From contig NZ_CP087724.1 in the NCBI RefSeq assembly GCF_024972755.1, positions 2,542,001 through 2,606,000 on the forward strand: DNA of 64,000 bases. Direction: 5' to 3'. This stretch comes from Halanaeroarchaeum sp. HSR-CO. GTDB lineage: Archaea > Halobacteriota > Halobacteria > Halobacteriales > Halobacteriaceae. Under the pieces are notes generated by a model. The model was not told the origin of the DNA and searched no databases. It worked only from the letters and a program-made list of their open reading frames with translations. This document shows, one piece after another, positions 1-64,000 of this stretch. Both the position numbers and the translations under genes were made by a program. Numbering within the stretch: position 1 is the stretch's first letter; the number at the start of each line of letters is the position of its first letter.

Positions 1-776
<776 letters not shown>

Positions 777-960
777 GTGCCGGGAATATTCCCGGCGGGC
801 CAGAGAAGGGAGTCTCTGGTTGGCGGGTGTGGTCGTCACGATGAAAATCGTGGCCGACCAGATTTCACCAAACCATCGAGGCTAACATCAGATACCATCT
901 GTACGGCGGACCGCAGGGGTGGAATCCTCATGTCCTTCGGGACCCGAACGTTGGGTTCGT

Positions 961-985
961 TGGGTGATAAACCCATCGAAGCCAG
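961..985 (-). promoter_or_regulatory. possible fifth (proximal) rRNA promoter
   Basis: The minus strand reads TTCGATGGGTTTATCACCC, a degenerate version of the motif found at 1041-1063, with a TTTATC box. It is the copy closest to the 16S gene. The match is weaker than in the other copies, so it could be a remnant. Confidence 0.5.
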
Positions 986-1040
986 GTCGGCTCCCATCGC
1001 CCCGGTCGACCCGGGGCGGTCACATTCAACCCGACGCCCC

Positions 1041-1063
1041 GTTATTACTTAAGGGCATCGAAC
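1041..1063 (-). promoter_or_regulatory. rRNA operon promoter
   Basis: The minus strand reads TTCGATGCCCTTAAGTAATA followed by AC, the classic haloarchaeal rRNA promoter box with a TTCGA upstream element and a TTAAGTA TATA-like core. Transcription would start about 25 bp downstream, near 1020, and run into 16S. Confidence 0.88.
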
Positions 1064-1172
1064 CCGAGCCGTCGAGGCCGGGGTCGACGCCAAACTGGGA
1101 CGTCGGATCGCATCACGGCGCGTCGGTCGTGCCGACCACCGCTCATCGAACGCATTCTATCCGAGGTCCCGG

Positions 1173-1196
1173 GTATTACTTAAGGGCATCGAACCC
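1173..1196 (-). promoter_or_regulatory. rRNA operon promoter
   Basis: The motif TTCGATGCCCTTAAGTAATA is nearly identical to the copy 130 bp further downstream. The identical core shared by the two copies shows duplication of a promoter unit. Confidence 0.88.
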
Positions 1197-1303
1197 GACC
1201 AGTCGTGGTCGGGAACGACGACCCGTGCCGGGGCGTCGAGCGAACATCAGTGGCGCCGGGTGACCCGGGCCACCTCATCGTGTGCAACCTATCGAAATGC
1301 AGG

Positions 1304-1326
1304 CCCACGGATAAGGGCGTCGAACC
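1304..1326 (-). promoter_or_regulatory. rRNA operon promoter, diverged copy
   Basis: The minus strand reads TTCGACGCCCTTATCC. It keeps the TTCGAYGCCCTTA block but has a changed 3' half of the core. Spacing to the next copy is about 130 bp, matching the tandem arrangement. Confidence 0.75.
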
Positions 1327-1454
1327 GGACCCCTCCTCGGGACGGCGTTACATGGCAGAAAGTGTGGCACGGGCGGAGGCCGATCGGTCATCCCACGCAC
1401 TGTGCGTCAGGTCTGATCGGGTGGTACCCGCGCCAGCGCGGACTACGGCGAGAC

Positions 1455-1484
1455 GGTACATAAGCCCATCACCGTCGCCCGAAC
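1455..1484 (-). promoter_or_regulatory. distal rRNA operon promoter
   Basis: The minus strand has a GTTCGGGCGACGG block followed by GGCTTATGTACC. The CTTATGTACC core resembles the Halobacterium-type rRNA promoter box. It lies only about 20 bp downstream of the MC1 stop codon, so MC1 transcripts could read into the rRNA leader. Confidence 0.7.
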
Positions 1485-1501
1485 TTCGCGAGGAACGTGT
1501 C

Positions 1502-1816
1502 TCAAACCTCTTCGATGTGCTCGATGCCCTTCTTGGAGACGTTCGCCTCCGTGATATCGCTGGGCATCCAGTCCGGTTTGTCGTCGGGAGCGGTCTCCTC
1601 CCACGCCCAGGCATCGTAGATGTGGACTTTATCCGTCCCTTTCTCCCGAAGTCGGATCTCGAGTCGAGGGGCGGATTCCTCCGAGGACCCAACTTCGGCC
1701 AGCCGGCGTGCGGCTTTGAGCGCTGCCTGGCGGGGAGTGTTTCCGGAGAACACGCTCGATTCGTTTCCGTTCGTCTCGCGAAGTGCAAAGTTCCGCTTAC
1801 CGTCCTCACGTACCAT
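1502..1816 (-). CDS. Non-histone chromosomal protein MC1
   Basis: This 104-aa protein matches the MC1 family: a small DNA-bending, nucleoid-associated monomer known from Methanosarcina and haloarchaea. Visible signatures are the NFALRETNGNE start, the VFSGNTPRQAALKAARRLA segment, the LEIRLREKGTDKVHIYDAW core and the WMPSDITEANVSKKGIEHIEEV C-terminus. These align along the whole length of known MC1 proteins. Its acidity is typical of a halophile. It sits directly upstream of the rRNA promoters in the same direction. The start is the ATG at 1816, preceded by a TATA-rich stretch at 1850-1863. Function is known from the family; the role here is inferred. Confidence 0.93.
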   Translation of the reverse strand: MVREDGKRNFALRETNGNESSVFSGNTPRQAALKAARRLAEVGSSEESAPRLEIRLREKGTDKVHIYDAWAWEETAPDDKPDWMPSDITEANVSKKGIEHIEEV

Positions 1817-1849
1817 GGTTTGAACCCATGCGAAGCCAACACAAGACGG

Positions 1850-1863
1850 GTGTATAAATATAC
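1850..1863 (-). promoter_or_regulatory. TATA box of the MC1 gene
   Basis: The minus strand reads GGTATATTTATACACC, 34-47 bp before the MC1 ATG, implying a leader of roughly 10-20 nt. A second AT-rich block (1880-1895) lies further upstream in the divergent spacer. Confidence 0.6.
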
Positions 1864-2027
1864 CGGCGACCTGACCAGAAAATATTTATGTAATGATCGT
1901 CCGATACCGGAATATCGCCCGATACCGCCGCCATTCGGCCCCGTGACGGCCGTCCCCGTCACGAAACCGACGAGCGCTTGCGGTATCGAGCGGACGCGGG
2001 ACTCGAAGACGGCGCCACTCGGAAGAA

Positions 2028-2038
2028 CTTAAGTATAC
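2028..2038 (+). promoter_or_regulatory. TATA box for the AbrB-like gene and pyrD
   Basis: CTTAAGTATAC lies about 32-42 bp upstream of the ATG at 2070. That suits archaeal initiation with a short leader. It is the only AT-rich core in the adjoining 60 bp. Confidence 0.55.
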
Positions 2039-2069
2039 GTCACGGCGAAGCCCCAAATAGGATACTGCG

Positions 2070-2267
2070 ATGGTCCGCAAAAAGAAGCTCAGCCCGAGTG
2101 GCGCGAAAGGGGAAGACGGTGCGTACCACAACGCGCACGTAAACCTCCACGAGGACGAACTCGCCGTTGCCGGATTGCAGATCGGCGACGAGGTGTTCGT
2201 CCGCGTCCGCGAAGACAAGATCATCATCCAGAAAGCCGACCCGGACGAGGTCGAACACGACTTCTAG
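2070..2267 (+). CDS. Small AbrB/SpoVT-like protein upstream of pyrD
   Basis: This 65-aa protein has a basic N-terminus (MVRKKKLSPSG) and a short beta-rich segment, DELAVAGLQIGDEVFVRVRE, then KIIIQKADPDE. The pattern of 'L...GLQIGDEVFVRV...KIIIQKA' is that of a SpoVT/AbrB swapped-hairpin DNA-binding domain. The gene ends 34 bp before pyrD and is probably co-transcribed with it. A regulatory role is inferred from the fold only; I know of no assigned function. Confidence 0.75.
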   Translation: MVRKKKLSPSGAKGEDGAYHNAHVNLHEDELAVAGLQIGDEVFVRVREDKIIIQKADPDEVEHDF

Positions 2268-2301
2268 GCACTTATACGCACGCAGCGAGCGATTGTAGAC
2301 G

Positions 2302-3354
2302 ATGTACGGAGCCGTGAAGCCGCTCTTGTTCCGTCTGCCACCGGAGACAGCCCACGACGTCGTCGTGCACTTACTGGAGGCGAGCCAACGCGTTGGGGTG
2401 TTGGGCGCCATGGGTCGTCACTTCGTCGTGGAGGATCCCCGACTCCAGACCGAGGTCTTCGACGTTTCGTTTCCCAATCCCGTCGGCGTCGCCGCGGGCT
2501 TCGACAAGAACGCCCGCGTGCCGCGCGCACTCGCGGCCCTCGGGTTCGGCCACGTCGAGGTCGGCGGGGTGACGGCGGAGGCCCAGCCGGGCAACCCCCG
2601 GCCGCGGCTCTTCCGACTCCCCGAGGACCAGGCCCTCGTCAACCGGATGGGGTTCAACAACCAGGGCGCCGACGCCATCGGCCAGCGTCTCGCGTCCGCG
2701 AAGACTCCCGAGATTCCCGTGGGCGTGAACCTCGGGAAGTCGAAATCCACGCCCCTCGAGGAGGCCGCAGACGATTACCTGTACACGTACGAGCGCGTGG
2801 GCGACCACGCCGACTTCGTGGTGGTCAACGTCTCCAGTCCCAACACCCCGGGGCTGCGAGACCTCCAGGACCGTGGCCCGCTGGAGACGATTCTAGGAAC
2901 GCTCGTCGACGCGGGCGCGTCACCGCTACTCGTCAAGGTGTCGCCGGACCTCCACCGCGACGCCATCGCAGACGTCGTGGCGCTCGCGGATGACCTCGAC
3001 CTGGACGGTATCGTCGCCACCAACACCACGACCACGCGCGACGATGGACTCCAGAACCCGAACCGGGCCCAGGAGGGCGGTCTCTCTGGAAAGCCACTCG
3101 AGGACCGTGCGACCGAACTGGTCCGGTTCGTCGCCGAACGAACCGACCGCCCGGTCGTCGGCGTGGGCGGTATCTTCACCGCCGAGGATGCCTACGAGAA
3201 GATCCGCGCGGGCGCATCGCTCGTCCAGCTCTACACGGGGCTCATCTACGAGGGGCCGACCATCGCCCGTGACATCAATCGCGGGCTCCTCGAGCGCCTG
3301 GAACGCGACGGCTTCGAATCGATCGAGGACGCCGTCGGCGCGGATCTCGAGTGA
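2302..3354 (+). CDS. pyrD: Dihydroorotate dehydrogenase (quinone), class 2
   Basis: This 350-aa enzyme oxidises dihydroorotate to orotate in pyrimidine synthesis and passes electrons to membrane quinone. Class 2 features are visible: an N-terminal extension (YGAVKPLLFRLPPETAHDVV) that forms the quinone/membrane-contact helices, FMN-site motifs AAGFDKNA, NRMGFNN and VGVNLGKSK, and the serine-type catalytic loop NVSSPNTPGLRDLQ. Later FMN phosphate-binding motifs are VGVGGIFTAEDAYEKIRAGA and QLYTGLIYEGP. Length is normal for class 2. It converges on pheT, with 24 bp between stop codons. Confidence 0.97.
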   Translation: MYGAVKPLLFRLPPETAHDVVVHLLEASQRVGVLGAMGRHFVVEDPRLQTEVFDVSFPNPVGVAAGFDKNARVPRALAALGFGHVEVGGVTAEAQPGNPRPRLFRLPEDQALVNRMGFNNQGADAIGQRLASAKTPEIPVGVNLGKSKSTPLEEAADDYLYTYERVGDHADFVVVNVSSPNTPGLRDLQDRGPLETILGTLVDAGASPLLVKVSPDLHRDAIADVVALADDLDLDGIVATNTTTTRDDGLQNPNRAQEGGLSGKPLEDRATELVRFVAERTDRPVVGVGGIFTAEDAYEKIRAGASLVQLYTGLIYEGPTIARDINRGLLERLERDGFESIEDAVGADLE

Positions 3355-3378
3355 AAGACCGGGCAGACTGGCCGACTG

Positions 3379-5169
3379 TCAGCGGAGACCGTCCAGTTCG
3401 AACTCGAAGCCAGCCACCGGTACCTCGAGGTCGTGTTCGACCAGGACACCGGGATGAATCTCGCCGACGACACCCACTGTGTCGCCAGCGAAGACGACCG
3501 ACGCGGTCCGACCGTCGATGAAGGAGGGGTGGTCGGTCGGCGGCGTCTCGAGGTCGACGCCGAAGTTGCGAGCGAGCGACTGGAGACGCCCCTTCGCATC
3601 CTCGAAGGAGGCGTCGGTGCGGGCGAGTACGCCGGCGACAGTTCGCCGTTCGGCGACGTTCGTCAGTTCGTCCTCGTCGACGTGGGCGGCGAAGCCGATC
3701 TCGGCGAGGTCCTGTGGGTACTCGCGGTGCGTGTTGTTCTCGAGGACCATCAGCAGCGAGGGGAGCGCCCACGTCCTTACGATGGTGAAGTCCTCGCTGT
3801 AAGCCTCCACGATGGTCGCCGGTTCGCCCGCCCCCATCACGCCCGCGTCGGGGTCCAGGCCCATTCGCTCGAAGTTCTCCGCCTCGCTGGTGAGGTTGAA
3901 ATTCAGCATGTCCTCGAAGCCGAGGCCGACGAGGACGTTGCGGACCGCCTCCTCGTGACGGGAGGCCTCGGTCCGGGCACCGACCGTGCTGACGTCGGGG
4001 TATCGCGGCGTGAGGTTGTTGAACCCGTACGTTCGGCCCACGTCGTCGACGAGGTCGACCGGATGCAACACGTCGACCCTGTAGGGTGGGATGGCGACCT
4101 CGTAGGCGAGTTCGTCGTCACCGACGACCACCGGATCGGCGTCGAGACCCGAGCGCTCGAAGAGGTCGATGGCATCGTCCTCGTCGAGGTCGATGCCGAG
4201 TGTCCGCTCGATTCGACGGTGAGAGAGCTCCTTCTCGTCGACCGCGAGGTCCGGTCGGACGACGGTCCCGTCCGGGTAGGCGACCTCGACCTCCTCGACG
4301 CGACCGCCGCGGGCGTCGAGGGCGTAGCAGACCACGTTCAACATCTTGTCGATGGTCCACTGGTCGGTCCCGGTCATCTCGACGAAGAGGTCCCGCGACT
4401 CGGTCGAGACCTCGGTGCGGCGGCCGTTGATGACGGGCGGGAAACTGAACAGCCCGATGTCGTCGTAGATGGCGGGATAGCGGTCGTACTCGCTGACCAG
4501 GTCGGCGTACTTCTCCCCCACCGGATGCTCTTCGAGGACCGCCGCGGGCGTGAGCTCTCGGTCCGAGTCCAGTGGGACGAAGGTGTCCTCGTCCGGTTCG
4601 ACACCGACGTAGCGGATCGTGTTCTCGCCGTCGACGCCGCTCTCCCTTTCGTCCGCGCGTAGCGCGGTCCCGTCGCTCACGGCTTCGCCGCTCTCCCTCT
4701 CGTCCGCGCGTAGCGCGGACCCGCCCTTCAGCATCGTCAGGTCGTGGATGCCGATGGCGCCCTTCGCCCGCTTGCGCCCCATCGTCGCGTGGAGTTTCTC
4801 CTGCAACTGGATGATAGCCTCCAGGTCCTCGTCGTTCATGTCGAGTCCGCGGATGACAGCCCCGGTCACGTAGGGGCGCTCGTCTGGAACGCTCTCGTCG
4901 ACCTCGATGGTCCAGTCGGGGTCGTTCGTCTTCGGAACGTAGACGCCACGAGCATCGCCGTACTGATAGCGCAGCGAGCGCGCGATACCGGCGATGCTCA
5001 GGCGGTCGAGGCGGTCGGCTTCGAACTCCAGCTGGAACTCGCCGTCCTCGGTCTCCTCCTCGTACTCGATGCCGAGCCCGAAGAGGTCGTCTTTGAGTTC
5101 GTCGTCCGATTTCTCGTCGTGGCCGGTCATCCGTCGGAGGTCGTCGGGATCGACGTCGACGACGGGCAT
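3379..5169 (-). CDS. pheT: Phenylalanyl-tRNA synthetase beta subunit
   Basis: This 596-aa subunit forms the alpha2-beta2 PheRS with PheS and carries the editing (B3/B4) and B5 domains. The archaeal type is recognised by MPVVDVDPDDLRRMTG at the N-terminus and by the DVLHPVDLVDDVGRTYGFNNL core. The ATG follows the pheS stop codon without a gap, so the two are translationally coupled. An oddity lies around residues 150-180, between LTMLKGG and IRYVGVEPDE: an extra segment contains two copies of ALRADERESG, coded by a palindrome-bearing 37-bp repeat (see repeat at 4636-4723). The insertion is in frame and the rest of the protein is intact, so it is probably tolerated in a loop. Confidence 0.96.
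   Translation of the reverse strand: MPVVDVDPDDLRRMTGHDEKSDDELKDDLFGLGIEYEEETEDGEFQLEFEADRLDRLSIAGIARSLRYQYGDARGVYVPKTNDPDWTIEVDESVPDERPYVTGAVIRGLDMNDEDLEAIIQLQEKLHATMGRKRAKGAIGIHDLTMLKGGSALRADERESGEAVSDGTALRADERESGVDGENTIRYVGVEPDEDTFVPLDSDRELTPAAVLEEHPVGEKYADLVSEYDRYPAIYDDIGLFSFPPVINGRRTEVSTESRDLFVEMTGTDQWTIDKMLNVVCYALDARGGRVEEVEVAYPDGTVVRPDLAVDEKELSHRRIERTLGIDLDEDDAIDLFERSGLDADPVVVGDDELAYEVAIPPYRVDVLHPVDLVDDVGRTYGFNNLTPRYPDVSTVGARTEASRHEEAVRNVLVGLGFEDMLNFNLTSEAENFERMGLDPDAGVMGAGEPATIVEAYSEDFTIVRTWALPSLLMVLENNTHREYPQDLAEIGFAAHVDEDELTNVAERRTVAGVLARTDASFEDAKGRLQSLARNFGVDLETPPTDHPSFIDGRTASVVFAGDTVGVVGEIHPGVLVEHDLEVPVAGFEFELDGLR
4636..4723 (-). repeat. Two 37-bp palindrome-containing repeats inserted in frame in pheT
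   Basis: Copies at 4636-4672 and 4687-4723 differ at two positions and are 51 bp (17 codons) apart. Each holds the inverted repeat TCCGCGC-gta-GCGCGG. In the pheT frame each codes for ALRADERESG. The block looks like a REP-type element that entered the gene and duplicated while keeping the frame. Confidence 0.85.
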
Positions 5170-6678
5170 CTAGTACTCCACCTCCACGGACCGCAGGAAC
5201 TCGAGGTCGGCCAGCGTGCCATGCACGTCGCGGATGTCTTCGAAGCCAGTGATCAACATGAGAAGTCGCTCCAGTGCCAGCCCCCAGGCCATGACGTCGG
5301 CGTCGACACCCAGCGGATCGAGCATCTCGGGCCGGAAGATCCCCGAGTTCCCGATCTCGATGAGTTCGTTCGTCTCCGGGTGGCGCCCGAACAGTTCGAA
5401 ACTCGGCTCGGTGTAGGGGTTGTACGTCGGTTTGAATCGCAGGTCGGTGATCCCGAACTGTCCGTAGAACTCGGTGAACGTCCCCATGAGGTCGCGGACG
5501 GTCAGATCCTCGGCCATCACCCAGCCCTCGATCTGGAAGAACTCGAGGAGGTGGGTCGCGTCGAGGGTGTCGTTACGGTAGGCCTTCTCGACGCTGAAGA
5601 ACCGCTGTGGTGGCTCCAGTTCGCCGACCTGCTCGCCGGAGAGGTATCGCGCGGAGAGCGAGGTCGTGTGCCCGCGCAGGGCGAGTTCCTTCGCGAACTC
5701 TACGTCCCACGGGGAGTGGTAGCCGTCGCTGTCGGGGCCGACGCCCTCGCGGTGGGCGGATTCGACCCGCTCGACCAGGTCCGCGGGGAGTTCGTCGATC
5801 TTCGCGGGGCGCTCCAGTGCGAACCGGTCCCAGTGGGTGCGCGCCGGGTGGTCCTGGGGCATGAACAGGCAGTCGTTGATCCAGAAGTCCGCGTCGACGT
5901 GGGGGCCCTCCATCTCCTGAAAGCCCATCCCGACGAGGACCTCCTTCACGCGTTCGGCGGCCTGTCGGAGGACGTGGACCTTCCCGGGGTTCGGGGAAGC
6001 GGCGTCGGCAGCGACGTTGTACTCGGCGAATTCGGCGTCGCGCCACTCGCCGGAAGTGAGCATCTCGGGGGTCAGGCGGTCGACCGCCTCCCGCACCGTT
6101 ACGCCCGCCATCAGTTCAGTCACGCCGGCGTCGGTGAGTTGGACGGAACGAATCGTCCGCTCGTCGAGGGCGACGAGGTCGCGCCGGACCAACTGGTCGA
6201 GGACTCCCTCGTCGACGTCATCGTCGCCGTCGGCGAGCGCCTGGAGGGCCGCCCGCTCCTCGTCGGCGGCGGGGTCGGCGTCCGGGTTCGCGGACAACGA
6301 GCCCGAGTCGATGTCGCCGTACCCCTTCCGGGCGAAGTTCGAGAGCGCGATATCGACGAGCGGGCCGTCGAGATCCGACGCTCCGATGACCTCGCCCATG
6401 GAGACCGGCGACTCGTCGGCGTCGAGGGAGCGGGCGGCCTCGTAGAGGCGGACCTCTGGGAGCCCATCCTCGACGTAGGTTTCACCCTCGTCGGTCAGCG
6501 AGGCGGTCACGTCGGTCGTCTCACTTAGCTCGGCCAGCCCGTCCGCCTCCAGGGCGAACGCGGCCCCGGTGACGGTCTCGGGTTTCTCGTCTAGCTGTTC
6601 GGCCAGTTCGTCGACGGTCGTCCACTCGTCGGCGCTCAGTGACTCGAGCACCGCGAGTTGCTGTCGTGGAAGCTTCAT
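5170..6678 (-). CDS. pheS: Phenylalanyl-tRNA synthetase alpha subunit
   Basis: This 502-aa catalytic subunit attaches phenylalanine to tRNA-Phe. The N-terminal third (MKLPRQQLAVLESLSADEWT onwards) is the winged-helix array typical of archaeal/eukaryotic PheS. The class II core follows, with the motif 2 region FFSVEKAYRNDTLDATHLLE, and NSGIFRPEMLDPLG and WGLALERLLML as motif 3. The ATG at 6678 was chosen because MKLPRQQ begins the family-like N-terminus; the frame stays open further upstream, but in sequence that lies over trpS and its spacer. The 224-bp spacer to trpS may hold a promoter around 6717-6728 (minus strand GATAACTACGG). Confidence 0.96.
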   Translation of the reverse strand: MKLPRQQLAVLESLSADEWTTVDELAEQLDEKPETVTGAAFALEADGLAELSETTDVTASLTDEGETYVEDGLPEVRLYEAARSLDADESPVSMGEVIGASDLDGPLVDIALSNFARKGYGDIDSGSLSANPDADPAADEERAALQALADGDDDVDEGVLDQLVRRDLVALDERTIRSVQLTDAGVTELMAGVTVREAVDRLTPEMLTSGEWRDAEFAEYNVAADAASPNPGKVHVLRQAAERVKEVLVGMGFQEMEGPHVDADFWINDCLFMPQDHPARTHWDRFALERPAKIDELPADLVERVESAHREGVGPDSDGYHSPWDVEFAKELALRGHTTSLSARYLSGEQVGELEPPQRFFSVEKAYRNDTLDATHLLEFFQIEGWVMAEDLTVRDLMGTFTEFYGQFGITDLRFKPTYNPYTEPSFELFGRHPETNELIEIGNSGIFRPEMLDPLGVDADVMAWGLALERLLMLITGFEDIRDVHGTLADLEFLRSVEVEY

Positions 6679-6902
6679 TCGTTGGGTCGGTCGTTGTCGC
6701 GTGCAAGCATCTGTACCGTAGTTATCGCTTCTGTCTCCCGAGGGCGGTTTCGACCGGGCGACGGGCCCGGGCTCCACCGACCCGTCAGGCGAAAAAGACG
6801 CCGAACCCCGCGACACCCGGTAGTCGGGACTCGATGCGGTCGATTCGGTGGGGATCGGCAACCATGTGCGACGGGATGGCACAAACCGGTAAAAGCGTTT
6901 TC

Positions 6903-8447
6903 CTACGGTCGCTGGCGGTCGAGGTCGATGTCGAGGTCCTCGAGCACCTCGCGCATCTCCTCGCGGCGCGCCTGGTGGTCCTCGAGGAAGTCGGCCATCG
7001 ACTCGGCGGCCTCCGTCTTGCACCCACCGCAGAGACGCTCCCCGCCGGCGCATTCGTCGTAGACGGTCTGGGCGTACTCGTCGTCGTCCCCGGCGAGGAG
7101 GTAGGCGTACAGTTCGTAGACCGGGCACTGGTCCGGGCGGCCGCCGAGTTCGCGTTGTTCCTCGGCCGTCTCCCGGCCGCCGGTGGTCGCCGAGCGGACC
7201 TTGTCGTAGCCGTCCTCCGGGTCGTCGAGGAGACTGATGTGACTCGCCGGGACCGACGAGGACATTTTCCCGCCGGTGAGGCCGGTCATGAAGCGGTGGT
7301 AGATGGAAGAGGGCGGGATGAATCCGAAGTCGCCGTGCGCGACCTCGACCTCGCGGGCCAGTTCCTCCGCCGACGCCCGGTCTATCTCGAAGGCGTCGAT
7401 GTGCTCGTCGAAGACCCGCTTCTCGCCGTCGATGGCCTCGATGAGCGCAGCGAAGGCCTCCTCGGAGGCGTTCCGGTCGAGAAAGCGGACGCGGGGACGG
7501 ACCGGTTCCTTGCCGGCGGCCTCGAGTTTCCGGATGGCGTCGGCGCGGGTCTCGCTCGGTTCCACCTCCCGTTCGAGCCAGTTCGCGGCCTCCACACACC
7601 GGACGAGGTCGTCCTCGCCGCCGGCCTCGTCGCTCAGTGCGGCGTGGGCGGCCGCGATGAGTTCGCGCTCCGCGTCGTCGGCCTCGAAGCTCGCGTACGC
7701 GCGAGTGACCCCGAAGGCTCGCATCCGCGCGGCGAGGTCGCGGGTGAGCCTGATGTGCGGGTCCTGGTCGGGCCCGACCGGGATGACCGTCGGTTTGGGC
7801 TCGTCGAGTTGCGGGTAGAGGATGTCCGCAGCCTGGGTGACGACGCTCTGCATGTGCGAGACGTCGGTCTCGCCGGAGAAGCCGTAGATGGCCTCGAACT
7901 CCGAGAAGTTCGCCTCGATGCCGAGTTCGAACGCGAGGTCCTGGAGCCGACGGTTGGTCGACTGGCGGTAGAGCGTGCCCGCCTCGGGGTCGAACCCGAA
8001 CGCCAGCAGCGAGAGGAGGTAGTCCCGCGCGTGCTCGTCGATCTCGTCCCAGTCGAGTCCGCGGGCGGAGTGGGCCTCGAGGTCGGCGATGAGCGCGTAG
8101 GTGTCCCCGCCCTGTTGTTGGTGCCAGATCAGCTCGTCGAAGACGAGTTTGTGGCCGATGTGTGGCTCGCCGGTCGGCATGAACCCGGAGAGCGCGGCGA
8201 AGGGCTCGTCGTTCCGCATGGCGTCGACGACCCGCCGGTAGTCGCGATGCCCGAAGATGATCGCCCGGCGCATCAGGTAGTGGGGGTGGGCCACGTCGGG
8301 CAGGACCTCGTCGAACTCCTCGATGCCGAATTGCTCGAAGAGCGAGCGGTAATCCTCGATGGTCGAGGAACCCCACGGGTCGATGGCGAGGTCGTCCGCG
8401 CCAGCGGTGGGGGCGCCGTCGTCTGGGGTGTCTGTGTCCTCGGTCAT
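6903..8447 (-). CDS. trpS: Tryptophanyl-tRNA synthetase
   Basis: This 514-aa class I synthetase is of the archaeal/eukaryotic TrpRS type. Visible motifs are the HIGH signature as TGEPHIGHK, the KMSKS loop as GGKMSSSVPAS, VGPDQDPHIRLTRD for the tryptophan/tRNA region and the GFIPPSSIYHRFMTGL lead-in. A C-terminal CAGGERLCGGC segment could bind a metal. The start at 8447 (MTEDTDTPDDG) sits 5 bp after the endA stop and gives an acidic leader usual for haloarchaea, so the two genes are likely co-transcribed. Confidence 0.96.
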   Translation of the reverse strand: MTEDTDTPDDGAPTAGADDLAIDPWGSSTIEDYRSLFEQFGIEEFDEVLPDVAHPHYLMRRAIIFGHRDYRRVVDAMRNDEPFAALSGFMPTGEPHIGHKLVFDELIWHQQQGGDTYALIADLEAHSARGLDWDEIDEHARDYLLSLLAFGFDPEAGTLYRQSTNRRLQDLAFELGIEANFSEFEAIYGFSGETDVSHMQSVVTQAADILYPQLDEPKPTVIPVGPDQDPHIRLTRDLAARMRAFGVTRAYASFEADDAERELIAAAHAALSDEAGGEDDLVRCVEAANWLEREVEPSETRADAIRKLEAAGKEPVRPRVRFLDRNASEEAFAALIEAIDGEKRVFDEHIDAFEIDRASAEELAREVEVAHGDFGFIPPSSIYHRFMTGLTGGKMSSSVPASHISLLDDPEDGYDKVRSATTGGRETAEEQRELGGRPDQCPVYELYAYLLAGDDDEYAQTVYDECAGGERLCGGCKTEAAESMADFLEDHQARREEMREVLEDLDIDLDRQRP

Positions 8448-8452
8448 GGTGG

Positions 8453-9487
8453 TCAGGGCGTGAGCCGGGAGACGGCCCGCCACTGTATCGTATCCTCGTT
8501 CGCCGCGTCGAGCGCAAAAACCATTCGCTTCCGCACCCCGTGGGCGAGCCGAACGTCGAGCGCGAGGTCGCGCGGATCGAAGGCGACGTCGTTCGGGACG
8601 ACACGGACCAGGAGTTCGGAGTGGCCGAGGTCCTCGGCCGACGTTACCTCACGATAGACGCGAAAGTCGGCGCCGAACTTGAACCCGGTCTTCGGCACCG
8701 CACCCCGGTCGCGAAGCGCGGAGTACGCCCTCAGCCGCCGGTCGAAGCGCTCGCCCTCGACCCGTCTCCCGTGTTCGACCAGCGCTTCCACGCCGCGGCC
8801 CTCGGGGAGTTCGAGCAACCCCCGGGCGGCCAGGTACGCACCCTCGACCAGCGAGAGATGGAGGGCCTCGTAGGCGGCGGCCCGTCCCTCCAGGGGCTTG
8901 CCGTAGAACGCCCGCTCGTGGAGGGGTTCCGGCGGGTCCCAGACGACCACCCGGTCGTCGAGGAGGGCGCCGTCGACCGGTCCGCCCAGGTCCACCTCGG
9001 TCCCGCCCTCGGGCTCGAGGGGCGAGACGTCCAGGTAGGTGAGGTCGCCCTCCTCGTCGACGACCGCCAGGACCTGGTCGCCGAGCGAGTCGGCGGCGAC
9101 GTCGGTCCGCTCGCCGACGACCCGGACGCGGTGGGCCACCGCCCCGTCGCCCGGCCCCTTGCCTCGCGGGTACACGACCAGGTCGACGTCCTCGCTATCC
9201 GCGACCCAGCCCTCGCGCGCGGGCGAGAGATAGAATCCCCTGTCTCGCAGGTCGAGGTAGACCAGAAACCGGGGGGCGAAACCGGCCGGTCGGGACGCGA
9301 GGAACGCCCGGAAGTCCATCCCGTCGACGGCCGCGATGTCGCCCCGATAGAGCAGGTGAGCGGCCTCCAGCGGGTCGAGCGCGATGCGGTTCCCCTCGAG
9401 CGGACGGCCGTAGCCGCGCGCGTCGTGGAACCGCTGTCGCGCGTCACCGCCGACCCGGACCTCGTCGTCGTGCAGCTCGGCGTCCAT
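8453..9487 (-). CDS. endA: tRNA-splicing endonuclease, fused-repeat type
   Basis: This 344-aa protein is about twice the size of the single-domain archaeal enzyme. It fits the duplicated form, which acts as a homodimer. It cuts the bulge-helix-bulge of intron-containing pre-tRNAs and of pre-rRNA. The C-terminal repeat carries the catalytic triad: Tyr in KFGADFRVYREV, His in LGHSELLVRVV and Lys in HGVRKRMVFAL. The N-terminal repeat lacks these residues and is structural. It lies 27 bp after the zinc-ribbon gene and 5 bp before trpS in one leftward block. Confidence 0.94.
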   Translation of the reverse strand: MDAELHDDEVRVGGDARQRFHDARGYGRPLEGNRIALDPLEAAHLLYRGDIAAVDGMDFRAFLASRPAGFAPRFLVYLDLRDRGFYLSPAREGWVADSEDVDLVVYPRGKGPGDGAVAHRVRVVGERTDVAADSLGDQVLAVVDEEGDLTYLDVSPLEPEGGTEVDLGGPVDGALLDDRVVVWDPPEPLHERAFYGKPLEGRAAAYEALHLSLVEGAYLAARGLLELPEGRGVEALVEHGRRVEGERFDRRLRAYSALRDRGAVPKTGFKFGADFRVYREVTSAEDLGHSELLVRVVPNDVAFDPRDLALDVRLAHGVRKRMVFALDAANEDTIQWRAVSRLTP

Positions 9488-9514
9488 TGGTGTGACCTGT
9501 GCCCTCCGAAGCCA

Positions 9515-10234
9515 TCAATGTGCCCCTGTCGCCTCGCAGGCGGGGTCGAGACAGCGTGGGCCATCGGTGGTCTCGAAGGTCGGGAGGCCACACGCACAGG
9601 GATCGGAGACGATGCCGCTCGGGACGACGTGGGAGCGACCGCACTCCTCGCAGGTGGCCCGGAGCCCACGATTGCGTTCGATGGCGAGGTTGCCCTCGCA
9701 CGTCGGGCAGGTCCACCGCCCCGCGAAGCGGTCGCGCACGACCTCGTCGAGGGACTCGCAGGTCCGGTCCAGACAGACCTCGAAGTGGTCGCCGCGCTCC
9801 ACGGAGAGCGTCGGCAGCCCGCAGTCCTCGCAGGTGTCGTCGGTGATGGTCGCGTCCCGGGGGAGCGGGAACGAATCCGCACAGCCGATGCAGGTGACCG
9901 CGCCCCGTTCGCGGACGAGGGCCGCATCGCAGGTCGGACAGGTGCCGACCCGCGGGCCGGCGGGCGAGACGGTGAACTCCGCGTGGCCGACTGACTCGCC
10001 GGATAGCGAGAGGGAGTCACCACCCTTGCGGGCGCGGAGTCGGAAGCCGCCCTCGTCGCGTTCGACCTGGACCGCGTCGGCGCGCGTGAGCCACGCCGCC
10101 GGCTGGTAGCCACTCGCGTCGTGGACGAGCACGGTGTTGTCCGGCTTCACGAGCGCCACGACCTCGCCGTCCTGGGTCGCATCGTTCTCGGAGACGGTAC
10201 AGCGCCCGGCGTACACCCGGATGGATTGCTGCAT
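9515..10234 (-). CDS. NucS N-domain-like (DUF91-type) protein with zinc ribbons
   Basis: The 239-aa protein has two parts. Residues 1-90 (IRVYAGRCTVSENDATQDGE, then VVALVKPDNTVLVHDASGYQ and PAAWLTRAD) resemble the DNA-binding N-terminal domain of the mismatch endonuclease NucS/EndoMS. Residues 95-239 hold four or more Cys pairs (CPTCDAAL, CIGC, CEDCGLP, CPTCEGN, CEECG, CACGLP), i.e. several C4 zinc ribbons like those at the C-terminus of topoisomerase I. I see no NucS nuclease motif. DNA binding is likely; catalytic activity is not supported. It lies between hel308-like and endA in the same direction. Confidence 0.75.
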   Translation of the reverse strand: MQQSIRVYAGRCTVSENDATQDGEVVALVKPDNTVLVHDASGYQPAAWLTRADAVQVERDEGGFRLRARKGGDSLSLSGESVGHAEFTVSPAGPRVGTCPTCDAALVRERGAVTCIGCADSFPLPRDATITDDTCEDCGLPTLSVERGDHFEVCLDRTCESLDEVVRDRFAGRWTCPTCEGNLAIERNRGLRATCEECGRSHVVPSGIVSDPCACGLPTFETTDGPRCLDPACEATGAH

Positions 10235-10260
10235 GGGCCGCGGTGGGCCGGTCTCCGTAT

Positions 10261-12615
10261 CTAAAGGTTCGCCCGGGTCGCCGTCACCGCGACGACGCGC
10301 TCCTCGCGGACGGCGCGAAGCGGAAGGGTCGGGAAGGTCACCGTGACCGTGTATGCCAGTCGGTCGTCGGTGGCTCCGAACACGCCCACTGGAACGGTCG
10401 TCTCGTCGGTGAGATACGTATCGTCGCGGGTCATCTCGACCCCGTTGACCGTCACCCTCACCCCGACGCGCGCCCCGGCCCCCTCGTTCGTGACCGTCAC
10501 CTCGCGCATATCGTTGTCGCCGCGGTCGATGGCGTCGGGAAAGTCGCCCCAGTCGATCGCGATGGCCGGCAGGTCGTGGGCCTGCTCGAGGACGTTCTTC
10601 GCGACGCCCTCGGAGAGGCCAGCGTCGACGAGGCCCGTGATACCGGCGTCCCTGACCGATTCCGGATCCGTGATCCCACCCTGAGCGAGACGGTGTCCCC
10701 GGCCCGAGCCCACGCCGTCGAGCGCGGTGAGCCCCACCGCCTCCGGGGGGACGCCGGTCTCGATGCGCGCCTCCAGTCGAGCCGCCAGGTTCGCCGCTGC
10801 GGGCCGGTCGTAGCGGCCGAAGAACTCGCCGAGGGCCGCGACGAGACGGAGGGCGTTCTGCCGGATGACCCAGGCATCGGAACGCAGCTCCGGCGGGATG
10901 GACCCGTCCATGCTCCCGGTGAGGATGGCGTACACCTTTCGGGCGCCCGGTTCGAGGGTCTTCTCGCCCGAATCGAGGACGTCGTCGATGGCGTCGCGCT
11001 CGGCCTGTCGCGCGCTGACGCTGTCGAACTCGCTCGCCCGGGCCACCGCTCGCAGGACGTCGCGCTCGGTCGGGTCGGCCTCGGCGAGGTCGGCGAAGCG
11101 CTCGGCGGTGTCGAGGTGGAGGTAGTACGTCGAGGCGAGCACGCCCAACGTCGTCGGGGAGAGACCCAGGTCCTCGCCGGTCTCGATGAACCCGCGCTCG
11201 AGGAGGCCGTCCAGGATCGAGCGGACCCGTTCGCGGATCGACCCGTAGTCGTACGCGTCGGGGACGCTCTGGGCACGATGGTAGAAGAAGGTGGTCTCCA
11301 GCCAGTCCATCACGTCGTCCAGGCCGTGGATGGTCCCCATGGCAATCTCCGCGTTGAGGTGTTCGGCCAGGTCGTCGGCGAGACGCGATTCGATGGCCTT
11401 CCCGTCGCGAAGGAGACGGCGGTAGCGGTCGGCGTCCGCACCGTCACAGACCACCCAGCCGTAGCCCACGTCGTCGTAGCCGGGTCGGCCCGCCCGCCCG
11501 ATCATCTGGAGGACGTCGAGGGGGCTCATGTCGACCTCTCCCTCGAGGGGGTCGTGGAGTTTCGTATCACGGATGACCACACAGCGTGCGGGCAGGTTCA
11601 CGCCCCAGGCCAGCGTCGACGTGGAGAACAGCAGGTCGATCTGTCCCTGCTTGAACCACTCCTCGACGAGGTCCTTGTCGTTCTTCGAGAGCCCGGCGTG
11701 GTGGAAGGCGACGCCGTCGAGCACCGACTGGCGCAGCGTGGCGTTCTCCAGCGCCTGCGTCTCGGTGTGAAAGTCGTACTCCCCGCGTGTCGCGATGGGG
11801 ATGTCCCGCTCCGCGATCTCGTCTCTGGCCTTCTTCGCCGCCTGGACCGTGTCCTGGCGGGATGAGACGAACACGAGCGCCTGCCCGTCCTCCCGGAGGT
11901 GCGGTTCGGCGAGGTCCATCGCGGTGAACAGTCGCCGGTACTTGTCGGCGAAGGCGTTTTCTCCGTGCGTGTACGTCCGCACGCCCGCGTGGAGGTCGAC
12001 CGGTCGATACTCGTCGCCGAAGTCGAAGGTCGCCTCGCTCGGGGCGTCCAGCCAGGCCGCCACGTCGTCGACGTTCTTCATCGTCGCGGAGAGGGCGACG
12101 ATGCGGGGGTCGGCGAGCCGTCGGAGACGGGAGACGACGACCTCCAGGACGCTCCCCCGGGACGCCGAGTCCAGCAGGTGCACCTCGTCGATGACCACCA
12201 CGTCCACCGCCGTGACGAACGAGTAGCGCGGCGAGTCGTGCTTTCTGGTCGCCGAGTCGGCCTTCTCCGGGGTCATCACCAGCACGTCGGCCCGGGCGGC
12301 GCGTCGGGGGTTGAACTCCCGCTCGCCCGTGACGACGTACACCGAGTAGCCCAGGTCCTCGAAGCGTTCCCACTCGGATTCCTTCTCGTTGGTGAGCGCG
12401 CGCATCGGCGCGACGAACAGGGCGGTGCCGTCGTCGCGGAGCGCGTCCACGATGGCGAGTTCCGCGAGGGCGGTCTTCCCGCTCGCGGTGGGCGCGCTGG
12501 CGACGACGTTGGCGTCGGTCTCCAGCAATGCGGGCAGGGCCGCCCGTTGCATCGCGTTGAATTCCTCGAACGAAAACGCCGCGGCGAACTCCGGGACGAC
12601 CTCGGCGACCTCCAT
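10261..12615 (-). CDS. Hel308-like Ski2-family DNA helicase
   Basis: This 784-aa superfamily 2 helicase has Walker A APTASGKT at residues 41-48, motif II DEVH in VVVIDEVHLLD, motif III ALSATM, and motif VI QMIGRAGRPGYDD. These are followed by winged-helix, ratchet (Sec63-like) and helix-hairpin-helix regions (LTALDGVGSGRGHRLAQGG). The last 90 residues form an extra beta-rich domain (MREVTVTNEGAGARVGVRV). It is related to, but distinct from, canonical Hel308, fitting the second haloarchaeal paralogue. The ATG at 12615 gives MEVAEVVPEF; the upstream open frame is antisense to lipA and was excluded. Likely work: fork repair or recombination. Confidence 0.92.
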   Translation of the reverse strand: MEVAEVVPEFAAAFSFEEFNAMQRAALPALLETDANVVASAPTASGKTALAELAIVDALRDDGTALFVAPMRALTNEKESEWERFEDLGYSVYVVTGEREFNPRRAARADVLVMTPEKADSATRKHDSPRYSFVTAVDVVVIDEVHLLDSASRGSVLEVVVSRLRRLADPRIVALSATMKNVDDVAAWLDAPSEATFDFGDEYRPVDLHAGVRTYTHGENAFADKYRRLFTAMDLAEPHLREDGQALVFVSSRQDTVQAAKKARDEIAERDIPIATRGEYDFHTETQALENATLRQSVLDGVAFHHAGLSKNDKDLVEEWFKQGQIDLLFSTSTLAWGVNLPARCVVIRDTKLHDPLEGEVDMSPLDVLQMIGRAGRPGYDDVGYGWVVCDGADADRYRRLLRDGKAIESRLADDLAEHLNAEIAMGTIHGLDDVMDWLETTFFYHRAQSVPDAYDYGSIRERVRSILDGLLERGFIETGEDLGLSPTTLGVLASTYYLHLDTAERFADLAEADPTERDVLRAVARASEFDSVSARQAERDAIDDVLDSGEKTLEPGARKVYAILTGSMDGSIPPELRSDAWVIRQNALRLVAALGEFFGRYDRPAAANLAARLEARIETGVPPEAVGLTALDGVGSGRGHRLAQGGITDPESVRDAGITGLVDAGLSEGVAKNVLEQAHDLPAIAIDWGDFPDAIDRGDNDMREVTVTNEGAGARVGVRVTVNGVEMTRDDTYLTDETTVPVGVFGATDDRLAYTVTVTFPTLPLRAVREERVVAVTATRANL

Positions 12616-12720
12616 CTGTCCAGGAGGAGGGGCGGTACGCGCAAAGGCGTTTCCCTCGGCGGTCGTCCGTCGACGACCACCGGCCCACACGTTTTTGGCC
12701 ACAGCCACGAATATACAGGT

Positions 12721-13656
12721 ATGAGCCGACGGAAACCCGACTGGCTCAAGATGCGACCCCGGTCGGGACAGTCCTTCACGGACATCAAATCCTCCCTTCG
12801 CGAGCGAGACCTCCACACCGTCTGCGAGGAGGCCTCCTGTCCCAACATGGGCGAGTGCTGGTCTGGCGCCGACGGGCCCGGCACGGCCACGTTCATGCTG
12901 ATGGGCGAGCGCTGCTCCCGTGGCTGTAACTTCTGTGACGTCGAGACCGGCGGTATGGACCCCCTCGACGAACGGGAACCGGAGCGAGTGGCGGCGGCCG
13001 TCGCCGAGATCGACCTCGATTACGTCGTCCTCACCTCCGTGGACCGCGACGACCTGCCGGACCAGGGTGCGAGCCACTTCGCGGAGACCATCAGGGCGAT
13101 CAAACGGCGCCACCCGAGCGTCCTCGTCGAGGTCCTCATCCCGGACTTCCAGGGCGAACCGGACCTGGTCCGAAAGATCATCGATGCTGGCCCGGACGTC
13201 ATCGCCCACAACGTCGAGACGGTCGAGCGCCTCCAGTGGCCGGTCCGCGACCGACGGGCGGGCTACGAGCAGTCGCTGGGGGTCCTCGAGCAGGTCGACC
13301 GCGAGTCGGACGTCTACACCAAGACCTCGATCATGCTCGGCCTTGGCGAGTACGACCACGAGATCTACCGGACGATGGCGGACCTCCGCGAGGTGGGCGT
13401 CGACGTGGTCACCCTGGGCCAGTACCTTCGACCGTCGCCCAGCCACCTCGACGTCGAGGAGTACGTCCACCCCCAGAAGTTCGACACGTGGCGGCGAGTC
13501 GCCGAGGACGAACTCGACTTCCTGTACTGCGCCAGTGGACCGATGGTCCGCTCCTCCTACCGCGCCGGCGAACTGTTCGTGGAGGCGGTCCTCCAGGACG
13601 GGAAGACGGTAGAGGAGGCCCGCCAAGACGCGCGCACCGCCTCGGCGGGCCCCTGA
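12721..13656 (+). CDS. lipA: Lipoyl synthase
   Basis: This 311-aa radical-SAM enzyme inserts two sulfur atoms into octanoyl groups on lipoyl domains. The auxiliary cluster ligands are C35, C40 and C46 (CEEASCPNMGEC), the radical-SAM cluster is C65-x3-C69-x2-C72 (CSRGCNFC), and the C-terminal RSSY motif is present (GPMVRSSYRAGE). It lies just upstream of the PDH genes, whose E2 is its substrate. The ATG at 12721 is the only start that keeps the family-like MSRRKPDWLKM N-terminus. The divergent spacer to the helicase gene is 105 bp. Confidence 0.97.
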   Translation: MSRRKPDWLKMRPRSGQSFTDIKSSLRERDLHTVCEEASCPNMGECWSGADGPGTATFMLMGERCSRGCNFCDVETGGMDPLDEREPERVAAAVAEIDLDYVVLTSVDRDDLPDQGASHFAETIRAIKRRHPSVLVEVLIPDFQGEPDLVRKIIDAGPDVIAHNVETVERLQWPVRDRRAGYEQSLGVLEQVDRESDVYTKTSIMLGLGEYDHEIYRTMADLREVGVDVVTLGQYLRPSPSHLDVEEYVHPQKFDTWRRVAEDELDFLYCASGPMVRSSYRAGELFVEAVLQDGKTVEEARQDARTASAGP

Positions 13657-13865
13657 CCGAACGTCGAATCGGTCCCCCCGGACTCGGCGGCCTTCGTACA
13701 TTTGTCCGGAAAAATGCGCCAAGAGTGCGAATTATCAGCTTTTTCACCACACCAGTGGACGAAGGCGCGATAATACGTCTCGTGGGTGTACAGCACGAAT
13801 ATTGGTGACGAAAACCCTATAGTGTCAGGGGCGGGAGAGTGTACTATGTCAGGACGGGGGTTCCC
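13657..13865 (+). promoter_or_regulatory. Spacer and promoter region upstream of pdhA
   Basis: This 209-bp region is AT-richer than its surroundings. Two TATA-like cores are seen: GAATATTGG (13797-13805) and CCCTATAGTG (13816-13825). The second would start transcripts near 13845, at the ATG of a 7-codon frame that ends by overlapping the pdhA GTG. The exact promoter is not decided. Confidence 0.45.
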
Positions 13866-14978
13866 GTGACGTCGATCCTGCACCGCGACCCGGACAGTCG
13901 GGTACGAATTCTCGACGAAGACGGTTCGCTCGTGGACGGAGCGACCGAGCCGGACCTGGAGGACGAGCAGTTGGTCGAGATGTACCGGTACATGAAGCTC
14001 TCGCGGCACTTCGACCAGCGAGCGGTGAGTCTCCAGCGCCAGGGGCGCATGGGGACCTACCCGCCACTGTCGGGCCAGGAGGGTGCTCAGATCGCGAGCG
14101 CGTTCGCCCTCGACGACGAGGACTGGCTGTTCCCCAGTTATCGCGAACACGGCGCGGCACTGGTCCAGGGACTACCACTCGAGCAGACGTTGCTCTACTG
14201 GATGGGCAACGAGGAGGGCAACGCCATCGCGGAGGACACGAACCTCTTCACCGTGGCCGTCCCCATCGCCAGCCAGATCCCTCACGCCGTCGGCGCGGCC
14301 TGGGCGTCGAAGCTCAAAGACGAGGACAAATCGTTCATCGTCTACTTCGGCGACGGGGCGACCTCGGAGGGCGATTTCCACGAGGGGATGAACTTCGCGG
14401 GGGTCTTCGACACGCCGACTGTCTTCTTCTGCAACAACAACCAGTGGGCCATCTCGGTCCCCAGAGAACGGCAGACGGCCTCGAAGACCATCGCCCAGAA
14501 GGCGACGGCCTACGGCTTCGACGGCGTCCAGGTCGACGGCATGGACCCGCTGGCCGTCTATCAGGTGACCCGCGAGGCGGTGAAGAAGACGAAAGACCCC
14601 GAGGAAGACGAACTGCGGCCGACGCTCATCGAGGCGGTCCAGTACCGCTTCGGTGCCCACACGACCGCCGACGACCCGACAGTCTATCGCGACGAGGACG
14701 AGGTCGAACGGTGGAAGCAAAAGGACCCCATCCCGCGGCTGGAGACGTACCTCCTCGATACCGGCCGGTTGACCGAGGCGGACGTCGAGGCAATAACCGA
14801 GGAGGTCGAGACGGCGGTCGCCGACGCCATCGACACGGCCGAGAGCCACGAGCGGCCGGAACCGACCGCGATGTTCGAGCACGCCTACGAGACGATGCCC
14901 GAACACGTCCGCGATCAGCTGGAGACCTTCGAGACCATCCGAGAAACGTACGGCGACGACGCACTCCTGGAGGAATGA
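13866..14978 (+). CDS. pdhA: Pyruvate/2-oxoacid dehydrogenase E1 component, alpha subunit
   Basis: This 370-aa subunit binds thiamine diphosphate and decarboxylates a 2-oxoacid. The TPP motif runs from FGDGATSEGDFHEG to CNNNQWAIS. The N-terminal part RQGRMGTYPPLSGQEGAQI and the SYREHGAALVQG loop are those of PDH-type E1 alpha. The GTG at 13866 (MTSILHRDPDSRVRILDEDG) matches the usual haloarchaeal N-terminus better than the GTG at 13839. It is the first gene of pdhA-pdhB-pdhC-lpdA. Family membership is clear; the true 2-oxoacid substrate is not, because haloarchaea mainly use ferredoxin oxidoreductases for pyruvate. Confidence 0.93.
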   Translation: MTSILHRDPDSRVRILDEDGSLVDGATEPDLEDEQLVEMYRYMKLSRHFDQRAVSLQRQGRMGTYPPLSGQEGAQIASAFALDDEDWLFPSYREHGAALVQGLPLEQTLLYWMGNEEGNAIAEDTNLFTVAVPIASQIPHAVGAAWASKLKDEDKSFIVYFGDGATSEGDFHEGMNFAGVFDTPTVFFCNNNQWAISVPRERQTASKTIAQKATAYGFDGVQVDGMDPLAVYQVTREAVKKTKDPEEDELRPTLIEAVQYRFGAHTTADDPTVYRDEDEVERWKQKDPIPRLETYLLDTGRLTEADVEAITEEVETAVADAIDTAESHERPEPTAMFEHAYETMPEHVRDQLETFETIRETYGDDALLEE

Positions 14979-14979
14979 T

Positions 14980-15957
14980 ATGACCCAGAACCTCACCCTC
15001 GTTCAGGCGGTCAGCAATGGGTTGCACGACAAGATGGCCGAAGACGACGACGTCATCGTCATGGGCGAGGACGTCGGGAAGAACGGTGGCGTCTTCCGCG
15101 CCACGGAAGGCCTCTACGACGAATATGGCGACGAGCGGGTCATCGACACGCCGCTGGCGGAATCCGGCATCATCGGGACGGCCATCGGGATGGCCGCCTA
15201 CGGTCTGAAACCGGTTCCGGAGATCCAGTTCTCCGGGTTCATGTACCCGGCCTTCGACCAGATCGTGAGCCACGCCGCACGCCTGCGCACGCGGAGTCGC
15301 GGAAAGTACGAGGTACCGATGGTGCTGCGCGCCCCGATGGGCGGCGGCATCCGCGCTCCCGAGTCCCACTCGGAGTCCAAAGAAGCGTTCTACATCCACG
15401 AGGCTGGCCTCAAGGTCGTCATCCCGAGTACACCGCACGACACGAAGGGGTTGCTCATCTCCGCTATCGACGACCCCGACCCGGTCATCTTCCTCGAACC
15501 GAAGAAGATCTACCGCTCGTTCCGCGAGGAGGTCCCCGACGGAACCTACGAGGTCCCGCTGGGCGAGGCCGCCGTGCGCCGGGAAGGGACCGACATCTCG
15601 GTGTTCACCTGGGGGGCGATGACCCGCCCGACCCTGGAGGCCGCCGAGGACCTCGAGGAGGAGATAGATGTGGAGGTCGTCGACCTCCGGACGCTCTCGC
15701 CACTGGACACGGACGCCATCGTCGAGTCGTTCCAGAAGACGGGACGCGCGGCGGTCGTCCACGAGGCGCCCCGAACCGGCGGCCTCGGTGCGGAGATCAC
15801 CGCCATCATCCAGGAGGAGGCGCTCCTCTACCAGGAAGCACCGGTCAAGCGCATCACCGGGTTCGACGTTCCGTACCCGCTGTACGCGCTCGAGGACTAC
15901 TACCTCCCAGAGCCCGCCCGCATCGCACACGGCATCCGGGAGGCCGTGGACTTCTGA
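14980..15957 (+). CDS. pdhB: Pyruvate/2-oxoacid dehydrogenase E1 component, beta subunit
   Basis: This 325-aa subunit completes the alpha2-beta2 E1 active site. Typical signatures are VIVMGEDVGKNGGVFRATEG, DTPLAESGIIGTAIGMA and the GGGIRAPESHSES loop. The C-terminal half is the transketolase C-terminal fold (VEVVDLRTLSPLDTDAIV). The ATG follows pdhA by one base and the next gene starts 3 bp after the stop, showing a tight operon. Confidence 0.95.
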   Translation: MTQNLTLVQAVSNGLHDKMAEDDDVIVMGEDVGKNGGVFRATEGLYDEYGDERVIDTPLAESGIIGTAIGMAAYGLKPVPEIQFSGFMYPAFDQIVSHAARLRTRSRGKYEVPMVLRAPMGGGIRAPESHSESKEAFYIHEAGLKVVIPSTPHDTKGLLISAIDDPDPVIFLEPKKIYRSFREEVPDGTYEVPLGEAAVRREGTDISVFTWGAMTRPTLEAAEDLEEEIDVEVVDLRTLSPLDTDAIVESFQKTGRAAVVHEAPRTGGLGAEITAIIQEEALLYQEAPVKRITGFDVPYPLYALEDYYLPEPARIAHGIREAVDF

Positions 15958-15960
15958 GCC

Positions 15961-17454
15961 ATGCCCCGCGAATTCAAACTCCCCGACGTGGGCGAGGGCG
16001 TCGCCGAGGGCGAGATCGTCTCCTGGCTCGTCGAGGTCGGTGACCCGGTCTCCGAGGATCAGCCGGTCGCCGAGGTGGAGACCGACAAAGCCGTCGTCGA
16101 GGTCCCCTCCCCCGTGAACGGCACCGTCCAGGAGCTCCACTACGAGGCCGGCACCATGGTCGAGGTCGGCGAGGTCATCGTGACCTTCGCCCTCGAAGGC
16201 GAGGACGTCGCCGCGGCCCCAGCGCCGACTGACGATTCGGACGGGAAAGCGGCCGAAGCACCGGCCGACGCCGACGCCGCCGAAACCGCGGACGCGGAGA
16301 CAGCCGTGGAGTCGGCACCGGACACCGGCGGTCGCACCTTCGCCCCGCCGAGCGTTCGAACGCTGGCCCGCGAACTCGACGTCGACATCGGCGCAGTGAG
16401 CGGAACCGGTCCGAGCGGCCGGGTGACGGAGAGCGACGTCCGGGCCGCCGCGGACGGGGAAACGGTCGGCGAGGCGACGGAGGAGAAACCCGCCGCGGAA
16501 CCGGCAGCGGAACCCGGGACGACAGCAGAGACGCCACCAAGTTCCGAACCGGCCGCCGATCGCGACCGGACCCTGGCCGCACCCGCCACGCGAGGAGTCG
16601 CGAAGGACCTGGACGTCGACATCGACCAGGTGCCGGCCGTCGAACGGCGCGACGGCGAGGCGTTCGTGACCGCCGACGCGGTGCGCGAGTACGCCGAGGG
16701 CCAGCAGGCCGCCCAGGCCGCCGACGTGGCGACCGTCGCCGCCGGCGAGACGGGGCCGCGCGAGGAGCGCATCCCGTACAAGGGCGTCCGGAAGACCATC
16801 GGCGACAAGATGGAGGAGTCGAAGTACACCGCGCCCCACGTCACCCACCACGACACGGTGGACGTGACAGAACTCGTCGCGATGCGCGAACGGCTCAAAC
16901 CCCACGCCGAGGCGCAGGACGTCAGGCTGACCTACATGCCGTTCGTGATGAAGGCGGTCGTCGCCGCGCTGAAGGAGTTCCCCGAACTCAACAGTAGCCT
17001 CGACGAGGAGGCCGGCGAGGTCGTCCGCAAGCACTACTACAACATCGGCGTGGCCGTCGCGACCGAGGCCGGTCTCATGGTGCCGGTCGTCGACGACGTC
17101 GACGCGAAGTCGGTCCTCGAAATCGCCGAGGAGGTGAATCGGCTCGCCGAGGAGGCCCGCGAGCGCACCATCGCCCTCGAGGACCTCCAGGGAAGCACGT
17201 TCTCGATCACGAACTTCGGGGCCATCGGTGGCGAGTACGCGACGCCGATCATCAACTACCCCGAGGTCGGGATCCTCGGACTGGGTGCCATCGAGGAGCG
17301 ACCGGTCGCCGAAGACGGCGACGTCGTCGCGCGGCAGACGCTCCCGCTGTCGCTGTCCATCGATCACCGGATCGTCGACGGGGCGGACGCGGCCGCCTTC
17401 ACGAACGATGTAATGGGGTACCTTGAAACGCCCTCGCTACTCCTATTGAAATAA
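15961..17454 (+). CDS. pdhC: Dihydrolipoamide acyltransferase E2 of the PDH-type complex
   Basis: This 497-aa protein has, in order, one lipoyl domain (residues 1-80, lipoyl-lysine K43 in VETDKAVVEV), an Ala/Pro/Glu-rich linker, two peripheral-subunit-binding domains (about 120-160, APPSVRTLARELDVDIG; and about 205-245, APATRGVAKDLDVDID) and a catalytic acyltransferase domain from about 260. The latter ends with the active-site SIDHRIVDG. Two binding domains in one E2 are unusual compared with the single one in most bacteria. It overlaps the next gene by one base. LipA is encoded just upstream. Confidence 0.95.
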   Translation: MPREFKLPDVGEGVAEGEIVSWLVEVGDPVSEDQPVAEVETDKAVVEVPSPVNGTVQELHYEAGTMVEVGEVIVTFALEGEDVAAAPAPTDDSDGKAAEAPADADAAETADAETAVESAPDTGGRTFAPPSVRTLARELDVDIGAVSGTGPSGRVTESDVRAAADGETVGEATEEKPAAEPAAEPGTTAETPPSSEPAADRDRTLAAPATRGVAKDLDVDIDQVPAVERRDGEAFVTADAVREYAEGQQAAQAADVATVAAGETGPREERIPYKGVRKTIGDKMEESKYTAPHVTHHDTVDVTELVAMRERLKPHAEAQDVRLTYMPFVMKAVVAALKEFPELNSSLDEEAGEVVRKHYYNIGVAVATEAGLMVPVVDDVDAKSVLEIAEEVNRLAEEARERTIALEDLQGSTFSITNFGAIGGEYATPIINYPEVGILGLGAIEERPVAEDGDVVARQTLPLSLSIDHRIVDGADAAAFTNDVMGYLETPSLLLLK

Positions 17455-18878
17455 TGGTCGTCGGAGACGTCGCAACTGGAACGGAACTGGCTATCGTCGG
17501 TGCGGGATCGGGCGGCTACGTCGCCGCCATCCGCGCCGGCCAGCTCGGCCTGGACGTAACGCTCATCGAAGAAGACGCCATCGGTGGCGTCTGTCTGAAC
17601 TACGGCTGCATCCCTTCGAAAGCACTCATCAGCGCAACCGACGTGGCCCACGAGGCCGGAGACGCAGAAGAGATGGGCGTCTACGCCGATCCCGAGGTGC
17701 AGATGGACGAGATGAAGACCTGGAAGGACGGTGTCGTCGACCAGTTGACCGGGGGTGTCGAGAACCTCTGTGAGGCCAACGGCGTGAACGTCGTCGAGGG
17801 ACGCGCCGAGTTCGTGGACGAGAACACCCTCCGGGTCGCCCACGGGGGCGAAGGGCAAGGCTCGGAGTCCTACGAGTTCGAGCACGCCATCGTCGCCACC
17901 GGCTCGCGCCCCATCGAGGTCCCGGGCTTCGAGTTCGACGGCGAAACCGTGCTCTCATCGCGTGACGTCCTCGACCTCGAGACGATCCCGGACAGCGTCG
18001 TCGTGGTCGGCGCCGGATACATCGGAATGGAGCTCTCGACCGTGCTGGCGAAACTCGGAACCGACGTCCAGGTGGTGGAGATGCTGGACGACGTCCTCCC
18101 GGGGTACGAGTCGGATCTCGTGCGGCCGGTCAAGCGTCGGGCAGCGGACCTCGGCATCGAGTTCTCCTTCGGCGAGGCGGCGGCCGGCTGGGCGGAAACC
18201 GACGATGGCATCGTCGTCACCACGGAGACCGAGGAGGGCGAAGAATCGACCTACGAGGCAGAGAAAGCCATCGTCGCCGTGGGCCGAACACCGGTCACCG
18301 ACACCCTGAACCTCGAGGCGATCGGCCTGGAACCGAACGACGACGGCTTCCTCGAAACCGACCACGAGGCACGAACCGACGTCGATCACGTCTTCGCCAT
18401 CGGTGACGTCGCGGGTGAACCGATGCTGGCTCACAAGGCGAGCGCCGAGGGGGCGGTCGCCGCGGAGGTGATCGCCGGCGAGCCGTCGGCACTCGACCAC
18501 CAGGCCATCCCGGCTGCCGTCTTCACGGACCCGGAGATCGGGACCGTCGGAATGACCGAAGCCGAGGCCGAAGATGCCGGATTCGAGCCCGCCGTCGGGA
18601 AGTTCCGCTTCGGCGCGAACGGACGCGCTCTCACGACCGGGCACCCAGATGGGTTCGTCCGGATCGTGGCGGACGAGGACTCGGGTTTCGTCCTCGGCGC
18701 CCAGGTCGTCGGGCCGGACGCCTCGGAACTCATCGCAGAGCTGGGGCTGGCCGTCGAGATGGGGGCCACCCTCGAGGACGTGGCGCGCACCATCCACACC
18801 CACCCGACGCTCTCCGAGAGCGTCATGGAGGCCGCCGAACACGCTCTCGGGCACGCCATCCACACTCTTAATCGCTGA
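17454..18878 (+). CDS. lpdA: Dihydrolipoamide dehydrogenase (E3)
   Basis: This 474-aa flavoprotein reoxidises dihydrolipoamide with NAD+. The first FAD motif is AIVGAGSGGYVAAI, the redox disulfide is C47/C52 in GGVCLNYGCIPSK, the NAD motif is VVVGAGYIGMEL, the second FAD motif is VFAIGDVAGEP, and the C-terminal His-Glu base is in IHTHPTLSE. It is the only E3 gene in the window. It may therefore also serve the acoABC-like complex, whose cluster has no E3 of its own. Confidence 0.97.
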   Translation: MVVGDVATGTELAIVGAGSGGYVAAIRAGQLGLDVTLIEEDAIGGVCLNYGCIPSKALISATDVAHEAGDAEEMGVYADPEVQMDEMKTWKDGVVDQLTGGVENLCEANGVNVVEGRAEFVDENTLRVAHGGEGQGSESYEFEHAIVATGSRPIEVPGFEFDGETVLSSRDVLDLETIPDSVVVVGAGYIGMELSTVLAKLGTDVQVVEMLDDVLPGYESDLVRPVKRRAADLGIEFSFGEAAAGWAETDDGIVVTTETEEGEESTYEAEKAIVAVGRTPVTDTLNLEAIGLEPNDDGFLETDHEARTDVDHVFAIGDVAGEPMLAHKASAEGAVAAEVIAGEPSALDHQAIPAAVFTDPEIGTVGMTEAEAEDAGFEPAVGKFRFGANGRALTTGHPDGFVRIVADEDSGFVLGAQVVGPDASELIAELGLAVEMGATLEDVARTIHTHPTLSESVMEAAEHALGHAIHTLNR

Positions 18879-18956
18879 AGCTCCGCGTCCCGCCCCCATC
18901 AGGCAAATACCTGTTCGCCCGATGGCCTTTTCCGAACCGGCGGAGTACCGGCAGTC

Positions 18957-19763
18957 ATGCGAACGGTCACCCTGGGCCCGGCCGGCACTTACTCCCACCG
19001 GGCCGCCTCCGCCGTCGCGGACGGCGAGATCACCTTCCGGGAATCGGTCTACGAGATCGTCGACAGCGTCGCCGCCGGCGACTTCGACCGCGGCGTCGTT
19101 CCCATCGAGAACAGCATCGAGGGCAGCGTCACCGAGACCCTCGACGCCCTCGCCGACCTCGAAGTCTCGGTGGTCCGCGAGGTCGTGACCCCCATCCGGC
19201 ACGCACTCCTCGCCCAGACCGGGGACTTCGAGACGATCGCGAGCCACTCCCAGGCCCTCGCCCAGTGCCGGGAGTACCTGGAGGCGAACTACCCCGACGT
19301 CGAACTCGAGGCGGTCGCGAGCACCGCCCGGGGGGTCGAACGCGCCCGACAGGACGACACCGTGGCCGGCATCGGCCACCCGGACAACGCCGACGAGAAA
19401 CTCACGGTGCTCGCCGAGGACATCCAGGACCGGACCTCCAACGCGACCCGGTTCTTCGTCGTCGCCGGACCCGACGAGCGATCCCCGGCGGGCGGCAAGT
19501 CGACGCTCGTCGTCTATCCGAACGAGAACTATCCCGGGTTGCTCCTGGAGCTGCTCCAGCCGTTCGCCGACCGGGACATCAACCTGTCCCGACTGGAATC
19601 AAGGCCGAGCGGTGAGCGACTCGGCGATTACATGTTCCACGTCGATATCGCGGCGGGCCTGTACGAGGACCGGACGCAGGAGGCCATCGCGGACCTCGAG
19701 GCGCTGTCCCCCGACGGCTGGGTCCGACAGCTGGGGTCGTACGACGTCGAACACGTCGTCTGA
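18957..19763 (+). CDS. pheA: Prephenate dehydratase
   Basis: This 268-aa enzyme converts prephenate to phenylpyruvate in phenylalanine synthesis. Residues 1-180 are the periplasmic-binding-like catalytic domain (TLGPAGTYSHRAA, VVPIENSIEGSV, and the TRF motif in SNATRFFVVAG). The C-terminal ACT domain carries the ESRPS signature (INLSRLESRPSG), the phenylalanine-sensing site for feedback control. It is monofunctional, with no chorismate mutase part. It follows lpdA by 78 bp and probably has its own promoter. Confidence 0.97.
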   Translation: MRTVTLGPAGTYSHRAASAVADGEITFRESVYEIVDSVAAGDFDRGVVPIENSIEGSVTETLDALADLEVSVVREVVTPIRHALLAQTGDFETIASHSQALAQCREYLEANYPDVELEAVASTARGVERARQDDTVAGIGHPDNADEKLTVLAEDIQDRTSNATRFFVVAGPDERSPAGGKSTLVVYPNENYPGLLLELLQPFADRDINLSRLESRPSGERLGDYMFHVDIAAGLYEDRTQEAIADLEALSPDGWVRQLGSYDVEHVV

Positions 19764-19897
19764 GAGGGGCTGCAGGCGACCCCGTAAGTTCGCCCGCTAC
19801 CCGAGCGACGGTCGATCTCGGGTCAGTCGACACCCACGCTGTCTGGCACTTTCTGTCGGTGGGATGCTATTATGGTGGTGGAGACCAACCGTCGAAT

Positions 19898-21718
19898 ATG
19901 GGCTACATCGTTCGGATGCCGAAACTCGGACTGGAGATGAAAGAGGGGACGGTCCTCGAGTGGCACGTCGACGTCTCGGGGGAGGTCGGTGAAGAAGAAC
20001 CGCTCCTGGATATCGAATCGGAGAAGACGACGAAGACCGTAGAAACGCGGGAAGCCGGCGTCCTGCGAGAGGTGTTCGTTCAGGCGGGGACGACAGTCGA
20101 GCCCGGCGCTCCGCTGGGAATCGTGGCCAGTCAGGACGCGGACGTCGAGGAACTGATTGCGGAGGCCGAGCAGGAACTCGACACGGGCGAGGCCGTGGGC
20201 AGCGCCGAACCGGCGGACGCGACCGCCCCCAGCAACGGTGGCGGGTCGGCGACCTCGACGGAAGCCGCAGCCGGCGACCAGCCGGACCGCGTGAGTCCCC
20301 GAGCGCAACAACGAGCCGACGAACTCGGCGTGTCACTCGCCGGCGTCGAGGGGACGGGGCCCGGCGGTGCCGTGACGGCCGAGGACGTGGAAGCGGCTGC
20401 CGAAGCCGGCGCCGCCGAACCCCGTGTCTCCCCGCGAGCACAACAGCGCGCCGACGAACTCGGCGTCGACCTCGCCACCGTCGAGGGGACGGGGCCGGAC
20501 GGAGCGATCACGGCCGAGGACGTGGAGGCGGCTGCCGAAGCTGGCGAGCCGGCCCAGGAGGCCCCGGCCGGTGCAGCGACGCGAACGGTCACCGAGCGGG
20601 AGACCTTCAGCGGGATGCGCTCGACGATCGCCCGCCGACTCGGCGAGAGTTATCGGAACGCCGTCCACGTGACGGTCCACCGCAGCGCGGACGCGACGGC
20701 CTTGCGGGAAGCGACGGCGGCAGCGGACGACGCGTTTGCAGCCGACGTATCGATGACCGACCTCCTGCTGGCGGCGCTCTCGGAGACGCTCTCGGAGTAC
20801 CCGGCATTCAATGCGACCTACGAAGACGGCGAACACATCCGCTACGAGGAGCACAACATCAACGTCGCCGTCGACGTCGATGCGGGGCTCGTGACACCGG
20901 TCGTGCCGGCCGTCGACGAGAAATCGATCGGCCAGATCGCCACGGTTCGCCGCGAGAAGGCCGAGAAGACGCTGGCGGGCGAGTACACGATGGACGACCT
21001 GAGCGGCGGGACATTCACGGTCTCGAATCTCGGTCACCTCGGCGTCGAATCGTTCGATCCGATCATCAACCCGCCCCAGATCGCGATTCTCGGCGTCGAC
21101 GCGCTGGACGAACGCGTCACCGTCGAGGACGGAACCGCCACCTCGCGACCGATCCTGCCGCTCGACCTGTCGTTCGATCATCGCGTCGTCGACGGGGCGG
21201 ACGCGGCACGGTTCCTCGATGCGCTCGTCGAGCGACTCGAGGACCCCTGGTCGCTACTCGTCGGTGACCAGGGAGACACGAGCGCGGAAGCGAGTGGGAC
21301 TGCGAGCACAACGGACGTGCCGACGGCGTTCGAAGACGCTCCACGTCGGGCAGTCACGATCAACGAACCGGGGACGGAGGGGACGTTCAGCCTGGGCGAG
21401 TACGAGTACCCGTTCGGCATCGAATCCGCTCCGACCCCGCCGGAGATCTTCCTCGGCTCGCTGCAGTCCTGTCTCGCGCTCACCCTTCGAAACGTGGCGA
21501 TGGAAGCGGGTCACGAACTCGGGAAAATCGACGTCGATGGGGCGATCAGACCCGAGTCCGGTTCGGTGGAGGCGGTCGAACTGCTAGTGGTCGTCGACGC
21601 CCCGTCGGTGGACGACGAGACGCTGACAGCCCTCGTCGACGAAGCAGAATCGCAGTGTCACGTCGCGTTACTCCTCCGCGAGGACCTTCCGGTGGAGATC
21701 TCCGTCGACCGACCGTAA
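19898..21718 (+). CDS. E2 acyltransferase fused to a C-terminal OsmC peroxidase-like domain
   Basis: The 606-aa protein has a lipoyl domain (1-78, lipoyl-lysine K43 in IESEKTTKTVE), two near-identical peripheral-subunit-binding domains (about 130-167 and 176-212, each starting RVSPRAQQRADELGV), and a catalytic acyltransferase domain (about 230-450, active site FDHRVVDGADAA). Then, from about 480, it has an OsmC/Ohr fold: APTPPEIFLGSLQSCLALTL with C525 and AESQCHVALLL with C587. The 62-residue Cys spacing fits the family. OsmC/Ohr enzymes are known lipoyl-dependent thiol peroxidases, so the E2's own lipoyl arm could reduce the fused domain. The ATG at 19898 begins the lipoyl domain correctly. 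The partner E1 genes lie just beyond, on the other strand. Confidence 0.92.
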   Translation: MGYIVRMPKLGLEMKEGTVLEWHVDVSGEVGEEEPLLDIESEKTTKTVETREAGVLREVFVQAGTTVEPGAPLGIVASQDADVEELIAEAEQELDTGEAVGSAEPADATAPSNGGGSATSTEAAAGDQPDRVSPRAQQRADELGVSLAGVEGTGPGGAVTAEDVEAAAEAGAAEPRVSPRAQQRADELGVDLATVEGTGPDGAITAEDVEAAAEAGEPAQEAPAGAATRTVTERETFSGMRSTIARRLGESYRNAVHVTVHRSADATALREATAAADDAFAADVSMTDLLLAALSETLSEYPAFNATYEDGEHIRYEEHNINVAVDVDAGLVTPVVPAVDEKSIGQIATVRREKAEKTLAGEYTMDDLSGGTFTVSNLGHLGVESFDPIINPPQIAILGVDALDERVTVEDGTATSRPILPLDLSFDHRVVDGADAARFLDALVERLEDPWSLLVGDQGDTSAEASGTASTTDVPTAFEDAPRRAVTINEPGTEGTFSLGEYEYPFGIESAPTPPEIFLGSLQSCLALTLRNVAMEAGHELGKIDVDGAIRPESGSVEAVELLVVVDAPSVDDETLTALVDEAESQCHVALLLREDLPVEISVDRP

Positions 21719-21788
21719 TCGCGTCACCAGAGAACGATCGTCCCCACTGAAACGGGATCGTCGCTACTGGAACGGGCCCGTCCCCGGT

Positions 21789-22754
21789 TTACTGGAACGG
21801 ACCGCGCTCGTATACGGCGTCCACGTCGATGAGCCGAACCGTCTCGGCGATGGGTCCGGCCTCGATCGTCGCGTTTTGCACTTCGACGTGTCGTTCGCCA
21901 TCGACACTGATCACGGCCTCGTCCACCGAGACGTCGATCGTCTCGCCAGGAGCCATCCGTTCGCACTTCTCGACGCCAACGGTATCGACGACCCCGGGCA
22001 TCGTGATGGCGCGGACCGTTCGGCTCGCGTCCGCAGCGACGGTGACGCCGGCGCCGTCATCGTCCGCAGCTTCGAGGGAAAGACAGCCTCCGACGATCCC
22101 GGAGAGGCCGACTTCGCCCTGACTGGCACGGGAGACGACGCCCGCGAGGTATTCGCTCGGATCCAGGACGGCGCGCGTCCCGACGAACGACCGATCGACG
22201 ATTCCCAGTGTCGCGACGCCCTGCACCGACCGATCGGATTCCTCGCCGTGGACCGTCGCTTCGACCATCGTATGGTCGGTGACGACGGTGTCGTCGACGG
22301 CACCGGTGGCGTACAGGGCCAGCGCGCCCCCAGCCACGGTTCCCTCGACGGGTGTCGGAACCACGTTGTTCGTCCCCGTGGAGAGCGCGAGCACGGGCGT
22401 CTCCGCGACGTTCATCGCGACGTCACGAACGGTGCCGTCCCCTCCCATGATCGCCATCGCGTCGACCTCCTCGGCCAGTCGTCGCGCGGCGCGCTGGGTG
22501 TCCCGTCTGGAGCCGGCGACGTCCATGTCCAGAAGCCGGGCGTCGCCGTCGTACTCCTCGATCGCCTGCTCGCCGATACCGGCGGCATCCGGCATCACAC
22601 GGACCGAAACGGGCTCCTCCTGAAGGGTAAGCCCTGAAACGATGGACGCGGCCACGCGCCGTTTCGCGTACGCGTCGCTCACACTCGCGCCACCGGCGAC
22701 GCGGCGAATGTCCCGCCCCGACGCCGGATTGACGATGAGACCGACCGTCGGCAC
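21789..22754 (-). CDS. acoX: AcoX-like protein of the ATP-NAD kinase family
   Basis: This 321-aa protein has the NAD-kinase/diacylglycerol-kinase fold signatures VGLIVNPASGRD, AIMGGDGTVRD and LALSTGTNNVVP. It sits 3 bp downstream of the E1 beta gene in the same operon. This domain, next to acetoin-type E1 genes, is the arrangement of bacterial AcoX, whose exact activity is unsettled. The last codons (RGPFQ stop) are followed by two degenerate echoes of the same bases. A kinase role is inferred from the fold. Confidence 0.85.
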   Translation of the reverse strand: MPTVGLIVNPASGRDIRRVAGGASVSDAYAKRRVAASIVSGLTLQEEPVSVRVMPDAAGIGEQAIEEYDGDARLLDMDVAGSRRDTQRAARRLAEEVDAMAIMGGDGTVRDVAMNVAETPVLALSTGTNNVVPTPVEGTVAGGALALYATGAVDDTVVTDHTMVEATVHGEESDRSVQGVATLGIVDRSFVGTRAVLDPSEYLAGVVSRASQGEVGLSGIVGGCLSLEAADDDGAGVTVAADASRTVRAITMPGVVDTVGVEKCERMAPGETIDVSVDEAVISVDGERHVEVQNATIEAGPIAETVRLIDVDAVYERGPFQ

Positions 22755-22757
22755 CGT

Positions 22758-23738
22758 CTAGACCACCCGTCTGACCGCCTCGACCACGTCCTCGGTGTGC
22801 GGGACGACCTCGTCTTCGAGCTCGGTCGCGAACGGGATGTGGGTGTCCGCGACGCCCACACGCTGGAGGGGCGCGTCGAGACTGTAGAACTCGTCCTCGA
22901 CGACGCGAGCCATGACCTCGGCGTGGGTGCCGTAGGAGAGGGGGCTCTCGTCCGCGACGACGAGCCGACCCGTCTTGCGGACGCTCTCGGTGATGGTGTC
23001 GGTGTCGAGTGGGTACAGGGACCGCAGGTCGATGACCTCCAGGTCGACGTCGCCGGCCAGTTCCTCGGCAGCTTCGAGCGACTCGCCGACCAGCCGCTGG
23101 GTCGCGGCCACGGTCACGTCGGCGCCCTCGCGCTCGACGTTTGCCTCGCCGATCGGGATCGTGAACTCGGAGTCGGTCGGGACCGGCCCGTCCTGCTCGT
23201 AGATCATCTTGTTCTCGAAGACGAACACCGGGTCATCGGATCGGATAGCGGATTTCGTCAGGCCCTTCGCGGCCCGGGGGGTCCCGGGAGCGACGGCTTT
23301 GAGTCCGGGGAAGTGCGCGATCCAGGTGTGCGGCGTGCCCGAGTGCTGGCTCGCCGCACCCTGGCCGCCACCCTCGGTGGTACGAATCGTGATCGGCATG
23401 TCCGTCTTCCCGCCGAACATGTACCGCATCTTCGCCATCTGGTTCGAGATCTGTTCCATCGCGACGCCCATGAAGTCGGAGAACATGAGCTCGACGACCG
23501 GTCGGGTGCCGGTCGCGGCCGCGCCGACCCCGGCGCCGGTGAATCCCGCTTCGCTGATTGGCGTGTCACGAACGCGTCGTTCGTCGAACTCCTCGAGAAG
23601 GCCCTCGGTGACGTTGAGCACACCGCCGTACTCGGCGACGTCTTCGCCCATGATGAAGACGTCCTCGTCTCGTTCCATCTCCTCGCGAAGTCCGGCACGG
23701 ATGGCCTCGCGAACCGTCATCGTTTCAGTTTCTGTCAT
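22758..23738 (-). CDS. acoB: Acetoin/2-oxoacid dehydrogenase E1 component, beta subunit
   Basis: This 326-aa second E1 beta has VFIMGEDVAEYGGVLNVTEG, DTPISEAGFTGAGVGAA and GGQGAASQHSGTPHTWIAHF, the last motif closer to acetoin-type than PDH-type E1 beta. The C-terminal transketolase fold (VDLEVIDLRSLYPLDTDTI) is intact. Its ATG overlaps the stop of the alpha gene (ATGA) and it ends 3 bp before acoX. The substrate is inferred from the neighbouring AcoX; branched-chain oxoacids remain possible. Confidence 0.88.
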   Translation of the reverse strand: MTETETMTVREAIRAGLREEMERDEDVFIMGEDVAEYGGVLNVTEGLLEEFDERRVRDTPISEAGFTGAGVGAAATGTRPVVELMFSDFMGVAMEQISNQMAKMRYMFGGKTDMPITIRTTEGGGQGAASQHSGTPHTWIAHFPGLKAVAPGTPRAAKGLTKSAIRSDDPVFVFENKMIYEQDGPVPTDSEFTIPIGEANVEREGADVTVAATQRLVGESLEAAEELAGDVDLEVIDLRSLYPLDTDTITESVRKTGRLVVADESPLSYGTHAEVMARVVEDEFYSLDAPLQRVGVADTHIPFATELEDEVVPHTEDVVEAVRRVV

Positions 23739-24778
23739 TGGCTGTCACCTCCACGTCCGTCGGCACGGAGATCGCCGACGAACCGTTCGATTTCCGGTGC
23801 CGGGTCCGCGAACATGTCCGTGTACGCGTCCTCTGGCGCGGGGCGTTCGGCGTCGCGAGCGAAGTCCACGGCAGCCTCGATCTCCGCCACTACCTCCTCG
23901 CGCATCGTCTGCAGTTCGTCCTCGTCGATGTCCCCGCGGTCGAGAAGTCGTTCCTCGAAGGAATCGATGGGATCTCGCTCCTCGCGCCATTCACTGACGT
24001 CCTCGTCGGTGCGGTACGCCTGCGGGTCGCCCTCGAAGTGCCCGCGGTAGCGATACGTCTCGGCCTCGATGAACGTCGGGCCGTCTCCGGCCAACGCGCG
24101 TTCTCTGGCCTCCGCGACGGCCTCGTATACCGCCGTCACGTCCATGCCGTCGACGGTGAACCCGGGGATGTCGTAGGCTTCCGCCGTCTCACTCAGGTTC
24201 TCGACGTTGTGCTGGTCTTCGACCGGCGTCCCCTCTCCGAAGTGGTTGTTCTCGACGACGTAGATTGCCGGCAGGTCCCAGGTGGCGGCGAGATTGATCG
24301 CCTCGTGTACCTGGCCCTGGGCGACGGCGCCGTCACCGAGGAATCCCAGTGCGACTTCGTCCGCGTCCCGATAGGACGCCGACAGTGCGGCGCCCGTCGC
24401 CATCGGCGGGCCGGCACCGACGATGCCGTTTGCGCCGAGCATGTTCGCGTCGACGTCTGCGATGTGCATCGATCCGCCCTTGCCGTTGTTGTACCCCTCT
24501 ACGCTCCCGAGTAGCTCGGCCATCATCAGCTTCGGGTCGAGCCCCTTCGCGATGGAGTGGCCGTGCCCTCGATGTGTGCTCGTAATGTAATCGCTTTCCT
24601 CTAGCGCACTGCATGCGCCGACACCCACGGCCTCTTCGCCGATGTACAGGTGAACGAAGCCGGGGATTTCCCCGTCAGCGAACATGTCACTCGCCGTCTC
24701 CTCGAACTCCCGAATCGTGAGCATTCGACGGAGAATCTCCGTTCGACCATCGGTGGTATCTATCGGTATCGAACCCAT
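23735..24778 (-). CDS. acoA: Acetoin/2-oxoacid dehydrogenase E1 component, alpha subunit
   Basis: This 347-aa TPP-binding subunit has the TPP motif GFLGDGAVAQGQVHEAINLA to ENNHFGEGTP. The STHRGHGHSIAKG loop and NGKGGSMHIAD are typical of acetoin/PDH-type E1 alpha. The start was set at the ATG at 24778 (MGSIPIDTTDG) rather than the ATG at 24805, because a TATA box (ATTTTATG, minus strand) lies exactly 25-32 bp upstream of 24778. It heads acoA-acoB-acoX, divergent from hsp20. Confidence 0.88.
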   Translation of the reverse strand: MGSIPIDTTDGRTEILRRMLTIREFEETASDMFADGEIPGFVHLYIGEEAVGVGACSALEESDYITSTHRGHGHSIAKGLDPKLMMAELLGSVEGYNNGKGGSMHIADVDANMLGANGIVGAGPPMATGAALSASYRDADEVALGFLGDGAVAQGQVHEAINLAATWDLPAIYVVENNHFGEGTPVEDQHNVENLSETAEAYDIPGFTVDGMDVTAVYEAVAEARERALAGDGPTFIEAETYRYRGHFEGDPQAYRTDEDVSEWREERDPIDSFEERLLDRGDIDEDELQTMREEVVAEIEAAVDFARDAERPAPEDAYTDMFADPAPEIERFVGDLRADGRGGDSQ

Positions 24779-24802
24779 ACGTGAAACATCCGTCCCGACC
24801 AC

Positions 24803-24810
24803 CATAAAAT
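24803..24810 (-). promoter_or_regulatory. TATA box of the acoA-acoB-acoX operon
   Basis: ATTTTATG on the minus strand at -25 to -32 from the ATG at 24778, consistent with a leaderless transcript. It overlaps the alternative upstream ATG at 24805, which argues against that start. Confidence 0.65.
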
Positions 24811-25036
24811 TTCATACGAATGGTGTTTCCACCCGGAAATAGCTCACATTCGAGCGGCCACGTGCGTCAGGCCGCTAGCGAAAACCCCCCGACGGTGTCC
24901 CTATCACGGGCCCCGAACGGTTCGTACTCGATGGTACCCTCGAACCCCCCGATTAGTTATCGAAAGAGATACAATCCCGACCACGAACCGTCGCGTTCGG
25001 GCCGCTCATCGTCAACGAGGCCGATCGAGGAGGCCA

Positions 25037-25044
25037 ATATTTTT
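25037..25044 (+). promoter_or_regulatory. TATA box of the hsp20 gene
   Basis: AATATTTT within GGCCAATATTTTTG, 29-36 bp upstream of the ATG at 25073. It is the only strong AT-rich core before the gene. Confidence 0.65.
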
Positions 25045-25072
25045 GTTCTTTGCAGAGCAACGTATCAACGCC

Positions 25073-25495
25073 ATGCGACGAGGAAACCCCTTCGAAGATA
25101 TCGAGCGAATGCTGGAGCGAATGAGCGAACAGTTCGAGGACGTCTCTCGCGGCGACCTCGGCTTCCAGAGTCGGCTCACCGTCGACGTCGAGGACCGACC
25201 GGAGGAGTACGTGGTGACCGCAGACCTGCCAGGGTTCGGCAAAGACGACATCGAAGTCGAACTCGCCGAGCAGACCCTCCGCATCGCCGCCGAACAGGAA
25301 TCCGAAGCGGAATCGGAGGAGCCGGGTCGGTACGTCCGACGCGAACGGAGCCGTGAATCGATGAGTCGAGCGGTCTCCCTGCCCGAGGCAGTCGAGGAGG
25401 AGGGCGTCGAAGCGCGGTTCAAAAACGGTGTACTGACGGTAACCCTGCCGAAGGCATACGGCAGCGAGGACACCCACCAGATCGACATCGAGTAA
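25073..25495 (+). CDS. Small heat shock protein, Hsp20/alpha-crystallin family
   Basis: This 140-aa ATP-independent chaperone has the order: short N-terminal arm (MRRGNPFEDIERMLERMSEQ), alpha-crystallin domain (LTVDVEDRPEEYVVTADLPG to the family signature FKNGVLTVTLPK), and a short tail. The A-x-x-x-n-G-v-L motif is intact. The ATG at 25073 was chosen over one 30 bp upstream, because the promoter core lies between them and the family starts with this arm. It is a single gene, divergent from the aco operon. Confidence 0.93.
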   Translation: MRRGNPFEDIERMLERMSEQFEDVSRGDLGFQSRLTVDVEDRPEEYVVTADLPGFGKDDIEVELAEQTLRIAAEQESEAESEEPGRYVRRERSRESMSRAVSLPEAVEEEGVEARFKNGVLTVTLPKAYGSEDTHQIDIE

Positions 25496-25524
25496 CCGAC
25501 GAAGAGTCGGCCGGTTTCGGCCGC

Positions 25525-26700
25525 TCAGACCCGCTCGACGATCGTAGCGATGCCCTGTCCGAACCCGATGCACATCGTCGAGAGGCCGACATCCTGACCC
25601 GTTCTGTCGAGTTCGTGAACGAGTTTCGTGAGGAGGCCAGCCCCCGTCGCGCCGAGGGGATGCCCGTGTGCGATCGCCCCGCCGTTGACGTTCGTATCGG
25701 CCCAGTCCGCACCGGTCTCCTCCAGCCAGGCGAGGACGACCGAGGCGAAGGCCTCGTTGACCTCGAAGAGATCGACGTCGTCGATGGTCAGGTTCGTCTT
25801 CTCGAGGACGCCCGCCGTGGCCGGAATGGGGCCGGTCAGCATCGTGACCGGATCGACCCCGACGACCTCGGACTGGACGATGCGGGACAGTGGGTCCCAT
25901 CCCATCGCCTCGGCCGTCTCGAGACTCGTCACGAGGAGCGCGCTCGCGCCGTCGACGATGCCCGAGGAGTTGCCAGCGTGGTGGACTCCCTCGCCTTCCT
26001 CGCGGAACGCCAACGGGAGTTTCTGCAGGTCGTCCTCAGTGGTCCCGGGTCGAGGATGACCGTCCCGCTCGACGGTGATGGGGTCGCCATCGAGAGTCGT
26101 CTCCACGGGAACGATCTGATCGTCGTAGTAACCGGCCTCCCAGGCGTCGGCCCACCGCTGCTGGGAATCGACCGCCAGTCCGTCGACGTCGGCCCGGGTG
26201 AACCCGTAGTCCTCCGCGATTCGTTCAGCCCCCTCGCCCTGGGACGTCGCTTCGTCGAAGTGCTCGAAGTAGGTGTCCGTCAGTGCGTGTTCGTCGATGA
26301 CGCCCTGTTCTGCGTTCCCGTCGCTGCCCATCGGCACTCGCGTCATGTGCTCGACGCCACCGGCCACAACGACCTCGTGGAACCCAGCACGGATGGACGA
26401 CGCGGCCCAGTTAACAGCCTGCTGGCCTGATCCACACATCCGATTCAACTGGACACCTGAGACGCCCTCCCCCCAGCCAGCGACCATGGGGGCGATTCGG
26501 CCGATGTTCAACCCCTGCTCGCCGACCGGCGTGACACAGCCAAGGACGACGTCCTCGATCAGTTCCGGATCGAATCCGACCCGTTCCTCGAGCGCCCGCA
26601 GCGGCTCGGCGGCGAGGTCCTGGGGATGGGTGTCCCTGAATCGGCCGTTCCGGTCGGCGAAGGGCGTCCGGACGGCGTCGACGATGACGGCTTCTCGCAT
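25525..26700 (-). CDS. Thiolase (acetyl-CoA C-acyltransferase)
   Basis: This 391-aa thiolase condenses or cleaves acyl-CoAs, in beta-oxidation or in the first step toward hydroxybutyrate or mevalonate. The acylated cysteine C89 lies in NRMCGSGQQA, the His in NGGAIAHGHPLGATGA and the second Cys in STMCIGFGQG. All catalytic residues are present. The ATG at 26700 gives MREAVIVDAVRTPF, the standard N-terminus. There is no partner DUF35 gene nearby, unlike the mevalonate-type archaeal thiolases, which favours a degradative or general thiolase. Confidence 0.94.
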   Translation of the reverse strand: MREAVIVDAVRTPFADRNGRFRDTHPQDLAAEPLRALEERVGFDPELIEDVVLGCVTPVGEQGLNIGRIAPMVAGWGEGVSGVQLNRMCGSGQQAVNWAASSIRAGFHEVVVAGGVEHMTRVPMGSDGNAEQGVIDEHALTDTYFEHFDEATSQGEGAERIAEDYGFTRADVDGLAVDSQQRWADAWEAGYYDDQIVPVETTLDGDPITVERDGHPRPGTTEDDLQKLPLAFREEGEGVHHAGNSSGIVDGASALLVTSLETAEAMGWDPLSRIVQSEVVGVDPVTMLTGPIPATAGVLEKTNLTIDDVDLFEVNEAFASVVLAWLEETGADWADTNVNGGAIAHGHPLGATGAGLLTKLVHELDRTGQDVGLSTMCIGFGQGIATIVERV

Positions 26701-26790
26701 ATCACGCCTCTCGCCCGCAGCCATCTTGAAGGTGCGGCACGGGCCTGACGAGACAGAAGTCCTTTTTAGACGGGCACCGAGACCACGGAT

Positions 26791-29625
26791 ATGGACTACG
26801 AGCCACGGGCAATAGAGCGAACGTGGCAGTCCCGCTGGGCGGACGAGGGGCGCTACGAGGCGGACCCCGACGACGGGGACGCCACCTTCGTAACGGTGCC
26901 CTATCCGTACCCGAGCGGCGGCATGCACATCGGTCACGCTCGAACCTACACCGTCCCGGACGTGTACGCGCGATACCGGCGTCTCCAGGGCGATACCGTG
27001 CTGTTCCCCATCGCGTGGCACGTGACCGGGACGCCGATCATCGGCGCAGTCAACCGGCTCCAGGAACGCGAAGCCGAACAGCTCTCGGTACTCCGGGACA
27101 CCTACGGCGTCCCCGAGGACGAACTCGTCGACCTCGAGACGCCGATGGGGTTCGCCCGCTACTTCATCGAGAATCACTACAAGAAGAACATGAAGGCGCT
27201 CGGTCTGAGCATCGACTGGCGCCGCGAGTTCACCACCAACGACGAGCGGTACTCGAAGTTCATCACCTGGCAGTACGAGACGCTCAGGGAGCGTGGCCGC
27301 CTCGAGAAGGGACTCCACCCCGTCAAATACTGCACCAACGAGGAGAACCCGGTCACCACTCACGACCTGCTCGAGGGCGAGGAGGCCGAGTTCCAGGAGT
27401 ACACCCTCGTCAAGTTCCAGTCCGAGGAGGCCGTGATGCCGATGGCGACCCTCCGCCCGGAGACGGTCCACGGCGTGACCAACGCGTTCGTCAAACCCGA
27501 CAGCGCCTACGTCAGAGCGACCGTCGACGACGAATCCTGGATCGTTTCCGAGGAAGCCGTCGAGAAGCTTCGCCTCCAGGAGCGTGCCGTGACCGTCGAG
27601 GAGACGTTCGACGGTGCCCAGCTCGTCGGGACGACCGTCACCAACCCCGTCACCGACGACGAGGTACTGATCCTCCCCGCCGACTTCGTGGACCCGGACA
27701 ACGCGACCGGCGTCGTGATGTCAGTTCCCGCCCACAGCCCCGACGACTGGGTCGCCCTGGAGGCGGCGAAAGTTGACACGGACCGCCTTCGCGAGTACGA
27801 CATCGACCCCGAAGTCGTCGCGGCCATCGAGCCACGGTCCATCATCGACGTGGATGGCTACGGCGAATACCCGGCCCGGGACGCCGTCGAGGAGTTCGGC
27901 ATCGACGGGCAAGACGACCCCGCGCTCGAGGACGCCACACAGCAGGTCTACAATCGCGAGTTCCACGCCGGCCAGCTCAAGGACATGTACGGCGAGTACG
28001 CCGGGTCCATCGTCGAAGACGTCCGCGACGAACTCAAGGCGGACTTCGAATCGCAGGGCGACTTCGACGCGATGTACGAGTTTTCAGAGCAGGTCGTCTG
28101 TCGGTGTGGCGGCGACGTCGAGGTCGCCAAACAGGAGACCTGGTTCCTGCGCTACAACGACGAGGACTGGAAGGCGAAGACCCGCCGGATCGTCGACGAG
28201 ATGGACGCCATCCCGGAGAACACTCGCGACCAGTTCTATCACACCATCGACTGGCTCAACGAGTGGCCCTGTATCCGGAACTACGGCCTGGGCACGCGAT
28301 TGCCCTGGGACGACGACTTCGTCATCGAGCCCCTCTCGGACTCGACCATCTACATGTCCTACTACACCATCGCCCACCGGATCCAGGACGTGCCTCCCGA
28401 GGAGCTCACCCGCGAGTTCTTCGACGCCCTGTTCTACGGCGAGGACGCCGTCGAGGATCCACCAGCGCGCGCACTCGACCTTCGCGAGGAGTGGGACTTC
28501 TGGTACCCAGTGGACTACCGCTGCTCCGCGAACGACCTCATCTCGAACCATCTGACCTTCTATCTCTTCCACCATGCGGAGCTCTTCGACGAGCCAAGCT
28601 GGCCCCAGGGCGTCACCATCATGGGAATGGGACTGCTCGAAGGCGAGAAGATGTCCTCCTCGAAAGGACACGTCGTGTTGCCCTCGAACGCCATCGAGGA
28701 GTACGGCGCGGACACGGTGCGCTTTTTCCTCCTCAACTCGGCGGAGCCCTGGCAGGACTACGACTGGCGCGACGAGGAGGTCCAGGGTACCCAGGATCAA
28801 CTCGCCAGTTTCTGGCGGCGAGCCCAGACGGTCATCGATCTGGACGCTCCCGGCGAACGTCCAGACCTGCGACGGATCGACCGGTGGCTCCTCTCGCGGC
28901 TCCAGCGAACGATCCGCGACGTCACCGAGGCGATGGACGGGTTCAGCACCCGTCACGCCAGCCAGGACGCCTTCTACCAGCTGGAAGAGGACCTGCGATG
29001 GTACCGCAAGCGTGCCGACCTCGACCGTCCGGGTGCGAAGTGGACCCGAACCGAGGTCCTCCGCACGCGCCTGCGGCTGCTCGCGCCCATCGTCCCCTTC
29101 CTGACTAACGAACTCCACGAACAGCTGGACGGCGTGCCCGTCGAGGACGCCGGCTGGCCGACGCCCGCGGCGGAGTTCGAATCCGAGCGGGTCGAACTGG
29201 AGGAGGAACTCGTCGAAGCCCTCGCGGACGATGTCCGGGACATCGTCGACGTCACCGAGACGGACCCCGACCACATCCAGGTGTTCACCGCTGCCGACTG
29301 GAAGCACACGGTCTTCGAGGAGGTCGTGGAGACCGGGACCGACGTCGGAGCGGTGATGGGGTCGGTGATGCAGTACGACGGGCTCCGCGAGCGTGGGAAC
29401 GCCGTCAACGACCTGGTGCAGTCGCTGGTACAGGACGTGCGCGAGCGCTCGGACGAGGAACTGGCCGCACTGCTCGACATCGACGAGGCCGACGTCTACG
29501 AGTCAGCCGCCGGGTTCCTCGGCCGGGAGTTCGACGCGACGGTCGAGGTCGTCGCAGAGGGCGAGAGCGACGAGGAGAAGGCCGAGAGCGCCGAACCCTT
29601 CCGACCGGCGATCCTGCTGAGCTAA
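26791..29625 (+). CDS. leuS: Leucyl-tRNA synthetase
   Basis: This 944-aa class I synthetase is of the archaeal/eukaryotic type. The HIGH motif is at residues 46-49 (PSGGMHIGHART). The CP1 editing domain spans roughly 150-420, the KMSKS loop is GEKMSSSKGHVV, and the anticodon-binding and C-terminal domains end at a slightly acidic tail. CRCGGDVEVAKQETWF fits the zinc/catalytic-insert region. A TATA-like CTTTTTAGAC (26761-26770) lies 21-30 bp before the ATG, suggesting a leaderless mRNA. It converges on the next gene across repeat element copy A. Confidence 0.97.
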   Translation: MDYEPRAIERTWQSRWADEGRYEADPDDGDATFVTVPYPYPSGGMHIGHARTYTVPDVYARYRRLQGDTVLFPIAWHVTGTPIIGAVNRLQEREAEQLSVLRDTYGVPEDELVDLETPMGFARYFIENHYKKNMKALGLSIDWRREFTTNDERYSKFITWQYETLRERGRLEKGLHPVKYCTNEENPVTTHDLLEGEEAEFQEYTLVKFQSEEAVMPMATLRPETVHGVTNAFVKPDSAYVRATVDDESWIVSEEAVEKLRLQERAVTVEETFDGAQLVGTTVTNPVTDDEVLILPADFVDPDNATGVVMSVPAHSPDDWVALEAAKVDTDRLREYDIDPEVVAAIEPRSIIDVDGYGEYPARDAVEEFGIDGQDDPALEDATQQVYNREFHAGQLKDMYGEYAGSIVEDVRDELKADFESQGDFDAMYEFSEQVVCRCGGDVEVAKQETWFLRYNDEDWKAKTRRIVDEMDAIPENTRDQFYHTIDWLNEWPCIRNYGLGTRLPWDDDFVIEPLSDSTIYMSYYTIAHRIQDVPPEELTREFFDALFYGEDAVEDPPARALDLREEWDFWYPVDYRCSANDLISNHLTFYLFHHAELFDEPSWPQGVTIMGMGLLEGEKMSSSKGHVVLPSNAIEEYGADTVRFFLLNSAEPWQDYDWRDEEVQGTQDQLASFWRRAQTVIDLDAPGERPDLRRIDRWLLSRLQRTIRDVTEAMDGFSTRHASQDAFYQLEEDLRWYRKRADLDRPGAKWTRTEVLRTRLRLLAPIVPFLTNELHEQLDGVPVEDAGWPTPAAEFESERVELEEELVEALADDVRDIVDVTETDPDHIQVFTAADWKHTVFEEVVETGTDVGAVMGSVMQYDGLRERGNAVNDLVQSLVQDVRERSDEELAALLDIDEADVYESAAGFLGREFDATVEVVAEGESDEEKAESAEPFRPAILLS

Positions 29626-29698
29626 CTCAGGTTGGCGAACAGGCGACGGAGCGGTGGCGGTGTTTACACCTGCAAAGGGCAAGCAGCGATGCCGCCCT

Positions 29699-29987
29699 AT
29701 TCCCGGAACGGGCCGTCGCACTCCCGCCGTGTTCGTCCCGGGTCAGCTATCGAGGATACGCGTCGATGGCCGGGTTTCGGTATTTGAACCTTCGTGAAAA
29801 CGAGAGCCAACCGTCGAGCGGCGAGCATTCGCGACCCGAGCGGTCCGTCAGGACCCGGGAGGGTCGCGATTCGCCGCGCCGAAGGCGCGGTCGCCGAGGA
29901 CCCCCGTAGTGGGGTCCGACGGCGATTTTTCCCCACGTTTTTGCCGAGTGGGGTGGCGAAGCCACCCCACGCAGAGCAAAAAGTGGG
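29699..29987 (+). repeat. Intergenic structured repeat element, copy A
   Basis: This 289-bp element lies between the convergent leuS and the ornithine cyclodeaminase-family gene and is homologous to 53080-53388. Shared blocks are ATTCCCGGARCGGG at the left end, TTTCGGTATTTGAACCTTCG, GCATTCGCG, and a 61-bp right core with three mismatches. The plus strand folds into four hairpins: 29829-29869 (TCGCGACCC/GGGTCGCGA with inner GGTCC/GGACC), 29874-29890 (CCGCGCC/GGCGCGG), 29891-29925 (TCGCCG/CGGCGA with inner GGACCCC/GGGGTCC) and 29948-29970. Arms differ from copy B but pairing is kept. It could be a structured RNA gene, a bidirectional terminator or a non-coding mobile repeat. The rest of the spacer (29626-29698) shows nothing recognisable. 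Confidence 0.85.
29926..29987. terminator. Bidirectional terminator-like core of element A
   Basis: On the plus strand two T-tracts (29926-29930 and 29938-29942) follow GC-rich hairpins, suited to ending leuS-side transcripts. On the minus strand CCACTTTTTGC comes directly after the stop codon of the gene ending at 29990. Between them is a perfect 10-bp stem, GTGGGGTGGC-gaa-GCCACCCCAC. Confidence 0.65.
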
Positions 29988-29989
29988 TG

Positions 29990-30985
29990 TTAGACGCCCA
30001 GCAAGTCGAACTCGGTCCCGATGTCGTGTTCCTGTGCGTGTTCGTAGACGACGTGGGCCGCGGCGACGTCCTGGATGGCGAGGCCCGTGCTGTCGAAGAC
30101 GGTGATACCGTCCTCGTCCGTCCGGCCAGCCGTCTCACCAGCGGCGACGGCACCGATCTCGCCGTACAGGTCGGCGTCGTCGAGGACGCCCTCGCTCCAG
30201 GGAACGTTGATCTCACCGGAGTGGGTACACTGCTCGTAGTTGTCGATGACGAGTTTGGCATCGAGGAGGAGCTCGTCGGCCAGTTCGTGCTTGCCCTCCG
30301 CGTCGGCACCCATGGCGTTGATATGGGTACGCTCGCCGACGTCCTCCAGCGAGACGATTGGCGATTCGACCGGCGTGACCGTCGAGAGGACGTCGCAGTG
30401 GCCGGCCTCGCTGACGGTGCCCTCCCGAACCGTGAACTCCTCGTCGTACTCGTCGATGAACGCCTGGACGGCCTCGGGGTCGACGTCCGAAACGACGACC
30501 TCTTCGATGTCCCGGACCTGTGAGATGGCCTCGAGCTGTGTGTGAGCCTGCTCCCCGGCCCCGATGATTCCGAGCGACCGCGCGTCTTCGACCGCGAGGT
30601 GGTCCGTCGCCACGCCCGCCGCGGCGCCTGTACGTTTCTTGGTGAGGACGGTCCCGTCCATGATGGCGAGTGGATAGGCAGTCTCCGGATCGCTGTAGAT
30701 GACCGTTCCCATGACCGTCGGCAGGTCGTGATCGTCGGGATTGTCCGGGTGGACGTTGACCCACTTGATGCCGGCGGCGTCCCAGTCCGTCGCGTCGAGG
30801 TACGCGGGCATCGACCGGAAATCACCGTTGTACTGCGGCAGGTCGATGTACGATTTCGGCGGCATCTGCGCGTCCTCGCGAGCATAGGCGACGAAGGCGT
30901 CCTCGAGGGCGGCGATGAGTTCGGCCATCGGCATCTCTGCATCGACTTCCTGACTCGCGAGTAGTAGCGTGGAGCGGTCGTCCAT
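29990..30985 (-). CDS. Ornithine cyclodeaminase / alanine dehydrogenase family protein
   Basis: This 331-aa NAD-dependent enzyme belongs to the mu-crystallin family. Visible are the MPPKSYIDLP substrate-lysine region, GIKWVNVHPDNP, the Rossmann motif LGIIGAGEQAHTQLEAI and the catalytic-Asp segment VFDSTGLAIQDVAAA. Archaeal members include alanine dehydrogenases (Archaeoglobus type) as well as ornithine cyclodeaminases; the sequence alone does not decide between them. It is a single gene with a TATA box at 31010-31018. Its stop codon is 2 bp from repeat element A, which probably ends its transcript. Confidence 0.88.
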   Translation of the reverse strand: MDDRSTLLLASQEVDAEMPMAELIAALEDAFVAYAREDAQMPPKSYIDLPQYNGDFRSMPAYLDATDWDAAGIKWVNVHPDNPDDHDLPTVMGTVIYSDPETAYPLAIMDGTVLTKKRTGAAAGVATDHLAVEDARSLGIIGAGEQAHTQLEAISQVRDIEEVVVSDVDPEAVQAFIDEYDEEFTVREGTVSEAGHCDVLSTVTPVESPIVSLEDVGERTHINAMGADAEGKHELADELLLDAKLVIDNYEQCTHSGEINVPWSEGVLDDADLYGEIGAVAAGETAGRTDEDGITVFDSTGLAIQDVAAAHVVYEHAQEHDIGTEFDLLGV

Positions 30986-31009
30986 ACGGAGATGTCGGCA
31001 CCTCTCCCA

Positions 31010-31018
31010 CTTATAAGG
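31010..31018 (-). promoter_or_regulatory. TATA box of the ornithine cyclodeaminase-family gene
   Basis: CCTTATAAG on the minus strand, 25-33 bp before the ATG at 30985, giving a leaderless or near-leaderless transcript. Confidence 0.65.
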
Positions 31019-31080
31019 CCGTCATTTTTGCCGGGACGAAGAGGGATAGATTCAGGGCAGCGCCTGCCCAATCGCCGCAC

Positions 31081-31491
31081 ATGGAGTACGTCGAAGAACC
31101 AGATCGAATCGTCGTCCGCATGGACCCAGGCGACCACGTGATGGAAGAACTCGACACCGTCCGCGAGGAGTGTGACCTCACCGGTGGATTCTTTTTCGGA
31201 ATCGGCGCCATCGACGAGGTAACCCTCGGGCACTACGACGTGGAAGCCCAGGACTACAAGGAAGAGACCTTCGAGGAGGATTTCGAGGTCACGAGTTTCC
31301 TCGGAAACGTCGGCCCCGATAAGATCCACGCACATGTCCAGCTTGGAAAGCGTGATTTCACCACCATCGGAGGTCACTTCGCCGGCGGGCGGGTTTCTGG
31401 CACCTTCGAGGTCGTCGTGGTTCCGGTCGAGTCCGAGTTGACCCACCAGCTAGACGAACGGACCGGCCTGGACGTCTTCGACCTGGAGTGA
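31081..31491 (+). CDS. PPC domain (DUF296) protein
   Basis: This 136-aa protein consists of a single PPC/DUF296 domain. Signatures are GDHVMEELDTVREECDLTGG, FGIGAIDEVTLGHYD, and HAHVQLGKRDFTTIGGHFAGG. The latter includes the metal-binding His cluster (K-x-H-A-H and G-G-H) seen in archaeal and bacterial members. In plants the domain is joined to AT-hooks; stand-alone prokaryotic forms are trimers of unknown role. It is preceded by a divergent TATA region and converges on the thermosome gene. Confidence 0.88.
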   Translation: MEYVEEPDRIVVRMDPGDHVMEELDTVREECDLTGGFFFGIGAIDEVTLGHYDVEAQDYKEETFEEDFEVTSFLGNVGPDKIHAHVQLGKRDFTTIGGHFAGGRVSGTFEVVVVPVESELTHQLDERTGLDVFDLE

Positions 31492-31641
31492 CCGGCCAAA
31501 CACCACTGATTTTCGCCGACTGATCCATGTAGCGTCGCCGCTACGCCCCGAAAACGGGAGGGGGAGAGAAAGACGTTCGTGAACGGTTCGGTGCGGGAGA
31601 AGGGGTCGAGGGGGTGGGAGGGCGTGTGACCTGGGCCGAAC

Positions 31642-33342
31642 TTACATTGCGCCGCCCATGCCGCCCATACCGCCCATGCCGCCCATACCGCCCATGCCGC
31701 CGCCCATGCCGCCGGCGCCGGGCGGGCCGCCTGCGTCGTCGTCATCGTCGCCGTCGACCTGACCGCCCTTGAGGTCGCCGGCCGCGATGACGTCGTCGAT
31801 GCGGAGAATCATGACGGCCGCCTCGGTGGCGGATTCGATGGCCTGGGTTTTCACGCGGAGGGGCTCGACGACGCCCTCCTCCTTCATATCGATGATCTCG
31901 CCGGTGTAGGCGTCCAGACCGTTGGCGGTGTCGCCACCGTCGTGGGTGCTGCGCAGGTCGACCAGTGAGTCGATCGGGTCGTGACCCGCGTTCTCGGCGA
32001 GGGTGCGTGGGACGACCTCGAGGGCGTCCGCGAAGGACTCGACGGCCAGCTGCTCGCGCCCGCCGACCGAGTCGGCGAAGTCGCGGAGGTTACGGGCGAG
32101 CTCGGTCTCGGGGGCGCCGCCACCGGGGACGACCTTGCCGTCCTCCAGGGTGACACGAACCACGCCAAGGGAGTCCTCGATGGCTCGCTCGACCTCGTCG
32201 ACCACGTGTTCGGTGCCGCCGCGGAGGATGAGGGTGACCGAGCGGGCCTCCTCGACGTCCTCGATGAAGATGCGCTCGTCGCCACCGATGTCCTTCTGGG
32301 CGACCGAGCCCGCGGTGCCGATGTCGTCTTCGGTGATGTCACGAGCGTTGGAGACCGCCGTCGCGCCGGTCGCCCGGGCGAGGGCCTTCATGTCGTCGCT
32401 TTTGACGCGGCGGGCGGCCAAAATGCCTTCCTGCGCGAGGAAGTGCTGGGCCATGTCGTCGATGCCGCCGTCGACGAAGACGACGTCCGTGTCAACTGCG
32501 ACCAGTGCGTCGACCAGTTCGCGGAGCTGCTGTTCTTCGCGCTCGAGGAACTCCTCGAGCTGGTCGGGGTCGGTGACGTTGACCTCCGTGTCGATCTCGG
32601 TCTCGGCGACCTCGAGTCCGTCGTCGATCAGCGCGACGTTGGCGTCCTCGGCAGCGTAGGGCATGTTCTCGTCGACGCGCGTCTTGTCGACGATGACGCC
32701 TTCGACGAGTTCGGATTCGTCGATGGAGCCGCCGACGACCTTCTCGACGCTCACGTTGTCGGTGTCGATGCCGTCCTCGTCGGCGACCGACTGGACGGCC
32801 TTCACGACGAGGTCCGAGAGGGTGTTCTTCGCGCTCTCTGCGCCCTTGCCGGTCATCGCCGTCGCGGCGATCTGTTCGAGGTACTCGGCGTCGTCGGCCG
32901 AGATGTCGATGGCGATCTCCTCGAGGAAGTCTTTGGCCTCCTCGGCGGCCTGGCGGTACCCCTGGGCGAGCGTGGTCGCGTGGATGTCCTGTTCGAGCAG
33001 GTCCTCGGCCTCCGAGAGGAGTTCACCGGAGAGGATGACGGCCGTGGTGGTGCCGTCGCCGACTTCGTTCTCCTGGGTCTCGGCGACCTCGACGATCATG
33101 TTGGCCGCCGGGTGCTCGATGTCCATCTCCTTGAGGATGGTGACGCCGTCGTTCGTGACAACGACGTTGCCCGTCGAGTCGACGAGCATCTTGTCCATTC
33201 CTTTGGGTCCGAGTGTGGTCCGGACCGCTTCGGCGACGGCCTTTCCGGCCGTGATGTTCATCGACTGCGCGTCCTTTCCTGAGGTTCGCTGGGAGTCGTC
33301 GGAGAGTACGATAAGGGGCTGATTACCCATCTGCTGTGCCAT
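31642..33342 (-). CDS. Thermosome (group II chaperonin) subunit
   Basis: This 566-aa subunit is of the CCT/thermosome type and folds proteins in an ATP-driven double ring. Signatures are [55 protein letters not shown] and [19 protein letters not shown]. The C-terminus is acidic then ends in GGM repeats (from about residue 540), coded by 9-bp repeats at 31645-31705. The ATG at 33342 ([13 protein letters not shown]) is preferred over a GTG 6 bp upstream. The promoter core TTTATATA fits heat-responsive chaperonin promoters of haloarchaea. Confidence 0.97.
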
Positions 33343-33368
33343 AGTCACCGGTGATTGTTTGTCGTTCT

Positions 33369-33376
33369 ATATAAAC
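33369..33376 (-). promoter_or_regulatory. TATA box of the thermosome gene
   Basis: Minus strand TTTATATA, 27-34 bp before the ATG, preceded by an A/C-rich stretch that could be the BRE. This is one of the strongest TATA boxes in the window, in line with a highly and heat-inducibly expressed chaperonin. Confidence 0.8.
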
Positions 33377-33507
33377 ATTGTGTTGGGCGGTGAATGTGGC
33401 GGCCAGAACCGCCGGAACGTGTGCATGTGAACACCTCACAGTACCGCTTTAAACGGGGAGCCTTCGTCGTCGACTAGAGTTTTGGTCGTGTCGAGACACT
33501 ATCGTGT

Positions 33508-34023
33508 ATGGACACCCGCACTGTTGCCCTCCTCGTCGTCGCGGTGGTCTTCGGCATCCTCGTCGGGGCCGCCGGGGCCACCGCCCTCCAGGACGACATC
33601 CAGTCCGACCAGGAACCACAATTGGGCGAAGATCCGGCGTACTACTTCAGTGCCGGAACGACGCGGGCTGCCGATGCCGCCGAGAACCCCGATGCGGGCT
33701 GGGTCCACGAGGTACAGACCGACGACGTGATCGTCGTCACCGGAAATGCGACGGTCCGCCACCCCGCGAACACGTCGGTCGACCTGGAGATTCGGGCTGC
33801 GGGCCGTGACGATTACGTGATTCAACTGGCCACCGAACCCACGAACGAGACGAAGGCGTCGAGTCCACAGGTCTCTGACGTTCAGTGGGGAACGTCGATT
33901 CCGAAGGACTACGGCTCGATCGAACTGCGGGCCGGCGACGACCGAATCCGCATCATCGAGAACGACGAAGCGACGACGCCCCGATTGTTCTCGCTCCCCA
34001 ATCCGATCGACCTACAAGAGTGA
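33508..34023 (+). CDS. Predicted exported or membrane-anchored protein, unknown function
   Basis: This 171-aa protein starts with MDTRTVALLVVAVVFGILVG, a single hydrophobic segment (residues 5-27) that acts as a signal peptide or N-terminal anchor. The rest is acidic and beta-rich, with no Cys and with repeated polar N-x-S/T sites (NATVR, NTSVD, NETK). I do not recognise the family. A lipobox is absent. The gene is divergent from the thermosome gene and converges on dim2 with 27 bp between stops. Confidence 0.75.
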   Translation: MDTRTVALLVVAVVFGILVGAAGATALQDDIQSDQEPQLGEDPAYYFSAGTTRAADAAENPDAGWVHEVQTDDVIVVTGNATVRHPANTSVDLEIRAAGRDDYVIQLATEPTNETKASSPQVSDVQWGTSIPKDYGSIELRAGDDRIRIIENDEATTPRLFSLPNPIDLQE

Positions 34024-34050
34024 CATCGGTCCGCGAAGATTCCGTCGCAC

Positions 34051-34602
34051 TCAGCCGCTGTACTCGTGGTATTCCATCCCCTGGTGTTTGAGTTCCTCGA
34101 CACGCTTGCGTTCGAGGAACGAGTAGACGGCCCCGTGGGGCGCGCCATCGAGGATCATCTCGGCCGCCGATCGGACCACGTCGACCTCCTTCGGGGAGCC
34201 GATGATCCCCATCGTCGACCCGTAGATGACGACCTTCGCGCCGGTGAGTTCCTCCATGAGCTCTCGGGTCCGCCCGTTCTCGCCGATGAGACGGCCCTTC
34301 TTCCGCCGGAGGTCGTTGTCGTTGCGAGCAACCCGACCCACGTCGATGATGTCCAGCATCCGCATCTCGTCGTCGAGCAACGTCAGCGCGTCCTCAGGGG
34401 GAAAGCCACGACCGATGGCCTCCACGATATCCGTGGCCTTCATCCCCAGCAGTGGATCGCCGGTCTGTTCGACGGCGACCGCGCCGTTCTCCGAGTCGAC
34501 GTCGAGTTGCACCTCGGCCGCGTGTTCGATGCGGCGAAGCGTCTCCCCGCCGTCACCGATGAGCACGCCGATGCGCTCCTGCGGAATCTTCACGTGTTGC
34601 AT
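34051..34602 (-). CDS. KH-domain RNA-binding protein, Dim2/Pno1-like
   Basis: This 183-aa protein has two KH domains: residues 1-75 with the GxxG loop in IPQERIGVLIGDGGETL, and 90-170 with KKGRLIGENGRTRELMEELT. Both GxxG loops are present. This is the archaeal homologue of Dim2/Pno1, which helps mature the 3' end of 16S rRNA. It has its own TATA box (minus strand CTTAAACG, 34627-34634) 25-32 bp before the ATG, although it sits just downstream of rio1. Confidence 0.92.
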   Translation of the reverse strand: MQHVKIPQERIGVLIGDGGETLRRIEHAAEVQLDVDSENGAVAVEQTGDPLLGMKATDIVEAIGRGFPPEDALTLLDDEMRMLDIIDVGRVARNDNDLRRKKGRLIGENGRTRELMEELTGAKVVIYGSTMGIIGSPKEVDVVRSAAEMILDGAPHGAVYSFLERKRVEELKHQGMEYHEYSG

Positions 34603-34626
34603 GCGACGGAATACTCGTTCAGCCCG

Positions 34627-34634
34627 TTTAAGAG
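34627..34634 (-). promoter_or_regulatory. TATA box of the dim2-like gene
   Basis: CTTAAACG on the minus strand at -25 to -32 of the ATG at 34602. It lies inside the 66-bp rio1-dim2 spacer, so dim2 can be transcribed apart from aif1A-rio1. Confidence 0.6.
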
Positions 34635-34668
34635 TTGTTCGACGCGAATGGCACCCACTGGCGCCCCC

Positions 34669-35526
34669 TCACTCGCCCTCGGGTGATGCGTTCTCGCGGA
34701 GGTACGTGCACAGCGAGTCGCCGTCCACGTCGACGTCGAGCCGGGAGAAGAAGGCTGCGACGTTCCGGCAATCGCGTTCGAGGAAGTCCTCGGCGTTCGG
34801 ATGATGGACGGTGACCGCCTGTCCCACGTCGATGAGGACGAGTTCGCCCTCGTAGACCACGATGTTGTACTCCGAGAGGTCACCGTGGATCAGTCCCGCG
34901 CTGTAGAGGCGTCGCATGTACTCCCGAACCACTTCGAAGGCCGTCTCGGGATTCTCGACCGCGACGTCGTGAAGGGTCGGGGCGTGGTCGTCTTCCTCCC
35001 CGATGAGTTCCATCACGAGCACGTTCCGTTCGACGGCGATCGGTTCGGGCACACGGACCCCCGCCGCCCGAGCCCGCTTTAGGTTCGAGTACTCCTTTTG
35101 AGTCCACGTCAGCACCACCGACTTCTTGTCGCCGCGGATGCCCTCGAAGCGCGGATCACCTTCGAGATAGTCGCGCATCTGCCGGAAGTTGCTCGAGTTG
35201 ATTCGGTAGATCTTGACCGCCACGTCGGTATCCTCCGGTCCCAGTGCCTCGTAGACGTTCGCCTCCTTCCCCGTCGAGATGGGGCCGCCGAACGCGACGA
35301 TGTGGCCGTCCTGAACCAGTTTGTAGATGGCCGCGTAGGTCGCCTCGTCGAAGACGCCCTCCTCGAGTTTGAGATCCTCGGCGTCCTTGATTCGCTCGCG
35401 GAACTGCGAGAATTCGCGGTCACGTTTCCTGGCGATCCTGTCGGCCTCGGTATCGGTGACGTCGATCTCCTCCCACTCGTCACCCGGGGGCCCAGCCGGG
35501 TCGTCGAGGAGATCGTCGTCGGCCAT
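34669..35526 (-). CDS. rio1: RIO1-type serine protein kinase
   Basis: This 285-aa atypical kinase/ATPase drives late small-subunit maturation. The flexible-loop P-loop equivalent is FGGPISTGKEANVYEAL, the ATP-lysine is in DVAVKIYRI, the catalytic loop is GLIHGDLSEYNIV and the metal-binding Asp is in LVLIDVGQAV. The N-terminal 60 residues are acidic and probably disordered. It starts 3 bp after the aIF1A stop, so the two are co-transcribed. With the dim2-like gene next door this forms a small-subunit biogenesis cluster. Confidence 0.95.
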   Translation of the reverse strand: MADDDLLDDPAGPPGDEWEEIDVTDTEADRIARKRDREFSQFRERIKDAEDLKLEEGVFDEATYAAIYKLVQDGHIVAFGGPISTGKEANVYEALGPEDTDVAVKIYRINSSNFRQMRDYLEGDPRFEGIRGDKKSVVLTWTQKEYSNLKRARAAGVRVPEPIAVERNVLVMELIGEEDDHAPTLHDVAVENPETAFEVVREYMRRLYSAGLIHGDLSEYNIVVYEGELVLIDVGQAVTVHHPNAEDFLERDCRNVAAFFSRLDVDVDGDSLCTYLRENASPEGE

Positions 35527-35529
35527 CGA

Positions 35530-35817
35530 TTACTGGATGTGTCCTTCGTCTCTGAGCTGGTCGGCGTCGGCCTTCTCGTACCGCCAGACGATGTCCGCCT
35601 TCTCGTCCTGCCAGTCCCAGGGCTCGACGAGGACGACGTCGTCCTCGCGGATCCAGATGCGTTTTTGCATCCGCCCCGGGATGCGGGCGGTCCGCTCCTT
35701 GCCATCCGCACAACGGACCTTCACGCGGTTCGCTCCCAGCATGTTCTCGACGACGGCGAAGACCTCGTCCTCGTCGGGCATCCGAAGGTCCTTTCGGCCG
35801 CCTTCGTTTGCTGTCAT
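35530..35817 (-). CDS. eif1A: Translation initiation factor aIF1A
   Basis: This 95-aa factor has an S1-like OB fold: [40 protein letters not shown] and [20 protein letters not shown]. It binds the A site of the small subunit and promotes mRNA scanning or recruitment. Length and all core motifs match archaeal aIF1A. A TATA box (minus strand GGGTTTAAAC, 35841-35850) lies 24-33 bp before the ATG, giving a leaderless transcript. Confidence 0.96.
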
Positions 35818-35840
35818 ACCCTGGGGTTGCGCATCGAACG

Positions 35841-35850
35841 GTTTAAACCC
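35841..35850 (-). promoter_or_regulatory. TATA box of the aIF1A-rio1 operon
   Basis: GGGTTTAAAC on the minus strand, 24-33 bp upstream of the ATG at 35817, with no other AT-rich core nearby. Confidence 0.65.
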
Positions 35851-35914
35851 CTTCGTCGTCGGACGCTGGCCCCGGACCGAAATCCGTTTGCCGGCGGACT
35901 CGTCAGGAGGAGAC

Positions 35915-36091
35915 GTGCTCCAGAAGCTCGGACCACTCGGCGTACTCGGGGTAGTATTGCTCCTCGCAGGGATCGGCGTGACGGCCTACGCGAACCCGGT
36001 CGTGGGGGCCGGTATTGCGCTCATCGTCGCCGGGATGGGACTGCTCGTCAAGCGGGGTGTGGACCAGGTAATGGGCCTCTTCGGGATGTGA
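35915..36091 (+). CDS. Small two-helix membrane protein, conserved haloarchaeal type
   Basis: This 58-aa protein starts at a GTG ([20 protein letters not shown]). Two hydrophobic helices (about residues 6-25 and 28-46) are joined by ANPVVGAG, and the tail is [14 protein letters not shown]. This is the layout of a short haloarchaeal membrane protein family (I recall it as DUF7470; recalled, not searched). The start is supported by a clear AGGAGG Shine-Dalgarno at 35905-35910, unusual in this mostly leaderless region. It converges on tyrS with 29 bp between. Confidence 0.75.
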
Positions 36092-36120
36092 GAACCGCGT
36101 CTGTCGACGTGATAGCTGCC

Positions 36121-37107
36121 CTATTCCCCTGCCCGAAACGCCTGTAGGCGTTCTCGCCCTGGCTCGATGAGTCGGTCGAGATACTCGGCCAGCGCGCCCT
36201 TGGCGTCCGCCGGGTGGAGTTCCCCACCCTCGAGATCCTCGGCCAGGGCGTCGAAGTCGTCGTACTCCAGGTCGCCACCGTACTCGTCCGGACGTTCGAC
36301 GACCACCGTCTCGAACCGCGGGAAGACGTGATACTGGAACAGTTCGAGGACCGGGTTCACTTTGTCGCCCTCCGGGTCCCGTGTCGGCGGGCAGAAGGCG
36401 TCGTTGACCTTCTCGGCGATAGCATCGCGGTCGTCCTCCATCGAGATGGTGATTCCCTCGCTCGAGGACATCTTGCCCTCGCCGGTCGTGAGGTCGCCCA
36501 GGATGGGCGTATGGAGCGCCGGTCGGACGTCGTACCCCAGACTCGGCAGTTCCTCGCGGGCCAGCATGTGGACCTTCCGCTGGTCCAGGCCCCCCACCGC
36601 CAGGTCGAGGTCGAGGTACTCGATGTCGAGCGCCTGCATCAGCGGGTAGACGACGTGGGAGACCTTGGCCGTCTCTCCGCTCTGGATCTCGGCCATCGCT
36701 CGCTGGGCCCTGTTCAGCGTGGTCTCGAGCTCTATCGCGTGGAGATCGAGGACGTACTCCTCGTCGAGCTGGTAGGAGGAGCCGTAGACGAACTCCGTCT
36801 GTTCCTCGTCGAGGCCGTACGCGAGGAACTGGGCGCGCATCTGCTCGGCCGTCTCCCGGATCTCATCGAAGGTCCCCTTGCCGTTGAGGTAGGCGTGGAC
36901 GTCCGCCAGGAGGACGACGACCTCGAAGCCGGCGTCCTGCAGATCGATGAGTTTGTTCGCGGTGAGGAGGTGGCCGAGATGGAGGACCCCCGAGGGCTCG
37001 TACCCGACGTAGGCTCGCTTTCCCTCGGGATCCTCGGCGAGTGCCGCCACTTCCTCGGCCGTCACCACCTCCTCGGCGTTCCGCGTGACCAGCTCGAAGG
37101 TATCCAT
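36121..37107 (-). CDS. tyrS: Tyrosyl-tRNA synthetase
   Basis: This 328-aa archaeal/eukaryotic TyrRS has the HIGH-type motif GYEPSGVLHLGHLL, the tyrosine pocket QALDIEYLDLDLAVGGLDQR, and the KMSKS loop GKMSSSEGITI. The short C-terminal anticodon-recognition region is typical of archaea. The ATG at 37107 (MDTFELVTRN) is chosen; a TATA-like GTATATGA (37170-37177) would give a leader of roughly 40 nt. An alternative GTG at 37152 would add 15 unconvincing residues. A repeat-rich spacer lies just upstream. Confidence 0.96.
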   Translation of the reverse strand: MDTFELVTRNAEEVVTAEEVAALAEDPEGKRAYVGYEPSGVLHLGHLLTANKLIDLQDAGFEVVVLLADVHAYLNGKGTFDEIRETAEQMRAQFLAYGLDEEQTEFVYGSSYQLDEEYVLDLHAIELETTLNRAQRAMAEIQSGETAKVSHVVYPLMQALDIEYLDLDLAVGGLDQRKVHMLAREELPSLGYDVRPALHTPILGDLTTGEGKMSSSEGITISMEDDRDAIAEKVNDAFCPPTRDPEGDKVNPVLELFQYHVFPRFETVVVERPDEYGGDLEYDDFDALAEDLEGGELHPADAKGALAEYLDRLIEPGRERLQAFRAGE

Positions 37108-37280
37108 ACCCCGAGAGAGTGGGGGCGCGACAAAATGGCTTCTGATACTCACAGGGGTGACGAGGGTTCATATACAGAGACCGGTCCAGGCCCGCACATC
37201 GTGGACTGATCGACGCGGGACGAACACGGCGGGAGTGCGGTGCACCGTCTCGCGATGAGCGGAGTGGTCGATGGCGACCA

Positions 37281-37477
37281 ACCGGCTCGCGGCTCGCTAC
37301 CGCTCGCCGCTCGCCCATTCGGTGACGCCTGACGGCGCCACCCGGCTCACGGGTCGCTACCGCTCGCGGGCCACAGGCCCGCTCGTGAGTACCGCGGACC
37401 TCCGGTCCGCGCTCTCGCCGCTCGCCCATTCGGTGACGCCTGACGGCGCCACTCGGCTCACGGGTCGCTAGCGCTCC
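37281..37477. repeat. Direct repeats of about 61 bp in the tyrS upstream spacer
   Basis: The units at 37306-37366 and 37417-37476 differ at only about two positions and share the GCCGCTCGCCCATTCGGTGA start. A third partial copy (CCGGCTCGCGGCTCGCTACC) sits at 37281-37300. Between them is the palindrome ACCGCGGACC-tcc-GGTCCGCG (37391-37411), close to the TCCGCGC/GCGCGGA core in the pheT insertion. The 441-bp spacer (37108-37548) contains no convincing gene; open frames in it are low-complexity artefacts of the repeats. A small hairpin, GCGATGCCC-ttt-GGGCATCGC (37493-37513), lies at its right end. Confidence 0.85.
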
Positions 37478-37548
37478 CCCTTCGCTCGTATCGCGATGCC
37501 CTTTGGGCATCGCGCGCACCGCCTGCACGCCACACCCACCGAGAGCCG

Positions 37549-39516
37549 TCAGTCCCGGTCCGCCCGGTGCTCCGAGATGATCGCGTCGACCATCTCCGCG
37601 TTCTGCTCTCGCTTGCGCTCCTCGGCCCGACGCTCCCACGCAGCGATGGCCTCCTCGACGTCCGTCTCTCGTGCGACGGCCAGTTCGTCGACCTCCTGGA
37701 TGGTGATGTCGTCGGCCGGCGCGACCGGTATCTCGTGTTCGAAGAGCACCTGGTCCGCCACGTCGGAGAGGCCGCCGCCGTTGCGGACGACCAGCCGTGG
37801 CTCGTACTCGACGAGTTGCTCGGCGGTCCGGCGGCCAGCACCGCTGGCGTCCCGCAGGAAGACCACGTCGCCACGGGCGATGCCGTACTCCTCGTCGGTC
37901 GTCTGAAGAGCGGCGAGCGAGAACTTCTCGACCGGCTTGACCGAGACGAGGTCGCCGTCCGTGTCCACGTCGGCGAAGTTCGAGTGATCGAGCTTCCAGA
38001 GCGATTTGAGCCGTTCGAGTTTCGTCTCGAGTTCGTCCGCCCGGCGTCGTTCCTCGTCGAGTTCGGCCTCGAGCGAGTCGTTCTTCCAGCGGAGGTGTGA
38101 GACCTCTCGGCGGGTTCGCGCCTCCCGACGCTCCTCCCGGCGGGCGGCCGACAGCTCCGCCTCGTACTCCTCGATGTCGGCCTCTTTGGCGTCGAGTTCG
38201 TCCTCGAGATCGGAGACGTAGGACTGGAGGCGTTCGACCTGCGTTTCGAGGTCCCGTATCCGCCGCTCCTCGTCGGTCAACTCCCGAGGCTCGTGTTCGC
38301 CGGACGATTCGGTCGGCGTCTGGTCCTCGGTCAGATCGTCGACGACGGCCTCTGCGGTCACCCCATCGCGGAGCACCCTGGCCACGACGGTCTCGTGGTC
38401 GACGTCACGGGGCACCTTCCGGATGACGCGTTCTATCTGCTCTGCGTGGTCGTCGTGGGCGAACAGCGCCGCTGACACCGCGTCCCGTTCGTGGTCGTTG
38501 TCGTACCCCACGTCACGCGTCCGGTGGAGTTTCTCGTCGACCGGCAGGTCGGACTCCGGGACCCATCGGGCGGCGTTGAAGCTCCGGCGGATCTTCTCGA
38601 CGGTCTCCGGCATCGGCGTGACGTCGGCCGCGACGACGACCGGCCGGCCGTGCTCGATGATCCACTCGATGACGGCCGCCGTATCCGCCGTTCGGGAACT
38701 CCAGACGTCGAGGACCCGGCCATCGAGACTCACGAGTCCGAGGCCGGTCGTGGTACCGGGATCGACGCCGACGAGGACGGCGTCCCGACGAGTGGCGAGT
38801 GGTCGGAATTCGATGCCGTCCCGGCGGACCGGTTCGATCTCGATCCGCGTGTCGCCGGACCGGTGTTCGGAGACGGGAATGTCGGCGACCGGTGCCTGGA
38901 CGGTGAAGACGGCGTTCGAGAAACCACCGTACTTCTCGGTCGCGTCGCGCTCGTACTGGAGACCGGCCGATTCGAGTTCGTCCTCGACTTCGCGAGTCGT
39001 TCGCTTGACCGCGCCGTGGATACGCCGGGTGAATCGGTCCTCGCTCCAGCCACCCTTTCCGGTGGAGCGACCCCGAGCGACCTTCACCGTGGTCTCGTCG
39101 GTGAACGCCGACACCTCGTACCCGACGTTACGAGCGGCGAGCTTGGCGGCAGCCTCGGCCTCCTTCATAGGCTCTTTCGCGTAGTCGACGCCGTGGCGGT
39201 CGGCAACTCGTGAGAGGGGCTCCGGCCGTTCGTCGCCGGTGACCTGGACGAGTTTCGTCTCGGCCGGGAGACGGCGGAGGAGATGGACGAGGTCGTCCTT
39301 GTTCGCCGCCAGTTCGTACATGTTGTCCGTCGCGACGATCGACGGCTCCCGGTCCGCGACCGAGCGGAGGAGCTTCCGCCGCGAGACGACGTCCCGGTCG
39401 ACGGACTCCCCGTCGAAGACGCACAGGGCGTAGGAGGGGGCGTCGCCGCGAACGTCACCGCTCTGAACGTCGACGCCGTAGACCAGGGCGTCGAGTGCCC
39501 GAGTACGGGAATTCAC
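37549..39516 (-). CDS. COG2433/DUF460 protein, RNase H-like fold with coiled coil
   Basis: The 655-aa protein has an N-terminal domain (1-230), an RNase H-like central domain (about 245-375; VLVGVDPGTTTGLGLVSLDG with the first acidic residue, VVVAADVTPMP), a long coiled coil (about 415-510, heptad-rich DLETQVERLQSYVSDLEDEL) and a C-terminal domain. It matches the archaeal DUF460 family, predicted as an RNase H-like nuclease or chromosome/RNA factor; no activity has been shown that I know of. It is transcribed toward tyrS and divergently from etfB. Confidence 0.85.
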   Translation of the reverse strand: MNSRTRALDALVYGVDVQSGDVRGDAPSYALCVFDGESVDRDVVSRRKLLRSVADREPSIVATDNMYELAANKDDLVHLLRRLPAETKLVQVTGDERPEPLSRVADRHGVDYAKEPMKEAEAAAKLAARNVGYEVSAFTDETTVKVARGRSTGKGGWSEDRFTRRIHGAVKRTTREVEDELESAGLQYERDATEKYGGFSNAVFTVQAPVADIPVSEHRSGDTRIEIEPVRRDGIEFRPLATRRDAVLVGVDPGTTTGLGLVSLDGRVLDVWSSRTADTAAVIEWIIEHGRPVVVAADVTPMPETVEKIRRSFNAARWVPESDLPVDEKLHRTRDVGYDNDHERDAVSAALFAHDDHAEQIERVIRKVPRDVDHETVVARVLRDGVTAEAVVDDLTEDQTPTESSGEHEPRELTDEERRIRDLETQVERLQSYVSDLEDELDAKEADIEEYEAELSAARREERREARTRREVSHLRWKNDSLEAELDEERRRADELETKLERLKSLWKLDHSNFADVDTDGDLVSVKPVEKFSLAALQTTDEEYGIARGDVVFLRDASGAGRRTAEQLVEYEPRLVVRNGGGLSDVADQVLFEHEIPVAPADDITIQEVDELAVARETDVEEAIAAWERRAEERKREQNAEMVDAIISEHRADRD

Positions 39517-39632
39517 GGGGACAGCTAGCGGGTTCGCGAATATAAATTCGGCCCTGGTTGTCTCACGTTCTCACGACGTAGAAAAGGTGGATTCATTGTG
39601 GACGATGGTTAACGTACTCAACACGGGTGACT

Positions 39633-39782
39633 ATGAAAGGTGCTGGCACGATCGAGACGGCCGTCGCGCGGGCGGGCGACCGCCCGATTCTCCCGGACGG
39701 CTCAGTCGGGCGGAATATTCTGCCCATCGTCCCGAGAGTGGCCAGGTGCCGGGTGACCGATCACCAGATCATCAGACCATGA
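39633..39782 (+). CDS. Possible 49-codon upstream ORF overlapping etfB
   Basis: An ATG at 39633 opens a 49-aa frame (MKGAGTIETAVARAGDRPIL...) that ends in an ATGA overlap with the etfB start. A TATA-like GGTTAACG lies about 27 bp upstream. The composition is not clearly protein-like, and a palindromic GGGCGGAATATTCTGCCC (39706-39723) runs through it, so it may be only the etfB leader. Confidence 0.25.
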   Translation: MKGAGTIETAVARAGDRPILPDGSVGRNILPIVPRVARCRVTDHQIIRP

Positions 39783-40564
39783 CACGAGAATGGAACATTG
39801 TCGTCTGCGTCAAGCAGGTACCCGACGCCGACGACGTCTCTATCGACCCGGAGACGGGTACGCTGAATCGATCGGACGCGGCAGCCGTCCTGAACAAACC
39901 GGATTACAACGCCATCGAGTCGGCGCTCACGCTCAAAGAGCAGGTCGGCGGAACCGTCACGGCCGTCACGATGGGGCCGCCGTTCGCGGTCGCCGTCCTC
40001 GAGACGGCGGTCGCGCTGGGCGCCGACGACGGCGTCCTCCTCACCGACCGGGCGTTCGGTGGCTCGGACACGTGGCCGACCAGCCTCGCGCTGGCAGCCA
40101 TCGCCGAGGAACTCGAGGCCGACGTCGTCATCTGTGGCGAGGAGAGCACCGATTCATCGACGGGACAGGTGCCGCCAGGCATCGCTGCCCACAACGGCTG
40201 GGCACAGCTGACCTATGTCGAAGAACTCGAGCCCGCGCCCGAGGACGAGGAGCTGATCGCCACCCGTGACATCGAGGGAGGCCACGAGCGGATCGCCGCC
40301 TCGCTGCCGGTCGTCGTCGCCATGGAGTTCGGCGCCAATCAGCCACGGGTCGCCGGTCTCCACCGGAAGATCTACGCCGAGACGGACTTCGAACCCGAGG
40401 AGTACTCCGCGAGCGACCTCGGCATCGAGGACAAAGTGGGGCTGGCCAACTCGCCGACCTCGGTCGGCGGTATGGACACGGCCGATCCGGTTCCCCGCAA
40501 GAAGGAGATGGTCGAGGACGCAGACGACCTCTTCGAAGCACTCGAAGAGGAGGGGTTGGTCTAG
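39779..40564 (+). CDS. etfB: Electron transfer flavoprotein, beta subunit
   Basis: This 261-aa subunit binds AMP and, with EtfA, shuttles electrons from dehydrogenases. Signatures are VVCVKQVPDADDVSIDPETG, NKPDYNAIESALTLKEQ and EADVVICGEESTDSSTGQVPPG. The ATG at 39779 gives the standard N-terminus; the long open frame before it is not needed. It heads etfB-etfA-fixC-fixX with no gap to etfA. Confidence 0.95.
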   Translation: MTREWNIVVCVKQVPDADDVSIDPETGTLNRSDAAAVLNKPDYNAIESALTLKEQVGGTVTAVTMGPPFAVAVLETAVALGADDGVLLTDRAFGGSDTWPTSLALAAIAEELEADVVICGEESTDSSTGQVPPGIAAHNGWAQLTYVEELEPAPEDEELIATRDIEGGHERIAASLPVVVAMEFGANQPRVAGLHRKIYAETDFEPEEYSASDLGIEDKVGLANSPTSVGGMDTADPVPRKKEMVEDADDLFEALEEEGLV

Positions 40565-41593
40565 ATGCCCGCCGACGTCGATCCGGACGACTACGAGGAC
40601 GTCTGGGTGTTCATCGAACAGCACGACGGCGAGGTCGCGAAGGTGTCCTGGGAACTCCTCGCCGAGGGGCGGAAGCTCGCGGACAAGAAGGGCGAGCGGC
40701 TCGTCGCCCTACTGATGGGCGACGACGTGGACGAGATCGCCGAGGAGGCCATCGTCCGTGGCGCCGATCACGTACTCGTCGCCGACGACCCGGTCTTCGA
40801 ACCGTACCGAGCGGGCCCGTATGGCGCCCAGTTCGCCGCGCTCGTCGAAGAACGTAATCCTGACATCGCGCTCATCGGTGGGACCCACACCGGCCGCGAC
40901 TTCGCCGGTCGCGTCGCCGTCCCGACCTACGCCGGGCTCACGGCGGACTGTACGGAACTCGAGATCGAAGAGGATAGCCACCTCCTGCTCGCGAAGCGGC
41001 CGACTTTCGGCGGCGACGCGATGGCGACGATCAAGTGTACGACCAACCGGCCACAGATGGCGACAGTCCGTGCAGGGGTCTTCGATCCAGCCGAGCGCGA
41101 CGAATCGCGCGAGGGCGAGATCGAACACGTCGAAGTCGTCGTCGGCGGCGAGGACGACGCCTTTACCCGGATCATCGAGCGCGTCGTCAGCGACGTCGTG
41201 GACATTACCGACGCGGAGATCGTGGTGGCCGGCGGCTACGGCACCGAGGGCAACTTCTCAGTCATCGAGGAGCTGGCGGACGCGCTCGGCGGCGAGGTCG
41301 CCGCCACACGCGAGGCCGTCGAAGAGGGGTGGGCAGAGCCGGCCCGCCAGGTCGGTCAGACCGGGAAGACGGTCCGACCCCGACTCTACATTGCTGCGGG
41401 TATCTCGGGGGCCATCCAGCACCTCGAGGGCATGAACGACTCCGAGACGGTCATCGCGATCAACTCGGACGAGAACGCACCGATCTTCGAGAATGCCGAC
41501 TACGGCATCGTCGGCGACCTCTTCGAAGTGCTGCCCGCCCTCGCGGAGAAGGTTCGCGAAGCGAAGGGCGAGGAGGTGGCATCTGATGACTGA
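40565..41593 (+). CDS. etfA: Electron transfer flavoprotein, alpha subunit
   Basis: This 342-aa FAD-binding subunit carries the domain II signature [20 protein letters not shown] with IQHLEGM and [20 protein letters not shown]. The N-terminal domain I ([20 protein letters not shown]) is complete. The gene starts directly after the etfB stop and overlaps fixC by 8 bp, so translation of the set is coupled. Confidence 0.95.
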
Positions 41594-42926
41594 GACACCG
41601 AACTACGACAACGAGTACGACGCGATCGTGGTCGGCGCCGGTCCGGCCGGCTCCGCCGCGGCGCTCACGATGGCAAAGCAGGACCTGGACGTCATCATGA
41701 TCGAACGGGGCGCGTACCCCGGCGCGAAGAACGTCTTCGGCGGGGTGCTGTTCACCCCGACCATCCGTGAACTCGTCGACGACTTCTCCGAGGCGCCGGT
41801 CGAGCGGTACGTCGCCGAGAAGAAGTTCTCGATGCTCTCGAACGAGGACGAGACGGCCCTGTCGATGAAACCCGGCTCCTGGCACGAGGAGCCACACAAC
41901 GACTCGTTCACCATTCTGCGCGGGGACTTCGACGAGTGGTTCGCCGACCAGGCCGTCGAGGCCGGCGCGACCCTCATCACAGAGACCACCGTGCTCGACG
42001 TGATCCGCGAGGGTGACGACGAGCACAGCCAGATCATCGGCGTCGAGACCGACCGACCTGACGGCCGACTCCTGGCACCCGTCACCGTGCTTGCCGAAGG
42101 GGCGAACTCCCTCGTCAGCGAGGGGGCGGGACTCAAGGAAACCTCGGACGCGAAAGACGTTGCCGTCGCCGCGAAGGAGGTTCGCAAATACGACCGCGAC
42201 ACCATCGAGGAGCGGTTCAACCTCCACGACGAGGACGGTGTCGCGTATCATTACTTCGGCGAGGGCGCCGTCCCCGAGGGCTTCGGTGGCGCGTATATCT
42301 ACACCAACAAGCGTACCATCTCCATCGGGCTGGCGTACTCCATTTCGGACGCCCGCAGCAACCCGAAAAAGCCCGACGAGATCCTCAACGAGTTCAAGAA
42401 CCACCCGGCCGTCGCGCCGTTGGTTCGGGGCGGGCGGCTCATCGAGTACTCCGCCCACGCCATCCCCGAGGGCGGCTACGACGACGTCCCCGACCTGGTC
42501 CACAACGGCGCGGTCCTGGTCGGCGACACCGCCGGGCTCGTGTTGAACAACGGCGTTCATCTCGAGGGCACCAACATGGCGGCCGAGAGCGGCTATCACG
42601 CCGCCAACGCCATCGCGGATGCCATCGACCGCGGGCGAGCCGACGAGGCCGCCCTCTCGCAGTATCCGGAGGACCTGGAGAACTCCTTCGTGATGCAGAA
42701 CCTCGAGAACTACAGCTGGTTCCAGGACCTCATCGGCCAGGAAGAGGAGTTCCTCTTCGAGAAACTCCCGACGGCCATCGCCGAAGCGGAAAAAGAGTAC
42801 TTCCGCATGGACAAAGAGCCGAAAGAGTCACACGCGAAGAAAGCCAAGGATATCGTACTCCAGGCGGCAGGCGGCTATATCGGCGCTGCCAAACGGGCCT
42901 GGAAATTCAGGAGGCTCCTGTCATGA
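41586..42926 (+). CDS. fixC: ETF:quinone oxidoreductase-like flavoprotein FixC
   Basis: This 446-aa membrane-associated flavoprotein of the FixC/ETF-QO family passes electrons from ETF to quinone. The FAD motif is AIVVGAGPAGSAAALTMAK, the geranylgeranyl-reductase-like segments are VLAEGANSLVSEGAGL and LVGDTAGLVLNNGVHLEG, and the C-terminus lacks the built-in ferredoxin of mitochondrial ETF-QO, which is supplied by fixX. The ATG at 41586 lies inside the etfA 3' end and starts the FAD domain correctly. Confidence 0.94.
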   Translation: MTETPNYDNEYDAIVVGAGPAGSAAALTMAKQDLDVIMIERGAYPGAKNVFGGVLFTPTIRELVDDFSEAPVERYVAEKKFSMLSNEDETALSMKPGSWHEEPHNDSFTILRGDFDEWFADQAVEAGATLITETTVLDVIREGDDEHSQIIGVETDRPDGRLLAPVTVLAEGANSLVSEGAGLKETSDAKDVAVAAKEVRKYDRDTIEERFNLHDEDGVAYHYFGEGAVPEGFGGAYIYTNKRTISIGLAYSISDARSNPKKPDEILNEFKNHPAVAPLVRGGRLIEYSAHAIPEGGYDDVPDLVHNGAVLVGDTAGLVLNNGVHLEGTNMAAESGYHAANAIADAIDRGRADEAALSQYPEDLENSFVMQNLENYSWFQDLIGQEEEFLFEKLPTAIAEAEKEYFRMDKEPKESHAKKAKDIVLQAAGGYIGAAKRAWKFRRLLS

Positions 42927-43243
42927 GCGCCAATCCCAAGACACCGGACGTCGAGAACGCGAGCATCGAGGACCGCCTCTATGCCAACAAGTACACCGAC
43001 CACGAGGAGAGCCACCTCGACGTCAAAGTCGAGGGGTTCTGCGAGGACCGGTGTGACACCTACGATTGCGTGTCGGTCTGTCCCGCCAACGTCTGGCGGA
43101 ACGAGGGCGACGAGGACGGCGTCCCGATGATCGCCTACGAGAACTGCCTCGAGTGTGGCAGTTGCCGCTGGGCCTGCCAGTACGACAACGTGGTCTGGGA
43201 GTGGCCGGAGAACGGTACCGGCATGACCTACAAGTACGGGTAA
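42923..43243 (+). CDS. fixX: Ferredoxin-like protein FixX
   Basis: This 106-aa protein has the cysteine pattern CEDRCDTYDCVSVCP and NCLECGSCRWACQ, fitting the FixX iron-sulfur cluster that completes ETF:quinone oxidoreductase with FixC. The ATG overlaps the fixC stop (ATGA). It is the last gene of the etf-fix operon; 77 bp separate it from fhs. Confidence 0.93.
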   Translation: MSANPKTPDVENASIEDRLYANKYTDHEESHLDVKVEGFCEDRCDTYDCVSVCPANVWRNEGDEDGVPMIAYENCLECGSCRWACQYDNVVWEWPENGTGMTYKYG

Positions 43244-43320
43244 GCCGGCGTATTCTTCGTTCTTACACGCTGGGAATCGCGTTTTCGTTTATTGGGCGGT
43301 CGCCCCTTCTGGTAAACTAT

Positions 43321-45030
43321 ATGACAGCTACTGGTGTCGGCCTCGATCGGACCGACGCGGAGATCGCCCGCGCGGCAACCACGCGCCCTATCGTGGACGT
43401 CGCCGCCGACCTCGGCCTGTCGCCCGACGACCTGGAGCAGTACGGCGACGACACGGCGAAACTCACCCGCGACGCCATCGCGCGCATCCGCGAGGAGCGC
43501 GCAGCCGATGGGAACCTCGTCCTCGTGACGGCGATGACCGCCACGCCGAAGGGAGCGGGCAAAACCGTCACCACGGTCGGCCTGAGCCAGGCGTTGAACG
43601 CCCGCGGCACCCCGACCGTCGCAGCCATCCGGGAACCCTCCCTCGGGCCCGTCTTCGGTATCAAAGGTGGAGCGGCGGGTGGCGGGCAATCACAGGTCCT
43701 CCCGATGGAAGACATCAATCTCCACTTCACGGGGGACATCCACGCCCTGACCGCCGCCCACAACCTCCTCGCCGCGATGCTCGACGCGCACGTCCACCAC
43801 GGCAACGAACTGGAGGTCGACGTCGACGCGGTGGTCTGGCCCCGTGCACTCGACGTCAACGACCGGGCGCTTCGCGAGACCGTCGTCGGACTGGGCGGGA
43901 GCGCGAACGGACCGCCGCGCTCCGATGGCTTCCTGATCACCGCCGCCTCAGAGTTGATGGCCATCCTCGGCATGGCGACCGATCTCGAGGACCTCAAAGC
44001 ACGGATCGCTCGAATCGTCGTCGCCTACGACGAGGACGGAACGCCAGTGACTGCTGGGGACCTCGACGCGCAGGGGGCGATGACCACGCTGCTGAAGGAC
44101 GCCCTCCGCCCGAACCTCGTCCAGACCATCGAGGGGACACCCGCGTTCGTCCACGGCGGCCCGTTCGCGAACATCGCCCACGGGACGAACACGATGCTGG
44201 CGGACGAGATGGGACGCTCGCTCGCCGAGTACACCGTCACCGAGGCCGGATTCGCCGCCGACCTGGGCTTCGAGAAGTTCGGCGACATCGTCGCCCGCCA
44301 GGGCCTCGTCCCCGACGCCGTGGTCGTGGTCGCGACCATCCGGGCGCTCAAGTACCACGGTCTGGACATGTGGCCGGCGGACTACGACCGACTCGCCGAA
44401 CCGGACCCCGAGGCCGCGCTGGCCGGTCTCGAGAACCTCGAACGCCACCTGGAGACGGTCGACGCCTTCGGCCTCCCCGCGGTCGTCGCGGTCAACCGAT
44501 TCCCGTCGGACACCGACGAGGAGATTCGAGCGGTCGTCGACGAACTCGAATCGCGCGGGGTTCGGGTGACGGTCTCCGAAGTCCACGCGAAGGGCAGCGA
44601 AGGCGGAATGGACCTCGCCGACCACGTCGTCGCCCTCGCCGAGGGCAACTCGGGGACGTTCGAACCGCTCTACCCGCTCGACGCCACGCTCGAGGAGAAG
44701 ATCGAGACCGTCGCGGAGACGGCTTACGGCGCGGCGGGCGTGACATTCACCGACGACGCGCGTGACGATCTGGACCGACTCGCGGCGGACGGGTTCGACG
44801 AGTTCCCGGTGTGCATCTCGAAGACTCAGCACTCGGTCACGGACGACAGTTCCCGGAAGGGCGCACCGACGGACTGGACGGTGACCGTCCGACGGGTGTA
44901 CCCCTCCGCGGGCGCGGGCTTCGTCGTGGCGCTCACCGGTGACGTGCTCACGATGCCGGGGTTACCGGCCGAACCGGCCGCCGAAGGGATGGACGTCGAC
45001 GGTGACGGAACGATCACGGGCCTGTTCTGA
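43321..45030 (+). CDS. fhs: Formate-tetrahydrofolate ligase
   Basis: This 569-aa enzyme makes 10-formyl-tetrahydrofolate from formate and ATP. Key motifs are the P-loop TPKGAGKTVTTVGL, REPSLGPVFGIKGGAAGGG, GPFANIAHGTNT and the CISKTQHSVTDD C-terminal segment. Length is typical. The ATG at 43321 is preceded by a TATA-like TTTATTGG (43285-43292). Haloarchaea use folate-type one-carbon carriers, and this gene is an expected part of that route. Confidence 0.96.
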   Translation: MTATGVGLDRTDAEIARAATTRPIVDVAADLGLSPDDLEQYGDDTAKLTRDAIARIREERAADGNLVLVTAMTATPKGAGKTVTTVGLSQALNARGTPTVAAIREPSLGPVFGIKGGAAGGGQSQVLPMEDINLHFTGDIHALTAAHNLLAAMLDAHVHHGNELEVDVDAVVWPRALDVNDRALRETVVGLGGSANGPPRSDGFLITAASELMAILGMATDLEDLKARIARIVVAYDEDGTPVTAGDLDAQGAMTTLLKDALRPNLVQTIEGTPAFVHGGPFANIAHGTNTMLADEMGRSLAEYTVTEAGFAADLGFEKFGDIVARQGLVPDAVVVVATIRALKYHGLDMWPADYDRLAEPDPEAALAGLENLERHLETVDAFGLPAVVAVNRFPSDTDEEIRAVVDELESRGVRVTVSEVHAKGSEGGMDLADHVVALAEGNSGTFEPLYPLDATLEEKIETVAETAYGAAGVTFTDDARDDLDRLAADGFDEFPVCISKTQHSVTDDSSRKGAPTDWTVTVRRVYPSAGAGFVVALTGDVLTMPGLPAEPAAEGMDVDGDGTITGLF

Positions 45031-45091
45031 AGGAGCGGGACGATCTCGCACCGTTAGTCATAATATGCAATTATATTCCATATACAGTAGA

Positions 45092-45099
45092 TTCATATA
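45092..45099 (+). promoter_or_regulatory. TATA box of the 30-codon mini-gene
   Basis: TTCATATA in an AT-rich block (45061-45100) unlike the GC-rich surroundings; its centre is 31 bp before the ATG at 45127. It is among the best-placed TATA boxes in the window. Confidence 0.6.
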
Positions 45100-45126
45100 G
45101 GACGACGGTGTGAGTGATTACCACAC

Positions 45127-45219
45127 ATGAGCACGATGGCAGACGTCTCCCACACGCACCCGAACACAGATGACGCGAACTCGGTCTGGCAGCGAGGGTC
45201 CGGCCCGACAGACGACTGA
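45127..45219 (+). CDS. Candidate small protein, 30 aa
   Basis: The frame encodes a 30-residue acidic peptide (MSTMADVSHTHPNTDDANSV...) ending in GSGPTDD. It has a promoter at the expected distance, haloarchaeal acidic composition and a stop that abuts the stop of rnz on the other strand (45220). It contains one Trp and no Cys. I do not recognise the family. The alternative is that the promoter drives an untranslated RNA or is a remnant. Confidence 0.5.
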   Translation: MSTMADVSHTHPNTDDANSVWQRGSGPTDD

Positions 45220-46149
45220 TCAGCTGCGTTCTGCATACGGTATCTCGATGTCGTCACCGTCACGAGCGACGAGCACCCCGCCTGCGAACGCCTCCTGGGC
45301 CGCCGCCTTGAGGACGCCGGTGTCACCAGCGTAGCGCGAGGAGATGTGTGTGAGAACGAGGCGGTCGACGCCGGCCCGTTCGGCCACTTCGCCGGCCTCG
45401 CGGGCCGTCGAGTGACCCGTCTCCCGAGCGCGCTGGGCGGCCGAGTCGGCGAACGTGGCGTCGTGGATCAGGAGGTCGGCGTCCCTGGCGGCCTCGACCA
45501 CGCTCTCGACGGGGCGAGTGTCCCCCGTGTAGACCACGGTCCGACCGGGCCGGGGGGGTCCGACGACCTGGTCCGGTTCGACGACGGTCCCGTCCTCGAG
45601 TTCGACCGGTGTCCCCTCGTGGAGCGTCGAGAACTTCGGACCGACCGGAACACCCAGTTCCTCCGCTTTCTCGCGGTCGAAGCGCCCCTTCCGGTCGTCC
45701 TCGACCAGCGCGTACCCGACCGATCTGGTGCGATGGTCGGTGGCGATCGTCCGAACCACGTACTCCGCTTCGTCGACGATGGTCTCGTTTGCGCCGACCT
45801 CCACGACGTCCACGCCGTAGGACGGGTCGGCCCCGATGGCGTACACGAGGTCTCGGATCTCGCGGCCCGTCCCACGCGGCGTGTAGACGGTCACCGGGTC
45901 CTCTCGTTCGTTGAAGTCCCAGGTCTGGACCAGCCCCGGTAACCCGAGGACGTGGTCGCCGTGGAGGTGTGTCAGAAATACCCGGTCGACGTCGAAACCG
46001 GTCCCGAAGCGCATCATCTGGCGCTGGGTCCCCTCGCCGGCGTCGAAGAGCATCCCGTCGCCCGCTCGTCGGCAGAACACTGCACTCGGGTTGCGGTCGG
46101 TCGTCGGTACCGCACCGCTGGTCCCGAGGAACGTCACCTGGAGGCTCAT
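45220..46149 (-). CDS. rnz: Ribonuclease Z
   Basis: This 309-aa metallo-beta-lactamase-fold endonuclease trims tRNA 3' ends. Zinc ligands are visible in THLHGDHVLGLPG (HxHxDH), VYTGDTRP, and LTHISSRYAGD, with the FLGTSGAVPTTDRNPSA N-terminus. The flexible-arm region (NEREDPVTVYTPRGT) is the short form. The ATG at 46149 gives MSLQVTFLGTSG, and a TATA box (minus strand CGGTTTATCC, 46171-46180) lies 22-31 bp upstream. Confidence 0.96.
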   Translation of the reverse strand: MSLQVTFLGTSGAVPTTDRNPSAVFCRRAGDGMLFDAGEGTQRQMMRFGTGFDVDRVFLTHLHGDHVLGLPGLVQTWDFNEREDPVTVYTPRGTGREIRDLVYAIGADPSYGVDVVEVGANETIVDEAEYVVRTIATDHRTRSVGYALVEDDRKGRFDREKAEELGVPVGPKFSTLHEGTPVELEDGTVVEPDQVVGPPRPGRTVVYTGDTRPVESVVEAARDADLLIHDATFADSAAQRARETGHSTAREAGEVAERAGVDRLVLTHISSRYAGDTGVLKAAAQEAFAGGVLVARDGDDIEIPYAERS

Positions 46150-46277
46150 GGCAGGCCCTTCTCGTGTCGCGGATAAACCGCCTTCGGAGTGGCAGTCCCC
46201 GCGCCGCTCGCTCGCGAACTGTTGGCGGGCGGCGCGGACCGACCCATTCTTTGCCCCCGAGTGCCGAACTGGCGGTA

Positions 46278-47282
46278 ATGGAACAGCCGCTGTGGATCGA
46301 CGAGTACGCGCCCACGCTGTCGGAGCTCCCACAGCCCGACGTCCGCGACCGCCTCCAGGACGCCGTCGGCGACCCGGTGAACCTCGTGCTGCACGGCCCA
46401 ATCGGGAGCGCCAAGACCGCCGCGGTCAGGGCGCTGGCCGAGGCCGCCCACGAGGACCCGGACAACGACCTCATCGAGATCAACGTCGCTGATTTCTTCG
46501 GGATGACGAAAAAGGAGGTCGCCGAGGACCCGCGGTTCACGCGGTTCATCTCCTCGAAACGACGGCGGGAATCGTCGAAGGCGGACCTGATCAACCACGT
46601 GCTCAAGGAGTCCGCGAGCTATCCGCCCGTCTCCGGCCAGTACAACACCATCCTCCTCGACAACGCCGAGGCGATCCGCGAGGACTTCCAGCAGGCGCTG
46701 CGCCGGGTCATGGAGCAGTACCACCAGGCGACCCAGTTCGTCATCACCACCCGACAGCCGACGAAGCTCATCCCGCCCATCCGGTCGCGCTGTTTCCCGG
46801 TGTCGGTGCGGTCACCGACGGACGCGGAGACCGTCCAGGTCCTCGAGCGTATCGTCGATGCCGAGGCCGTCGAGTACGACGAGGAGGGGCTGTCATTCGT
46901 CGCGAGCTACGGCGACGGCAACCTCCGAAAGGCCATTCTCGGTGCACAGACCACGGCAGAAGCCCACGGAGAGATCACCATGGAGACCGCCTACGAGGCA
47001 CTCTCCGACGTGGGGCTGGACGACCGCTTCGAAGAGATGCTCGACGCCGCGGAGGCCGGCGAGTTCACGGACGCCCGGTCGGTGCTCGACGACCTGCTGG
47101 TCGACGAAGGGCTCTCGGGCGGCGAGGTGCTCGACCAACTCCTGCGAGTCGCCCGCGCTCGCTACGACGGCCGCCGGCTGGCGGAGCTCCATCGACTCGC
47201 CGGCGAGGTGGAGTTCGACATGAGCCAGGGGACGAGCGACCGTATCCACGTGGGTCGCCTGCTCGCCGAACTCGGGACCTGA
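46278..47282 (+). CDS. rfcC: Replication factor C small subunit (paralogue)
   Basis: This 334-aa AAA+ clamp-loader subunit has Walker A GPIGSAKTAAV and the arginine-finger motif IPPIRSRCF. However, the Walker B segment reads TILLDNAE instead of the usual DEAD-type sequence. This altered Walker B points to the second, less canonical haloarchaeal RFC small subunit. The C-terminal collar domain is present (ARYDGRRLAELHRLAGEVEF). It loads PCNA together with other RFC subunits. The ATG at 46278 begins MEQPLWIDEYAPTLSELPQP, the standard clamp-loader start. Confidence 0.9.
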   Translation: MEQPLWIDEYAPTLSELPQPDVRDRLQDAVGDPVNLVLHGPIGSAKTAAVRALAEAAHEDPDNDLIEINVADFFGMTKKEVAEDPRFTRFISSKRRRESSKADLINHVLKESASYPPVSGQYNTILLDNAEAIREDFQQALRRVMEQYHQATQFVITTRQPTKLIPPIRSRCFPVSVRSPTDAETVQVLERIVDAEAVEYDEEGLSFVASYGDGNLRKAILGAQTTAEAHGEITMETAYEALSDVGLDDRFEEMLDAAEAGEFTDARSVLDDLLVDEGLSGGEVLDQLLRVARARYDGRRLAELHRLAGEVEFDMSQGTSDRIHVGRLLAELGT

Positions 47283-47301
47283 TCTCCCGTTCGACCCACT
47301 C

Positions 47302-48267
47302 TCAGCGGAGGACGTGCACGTACCGGTCCAGCGACCGGTGGACGCGACGCTCGAAGACGCGTCGAACGGTCCAGCCCGCATCCTCGGCCGCGACGCGCCA
47401 GGAGCGGTCAGCCACCAGGACGCCCCTGGGAGCGACGCGACGGGCTTCTTCGAGAGCGCCCGAGACGAGGTCGCCCAGCCCGTGGGTCGCTATCTTCGAC
47501 TGGCGACCGTAGGGCGCGTCGAAGACCACGGCGTCGACGGCGCTATCGCAAAGCGGGAGCCGTGTCGCATCGGCCAAGCCGACGTTACAGCGTCCGTCGA
47601 GATACGCGTCGAGGTTCCGGCGGGTTCCGCTGGCCATCTTCCCCTGGGCGTCGAACCCGAGCGGCCGTCCACCCACGAGTCCCGCCTCGATGAGGAGCCC
47701 GCCGGTCCCACACATCGGGTCGAGGACGACGTCATCCGGTTCGACTCGGGCGAGGTTGACCACGGCACGGGCCAGGAGCGGATCCATACTGCCCGGCTGG
47801 AAGAAGGGTCGGTCGGTGGGCAACCGGTCGCCGTACCCGCGGTCGCTTTCGACGATCTGCCAGGCCAGGAGACACTCGTCTCCGGCGCACAGAACGAGGA
47901 GGACGTGGTCTGGCGTCTCGAGGTCGACGGCGAACCCGCCTTCGACGAGGGCCTGCCCGACGGTCCGTTCGATAGCCTGGGTGTCCACGGCGGCCGTCCC
48001 CCGCACGTCACGAGCACGGACGGCGACGGTACCGTCTCGCTCGGTAGTCGCGGAACGGACGACGGACGCGGCCGCATCCGGTGCGGAAGTGCACCGACCG
48101 ATCAACTGGCCTGCCCGTCGACCGAACGCCAGCGAGCGGAACCGGCTGGCGTCGAGGGTGTCGGCGACGGCGATACCGGGAGCGACGACCTCGACGTCGC
48201 TCGCCGCCACGCCGGCCTCAGCGGCGGCGAACGCGTCGTCCTCCCCGCCGAGTTCCAGGACGTACAC
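47302..48267 (-). CDS. trmG10: tRNA (guanine(10)-N2)-dimethyltransferase, Trm-G10 type
   Basis: This 321-aa protein joins a THUMP-type RNA-binding half to a SAM methyltransferase with motif I LDPMCGTGGLLIEAGLVGG and catalytic VFDAPYGRQSK (DPPY-type). The RPFFQPGSMDPLLARAVVNL lead-in is typical of the Trm-G10/Trm11 group. The GTG at 48267 (MYVLELGGEDDAFAAAEA) matches the family N-terminus; the frame stays open to a GTG at 48330 but those 21 residues look unrelated. It converges on rfcC with 19 bp between. Confidence 0.88.
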   Translation of the reverse strand: MYVLELGGEDDAFAAAEAGVAASDVEVVAPGIAVADTLDASRFRSLAFGRRAGQLIGRCTSAPDAAASVVRSATTERDGTVAVRARDVRGTAAVDTQAIERTVGQALVEGGFAVDLETPDHVLLVLCAGDECLLAWQIVESDRGYGDRLPTDRPFFQPGSMDPLLARAVVNLARVEPDDVVLDPMCGTGGLLIEAGLVGGRPLGFDAQGKMASGTRRNLDAYLDGRCNVGLADATRLPLCDSAVDAVVFDAPYGRQSKIATHGLGDLVSGALEEARRVAPRGVLVADRSWRVAAEDAGWTVRRVFERRVHRSLDRYVHVLR

Positions 48268-48384
48268 GTCCCCGGCTGCGTCCCGGCCGACCGTAAGCGA
48301 ACCGGTCCCTGCCGGCGGTCGGCGCCCCACGACCCCTGTTAGCAGGGTGAAAAAACACAGCAGGTGTGACCGGGACTACCAACC

Positions 48385-48418
48385 TTTATAAACCTTAAAT
48401 ACGACACTTAAGTCGTAT
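48385..48418 (+). promoter_or_regulatory. tbp promoter with an inverted repeat next to the start codon
   Basis: TTTATAAA (48385-48392) is a near-consensus TATA box 27-34 bp before the ATG. Between it and the ATG is ATACGAC-acttaa-GTCGTAT (48399-48418), a perfect 7-bp inverted repeat ending one base before the start codon and overlapping the expected transcription start. It is a likely operator or a 5'-end RNA hairpin. Confidence 0.7.
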
Positions 48419-48979
48419 ATGACGGATCCCAAGGAAACCATCAACATCGAGAACGTGGTCGCCTCCACCGGGATCGGCCAGGAGCTCGACCTCCAGTCGG
48501 TCGCGATGGACCTCGAAGGCGCCGATTACGACCCCGAACAGTTCCCTGGCCTCGTCTACCGCACACAAGAGCCCAAGTCCGCAGCGCTCATCTTCCGATC
48601 CGGCAAGATCGTCTGTACCGGGGCGAAAAGCACCGACGACGTCCACGAGAGTCTCCGCATCGTCTTCGATAAACTTCGCGATCTCAACATCCAGGTCGAG
48701 GAGGACCCCGAAATCGTCGTCCAGAACATCGTCACCAGCGCCGACCTCGGCCGACAACTCAACCTGAACGCCATCGCCATCGGTCTCGGCCTCGAGAACA
48801 TCGAGTACGAACCCGAGCAGTTCCCCGGTCTCGTCTACCGTCTCGACGAACCCGAAGTCGTGGCCCTGCTGTTCGGCAGCGGCAAACTGGTCATCACGGG
48901 TGGCAAGCGGCCGAAAGACGCCGAAGAAGCCGTCGACAAGATCGTCTCCCGCCTGGAAGACCTCGGACTCCTCGAATAG
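48419..48979 (+). CDS. tbp: TATA-box-binding protein (TBP)
   Basis: This 186-aa general transcription factor has two direct repeats (about 8-90 and 98-181) that share EQFPGLVYR and IENVVASTGIGQ / VQNIVTSADLGRQ. These form the DNA-bending saddle. The C-terminus is short and acidic (SRLEDLGLLE). Haloarchaea often carry several TBPs; this one is full length with complete repeats and looks like the chromosomal main copy. Its own promoter has an inverted repeat that could mediate feedback control. Confidence 0.98.
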   Translation: MTDPKETINIENVVASTGIGQELDLQSVAMDLEGADYDPEQFPGLVYRTQEPKSAALIFRSGKIVCTGAKSTDDVHESLRIVFDKLRDLNIQVEEDPEIVVQNIVTSADLGRQLNLNAIAIGLGLENIEYEPEQFPGLVYRLDEPEVVALLFGSGKLVITGGKRPKDAEEAVDKIVSRLEDLGLLE

Positions 48980-49056
48980 GCCAACCGGCGAGCACTCGTC
49001 CCCGTCGATTCGTCGATATCGGTGGCGTTATGCGCCATGGCAGTCGTCTTCTCCCT

Positions 49057-49410
49057 ATGGAACGGTACCGCAAGCAGGTCCTAAAGGGGAGTGCCATCAC
49101 GTTTCTCGGTGCCACCATCGCGGCCGGCATCTCGGTCGCCGTCCCCACACCGCAGGCGACACTGGTTCCACTCACCGGATCGTCACTCGTCCTCATTGGC
49201 ACGTACTACCTTCTGGGGGAACGCGAGTGGCTCTCGGTAGCGTGGCCCGCCCCGCTGATCGCCGCCGGCGTCGTCGTCCTGAGTCCTGACGTCCTCGCAC
49301 TCCAGTCTGCGTCGCTCACGCTGGCCATCCTGTCGATCGCCAGCGCCCTGACCTGGCGCGTGCCGGCGTACTTCGCGAAGAAGGGACAGGAACTCGGCGA
49401 TCGCGACTGA
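49057..49410 (+). CDS. Small integral membrane protein, about four helices
   Basis: This 117-aa protein has hydrophobic helices at about residues 10-30, 35-55, 62-80 and 82-103, and a basic start (MERYRKQVLKG) and end (AKKGQELGDRD). I do not recognise the family. The ATG at 49057 was chosen because a weak TATA-like GTTATG lies about 25-30 bp upstream and it begins just before helix 1. It converges on hisG with 3 bp between stops. Confidence 0.72.
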   Translation: MERYRKQVLKGSAITFLGATIAAGISVAVPTPQATLVPLTGSSLVLIGTYYLLGEREWLSVAWPAPLIAAGVVVLSPDVLALQSASLTLAILSIASALTWRVPAYFAKKGQELGDRD

Positions 49411-49413
49411 GCG

Positions 49414-50262
49414 TTACTCCACCAATCGCTCGATCTCGGTGACCAGGATATCGCTCGCACCGACGCGTTTGAGTTCGTTGATGGTCGAGAAGACCTCGCG
49501 CTCGTCCACGACGACGTGAACCGCCACCCGATCGTCCCCGTCGATGTCCATCACCGTCGGCCCTCCCATGCCCGGGATGACGTCCTTGATGGCGTCGAGG
49601 TCGTCGACCGCGGCGTTCATCATGAGGTAGCGTTTGTCCTCGGCGGAGAGTACCGACTCGAGGGCCATCGACACCTCCGAGACCTTCGAGTCGTCCGCGA
49701 CGTCCTCGTGGGCGAACAGCCTGACCGAACTCGAGAGGACCTGGTCGACGACCTCGAGGCGGTTGACCGCGAGCGTCGTTCCCGTACTCGTGATGTCGAC
49801 GATGGCGTCCGCCATCTCGACGTGGGGAGTGAGTTCGGTCGCGCCGGTCACTTCCACGATGTCGACGTCGACCCCCCGGTCGTCGAAGTACTCCCGGGTG
49901 ACGTTCGGGAACTCCGTCGCGATAGTAGCTCCGGCGAGGTCTTCCACGGATTCGACGTCGTCGTCCTCCGGCGACGCCACGACGAGACGACAGGTGCCGA
50001 ACTCCAGGTCGAGCAGTTCGACCACGTCGTCGACCTGCGCCTCCCGGAACTGGTCATATCCGGTGATGCCCATGTCGGCGGCCCCATCGCTCACGTACTC
50101 CGGGATGTCGGCGGCCCTGGCGAACAGGAACGTGACGTCCGGGTCCACCGTGTACGCGTAGAGCTGTCGATCCATCCCATCGGTGATGTGCAGGCCGGCC
50201 CGGTCCAGCAGGTCGAGCGCCGGGTCGTGGAGTCGGCCCTTGTTGGGTACCGCGATTCGCAT
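49414..50262 (-). CDS. hisG: ATP phosphoribosyltransferase, long form
   Basis: This 282-aa first enzyme of histidine synthesis begins [16 protein letters not shown]. It has the PRPP/ATP-binding domain ([34 protein letters not shown]) and a C-terminal ACT-like HisG_C domain ([20 protein letters not shown]). The C-terminal domain is the site of histidine feedback inhibition, so no HisZ is needed. The ATG at 50262 lies at the family start. It is divergent from the deaminase gene by 96 bp. Confidence 0.96.
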
Positions 50263-50358
50263 TGACTGCTCATTCGCTTCGGCGATGGAACTAGCTTTCG
50301 CCGATAGCCGCCGGCCTGGGTCGACGGATTCAGGCACCCCCGTTCCGAACAGGGGGAC

Positions 50359-51648
50359 ATGACCACCGTCGAGATCAGGGGCGGACGGGTACTCCGGCCC
50401 GACCTGAGCGTCGAGCGGGCCGATGTCCTCCTCGACCAAACCGAGGGGACGGTCCGGGCCATCGGCGATGTCGAACCTGGAGACGAGGTCCTCGACGCGA
50501 CGGGCGGACTCGTCATGCCGGGTCTCGTCAACGCCCACACCCACGCCGCAATGACACTCCTCAGGGGATACGCCGACGACAAGCCACTCGATCGCTGGCT
50601 CCAGGAGGACATCTGGCCGGCCGAAGCGGCCCTGGAACCGGCGGACGTCAGGGCCGGGACCGAACTGGCGCTGGCAGAGATGATCCGGTCGGGGACGACC
50701 GCCTTCGCGGACATGTATTTCCACATGGACGAGGTCGTCGAGGCCGTCGATCGTGCGGGGCTCAAGGCGCGGATCGCCCACGGCGTCGTCACCGTCGGGA
50801 AGGACGACGCGGACGCCCGAGCCGACGTGGAAGAGGGGGTCGCCGTCGCCGAGGAGTTCGACGGCGCCGCCGACGGGCGGGTGCGCACGGCGTTTGCACC
50901 CCACTCCCTCACGACCGTCTCGGCGGAGTTGCTGGACGAGTTCGTGCCGAAAGCGCGGGCGACAAACGTCCCCCTGCACTTTCACGCCAACGAGACGCGC
51001 GACGAGGTGCGACCGATCGTGGAGGACCGAGACGAGCGACCGCTCGCGTACGCTGACTCGCTCGACATGCTCGGCGAGGACGACTTCATCGCGCACGGCG
51101 TCCACCTCGACGAGAGCGAGATTGACCTTCTCGAAGAGCGGAGAACGAGCGTCGTCCACTGCCCTGCCTCCAACATGAAACTCGCCTCCGGTATGGCACC
51201 GGTCAAGCGCTTACTGGACGCGGGGGTCGGGGTCGCCCTCGGCACCGACGGAGCGGCCTCGAACAACGACCTCGACGTCTTCGACGAGATGCGCGACGCT
51301 GCAATGGTCGGCAAACTCGCCGCTGACGACGCGAGTGCGGTCCCCGCCGAGGCGGTCGTCCGGATGGCGACCGAAGGGGGGTACCGAGCCCTCGGTTTCG
51401 AGGGGGGACGCATCGAGGAGGGCGCCGCCGCCGACGTCATCGTCGTCGACTTCGATGCCCCGCGGATGACGCCGGTCCACGACTACGTCTCCCATCTCGC
51501 CTACGCGGCGACCGGATCGGACGTCCGCCACACCGTCGTCGACGGGTCCGTCCTCCTGCGGGACCGGGAGCTGACCACGCTCGACCTCGACGCCGTCAGG
51601 GACCGGGCGACGTCTCGAGCGGCCACGCTCGCCGACCGGGCGGACTGA
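50359..51648 (+). CDS. 5-methylthioadenosine / S-adenosylhomocysteine deaminase family protein
   Basis: This 429-aa amidohydrolase has metal and catalytic residues in [13 protein letters not shown] (HxH), [32 protein letters not shown] and [11 protein letters not shown]. The family deaminates SAH, MTA or 5'-deoxyadenosine. Its position 47 bp before ahcY suggests work on SAH-derived nucleosides; the precise substrate cannot be read from sequence. A GGGGGAC stretch just before the ATG may serve as a ribosome site. Confidence 0.9.
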
Positions 51649-51694
51649 TCGTCGCTTCGGTAGGGTTTTGACCGGCCTGCCCGACGTGTCGGAC

Positions 51695-52978
51695 ATGGAC
51701 ACCGCGCCCCCAATCAGCGACCGCCTCGATGACCTCGAGACGGCCCGGGCAGACGGCCGCACGAAGATCGACTGGGCATTCGAACACATGCCCATCCTCC
51801 AGTCGCTCCGGGCGGACTTCGAGGCGAATCAGCCCTTCGACGGCGTTACCATCGGCATGGCCCTCCACGTCGAGGCCAAGACGGCCGCCCTCGTCGAGAC
51901 GCTCGCGGCGGGCGGCGCCGAGGTCGCCATCACCGGGTGTAACCCGCTCTCGACCCACGACGACGTGAGCGCCGCGCTCGACGCCAACGACACCATCACC
52001 TCCTACGCGAAACACGGCGCCGAGGACGAGGAGTACTACGGCGCCATCGAAGCCGTTATCGCCCACGAACCGACCGTCACGGTCGACGACGGCGGCGACC
52101 TGGTCTTCCGCATCCACGAGGAACACCCGGACCTCATCGACTCCATCGTCGGCGGCACCGAGGAGACCACGACCGGCGTTCACCGTCTTCGCGCGATGGA
52201 CGACGACGGGGCCCTGGAGTACCCCGTCATCGCCGTGAACGACACGCCGATGAAACGGCTCTTCGATAACGTCCACGGCACCGGCGAGTCCTCGCTCGCC
52301 AGCATCGCCATGACGACGAACCTCGCGTGGGCGGGGAAGACGGTGGTCGTCGCCGGCTACGGTCACTGCGGTCGCGGCGTCGCCAAGAAGGCCGCCGGCC
52401 AGAACGCCCACGTCGTCGTCACCGAGGTCGACTCCCGGCGCGCGCTCGAAGCCCACATGGAGGGGTACGAGGTCACGACGATGGCCGAGGCCGCCGAGAA
52501 GGGCGACGTCTTCATCACGACGACCGGCAATCGTGACGTCCTCACCCGGGAACACTTCGAGGTCATGCAAGACGGCGCCGTCCTCGCGAACGCGGGCCAC
52601 TTCGACGTCGAGATCAACCTCGAGGAACTGGCGGACCTCGCCACCGCGCAGCGAGACGCCCGCGACGGCATCCGCGAGTACGAACTCGAGGATGGCCGGC
52701 GCATCAACGTCCTGGCGGAGGGTCGCCTGGTCAACCTCGCCACGCCGGTCTCGCTCGGGCACCCGGTCGAGGTCATGGATCAGAGCTTCGCGGTGCAGGC
52801 CGTGAGCGTCCGCGAACTGCTGGAAAACGGCGACGACTACGACGCCGGGGTCCACGAGGTCCCGGACAACCTGGACCGAGAGGTCGCGGAGATCAAACTC
52901 GCGGCCGAGGGGGTCGAGTTCGACTCGCTCAGCGAGGAGCAGACGGACTATCTGCAGAGCTGGCAGCACGGTACGTAA
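51695..52978 (+). CDS. ahcY: Adenosylhomocysteinase
   Basis: This 427-aa NAD-containing enzyme splits SAH into adenosine and homocysteine, relieving product inhibition of methyltransferases. Motifs are VNDTPMKRLFDN (catalytic Lys/Asp), the NAD fold VVAGYGHCGRGVAKKA, and NAGHFDVEI. The ATG at 51695 (MDTAPPISDRLDD) is used; the GTG-type upstream start adds nine unlikely residues. It is followed by the intergenic repeat copy B. Confidence 0.96.
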   Translation: MDTAPPISDRLDDLETARADGRTKIDWAFEHMPILQSLRADFEANQPFDGVTIGMALHVEAKTAALVETLAAGGAEVAITGCNPLSTHDDVSAALDANDTITSYAKHGAEDEEYYGAIEAVIAHEPTVTVDDGGDLVFRIHEEHPDLIDSIVGGTEETTTGVHRLRAMDDDGALEYPVIAVNDTPMKRLFDNVHGTGESSLASIAMTTNLAWAGKTVVVAGYGHCGRGVAKKAAGQNAHVVVTEVDSRRALEAHMEGYEVTTMAEAAEKGDVFITTTGNRDVLTREHFEVMQDGAVLANAGHFDVEINLEELADLATAQRDARDGIREYELEDGRRINVLAEGRLVNLATPVSLGHPVEVMDQSFAVQAVSVRELLENGDDYDAGVHEVPDNLDREVAEIKLAAEGVEFDSLSEEQTDYLQSWQHGT

Positions 52979-53079
52979 AGGCGAGCAGGTGGTCGGGGAG
53001 GTGGCCGCAGGCCAGCTCCAAATGTGCGAACGGCAAAGCCGCGAGCAGGGTGACGCCGGCAGGAGGCCCGAACACGTTC

Positions 53080-53388
53080 ATTCCCGGAGCGGGTGACCAC
53101 GCTCCCGCCGAGTTCGCTCCGGGCCGGGTGTTACACCATAGCCGCGGTTGGTTCGATTTCGGTATTTGAACCTTCGCACTACTGATCCATTTTCAATTTC
53201 CGGACAAGCATTCGCGCACCGAGGGGCTCGAAGAGCCCGGAAGGTGCGCGATTCACCGCTCGCGTCAGCGAGCGGTAGCGCGGACGGACCACCGCGTCGC
53301 GAAGCGACGCGACGGGAGTCCGCGCGCTTTTTCCCCAAGTTTTTGCCGAGTGGGGTGGCGGAGCCACCCCACGCAGCGCAAAAAGTGG
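53080..53388 (+). repeat. Intergenic structured repeat element, copy B
   Basis: This 309-bp homologue of 29699-29987 lies between convergent ahcY and cdc6. It has the same block order: ATTCCCGGAGCGGG, TTTCGGTATTTGAACCTTCG, GCATTCGCG, then hairpins 53212-53251 (TCGCGCACC/GGTGCGCGA, inner GGGCTC/GAGCCC), 53255-53276 (ACCGCTCGC/GCGAGCGGT), 53278-53325 (GCGCGGAC/GTCCGCGC, inner CGCGTCGC/GCGACGCG), and the conserved core. The base pairs differ from copy A while the pairing is kept. The first 100 bp of this 412-bp spacer (52979-53079) show nothing recognisable. Confidence 0.85.
53328..53388. terminator. Bidirectional terminator-like core of element B
   Basis: Plus-strand T-tracts (53328-53332 and 53340-53344) follow a GC-rich hairpin, and the minus strand has CCACTTTTTGC right after the cdc6 stop codon. 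The 10-bp stem GTGGGGTGGC/GCCACCCCAC is identical to copy A; only the loop changes (gaa to gga). Confidence 0.65.
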
Positions 53389-53390
53389 TT

Positions 53391-54515
53391 TTACAGCTGA
53401 TCGAGTACCGCGTCCTCGTCGTGGGCCAGCCGAAGAGTCCGCGACCGGCCGCGACCCTCCAGTTGCTCGTACTCGGCCTCGATGATGCCGAGTTTGTCGA
53501 GTTTGTTGACGAGTTCGGTATACCGCGTGTAGCCCAGGTCCGTTCGCTCGTGGAAGGTGTCGTAGACGTCGCCGGCGCGCTGATCGCCGTGCTCGGCGAC
53601 GACCTCGACGAGCGTCTGCTCGGTCTCGGAGAGCGACCGGAGGTTCCGCGAGAGGTGGACGTGTTTGGCCTCGTCGAAGGCGTCCTCGACGTCCTGTGGT
53701 TCGACGGTGCGACTCGCGCGCATCTCGGCGTTGAGACCGGCACGGCGGAGCAAGTCGATGCCGACGCGCAGATCGCCGGTTTCGGCGGTGAGTTCGGCGA
53801 CGCGGTCGGTGACCGTCGTCGGCACCGCCCCCTCCTGGAAGCCCGCGTCGATGCGGTCCTGGAGGATGTCGACGATCTCGGTGACGTCGTAGACCGGAAA
53901 GTAGGCCTCCTCCGGCCGGAAGACGCTCTGGACGCGGCCGTCGAGGTCGTCGATGACGTCGAGGTCGAGGTCCGAGGAGACCACGATGACGCCGATCTTG
54001 GTCCCCGGGTGGGCTTCGTGGGCGCGTAACAACGAGTAGAGCGTGTCGGAGGCCTCGCTCTCGTAGAACAGGTAGTTGACGTCGTCGAGGGCGACAACCA
54101 GCACCTCCTCGTCGTCGACCAGCGAATCGGCGATCTGCCCGAAGAGCTTCTTGAAGGAGATGCCCGAAGAGGGGGGTTCGTACTCGAAGAGCGCCTCGAA
54201 GATGCGCGAGAACACCGAGTAGCGCGTCGAGTCGACCTGGCAGTTGACGCGGACCGCCCGCACACCTGGCTGGTGGTCGAGTTCGGCGAAGACCTTCTGG
54301 ATCGCGGTCGTCTTGCCCGTTCCGGGTGGACCCCGGACCATCACGTTGAGCGGGCGCGACCCACGGACCGCGGGCCGGAGCGCGTACTTCAGGGTCTCGA
54401 GTTGTGACTCGCGGTGGCGAAATATCTCCGGGACGTAGTCGATCTCGAGGACGTGCTCGTCGCGGAACACCGACTCGTCCCAGGACAACATTCCCCCATC
54501 CGGGTCGTCGGCCAT
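53391..54515 (-). CDS. cdc6: Orc1/Cdc6-type replication initiator
   Basis: This 374-aa AAA+ protein has Walker A VRGPPGTGKTTAIQ, Walker B VVALDDVNYLFYE, sensor 1 in VIVVSSDLDLD and a C-terminal winged helix (ERTDLGYTRYTELVNKLDKL). The ATG at 54515 (MADDPDGGMLSWDES) is supported by a TATA-like GTTAAGTAG about 22-30 bp upstream. An alternative ATG at 54491 would remove eight residues. I found no clear ORB repeats in the short flanks, so it may be one of several Orc paralogues, not tied to an origin here. Confidence 0.93.
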   Translation of the reverse strand: MADDPDGGMLSWDESVFRDEHVLEIDYVPEIFRHRESQLETLKYALRPAVRGSRPLNVMVRGPPGTGKTTAIQKVFAELDHQPGVRAVRVNCQVDSTRYSVFSRIFEALFEYEPPSSGISFKKLFGQIADSLVDDEEVLVVALDDVNYLFYESEASDTLYSLLRAHEAHPGTKIGVIVVSSDLDLDVIDDLDGRVQSVFRPEEAYFPVYDVTEIVDILQDRIDAGFQEGAVPTTVTDRVAELTAETGDLRVGIDLLRRAGLNAEMRASRTVEPQDVEDAFDEAKHVHLSRNLRSLSETEQTLVEVVAEHGDQRAGDVYDTFHERTDLGYTRYTELVNKLDKLGIIEAEYEQLEGRGRSRTLRLAHDEDAVLDQL

Positions 54516-54647
54516 CACGTTCACCACGCCGTCGTAGCTACTTAACGCTTCGCTCGGCCAAGAGGATGCCAGCCGAGTCGTACCGCTTGCTGTCGATTGT
54601 GGCAGGGTCCCGTCCAGGAGGTTACCGGCCACTCATCATGATAGACA

Positions 54648-54656
54648 ATCTATATT
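54648..54656 (+). promoter_or_regulatory. TATA box of the alcohol dehydrogenase gene
   Basis: CTATATTAT lies 39-47 bp before the ATG at 54695. It is followed by a GGAGG Shine-Dalgarno (54682-54686), so this transcript would have a real leader, unlike most of its neighbours. Confidence 0.6.
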
Positions 54657-54694
54657 ATCAACACTGGAATACTACTTGGCTGGAGGAACATACG

Positions 54695-55747
54695 ATGAAA
54701 GCATTCGTCATGGAAGAACTCGGCACCGTCGGGTTCGCCGAGAAACCCGAACCGACGCCCGGACCGACCGACGCGATTCTCCGACCAACCAAGGGGCTTG
54801 TCTGCACCTCGGACGTCCACACCGTCCACGGGGCGATCGGCGAACGCGAGAACCTGACCCTGGGCCACGAGGTCGTCGGAACCGTCGAGGATGTCGGCTC
54901 ACAAGTCGAGGACTTCTCGCCGGGCGACCGGGTCGCCGTCGGCGCGATAACGCCCGACTGGGGTTCGGACGCGGCCCAGGATGGCCACCCATCGCAATCC
55001 GGTGCCGCCCTCGGAGGGTGGAAGTTCGCCAACGTCAAAGACGGTGTCTTCGCCGAACTGGTTCACGTCAACGAAGCCGATGCGAACCTCGCGCATATCC
55101 CCGACGGCGTCACCGACGAGGAAGCCGCGTACGTCACGGACATGATGAGCACCGGATTCATGGCTGCCGAGAACGCAGACATCCCGATGGGCGGGACGGT
55201 CGCCGTCTTCGCCCAGGGGCCCGTCGGATTGATGTCGACCAACGGGGCCGCACTCCAGGGGGCCGGCAAAATATTCGCGGTCGAGACCGTTCCGGAGCGC
55301 CAGGAACTGGCCCGTGAGTACGGCGCCGACGAGGTCATCGACTTCGCGGAGGTAGACCCCGTCGAGGCGATCATGGAGCGAACCGACGGCGAGGGTGTCG
55401 ACGCCGCCATCGAAGCTCTCGGGAACAGCACGAGCTTCGAGCAGTGCGTGGCCGCCACGAAGGCTGGTGGCACCATCTCCAACGCCGGGTATCACGGGGA
55501 GGGGGAGTACGTGAACCTCCCCCGAGAGGAGTGGGGCGTCGGTATGGCCGAAAAGACCATCGCAACGGGCCTGTGCCCTGGTGGTCGCCTGCGACTCGGT
55601 CGGTTGCTCCGGATGCTCGACGAGGGACGTGTCGACCCGACGAAGATGACGACCCACGAGTTCCCCTTCGACGAGGTGGACGAGGCCTTCCGGCTTATGG
55701 AGACCAAAGAGGACGGCGTCATCAAGCCGCTCGTGACCTTCGAGTGA
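54695..55747 (+). CDS. Zinc-dependent secondary alcohol dehydrogenase-like enzyme
   Basis: This 350-aa medium-chain dehydrogenase resembles the Thermoanaerobacter/Clostridium secondary alcohol dehydrogenases along its whole length: GPTDAILRPTKGLVCTSDVH, GAIGERENLTLGHEVVGTVE, VGAITPDWGSD, GWKFANVKDGVF and KTIATGLCPGGRLRLGRL. Zinc ligands Cys37, His59 and Asp150-type residues are kept (LVCTSD, LGHE, TDMMSTGF), and the structural-zinc loop is absent as in that group. The NADP-binding GSRP stretch is replaced by VETVPER, suggesting a shift toward NAD. Likely transferred from bacteria (inference). Confidence 0.88.
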   Translation: MKAFVMEELGTVGFAEKPEPTPGPTDAILRPTKGLVCTSDVHTVHGAIGERENLTLGHEVVGTVEDVGSQVEDFSPGDRVAVGAITPDWGSDAAQDGHPSQSGAALGGWKFANVKDGVFAELVHVNEADANLAHIPDGVTDEEAAYVTDMMSTGFMAAENADIPMGGTVAVFAQGPVGLMSTNGAALQGAGKIFAVETVPERQELAREYGADEVIDFAEVDPVEAIMERTDGEGVDAAIEALGNSTSFEQCVAATKAGGTISNAGYHGEGEYVNLPREEWGVGMAEKTIATGLCPGGRLRLGRLLRMLDEGRVDPTKMTTHEFPFDEVDEAFRLMETKEDGVIKPLVTFE

Positions 55748-55760
55748 CGACGCGGGCGAT

Positions 55761-57731
55761 TCAGAACTTCTCGAGCAGTCGATCGTAGAACTGGCGGTCG
55801 TCCTCGCCCGCCAACTTCTCGACGATGAGTTCGGGGGTCGACCGCGCCAGGTGGTCTTTTTTGGGCGAACGGTCGACCTTGAGTTCGCCGTCCTCCAGGC
55901 CGATGGCGCGGATACCGTCCACTGTCACGTCGAACTCGCAGGCGTCCCGGACCTCGCCGGCGAGGTGTGAGACGAACACCGCCGTCGAATCCGTCGATTC
56001 CAGTTCCTCCAGGATGCCGGCGATGATCCGTGCGGAGGCCCCGGGTTCGGTGATGCTCTCCAGTTCGTCGACGAGGACGAGTTTGGCCGCCGTTCCGTCG
56101 GCGATGGCCGCGAAGTCGCGGAGCGTGCTCTCGAAGGCCCCCGCGTCGAGGGTCCCCTGGGTCTTCGCGTGATAGGCCAGTTCCTCGACGGCGGGCACCC
56201 GCGCCGATTCGGCCGGAACGGGCAGTCCCATGTGCGCCAGCGCCGTCACGAGGGCGACCAGATCCAGCGTCGAGGTCTTTCCCCCGCTGTTCACGCCCGA
56301 GAGGATGGCGACGCCGTCGACCGCGTAATCGACCGGTTCCACGGCCTCGAATTGCTCGTCGAGGAGCGGTGATCGGCCAGCCTCGATGGCGAACCCACGA
56401 CCGCCCCGCTCTGGCATCGTACAGTCGAAATCAGCGGCGAAGCGTGAGATGGCGTACTCGACGTCCAGTTCGAGTGCCCGCCGTACGATACGCGTCGTCG
56501 CCTCGCGGCGGTCGGCCAGGTCGGCGGCGATCTCGCGCTTGCGCTTCGCGGCCCGCCGGTCGCGTTCGGCGACGAGCGACTCCCGAAGGCGCGAGACGAC
56601 CCCCTCGTCGCGCTCGACTGGATAGGTCGGGTCCTCGGGGAAGGCCCGACGGGCGATCTCCGCCTCGTCCTCCGCGAGGCCGAGGGCGTCCACCAGGGTC
56701 GATCGGGCGTCATCCACGGCCGCGTCGTACTCGTCGGCGAGTTCGCGGGAGAGCAGCGAATCGACGCCGGCGCCACGCTCGACCAGCGAGAGGAGGTCCG
56801 ACCCCTCGATGGTCACGTCTCTAGCCTTGATGGCGTCCTTCAGTCGGTCGTTCGCCACCGACTCGGCGGTCGAGACGGCGACGTCGAGATCGTCCACCGC
56901 CGCCGTGAGCCGTGCCAGTTCCTCGTCGCCGACGACGCTGCCATCCTCGTCGAGACGCGAGAGGGCATCGTCGAGTTCGTCCAGGTCGATGGCGGGGTCG
57001 AGGTCTGCGGCCCGATGGACGGCGATGGCGGCCCGGATGGTGGTCCGGTTCGTCGCGAAGAAGGCGAGAGTCCGTTCGGGAACGGTCGCCGCCGGGTCGT
57101 CTAACGCTCGCGGTTCGACGCGGACGTCTCCCTCGACGTCGACCCCCGCGAACGCCTCGTCGAGGGCGATCACCGTCGAGTAGCCGCGAGCGAGTTCCGC
57201 CAGGTCGCGGGCGTCGTCGACGATCTCGACGCTCATCTCGGGGAAGGCCTCGCGGGCGGCGGCGTACGTCTCCCCGTCGGTCGTCGCGAGACAGCGGTCC
57301 CGGACGGTCACCGAGCGGGGCTGAGAGAGGGGTTCGACGTCACGCAGGGCCTCCAGGGCGTCGTCTTCGACCGAGAGACCCATTGCTCGCTCCGCGAACG
57401 TCCGCGTCTCCTCGATGCGCGATTCGGCGGTACTGGGGTAGAACGTCTCCAGTCGTTTCTCGGCGTAGGTGGTCACGGCCCGGTCCTGGAGCAGTTCGAG
57501 GGCGCGGTCGTAGATCTCCCGTGCACGGTCGGTCGCCAGGAATCCGCCGGGGTCGTCGTGGCGGTCGCGGATCGCGCTCCGGACGATCCGGGCGGCGCGC
57601 CCCTCGCTGACCCCGGGTGCCCCCGCGAGCGCCGCCACGTCCTCGCGTTCGAGGGCGCCCTCGGGATCGTCGAGGTCCCGCAACGCCGCCGCGGTCTTCG
57701 CCCCGACGCCCGGGATGGCTTCCAGGTCCAT
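55761..57731 (-). CDS. MutS5-like ATPase with N-terminal HhH domain
   Basis: This 656-aa protein starts with a helix-hairpin-helix DNA-binding segment (MDLEAIPGVGAKTAAALRDL) and ends in a MutS-type ABC ATPase: Walker A AILSGVNSGGKTSTLDL, Walker B KLVLVDELESITEPG, D-loop region VFVSHLAGEVRDACEFDVTV. The mismatch-recognition domain I of MutS1 is absent, which places it with the MutS5/MutS2-like group. These are tied to recombination rather than classical mismatch repair. It converges on the adh gene with 13 bp between. Confidence 0.85.
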   Translation of the reverse strand: MDLEAIPGVGAKTAAALRDLDDPEGALEREDVAALAGAPGVSEGRAARIVRSAIRDRHDDPGGFLATDRAREIYDRALELLQDRAVTTYAEKRLETFYPSTAESRIEETRTFAERAMGLSVEDDALEALRDVEPLSQPRSVTVRDRCLATTDGETYAAAREAFPEMSVEIVDDARDLAELARGYSTVIALDEAFAGVDVEGDVRVEPRALDDPAATVPERTLAFFATNRTTIRAAIAVHRAADLDPAIDLDELDDALSRLDEDGSVVGDEELARLTAAVDDLDVAVSTAESVANDRLKDAIKARDVTIEGSDLLSLVERGAGVDSLLSRELADEYDAAVDDARSTLVDALGLAEDEAEIARRAFPEDPTYPVERDEGVVSRLRESLVAERDRRAAKRKREIAADLADRREATTRIVRRALELDVEYAISRFAADFDCTMPERGGRGFAIEAGRSPLLDEQFEAVEPVDYAVDGVAILSGVNSGGKTSTLDLVALVTALAHMGLPVPAESARVPAVEELAYHAKTQGTLDAGAFESTLRDFAAIADGTAAKLVLVDELESITEPGASARIIAGILEELESTDSTAVFVSHLAGEVRDACEFDVTVDGIRAIGLEDGELKVDRSPKKDHLARSTPELIVEKLAGEDDRQFYDRLLEKF

Positions 57732-57832
57732 TACCGGGGTGTCGTCGCCCCGGCGCTAAACGGTTGGGGTGCCCGATCGTGGCAAAGCGAGAACAGGACG
57801 GAGACGGTACCCGCTACCACCCGAACCGAGAC

Positions 57833-59257
57833 TCATCCACGGTTGGTCCACCGGAGGACCAACAGCGTCCCTTCGAAGAGCGCGACCATCGTCGCGGCGA
57901 CGATAAGCGGCGCCATCCCGGTCGGGTCCGGGCTGAAGAGGAAGGACAGCCCCAGGAAGACCCCCCAGAAGATAATGCGGCGCTCTTCCATCCACTCGCG
58001 GGTGGTCAGCCCCATCATGATGGCGAGCATGATGAACAGCGGGATCTGGAAGACCAGCGCGAGATAGCCCATCAGGATGAGAAAGAGGTTGAACGTCGCG
58101 CCCAGCGCGAAGGCGATGTCGACGACGGTCTCGGAGTAGTAGAGGAAGTAGTTCATCACCGCCGGCAGGACGATGAAGTACGCGAAGGACACCCCGACCA
58201 GCGCGAGGACGAGACTGGTCGGCACCGCGGCCAGGTAGTAGCGCCGCTCGTGGGGGTACAGACCGGGTCGCATGAATGCGTAGGTCTCGTAGACGAACGC
58301 CGGGAGGGCGATGACGAGACCCGCGAGGCTGGCGGTCTTGAGCTGCGTGAGGACGAGTTCGAGCGGGTGGTAGACGTGCGGCTGGGAGACATCGGCGGGC
58401 AAAATCGAGTACCAGAGGAACGTGACGACGTCCTCGGCGAAGGGGAACGCCGCCAGGCTCACGGCCCCAGCGATAGCGATGACGATGCCGAGCCGTTTGA
58501 TCATCTCCTCGATGTGGACCGCGAGCGGTTGCTCTTCGTCCGACTGGGGCCCCGAGGCGGCCTTGCGCTCGAAGGCCGTCGAGTCGGGATCCGAGACCGT
58601 CGCTACGTCTTCGTCGGCCAGGTCAACCTCGGTGGTTCGCTCCGTCGAATCACCGTCGAAGTCGACCCGGTCTTCGTACTCGTCGTAGCCCTCACGGATG
58701 TCGACGTCCGAGGGGATCTCGAACCCGGCCGTATCCTCGGCTCCGTCGCCGGTGTCGTCATCTTCCTCGTCCGTGTTCCGGCCGACGTCCCAATCAGGGA
58801 CGCCGTCATCGATTGGCTCGGGAGCGTCGTCCGCCTCGTCTTCACCGTCCTCGGCGTCGCTTTCACCGTCTTCACCGTCCTCGGCGTCGCTTTCACCGTC
58901 TTCACCGTCCTCGGCGTCGCTTTCACCGTCTTCACCGTCCTCGGCGTCGCTTTCACCGTCTTCGCTGCCTTCGTCTTCGTCGACGGACTCCTCCGACGTG
59001 GACTGTTGATCCGCGTCGGCGTTCTCGTCGCCTGCCTCGTCAGATTCATCGACGTCGGGGTCTCCATCTCCCGCCGTCGTCGCCGCATCGGGGTCACCGT
59101 CTGCGGCGTCCGTCCATTCGAAATCGTCGTCGGGACCGGGGTCGGAATCCGCGGACGGCGCTGACTCCTCGTCCGCCTCCCGCTCTCCGGAACGGCCCGC
59201 GTCGGCGTCGCCGCTCTCGTCGGCGTCCTCCCGGGGCGGTACGTCGTCCGGTCCCAT
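57833..59257 (-). CDS. Twin-arginine translocase subunit TatC with long acidic N-terminal tail
   Basis: This 474-aa protein has a C-terminal TatC core of six helices (from about residue 245; VHIEEMIKRLGIVIAIAGAV, YETYAFMRPGLYPHERRYYL, and FYE-type loops). The two conserved Glu sites (HIEEM and PHERR) are kept. The first ~240 residues are extremely acidic and low in complexity, with four EDGESDAEDG repeats. The core alone is a normal TatC length. It is divergent from the double TatC gene, the usual haloarchaeal pair (TatCo beside TatCt). Confidence 0.92.
   Translation of the reverse strand: MGPDDVPPREDADESGDADAGRSGEREADEESAPSADSDPGPDDDFEWTDAADGDPDAATTAGDGDPDVDESDEAGDENADADQQSTSEESVDEDEGSEDGESDAEDGEDGESDAEDGEDGESDAEDGEDGESDAEDGEDEADDAPEPIDDGVPDWDVGRNTDEEDDDTGDGAEDTAGFEIPSDVDIREGYDEYEDRVDFDGDSTERTTEVDLADEDVATVSDPDSTAFERKAASGPQSDEEQPLAVHIEEMIKRLGIVIAIAGAVSLAAFPFAEDVVTFLWYSILPADVSQPHVYHPLELVLTQLKTASLAGLVIALPAFVYETYAFMRPGLYPHERRYYLAAVPTSLVLALVGVSFAYFIVLPAVMNYFLYYSETVVDIAFALGATFNLFLILMGYLALVFQIPLFIMLAIMMGLTTREWMEERRIIFWGVFLGLSFLFSPDPTGMAPLIVAATMVALFEGTLLVLRWTNRG
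58838..58962 (-). repeat. 30-bp in-frame tandem repeat in tatC
   Basis: Three identical 30-bp units at 58861-58890, 58891-58920 and 58921-58950, with partial units on both sides, code for GEDGESDAED. The units are exactly identical, so array length could vary between strains. Confidence 0.93.
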
Positions 59258-59360
59258 GGCTACGGAGAGTTCTCTGCCCGGGCGTTATAGGCCTTTTTTA
59301 TCGGAGCCCGGACCAGTATACGAGAAGATTGATAACCGCGAACGGGATACCCTCGGGCAC

Positions 59361-61541
59361 ATGAGCGGTGGCGTCTCGAACTACGTCGACGAGGACACGG
59401 CCCGGAGCATCGAGACCGGGCGCCAGACCCTCGGCGTCGCCCTCCGGACCGCCCAGGAGCGCCTCCAGAAGGTCTTCATCGCCTTCGTCGTGGGCCTGCT
59501 TTTGGCTATCATGGCGATGCGGTCGTACGTCTGGCCGCAGTTCAAGGAGGACCTCCTCGCGAGGGGGGCCAGCGTCATCGCCCAGACGCCATTCGACGTC
59601 ATCCTCCTCCAGGTGAAGATCGGACTCGTCGTCGGGGTGGTCTTCGCCATCCCGGTGCTCGCCTACTACGGGAAAGAGCCGCTCGTCGAACGCGACATCA
59701 TCCCGGACGTCTCTGTCGCCAGATGGCAACTGGTCGTCGTGGGGCTGGTCGCACTCTCGCTGGCCGTCGGTGGATCGATCTACGCCTACTTCCTCTTCTT
59801 CCCGCTGATGTTCCAGTTCCTGGCGGGGAACGCCATCGGCGCTGGACTGGCCCCGATGTACTCCATCGTCGACTGGACCGAGTTCATCCTGGTCCTGGCC
59901 TTTTCCTTCGCGCTGGCGGCCCAGTTGCCCCTCGCGATGTCGGCGTTCTCGGTGACCGGCATCATCCCCTACGAGACCTTCCGCGACAAGTGGAAGTACG
60001 CCGTCGTCATGATCTTCGGGTTCGGCGCCCTGTTCTCCCCGCCCGACCCGTTCACCCAGTTGATGTGGGCCTTCCCGCTGCTCGCCCTCTACGGGTTCAG
60101 CCTCTATCTGGCCCGGGTCGTCACCATCGCGAACCGGGGACGCTCGCAGATCGACGTGAGCGAGGCCATCCTCGACCGGTGGAACCACCTCGCCGGCGTC
60201 GCGGTCCTCGGCGGTGGGCTGACCTACGTCTTCTTCTCCTCGGGCGGCGAGCGCCTCGTGAACCAGACCGTCATTCCGGCGTTACCGGCCTGGGGCCGAC
60301 CCGGACAGATGGCCGCCATCGAGGCCGTCGTGGGGCTCCCACGCCCGGTCGCCATCGCCGTCGCGGCCGTGCTGATCGGGGTGGTCCTGACGCTGCTCGC
60401 GATCATGGTCGTCGTCTATCAGGCGATCGTCCGCAGCGGGGCGGGCACACCGCCCGAACCGGCCCCGCTCTCCGAACGGTTCGACATCGCAGAACTGTCC
60501 ACCCGGGGCGTCAAGGCCGCCCCGCCGGAAGTGTTCGAGGACCTCACCGAAGCGGAGGCGCTCGAATACGCCCGGGCGGCCATGGACGAGGACGAACCGC
60601 ACAAGGCCCAGGCCATCCTGGACCGCTTTGACAACCCCCAGCAGACCTACGAGGCGAATCCCGAACCGGCCGGCGGTGAGAGCGACCCCATCGCCAGCAC
60701 GACTGCCGGCATGGTCAATGCCTTCACCGAAGACGAGACCACCGAGGACGACATCGGCGGCTACTGGTACGACATCAAGTTCATCCTCGACAGCCTCCGC
60801 TCGCGAGCGTTCCGCCTCGCGACCGTCTTCATGCTCACCATGGCCGGCATCTTCACCTTCCTCTACCAGGGTGGTATCGGGATGATCCGGGCGGACTTCC
60901 TCTCCCGCATCCCTGCCGAGGTCCGACCGTCGCCGGCAGAACTGCAGTGGCCGATCACCCTGCACCCGGTCGAGGCGCTGGTCTTCGAGGTCAAGATCGC
61001 GACGGTCATGGCGGCCATCGTGACCGTCCCCTTCGCGTTCTACTACGCGTATCCGGCCCTCGAGGAACGCGGCATCATCGGTGGCGACCGACGCTACATC
61101 ACCCTGTGGGGCGTCTCCATCGGTATCGGACTGGTCGTTGGTAGCATCCTCGGCTACCAGTTCGTCGCCCCGTCGATCATCTCGTATCTCGTCCAGGACG
61201 CCCTCCAGGCGGGCATGGTCATCTCCTACCGGGTGAACAACTTCTTCTGGATGGTGTTCCTGACGACGGCCTACATCGGCCTGCTCGCCGACGTCCCGGT
61301 GTCCATGCTGCTCTTCCACCGGGGCGGGCTCGTCCCCTATCGGGTCATGCGAGAACACTGGCGCGTGGCGGTCCTCTCCACCTTCGTCATCGGGACCGTC
61401 CTGACACCCGGCAGCCTCTACACGATGCTCATCGTCGCGTTGCCCCTCTCGTTCGCCTATATGGTGGGTCTCGGCATCCTCTGGGTCGTCACGCTGGGTG
61501 GGCGGCGAGGTGGCGGGCGTAGCGTCAAGCAACCCGCCTGA
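59361..61541 (+). CDS. tatC2: Double TatC protein TatCt
   Basis: This 726-aa protein holds two TatC domains (about 20-270 and 490-715) in one chain, a fusion known only from haloarchaea. They are joined by extra helices (285-390) and a cytosolic acidic linker (395-480). N-terminal motif: DEDTARSIETGRQTLGVALR with TAQERLQKVF. The second half keeps EERGIIGGDRRYIT and LTPGSLYTMLIVALPL. TatC is the receptor for folded twin-arginine substrates, the main export route in haloarchaea. The ATG at 59361 is the family start. Confidence 0.94.
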   Translation: MSGGVSNYVDEDTARSIETGRQTLGVALRTAQERLQKVFIAFVVGLLLAIMAMRSYVWPQFKEDLLARGASVIAQTPFDVILLQVKIGLVVGVVFAIPVLAYYGKEPLVERDIIPDVSVARWQLVVVGLVALSLAVGGSIYAYFLFFPLMFQFLAGNAIGAGLAPMYSIVDWTEFILVLAFSFALAAQLPLAMSAFSVTGIIPYETFRDKWKYAVVMIFGFGALFSPPDPFTQLMWAFPLLALYGFSLYLARVVTIANRGRSQIDVSEAILDRWNHLAGVAVLGGGLTYVFFSSGGERLVNQTVIPALPAWGRPGQMAAIEAVVGLPRPVAIAVAAVLIGVVLTLLAIMVVVYQAIVRSGAGTPPEPAPLSERFDIAELSTRGVKAAPPEVFEDLTEAEALEYARAAMDEDEPHKAQAILDRFDNPQQTYEANPEPAGGESDPIASTTAGMVNAFTEDETTEDDIGGYWYDIKFILDSLRSRAFRLATVFMLTMAGIFTFLYQGGIGMIRADFLSRIPAEVRPSPAELQWPITLHPVEALVFEVKIATVMAAIVTVPFAFYYAYPALEERGIIGGDRRYITLWGVSIGIGLVVGSILGYQFVAPSIISYLVQDALQAGMVISYRVNNFFWMVFLTTAYIGLLADVPVSMLLFHRGGLVPYRVMREHWRVAVLSTFVIGTVLTPGSLYTMLIVALPLSFAYMVGLGILWVVTLGGRRGGGRSVKQPA

Positions 61542-61629
61542 CAACAGGTCCAGGGTCACGACCACTTCTCCCTCCCCCCCCCCCTCGAACGGGGGGAATT
61601 ACTTACCACTCGCCTGCATGTGGTGGCAC

Positions 61630-63222
61630 ATGTCAGAATTCGGCGCACTCTCACTCGTACCGCCGCTTTTGGCCATCGTCCTGGCCGTCGTGACCCGTAA
61701 AGCCGTCCTGTCGCTGTTTCTCGGCGTCTGGGCGGGTGGCGTCATCGCGACCGGCAGTCTCGGACTCGGGCAGACGTTCACCTGGATCGCCGCCGCCATC
61801 GGCGACAGCACCTTTCACGCCCAAGTGATGATCTTCATCCTGCTCCTGGGGTCGGCGGTCGCCATGGTCTGGCGACTCGGTGGCTCCTATGCGATCCGCA
61901 ACTGGTCGATGGAGCATCTGGACACCCAGCGAAAGGCCGGCCTCGCGGCCTGGGTCCTCGGCATCGTTATGTTCTTCGACGACTACGCGAACACCGCCAT
62001 CGTCGGGAGCAGCGTGAAGGACCTCTCCGACCACCTGCGCATCTCGCGCGAGAAACTCTCCTACATCGTCGATTCGACCGCCGCCCCAGTATCGACGCTG
62101 GGCATCTCCTCGTGGGTTGCCTTCCAGTTATCGATGATCGAGAGCGGCTACGAGGCTACCGACCTCGCGGCGGCCGAGGTCCCGAACGCCTTCGAGATCT
62201 TCCTCCAGTCCATCCCATACAACATGTACGCCATCCTCGCCATCGCGATGGTCGGTATCGTCGTCCTCACCCGGCGGGACTTCGGCGAGATGCTCACGGC
62301 CGAACACCGCGCCTCGACGACCGGGAGGGTGAGCCGGGAGGACGCCCGACCGATGCAGGACGTGCAGGCGGAACTCGGCGAACCAGCGGTCGAAAATCCG
62401 CGACTTCGCTCCTTTTTCCTCCCAATCGGCGTCCTCGTGGTCGTCACCATCGGGTCGGCGCTGTACACCGGGTACGCGCCCGGCACGTCGGTGCGCGAGA
62501 TGATCACCGGCGGCGACTATGCCATGGCCCTCATCTTCGGATCCTTCGCCATGGTCCTCTCCACGTACGTACTGGGCTATCTCGACGGCGTCCTGTCAGT
62601 GAGCGACAGCGTGGACGCGACCATCGACGGGTTCGGGCTGATGTTGACCGCGGTGACGATCCTCGTCCTCGCGTGGTCAATCGGGAACGTCGCCAACGAC
62701 CTCGGGACCGGCGAGTACGTCGCCGGTATCGCGACCCAGACGCTCTCACCGGCCGTTCTCCCGGTCGTCGTCCTCCTCGTGACCGGATTCGTCGCGTTCT
62801 CGATGGGGACCGCCTGGGGCGCCATGAGCATCATGACGCCCATCGCCGTCCCGGTCGCCTGGGAGCTCACCGCCACCCACACCATGGTCGCCGTGGTCGT
62901 GGCGATGGTCTTCTCGGGCTCGATCTTCGGTGACCACACTTCACCGATCTCCGATACGACCGTCCTCTCGGCGACGTTCACCGGCGCGGACCTGGTGGAC
63001 CACGTCCGTACCCAGCTGTACTACGCGGTCACCGTCGTCCTGATCGCGATCGGACTGATGCTGGTCTGGGGCTTTACCGGCATCTCGCCGTGGCTCCTCC
63101 TCGTCGTCGGCGTCCTCGTGCTGGTCGCCCTGGTCTACGGGCTCTCCGCCCTCGACGCCAGCCGGCGTGACATCGACCCGGTCCAGCGACCCGAGGGCGT
63201 AGGCTCCGCAAGCGAAGACTGA
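61630..63222 (+). CDS. nhaC: Na+/H+ antiporter NhaC family
   Basis: This 530-aa protein has about 12 hydrophobic helices. Family motifs include LLGSAVAMVWRLGGSYAI, VMFFDDYANTAIVGSSVKDL, DSTAAPVSTLGISSWVAF, and the C-terminal GDHTSPISDTTVLSATFTGADLVDH. It exports Na+ in exchange for H+. The ATG at 61630 is supported by a TATA-like AATTACTTA at 61597-61605. A C11 / G6 run (61574-61596) that can form a hairpin lies just upstream. Confidence 0.94.
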   Translation: MSEFGALSLVPPLLAIVLAVVTRKAVLSLFLGVWAGGVIATGSLGLGQTFTWIAAAIGDSTFHAQVMIFILLLGSAVAMVWRLGGSYAIRNWSMEHLDTQRKAGLAAWVLGIVMFFDDYANTAIVGSSVKDLSDHLRISREKLSYIVDSTAAPVSTLGISSWVAFQLSMIESGYEATDLAAAEVPNAFEIFLQSIPYNMYAILAIAMVGIVVLTRRDFGEMLTAEHRASTTGRVSREDARPMQDVQAELGEPAVENPRLRSFFLPIGVLVVVTIGSALYTGYAPGTSVREMITGGDYAMALIFGSFAMVLSTYVLGYLDGVLSVSDSVDATIDGFGLMLTAVTILVLAWSIGNVANDLGTGEYVAGIATQTLSPAVLPVVVLLVTGFVAFSMGTAWGAMSIMTPIAVPVAWELTATHTMVAVVVAMVFSGSIFGDHTSPISDTTVLSATFTGADLVDHVRTQLYYAVTVVLIAIGLMLVWGFTGISPWLLLVVGVLVLVALVYGLSALDASRRDIDPVQRPEGVGSASED

Positions 63223-63276
63223 CCAGCCCGCTCGCCCCGATACGCGTTCCACCCCTCCCGCGAATCGTCACGGCCA

Positions 63277-63284
63277 AGTATATT
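63277..63284 (+). promoter_or_regulatory. TATA box of the RHH-transporter operon
   Basis: AGTATATT lies 20-27 bp before the ATG at 63304, within an AT-rich patch. Confidence 0.55.
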
Positions 63285-63303
63285 CTCGCAATAATACCCC
63301 AGT

Positions 63304-63480
63304 ATGCCCAAGATAAGCGTCGAGGTCCCCGCGGAGTTACTCGCTGACCTCGACGACCACGTCGGCGCGGACGGCAAGTTCGTCAACCGAAGCGAGGCGA
63401 TCCGCGCGTCCATCCGGAAGACCCTCGACCTGCTCGACGACATCGACGACCGACAGGGTCGCCTAGAGGACGACGAATGA
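63304..63480 (+). CDS. Ribbon-helix-helix (CopG-type) regulator
   Basis: This 58-aa protein begins MPKISVEVPAELLADLDDHV (beta strand and helix A), followed by FVNRSEAIRASIRKTLDLLD (helix B with the RSEAIR motif). The tail is acidic. The size and the strand-helix-helix pattern are those of a dimeric RHH DNA-binding protein. Its stop overlaps the next ATG (ATGA), so it is made together with the transporter and may control it. Confidence 0.88.
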   Translation: MPKISVEVPAELLADLDDHVGADGKFVNRSEAIRASIRKTLDLLDDIDDRQGRLEDDE

Positions 63481-64000
63481 CCGACCGTCTCGCGACGGCG
63501 CAGGTCGCCCTCGTCGGCCTGTTCGTCACGGCACTGGTGACCGCCCAGTTGACCGCAGCGAAGGTCCTGGCCATCGACATCCCCATCTCGCTCCCGCTCG
63601 CCGGCGAGACGCTCTTCCTGCCCGGTGCCGCGCTGGCCTACGCCATCACCTTCTTCGCCTCGGACGCCTACGCCGAACTCTACGGCCGGCGGGCCGCCCA
63701 GGTCCTGGTGAACGTGGCCTTCTTTCTCAACTTCGTCATGCTGGCGCTGGTCTGGAGCACCATCGCCGCGCCAGTCGCCCCGACCTCCCCCGTCGGTGCC
63801 GAGGCCTTCGCCGGCGTTCTCGGGCCGAGTACGAGCATCGTCGTGGGCAGCCTGGCCGCCTATCTGGTCAGCCAGAACTGGGACGTGCTCGTCTTTCACG
63901 TCCTCCGCGAGGTGACCGACGGGGCCCACCTGTGGCTCCGCAACCTCGCCTCGACGGCCTCGAGTCAGCTCATCGACACGGTCATCTTCGTCACGCTGGC
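63477..64000 (+). CDS. yhhQ: YhhQ-type queuosine/archaeosine precursor transporter, 5' part
   Basis: The 174 residues present start MTDRLATAQVALVGLFVTAL and contain TAQLTAAKVLAIDIP, FASDAYAELYGRRAA and LVSQNWDVLVFHVLRE, plus LASTASSQLIDTVIFV, all signatures of the VUT/YhhQ family. Members import queuosine precursors (preQ0/preQ1); in archaea preQ0 feeds archaeosine in tRNA. Several helices are seen and the gene is cut by the window end. Overlap with the RHH gene implies an operon. Confidence 0.88.
   Translation, partial: MTDRLATAQVALVGLFVTALVTAQLTAAKVLAIDIPISLPLAGETLFLPGAALAYAITFFASDAYAELYGRRAAQVLVNVAFFLNFVMLALVWSTIAAPVAPTSPVGAEAFAGVLGPSTSIVVGSLAAYLVSQNWDVLVFHVLREVTDGAHLWLRNLASTASSQLIDTVIFVTL

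What the first reader, a model, noticed from the sequence alone, without database searches (positions are those of the whole stretch)
19898..21718. E2 acyltransferase fused to an OsmC peroxidase-like domain
A lipoyl-carrying E2 has a complete OsmC domain at its C-terminus with both cysteines (about C525 and C587). OsmC/Ohr proteins are known lipoyl-dependent peroxidases that use lipoylated E2/E3 proteins as reductant. A fusion would put peroxidase, electron donor and the acyl-transfer machine in one chain, coupling 2-oxoacid or acetoin oxidation (via E3 and NADH) to hydroperoxide removal. I do not know of this architecture being described.
Basis: partly seen in the sequence, partly recalled or inferred. 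Interest (0 to 1): 0.75.

Follow-up and report, generated by a model that had tools for sequence, protein, structure and literature searches.

The report
Acetoin-type E2 enzyme with OsmC tail
In many salt-loving archaea the core enzyme of an acetoin-dehydrogenase-like complex carries an extra two-cysteine OsmC domain at its end; the fusion is real and evolutionarily old, but its active site lacks two residues of the known peroxidases, so its exact redox job is open.

Summary
ORF 19898-21718 (+) is one uninterrupted 606-aa chain: lipoyl domain (K43), two tandem E3-binding domains, complete live E2 core (DHRVVDG) and an OsmC domain with C525 and C587. It is not an error: the fusion occurs in at least 48 of 391 sampled haloarchaeal genomes, nearly always convergent with acoA-acoB-acoX, as here (E1alpha, E1beta and AcoX at 21789-24805). 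Both cysteines and the lipoyl lysine are essentially invariant.

The peroxidase interpretation is only partly supported. The Arg and Glu that activate the peroxidatic cysteine in Ohr/OsmC are absent in 56 of 56 fused domains, a YhfA-like pattern. An OsmC-esterase fusion of similar type showed no peroxidase activity in the literature, and this genome has a separate canonical OsmC. Several lineages lost acoABX and the E2 core in place but kept a small lipoyl-OsmC protein. All ten such proteins keep both cysteines and all ten lost the lipoyl lysine, so the OsmC domain has a selected function that needs no lipoyl arm in cis.

Best reading: a thiol-redox module built into the E2, probably reduced by dihydrolipoyl groups and E3, acting on an unknown oxidised substrate. 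I found no description of the architecture. It is a new variant of a known kind.

The parts
19898..21718 (+). E2-OsmC fusion gene (606 aa from ATG 19898; an upstream GTG at 19859 is in the same frame)
19910..20119 (+). Lipoyl domain (residues 5-74), lipoyl lysine K43 at 20024-20026
   Evidence: Pfam PF00364; K43 conserved 47/48 (the other row lacks the N-terminus)
20288..20392 (+). First E3/E1-binding (PSBD) domain, approximate borders
   Evidence: PF02817, two stretches; tandem repeat visible in the sequence
20423..20527 (+). Second E3/E1-binding (PSBD) domain (residues 176-210)
   Evidence: PF02817
20591..21259 (+). E2 acyltransferase core (residues 232-454), DHRVVDG intact (H428 at 21179-21181)
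   Evidence: PF00198; DHR 48/48
21263..21346 (+). Disordered linker between E2 core and OsmC domain
   Evidence: pLDDT below 50 across most of it in the AF2 model
21347..21715 (+). OsmC-superfamily domain; Cp C525 at 21470-21472, Cr C587 at 21656-21658; Ohr Arg and Glu positions are not Arg/Glu
   Evidence: PF02566
21789..22754 (-). AcoX-like (ATP-NAD kinase/DAGK-fold) protein, convergent with the fusion gene
   Evidence: Pfam; conserved next to the fusion; bacterial acetoin-operon homologues
22758..23738 (-). E1 beta (AcoB-like)
   Evidence: orthologues at 72% identity or more in about 80 of 391 genomes
23735..24805 (-). E1 alpha (AcoA-like)
12721..13656 (+). lipA, lipoyl synthase, upstream of the adjacent PDH operon (makes lipoylation of K43 plausible)
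   Evidence: TIGR00510 368.9 bits; ORF; start codon
13839..18878 (+). Canonical 2-oxoacid dehydrogenase operon E1a-E1b-E2-E3; its E2 has no OsmC domain; its E3 (17454-18878) is a candidate partner

Best explanation
This is the E2 (lipoyl acyltransferase) of an AcoABX-type, acetoin-dehydrogenase-like complex of haloarchaea, to which a two-cysteine OsmC-superfamily domain has been permanently attached. SHOWN: the fusion, its age and spread, the link with acoABX, invariant cysteines and lipoyl lysine, absence of the Ohr/OsmC Arg and Glu, and selection on the OsmC domain even after the E2 core, acoABX and the lipoyl lysine are lost. INFERRED: the domain is a thiol-disulfide redox module. Oxidised Cp-Cr is re-reduced by dihydrolipoyl groups (its own swinging arm, neighbouring arms of the core, or other lipoylated proteins in trans), with E3 and NADH behind them, and the reduced pair acts on an oxidised small molecule or thiol (a disulfide, persulfide, or possibly an organic hydroperoxide) formed near the complex. 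The fusion concentrates that module at the complex and does not create an obligatory one-chain channel.
For: Fusion in at least 48/391 genomes, nearly always beside and convergent with acoA-acoB-acoX; Cp and Cr 56/56, lipoyl K 47/48; OsmC fold with Cp in the long first helix and Cr at the second-helix kink; natural split in four genomes where OsmC is a separate gene beside acoA and the cluster E2 lacks it, a functional link even unfused; OsmC region under purifying selection (pairwise dN/dS 0.13-0.27 between fusions, 0.19-0.39 in comparisons with minis); lipA present; published precedent that Ohr/OsmC are reduced by lipoylated E2/E3 proteins (PMC8945050, read) and PDB entries of Ohr with dihydrolipoamide (6ebg, 6ebd); Paracoccus acetoin operons carry a CMD-family protein with CxxC-x3-H, as in AhpD-like dithiol proteins.
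Against: No biochemical evidence. Ten E2-less relatives keep OsmC but have lost the lipoyl lysine, so a cis arm is not needed there and a non-lipoyl reductant is possible. Type B clusters (live E2, same acoABX, no OsmC) show the complex can do without the domain. The substrate is unknown.
Confidence: 0.5

Rival explanations
1. One reading: the OsmC domain is a true lipoyl-dependent organic hydroperoxidase and the chain couples acetoin/2-oxoacid oxidation (through E3 and NADH) to peroxide removal.
For: Both catalytic cysteines invariant; OsmC fold; lipoyl arm in the same chain; lipoyl-dependent reduction is the established mechanism of Ohr/OsmC (PMC8945050, read).
Against: The Arg (Ohr R19) and Glu (Ohr E51) that position the peroxidatic thiolate (PMC5962072, read) are absent in 56/56 fused domains and 4/4 split genes; the Glu is absent in 10/10 minis and the Arg in 8/10. 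NCBIfam OsmC score 24.7 bits, far below cut-off. A bacterial esterase-OsmC fusion with both cysteines gave no peroxidase activity with H2O2 or cumene hydroperoxide (PMC5113044, read). The genome already has a canonical OsmC with Arg and Glu.
Confidence: 0.22
2. Redox switch or assembly module: OsmC proteins are dimers, so the tail links E2 trimers across two-fold axes, and its cysteines sense oxidation and gate complex assembly or activity; no catalytic turnover.
For: OsmC/Ohr are homodimers (established knowledge, PMC8945050); the tail follows a complete E2 core after a flexible linker; dithiol conserved without the peroxidase Arg/Glu.
Against: Several lineages kept the OsmC domain with both cysteines after losing the E2 core and acoABX, so its function is not only to serve this E2; type B complexes lack it.
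Confidence: 0.22
3. Vestigial or accidental fusion tolerated without function.
For: Lost in type B and repeatedly reshuffled.
Against: Both cysteines never lost in 70 domains; pairwise dN/dS well below 1; retained alone after loss of the rest.
Confidence: 0.04
4. Sequencing, assembly or frame artefact.
For: None found.
Against: Same continuous ORF in 47 other fetched genomes.
Confidence: 0.01

Closest known systems
Ohr/OsmC lipoyl-dependent peroxidases (e.g. Xylella fastidiosa Ohr, E. coli OsmC)
   Same: Fold; Cp and Cr cysteines; known to be reduced by lipoylated E2/E3 proteins and dihydrolipoamide
   Different: Lacks the catalytic Arg and Glu; Cr followed by His, not Pro; covalently fused to a lipoyl E2; scores far below the NCBIfam OsmC cut-off
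YhfA subfamily of OsmC-like proteins
   Same: Both cysteines kept, Arg and Glu missing (as described in PMC8945050)
   Different: YhfA proteins are free-standing; no activity is established for them; not shown here by a tree to be the direct source
OsmC-esterase family (alpha/beta hydrolase + C-terminal OsmC; PMC5113044)
   Different: Partner is a serine esterase, not a lipoyl E2; bacterial; no peroxidase activity detected
Bacterial acetoin dehydrogenase operon acoXABC (e.g. Paracoccus denitrificans, Mycetohabitans)
   Same: AcoX, AcoA, AcoB and a lipoyl-bearing E2 in one cluster
   Different: Bacterial AcoC is lipoyl + alpha/beta hydrolase; here a real E2 acyltransferase core with two PSBDs and OsmC
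PDH/OADH E2 (dihydrolipoyl acyltransferase)
   Same: Lipoyl-PSBD-catalytic core with HxxxDG
   Different: Tandem PSBDs and C-terminal OsmC domain

Membership tests
Ohr/OsmC peroxidase | OsmC fold | tested here: met
   PF02566; AF2 pLDDT 89; Foldseek top hits OsmC/Ohr-family structures, TMq 0.63-0.80 in the top ten
Ohr/OsmC peroxidase | Peroxidatic and resolving cysteines | tested here: met
   56/56 fused, 10/10 mini, 4/4 split
Ohr/OsmC peroxidase | Catalytic Arg (Ohr R19) | tested here: not met
   M/L/F/T/S or gap in 56/56 fused domains
Ohr/OsmC peroxidase | Catalytic Glu (Ohr E51) | tested here: not met
   V/P/I in 56/56
Ohr/OsmC peroxidase | Score above NCBIfam TIGR03562 cut-off | tested here: not met
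   24.7 bits against 85.8; the separate canonical OsmC of the genome 179.6
Ohr/OsmC peroxidase | Lipoamide-dependent hydroperoxide reduction | not testable with these tools
   needs enzyme assay
YhfA-like OsmC | Two Cys kept, Arg and Glu missing | tested here: met
   definition from PMC8945050
YhfA-like OsmC | Phylogenetic placement within YhfA | not tested
   no YhfA reference tree was built
2-oxoacid dehydrogenase E2 | Lipoyl domain with lipoyl lysine, PSBD, HxxxDG core | tested here: met
Acetoin dehydrogenase complex | acoA/acoB/acoX in one cluster with the E2 | tested here: met
   compared with annotated bacterial operons
Acetoin dehydrogenase complex | Substrate is acetoin | not testable with these tools
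   needs assay or genetics; distant H. volcanii E1 relatives have no proven substrate (PMC8305020)
OsmC-esterase fusion family | N-terminal serine esterase | tested here: not met
   no alpha/beta hydrolase domain in the protein

The most novel reading that the evidence does not exclude
Haloarchaeal acetoin-type dehydrogenases carry a built-in, lipoyl-serviced dithiol enzyme of the functionally undefined YhfA-like OsmC class, with a reaction not yet known for OsmC proteins. The repeatedly derived lipoyl-OsmC proteins without a lipoyl lysine are a second form of it that works in trans.
Probability: 0.35. Interest if true: 0.8.

Novelty: new variant of a known kind. Interest (0 to 1): 0.6.

Why it matters
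OsmC/Ohr proteins are known to draw electrons from lipoylated E2 proteins. Here evolution has fused the two, kept both redox centres invariant, and dropped the residues that make the known members peroxidases. That gives a concrete handle on the unknown function of YhfA-like OsmC domains, which also sit on bacterial esterases, and on why acetoin-type complexes gather extra thiol or hydrolase modules. The natural split, the repeated in-place reduction to lipoyl-OsmC, and the presence of a canonical OsmC in the same genome supply ready-made controls in tractable haloarchaea.

Tried and rejected
One search used a wrong reading frame (no fusion signal; ignored, but a useful negative control). The first genome-contig scan failed because the alignment was too divergent; a closer set worked. 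Artefact, frameshift and chance explanations were rejected by 47 independent genomes. tblastn of the window's OsmC domain found nothing on plasmids; a Natrialbaceae query found only free-standing or hydrolase-fused relatives among the annotated best hits, and the best hit, on a Halobacterium noricense plasmid, is a frame-broken remnant. The idea that the OsmC domain replaces the acyltransferase was rejected: all fused E2s keep DHR, while dead-core E2s go with an alpha/beta hydrolase instead. No paper describing the fusion was found (open-licence library only). Bacterial E2-OsmC fusions were not searched exhaustively.

Full report
Observation. Pfam gives Biotin_lipoyl 5-74, two E3_binding stretches, 2-oxoacid_dh 232-454 and OsmC 509-601, all above curated cut-offs. 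The lipoyl lysine is K43 (ESEK), the E2 motif DHRVVDG is intact, and the OsmC cysteines are C525 and C587, exactly as stated. Matches to solved E2 cores end near residue 454-455, so the OsmC domain is an addition after a complete E2 core. AlphaFold2 on 22 sequences gives a confident E2 core, a disordered linker, and a complete OsmC fold (b-b-b-a-b-b-a-b); C525 lies in the long first helix and C587 at the kink of the second. Foldseek's best matches are solved OsmC/Ohr-family structures.

Surroundings. Downstream and convergent on the - strand lie an AcoX-like protein (21789-22754), E1 beta (22758-23738) and E1 alpha (23735-24805). Upstream is a separate canonical E1a-E1b-E2-E3 operon (13839-18878), whose E2 has no OsmC domain, preceded by lipA (12721-13656). 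The AcoX-like protein is about 34% identical to the NAD-kinase-like protein that heads annotated bacterial acetoin operons (AcoX, E1a, E1b, AcoC; in Paracoccus also 2,3-butanediol dehydrogenase). 'Acetoin-type' therefore rests on gene content; the substrate is not proven.

Distribution. With the OsmC domain as query over 391 haloarchaeal genomes, I fetched the best loci and found the lipoyl-E2-OsmC fusion in 48 genomes, this one included, in at least four GTDB families. It is nearly always beside and convergent with acoA-acoB-acoX. Named examples include Natronococcus, Natronorubrum, Natrinema, Halobiforma, Halobellus and Halorubrum. A few fusions sit with a different E1 pair (L087, L090, L100). 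The E2-core tree clusters the fusions strongly and does not rule out one origin. Among 48 fusions the lipoyl lysine is kept in 47 (the other row lacks its N-terminus) and DHR in 48.

The active site is not that of a known peroxidase. Aligned to solved Ohr proteins, Cp and Cr are present in 56/56 fused, 10/10 mini and 4/4 split domains. The position of Ohr Arg19 is M/L/F/T/S (or a gap) and that of Ohr Glu51 is V/P/I in all 56 fused domains; Cr is followed by His in 52 of 56, where Ohr has Pro. Arg19 and Glu51 interact with the peroxidatic thiolate in Ohr (PMC5962072), and a review defines the YhfA subfamily as having both cysteines but lacking exactly these two residues, with unknown function (PMC8945050). 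An esterase with a C-terminal OsmC domain and both cysteines showed no peroxidase activity (PMC5113044). This genome has a separate canonical OsmC (179.6 bits against a cut-off of 85.8) whose sequence shows RGDG and NPEE; the fused domain scores 24.7 bits. So 'works with lipoyl electrons' stays plausible, but 'is a peroxidase' is not supported by sequence.

Natural experiments. (1) Split: in four genomes of one genus (Haloterrigena salina among them) OsmC is a separate gene beside and divergent from acoA, and the cluster E2 lacks it; that E2 has also lost DHRVVDG. (2) Reduction: in at least eight genomes acoAB orthologues are absent and a 218-305-aa protein remains. In the loci compared it stands in the same slot between the same neighbours (2-oxoacid:ferredoxin oxidoreductase genes on one side, PHP-domain and chorismate synthase genes on the other) and holds only a degraded lipoyl domain and the OsmC domain. 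The tree forces at least four changes for these 'mini' proteins, so the reduction probably happened repeatedly; the short alignment leaves many forks unresolved. All ten minis lost the lipoyl lysine and kept both OsmC cysteines; pairwise dN/dS of the OsmC part is 0.19-0.39, and of the lipoyl part 0.25-0.57. One further genome (G318) has both a mini and a full fusion. The OsmC domain therefore has a function that outlives the acyltransferase and does not need a lipoyl arm in cis. This counts against an obligatory one-chain channel and against a purely structural role.

Mechanism. Most likely the tail is a dithiol redox module kept close to dihydrolipoyl groups, which can re-reduce its Cp-Cr pair (established for Ohr/OsmC in trans), with E3/NADH as final donor; its oxidant is unknown. 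The lipoyl-to-OsmC step, the substrate and the quaternary arrangement are inference. Supporting but weak: Paracoccus acetoin operons encode a CMD-family protein with CxxC-x3-H, the pattern of AhpD-like lipoyl-linked dithiol proteins; Mycetohabitans instead has lipA there.

Side finding. Seventeen acoABX clusters carry an E2 whose core lost the HxxxDG motif; all seventeen, and none of the fusion or live-E2 clusters fetched, have an Abhydrolase_3 gene in the fetched cluster, in one case itself fused to a lipoyl domain. Bacterial AcoC is likewise lipoyl + alpha/beta hydrolase. This suggests that in those complexes a hydrolase handles the acyl-lipoyl product.

Limits. The literature library holds open-licence papers only. 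Taxonomic reach outside Halobacteria was not exhaustively tested. No coordinates were available to measure Cp-Cr distance. No biochemistry exists.

Noticed in passing
L125-L136, L140, L073, L076, L077, L079 (acoABX clusters): All 17 clusters whose E2 lost the catalytic HxxxDG motif carry an Abhydrolase_3 gene (53-76% identical to the Halocatena one); none of the fetched clusters with a live E2 does. Suggests that a hydrolase replaced the acyltransferase, as in bacterial AcoC.
   Followed up: partly
L127:9332-10948 (-): A lipoyl domain fused to an Abhydrolase_3 domain beside acoABX, an archaeal AcoC-like architecture.
   Followed up: partly
L057, L062, L066, L067, L068, L086, L088, L094, L095, L112: Lipoyl-OsmC mini proteins without E2 core; all lost the lipoyl lysine and keep both OsmC cysteines; in the compared loci they stand in the syntenic slot of the fusion gene.
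   Followed up: yes
window 20288-20527: Two near-identical tandem E3/E1-binding domains in one E2 chain, conserved in most fusions and in the dead-core E2s; possibly one for E1 and one for E3.
   Followed up: no
G093 (same genus as the window's genome): No lipA hit although the lipoyl-E2-OsmC fusion is present; lipoate may be scavenged or another lipoyl synthase used.
   Followed up: no
L087, L100, L090: E2-OsmC fusions in clusters with different E1 pairs (42-54% identical), so the fusion is not confined to the AcoX-type cluster.
   Followed up: no
L157:6001-6404 (Halobacterium noricense plasmid): Frame-broken remnant of a related OsmC domain beside metal-resistance genes.
   Followed up: partly

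Follow-up and report, generated by a model that had tools for sequence, protein, structure and literature searches.

A hairpin block and a divergently read, predicted small RNA share an interval between convergent haloarchaeal genes

The analysis of a 64,000-nt stretch of Halanaeroarchaeum sp. HSR-CO DNA (the window) points to an interval made of two different elements: a block of four hairpins on the plus strand (module 2) and, on the minus strand, a predicted small RNA (module 1). Taken as a whole, this is the explanation that we favour, with modest confidence. Both copies that a sequence-only reading had described are confirmed, at 29699-29987 (copy A) and 53080-53388 (copy B); they share the same block order and a 61-bp core that is 95% identical (three mismatches), and the hairpin arms quoted at that time were found in the sequence and are complementary. 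Searched as a 22-mer with up to three mismatches, TTTCGGTATTTGAACCTTCG occurs twice in the window versus never in 100 shuffles. The flanking genes are convergent in each case, with LeuRS (+) and ornithine cyclodeaminase (-) around copy A and AdoHcyase (+) and Cdc6/Orc (-) around copy B. A 311-nt interval finds 12 matching places in the genome and eight in the congener, mostly partial, and it is because the interval is matched mostly in pieces that we split it into two separable modules. The original bounds cut the second of them, since the predicted minus-strand RNA reaches 29634 in copy A and 52980 in copy B. The idea of a single element restricted to two copies does not survive either: the hairpin block recurs with at least 12 to 44 model matches (E ≤ 1e-4) in each of five genomes, this one and four further ones. 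A blastn search of element A against plasmids gave no match.

On the plus strand, module 2 reads AGCAT-P4-RTTCACC-P3-P2-TTTTTC-P1, and its P1 end (TTTTTGC...GCAAAAA) adjoins the stop codon of the minus-strand gene. Its features in the window are the following.

29823..29986, plus strand: module 2, copy A (P4-P3-P2-T5C-P1); match to covariance model R1 of 172 bits, in the model seed
29829..29869, plus strand: P4 hairpin, copy A, outer arms 29829-29837 / 29861-29869; helix 1 of alignment A4, 9/9 pairs changed on both sides
29874..29890, plus strand: P3 hairpin, copy A; helix 3 of A4, 6/6 pairs changed on both sides
29891..29925, plus strand: P2 hairpin, copy A, directly before the T-run; helix 4 of A4, 14/14 pairs changed on both sides, with pairing in 79.8% of cells
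29926..29931, plus strand: TTTTTC run, copy A, following P2; letter for letter the T5C terminator assayed in Haloferax volcanii (excerpts of PMC7237163)
29938..29982, plus strand: P1, copy A, TTTTTGC / GCAAAAA stem with a T-run on both strands and an apical hairpin at 29948-29970; helices 5-6 of A4
29990-29992, minus strand: stop codon TAA of the ornithine cyclodeaminase gene, adjoining module 2 copy A
53206..53388, plus strand: module 2, copy B; R1 match of 125 bits, outside the seed
53328..53333, plus strand: TTTTTC run, copy B
53391-53393, minus strand: stop codon TAA of the Cdc6/Orc gene, adjoining module 2 copy B

The R1 model was built from 17 hand-picked copies, its seed alignment leaving out L009, L002, L024 and L047. 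Copies A and B are the only ones in the window that score well (E 2e-43 and 4e-31), the next best match standing at E 0.05. At E ≤ 0.1, R1 finds at least 20 matches in this genome and at least 18 in the congener (at least 16 and at least 12 at 1e-4), and at E ≤ 1e-4 it finds at least 44 in genome G018, at least 29 in G011 and at least 27 in G022. Across the order, 82 of 117 genomes carry one match or more at 1e-4; among the matches listed, the best scores outside the family stay below 90 bits versus up to 172 bits inside it. The covariance model over many copies, proposed as a check of the initial reading, upholds the covariation in 106 distinct hairpin-block copies: 87.1% of the cells hold standard pairs, 45 of the 46 pairs changed on both sides, and the covariation score is 0.305 versus 0.031-0.047 for slid partners, a value reached by none of 500 shuffles. 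These figures come from alignment A4, which was fitted to the R1 structure and thereby favours pairing. The outermost P1 pairs are weak, with 75, 43 and 91 of 102 cells paired.

Such covariation had been taken as a mark of selection on RNA or cruciform structure. Strong as it is, it belongs in module 2 to hairpins that carry little RNA signature. Summed over all helices, GU/UG pairs number 93 and AC/CA mismatches 70, which is not the clear G-U excess of a structured RNA, against 46 to 2 in the stem of module 1 (Fisher p 7e-8 overall, and 5e-4 for P4b+P3, where the counts are 9 versus 7). The balance is uneven between helices, with G-U to A-C counts of 20-11 in P4a, 3-4 in P4b, 6-3 in P3, 28-43 in P2, 15-0 in P1 and 19-7 in inner P1: P1 (with its plus-strand T-run), P4a and inner P1 lean to G-U and P2 leans the opposite way. 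The sequence-only reading inclined to a single plus-strand structured RNA or riboregulator covering the whole element, and this we regard as very unlikely. All four hairpins do covary strongly, three helices have more G-U than A-C, and plus-strand mismatches are purine-rich (AG/GA 247 versus CU/UC 50), an excess that designates plus as the strand whose fold matters. The loops agree on the strand: with one hairpin allowed to count in several registers, triloops are GNA in 169 of 285 cases and TNC in 34, and the 70 tetraloops include 34 GNNA versus a single TNNC. When stems of at least eight pairs are each counted once, GNA and TNC make up 60 and 24 of 117 triloops; outside the elements they are equal (22 and 22 of 95). 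However, the tetraloops are GNYA (31) and not GNRA (3), UNCG is absent, and no plus-strand TATA box was recognised by eye upstream of P4. Together with the G-U to A-C counts, these features speak against the plain RNA reading of the hairpin block, and the label of structured RNA is better suited to the minus-strand half of the interval.

Module 2 sits at gene ends. With gene ends around both modules called by a GC3-based script and not taken from annotation, a convergent minus-strand gene is recognised for 81 of the 106 copies, and for 73 of them the stop codon of that gene is located -2 to +6 nt from the block end. Only 75 of the 106 have a recognisable plus-strand gene that terminates on their left side. 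The simplest reason for this tight apposition would be that superfluous DNA separating a functional block from the stop codon has been deleted. Between some gene pairs, two blocks stand back to back. The 3' end of ocd was inspected in 53 of 80 named loci, and the block is seen there by eye in Halobacterium sp. CBA1126, H. bonnevillei, TGN-42-S1 and KA-4, of which the script flagged only CBA1126 and TGN-42-S1; within the same inspected set no block was seen in H. salinarum DSM 3754, where a same-direction start codon seems to come next, in the two Halarchaeum loci or in the other genera.

Several further places deserve mention in their own right. Two head-to-head copies lie between genes read as nusA and rps12 (G000:C1:809179-809616; L005, L018, L029), and the same site holds module 2 in five other compared genomes with very different arms. 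In L020 and L043, module 2 adjoins, as judged by eye, the 3' end of a tRNA gene or a duplicated tRNA 3' fragment. In another haloarchaeal family, L049 and L050 show a P1-like hairpin with GGAGGAGTGCTTTT upstream, beside stop codons, and are perhaps members of a wider class of gene-end elements.

Two further explanations of the hairpin block have to be weighed, the first of which is a REP- or MITE-like mobile element that spreads via single-stranded hairpins. DNA of the form C(GNA)G or C(GNNA)G folds into stable mini-hairpins, with which the loops agree, and the copies are dispersed, mostly at gene ends and often as inverted pairs, with the numbers per genome given above. Best paralogs (mean identity 76%) are closer than the 47 pairs of orthologous copies (66.6%), and Y1 transposases occur in seven of the eight genomes inspected, as a presence at genome level. 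Nevertheless, no Y1 transposase was found in G022 despite its 27 or more matches, the closest paralog pair within a genome is only 93% identical among the copies compared, so that near-identical paralogs are missing, and the same gene ends (ocd, nusA/rps12 and others) are occupied across genera, although the orthologous copies are barely closer to each other than unrelated copies from different genomes (62.8%). A clean empty site of the same gene pair was not encountered among the 53 of 80 named ocd loci inspected. The earlier suggestion of a non-coding mobile element is weakened for the hairpin block by its conserved positions, the want of near-identical paralogs and the case of G022, and we rate it as unlikely. 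We give similarly low weight to the second explanation, in which the covariation is the unselected product of template-switch (quasi-palindrome) repair. Nearly pure Watson-Crick pairing, the swapping of whole arms between orthologous copies and the extra hairpins within loops are what such repair would leave, but linkers such as GCATYCG and RTTCACC reappear from copy to copy despite the turnover of the arms, as does the mismatched internal loop GAGY/CGGRA, pure palindrome correction should remove mismatches, and placement at stop codons argues against an unselected origin.

As G-U pairs are scarce and little above A-C, we read module 2 instead as a terminator of convergent genes whose palindromes turn over at the DNA level, most of its covariation being DNA-level as we read it, with the reservation that G-U prevails in some helices. 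Followed along the plus strand, P2 leads into TTTTTC in copy A as in copy B, which is the layout of an intrinsic terminator, namely a GC-rich hairpin followed by a T-run at a gene end; in excerpts of PMC7237163, TTTTTC gives 95% termination in a Haloferax reporter. A polymerase arriving from the facing gene would therefore stop just before the opposing stop codon. After P2, several copies carry TTTTGG and not TTTTTC. In the named copies L208 and L243, a second T-run on the stop-proximal side would serve the other direction of transcription. Overall, P4, P3 and P2 leading into TTTTTC, followed by the stem with a T-run on both strands, are predicted to halt the transcripts of the facing gene before they turn antisense, while the block would mark the end of the minus-strand gene and its arms would be rewritten as palindromes at the DNA level. 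If module 2 is a terminator, it illustrates how compact archaeal genomes stop convergent transcription from entering the facing gene. It also looks like a natural case of palindrome covariation at the DNA level, which calls for caution in RNA gene finding based on covariation.

The other half of the interval is of a different nature. The block shared by the two copies had been suspected to be a promoter or recognition site; it is indeed promoter-like, but it serves the minus strand and is directed away from the hairpins. As a plus-strand promoter, TTTCGGTATTTGAACC is discarded: on the minus strand it is TTCAAATA, with a start at a fixed distance. The features of module 1 in the window are the following.

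29634..29757, minus strand: module 1, copy A, RNA predicted to begin at the leaderless start position and to extend to the 3' motif CTGTTCGCC; match to model R2 of 93 bits at 29691-29796, in the seed
29781..29788, minus strand: TATA-like box TTCAAATA, copy A, within the shared block; box conserved in 91 copies
29702..29742, minus strand: module 1 stem, copy A, arms 29734-29742 / 29702-29710
29643..29719, minus strand: pseudoknot, copy A, GCGACGG (29713-29719) with CCGTCGC (29643-29649)
52980..53139, minus strand: module 1, copy B, predicted RNA from ATG GTG TAA to CTGCTCGCC; R2 match of 108 bits at 53072-53178, in the seed
53131..53139, minus strand: start-X-stop mini-ORF of copy B, ATG GTG TAA
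53163..53170, minus strand: TATA-like box TTCAAATA, copy B
53083..53123, minus strand: module 1 stem, copy B, arms 53115-53123 / 53083-53091
52989..53100, minus strand: pseudoknot, copy B, GTGGTC (53095-53100) with GACCAC (52989-52994)
37159..37265, plus strand: third module 1 copy (L171), R2 match of 87.6 bits, with ATC GTG GAC TGA at the start position

No module 2 match adjoins the third copy, which stands alone upstream of a gene that perhaps encodes a tyrosyl-tRNA synthetase (start read by eye). A weak and shortened match (28 bits) lies at 10194-10273 on the minus strand.

R2 was trained on 16 module 1 copies, most of which carry the start-X-stop frame discussed below. At E ≤ 0.001 it finds at least 26, 19, 20 and 11 matches in four genomes, and at E ≤ 1e-5 module 1 is present in 54 of 117 genomes of the order, in 24 of 48 genera. 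In 47 of 114 copies, the 120 nt that precede the TATA box contain CGRATGC, a signature of module 2. In 91 distinct copies, 98.3% of the stem cells are paired and the covariation score is 0.705 versus 0.044-0.076 for slid partners, with none of 500 shuffles reaching it; all eight pairs changed on both sides, a count that 45 of the 500 shuffles also attain. Covarying pairs with tolerance of G-U, as expected from a structured RNA gene, are thus found here, and the stem resembles RNA, with a reading direction that leads away from the hairpin block. A promoter of its own is also recognised in the sequence in the form of a TATA box and a GGRACCA box, and long ORFs placed behind the same promoter start at an equal distance. 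The minimum free energies of three module 1 RNAs are no better than those of shuffles (z 1.24, -1.39 and -0.07) with a method that cannot form the pseudoknot. Among the 4227 Rfam families, only 16S rRNA matched the window above its curated score; element A at E ≤ 5 gave four matches, all far below the cut-offs, and seven module 1 loci at E ≤ 1 gave two, both below.

Besides the stem, module 1 shows a long-range pairing in which the end of the loop pairs with the bases immediately 5' of a 3' motif, CTGYNNGC. Of 114 copies, 101 have the motif within 150 nt. Runs of at least six pairs, which make up the pseudoknot, occur at 60 of these 101 sites, whereas 300 permutations of the partners give 10.8 such sites on average and 20 at most; there are 36 distinct arm pairs. 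In 55 of the 56 cases where the 3' arm directly precedes CTG, the 5' arm has the same start position. The stop codon of an opposing gene is recognised within 120 nt of the 3' motif at 70 of the 101 sites and at -3 to +12 nt in 42. TTTT follows within 60 nt of the motif in only eight of the 101, and the 3' end of the RNA is a predicted one.

The TTCAARTA-N7-GGRACCA promoter is also seen before protein genes (L341, L343, L345, L358, L376, L386, L389, L401). The proteins behind it include the NucS endonuclease in several genomes, a recurring VPDSVAFGDLARAAYCPRQLYY protein without Pfam match and a ParA/MinD protein, and these genes perhaps form a DNA-repair regulon.

The most distinctive feature of module 1 is at its 5' end. 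Copy B begins with ATG GTG TAA, a trait of most family members, so that the initial statement that no open frame is conserved holds for ordinary ORFs only. The frame was sought as ATG or GTG, one codon and a stop, 31 nt beyond the initial T of the TATA box, which is where genes with the same promoter start. A two-codon minigene layout, with start, one codon and stop at a plausible initiation site, is present in copy B and missing from copy A, which has ATC at the start position and no mini-ORF. Among the 70 R2 matches that were read in four genomes (out of 76, six weak ones being left out), 51 carry start-X-stop, not counting L171, whose offset differs. The remaining 19 comprise four gene starts, one frame that is one codon longer (L330), one shifted frame (L301) and 13 sequences without start codon; 11 of these 13 have ATC (copy A included), and in four a stop persists at codon 3, so that start and stop do not always go together. 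Across the order, the frame is found at 24 of 26 loci, 18 of 19 in other families and six of seven in the own family. Over 114 module 1 copies the proportion is 101, a figure that is inflated because 37 copies were chosen after the frame had been seen and 16 weak matches were omitted; it is 64 of 77 without the copies picked for their frame. These 114 consist of 91 plus 23 copies, and the 16 matches omitted, out of 40 weaker ones, include eight with the frame, four gene starts and four with neither. By offset, the 101 frames divide into 96 at 31 nt, four at 30 and one at 26, the latter two being accepted as well.

A promoter-only search (TATA plus GGRACCA boxes), which is a check independent of R2, returned 80 matches spread over 26 genomes; with the pattern reversed, it returned none. 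At 63 of the 70 distinct sites that were read from these matches, ATG or GTG stands at +31; of these 63 frames, 48 end at codon 3 and one at codon 4, 13 run for 60 codons without a stop and one is the first of a tandem pair or repeat overlap. Long ORFs at this position include NucS (PF21003), ParA-like and TctA-like proteins. Stop triplets occur 6 nt on in 48 of the 63 sites and 5 or 7 nt on in none. From the stop codon to the stem, the spacer in the 101 frames measures 7 nt (56 copies), 6 nt (24), 8 nt (11), 5 nt (9) or 4 nt (1).

Three side observations concern the frame. A module 1 copy with an extra in-frame codon reads GTG ACC ACC TGA (L351 / G011:C1:364896); two IMG/VR contigs (L434, L435) match the pattern of promoter and start-X-stop; and the MAG Halobacteriales archaeon QH_7_65_31, with GTG ACG TAG, is the sole match among 80 named ocd loci.

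The conserved RTGNNNTRA could be a DNA motif, such as an initiator or an operator half-site, and not a translated frame. The copies share descent, GTGACCTGA is common in Halobacterium (the middle codon is ACC in 27 of 48), and the GGRACCA box shows that the promoter holds additional DNA motifs. Yet the middle codon is of 17 kinds among the R2 matches and 14 in the promoter-only set, with G or C at its end in 51 of 52 and 46 of 48 cases; three stop codons and two start codons are in use; the 13 same-promoter sites that have no stop in 60 codons start at that very position; and where indels have occurred, the motif shifts as a unit (L355 and L400 by eye; L414, L420, L427). We consequently find the DNA-motif explanation rather doubtful. 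A stronger contender, although it falls somewhat short of being probable, is that the mini-ORF acts as a guard: a leaderless RNA that starts with RTG would need an early stop so that ribosomes spare the pseudoknot. Indeed, 51 of the 53 non-gene R2 matches with a start codon have the stop, against four of the 13 without one. The persistence of the stop in some members that lack a start codon does not fit well with a guard, and the tight spacing of 4 to 8 nt to the stem goes beyond its apparent need.

A leaderless start, a two-codon frame and a knot 4 to 8 nt past the stop are the geometry of a ribosome that halts or terminates against a structure. For module 1 transcription, translation of the mini-ORF and a cellular role, and likewise for termination at module 2, we infer from the sequence the following scheme. 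The TATA box TTCAAATA and the conserved GGRACCA-like box would drive a leaderless RNA from the minus strand, made in most copies of a start codon, one codon and a stop codon, then of a stem with pseudoknot 4 to 8 nt on, and of the 3' motif CUGYNNGC, which often adjoins the stop codon of the other convergent gene. Ribosomes would enter at the leaderless start and end translation after two codons; by then departing or pausing at the pseudoknot, they would allow the RNA to stay folded while being ribosome-marked or ribosome-capped. This load-and-terminate view is the one that we hold most likely for module 1, although the sequence by itself does not set it apart from a plainer one, in which the stop simply clears the RNA of ribosomes. 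We propose more tentatively, as a possibility that we do not consider probable, that module 1 represents order-wide ribosome-capturing RNAs, on which a terminating ribosome would be pressed against the knot; they may titrate, store or report on ribosomes or use a parked one as a 5' cap, and would act as a hub of numerous near-redundant copies located at convergent gene ends beside the DNA terminator blocks. If it is transcribed as predicted, module 1 is a multi-copy haloarchaeal RNA family with, in most copies, a 5' start-X-stop at a fixed distance from a pseudoknot, and offers a testable reason why some archaeal small RNAs that encode no protein are found on ribosomes.

In the open-access literature, as far as titles and abstract openings go, we found no report of the element or of an archaeal RNA family with start-X-stop. 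Each module nonetheless has relatives among known systems. REP/BIME elements are extragenic, palindromic and multi-copy, often in inverted pairs at gene 3' ends, and module 2 resembles them in being palindromic, numerous and mostly located at gene ends. Unlike them, it is longer and multi-hairpin, and its positions are conserved across genera; no Y1 (RAYT) transposase was found in the copy-rich G022, and no near-identical paralogs were seen among the copies compared. Module 2 is also similar to the intrinsic terminators of Haloferax volcanii, where, in excerpts of PMC7237163, TTTTTC follows a GC-rich hairpin at gene ends, but it differs by its size of about 165 nt, its four ordered hairpins, its conserved linkers and its location beside the stop codon of the opposing gene.

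For module 1, the closest formal parallel is the two-codon minigene, of which lambda bar is an example. Bacterial cases such as axe-txe mg2 and EHEC LEE1 have the form ATG-NNN-stop with a variable middle codon, regulate translation and can be toxic via the release of peptidyl-tRNA; according to excerpts of the same source, they are located within genes or in the leaders of mRNAs and rely on Shine-Dalgarno sites (PMC8708949). By contrast, the frame of module 1 is leaderless, opens a predicted non-coding RNA 4 to 8 nt before a pseudoknot and recurs with at least 11 to 26 matches per genome in four genomes. Haloferax sRNAs with ribosome occupancy and no coding potential, as described in excerpts of PMC12482152, are likened to module 1 by their description only. 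The sotRNA and omega-RNA of IS200/IS605 are haloarchaeal non-coding RNAs as well (PMC12558985), but the neighbours in the window are LeuRS, ornithine cyclodeaminase, AdoHcyase and Cdc6 and not tnpB, and module 1 has its own predicted promoter and start-X-stop.
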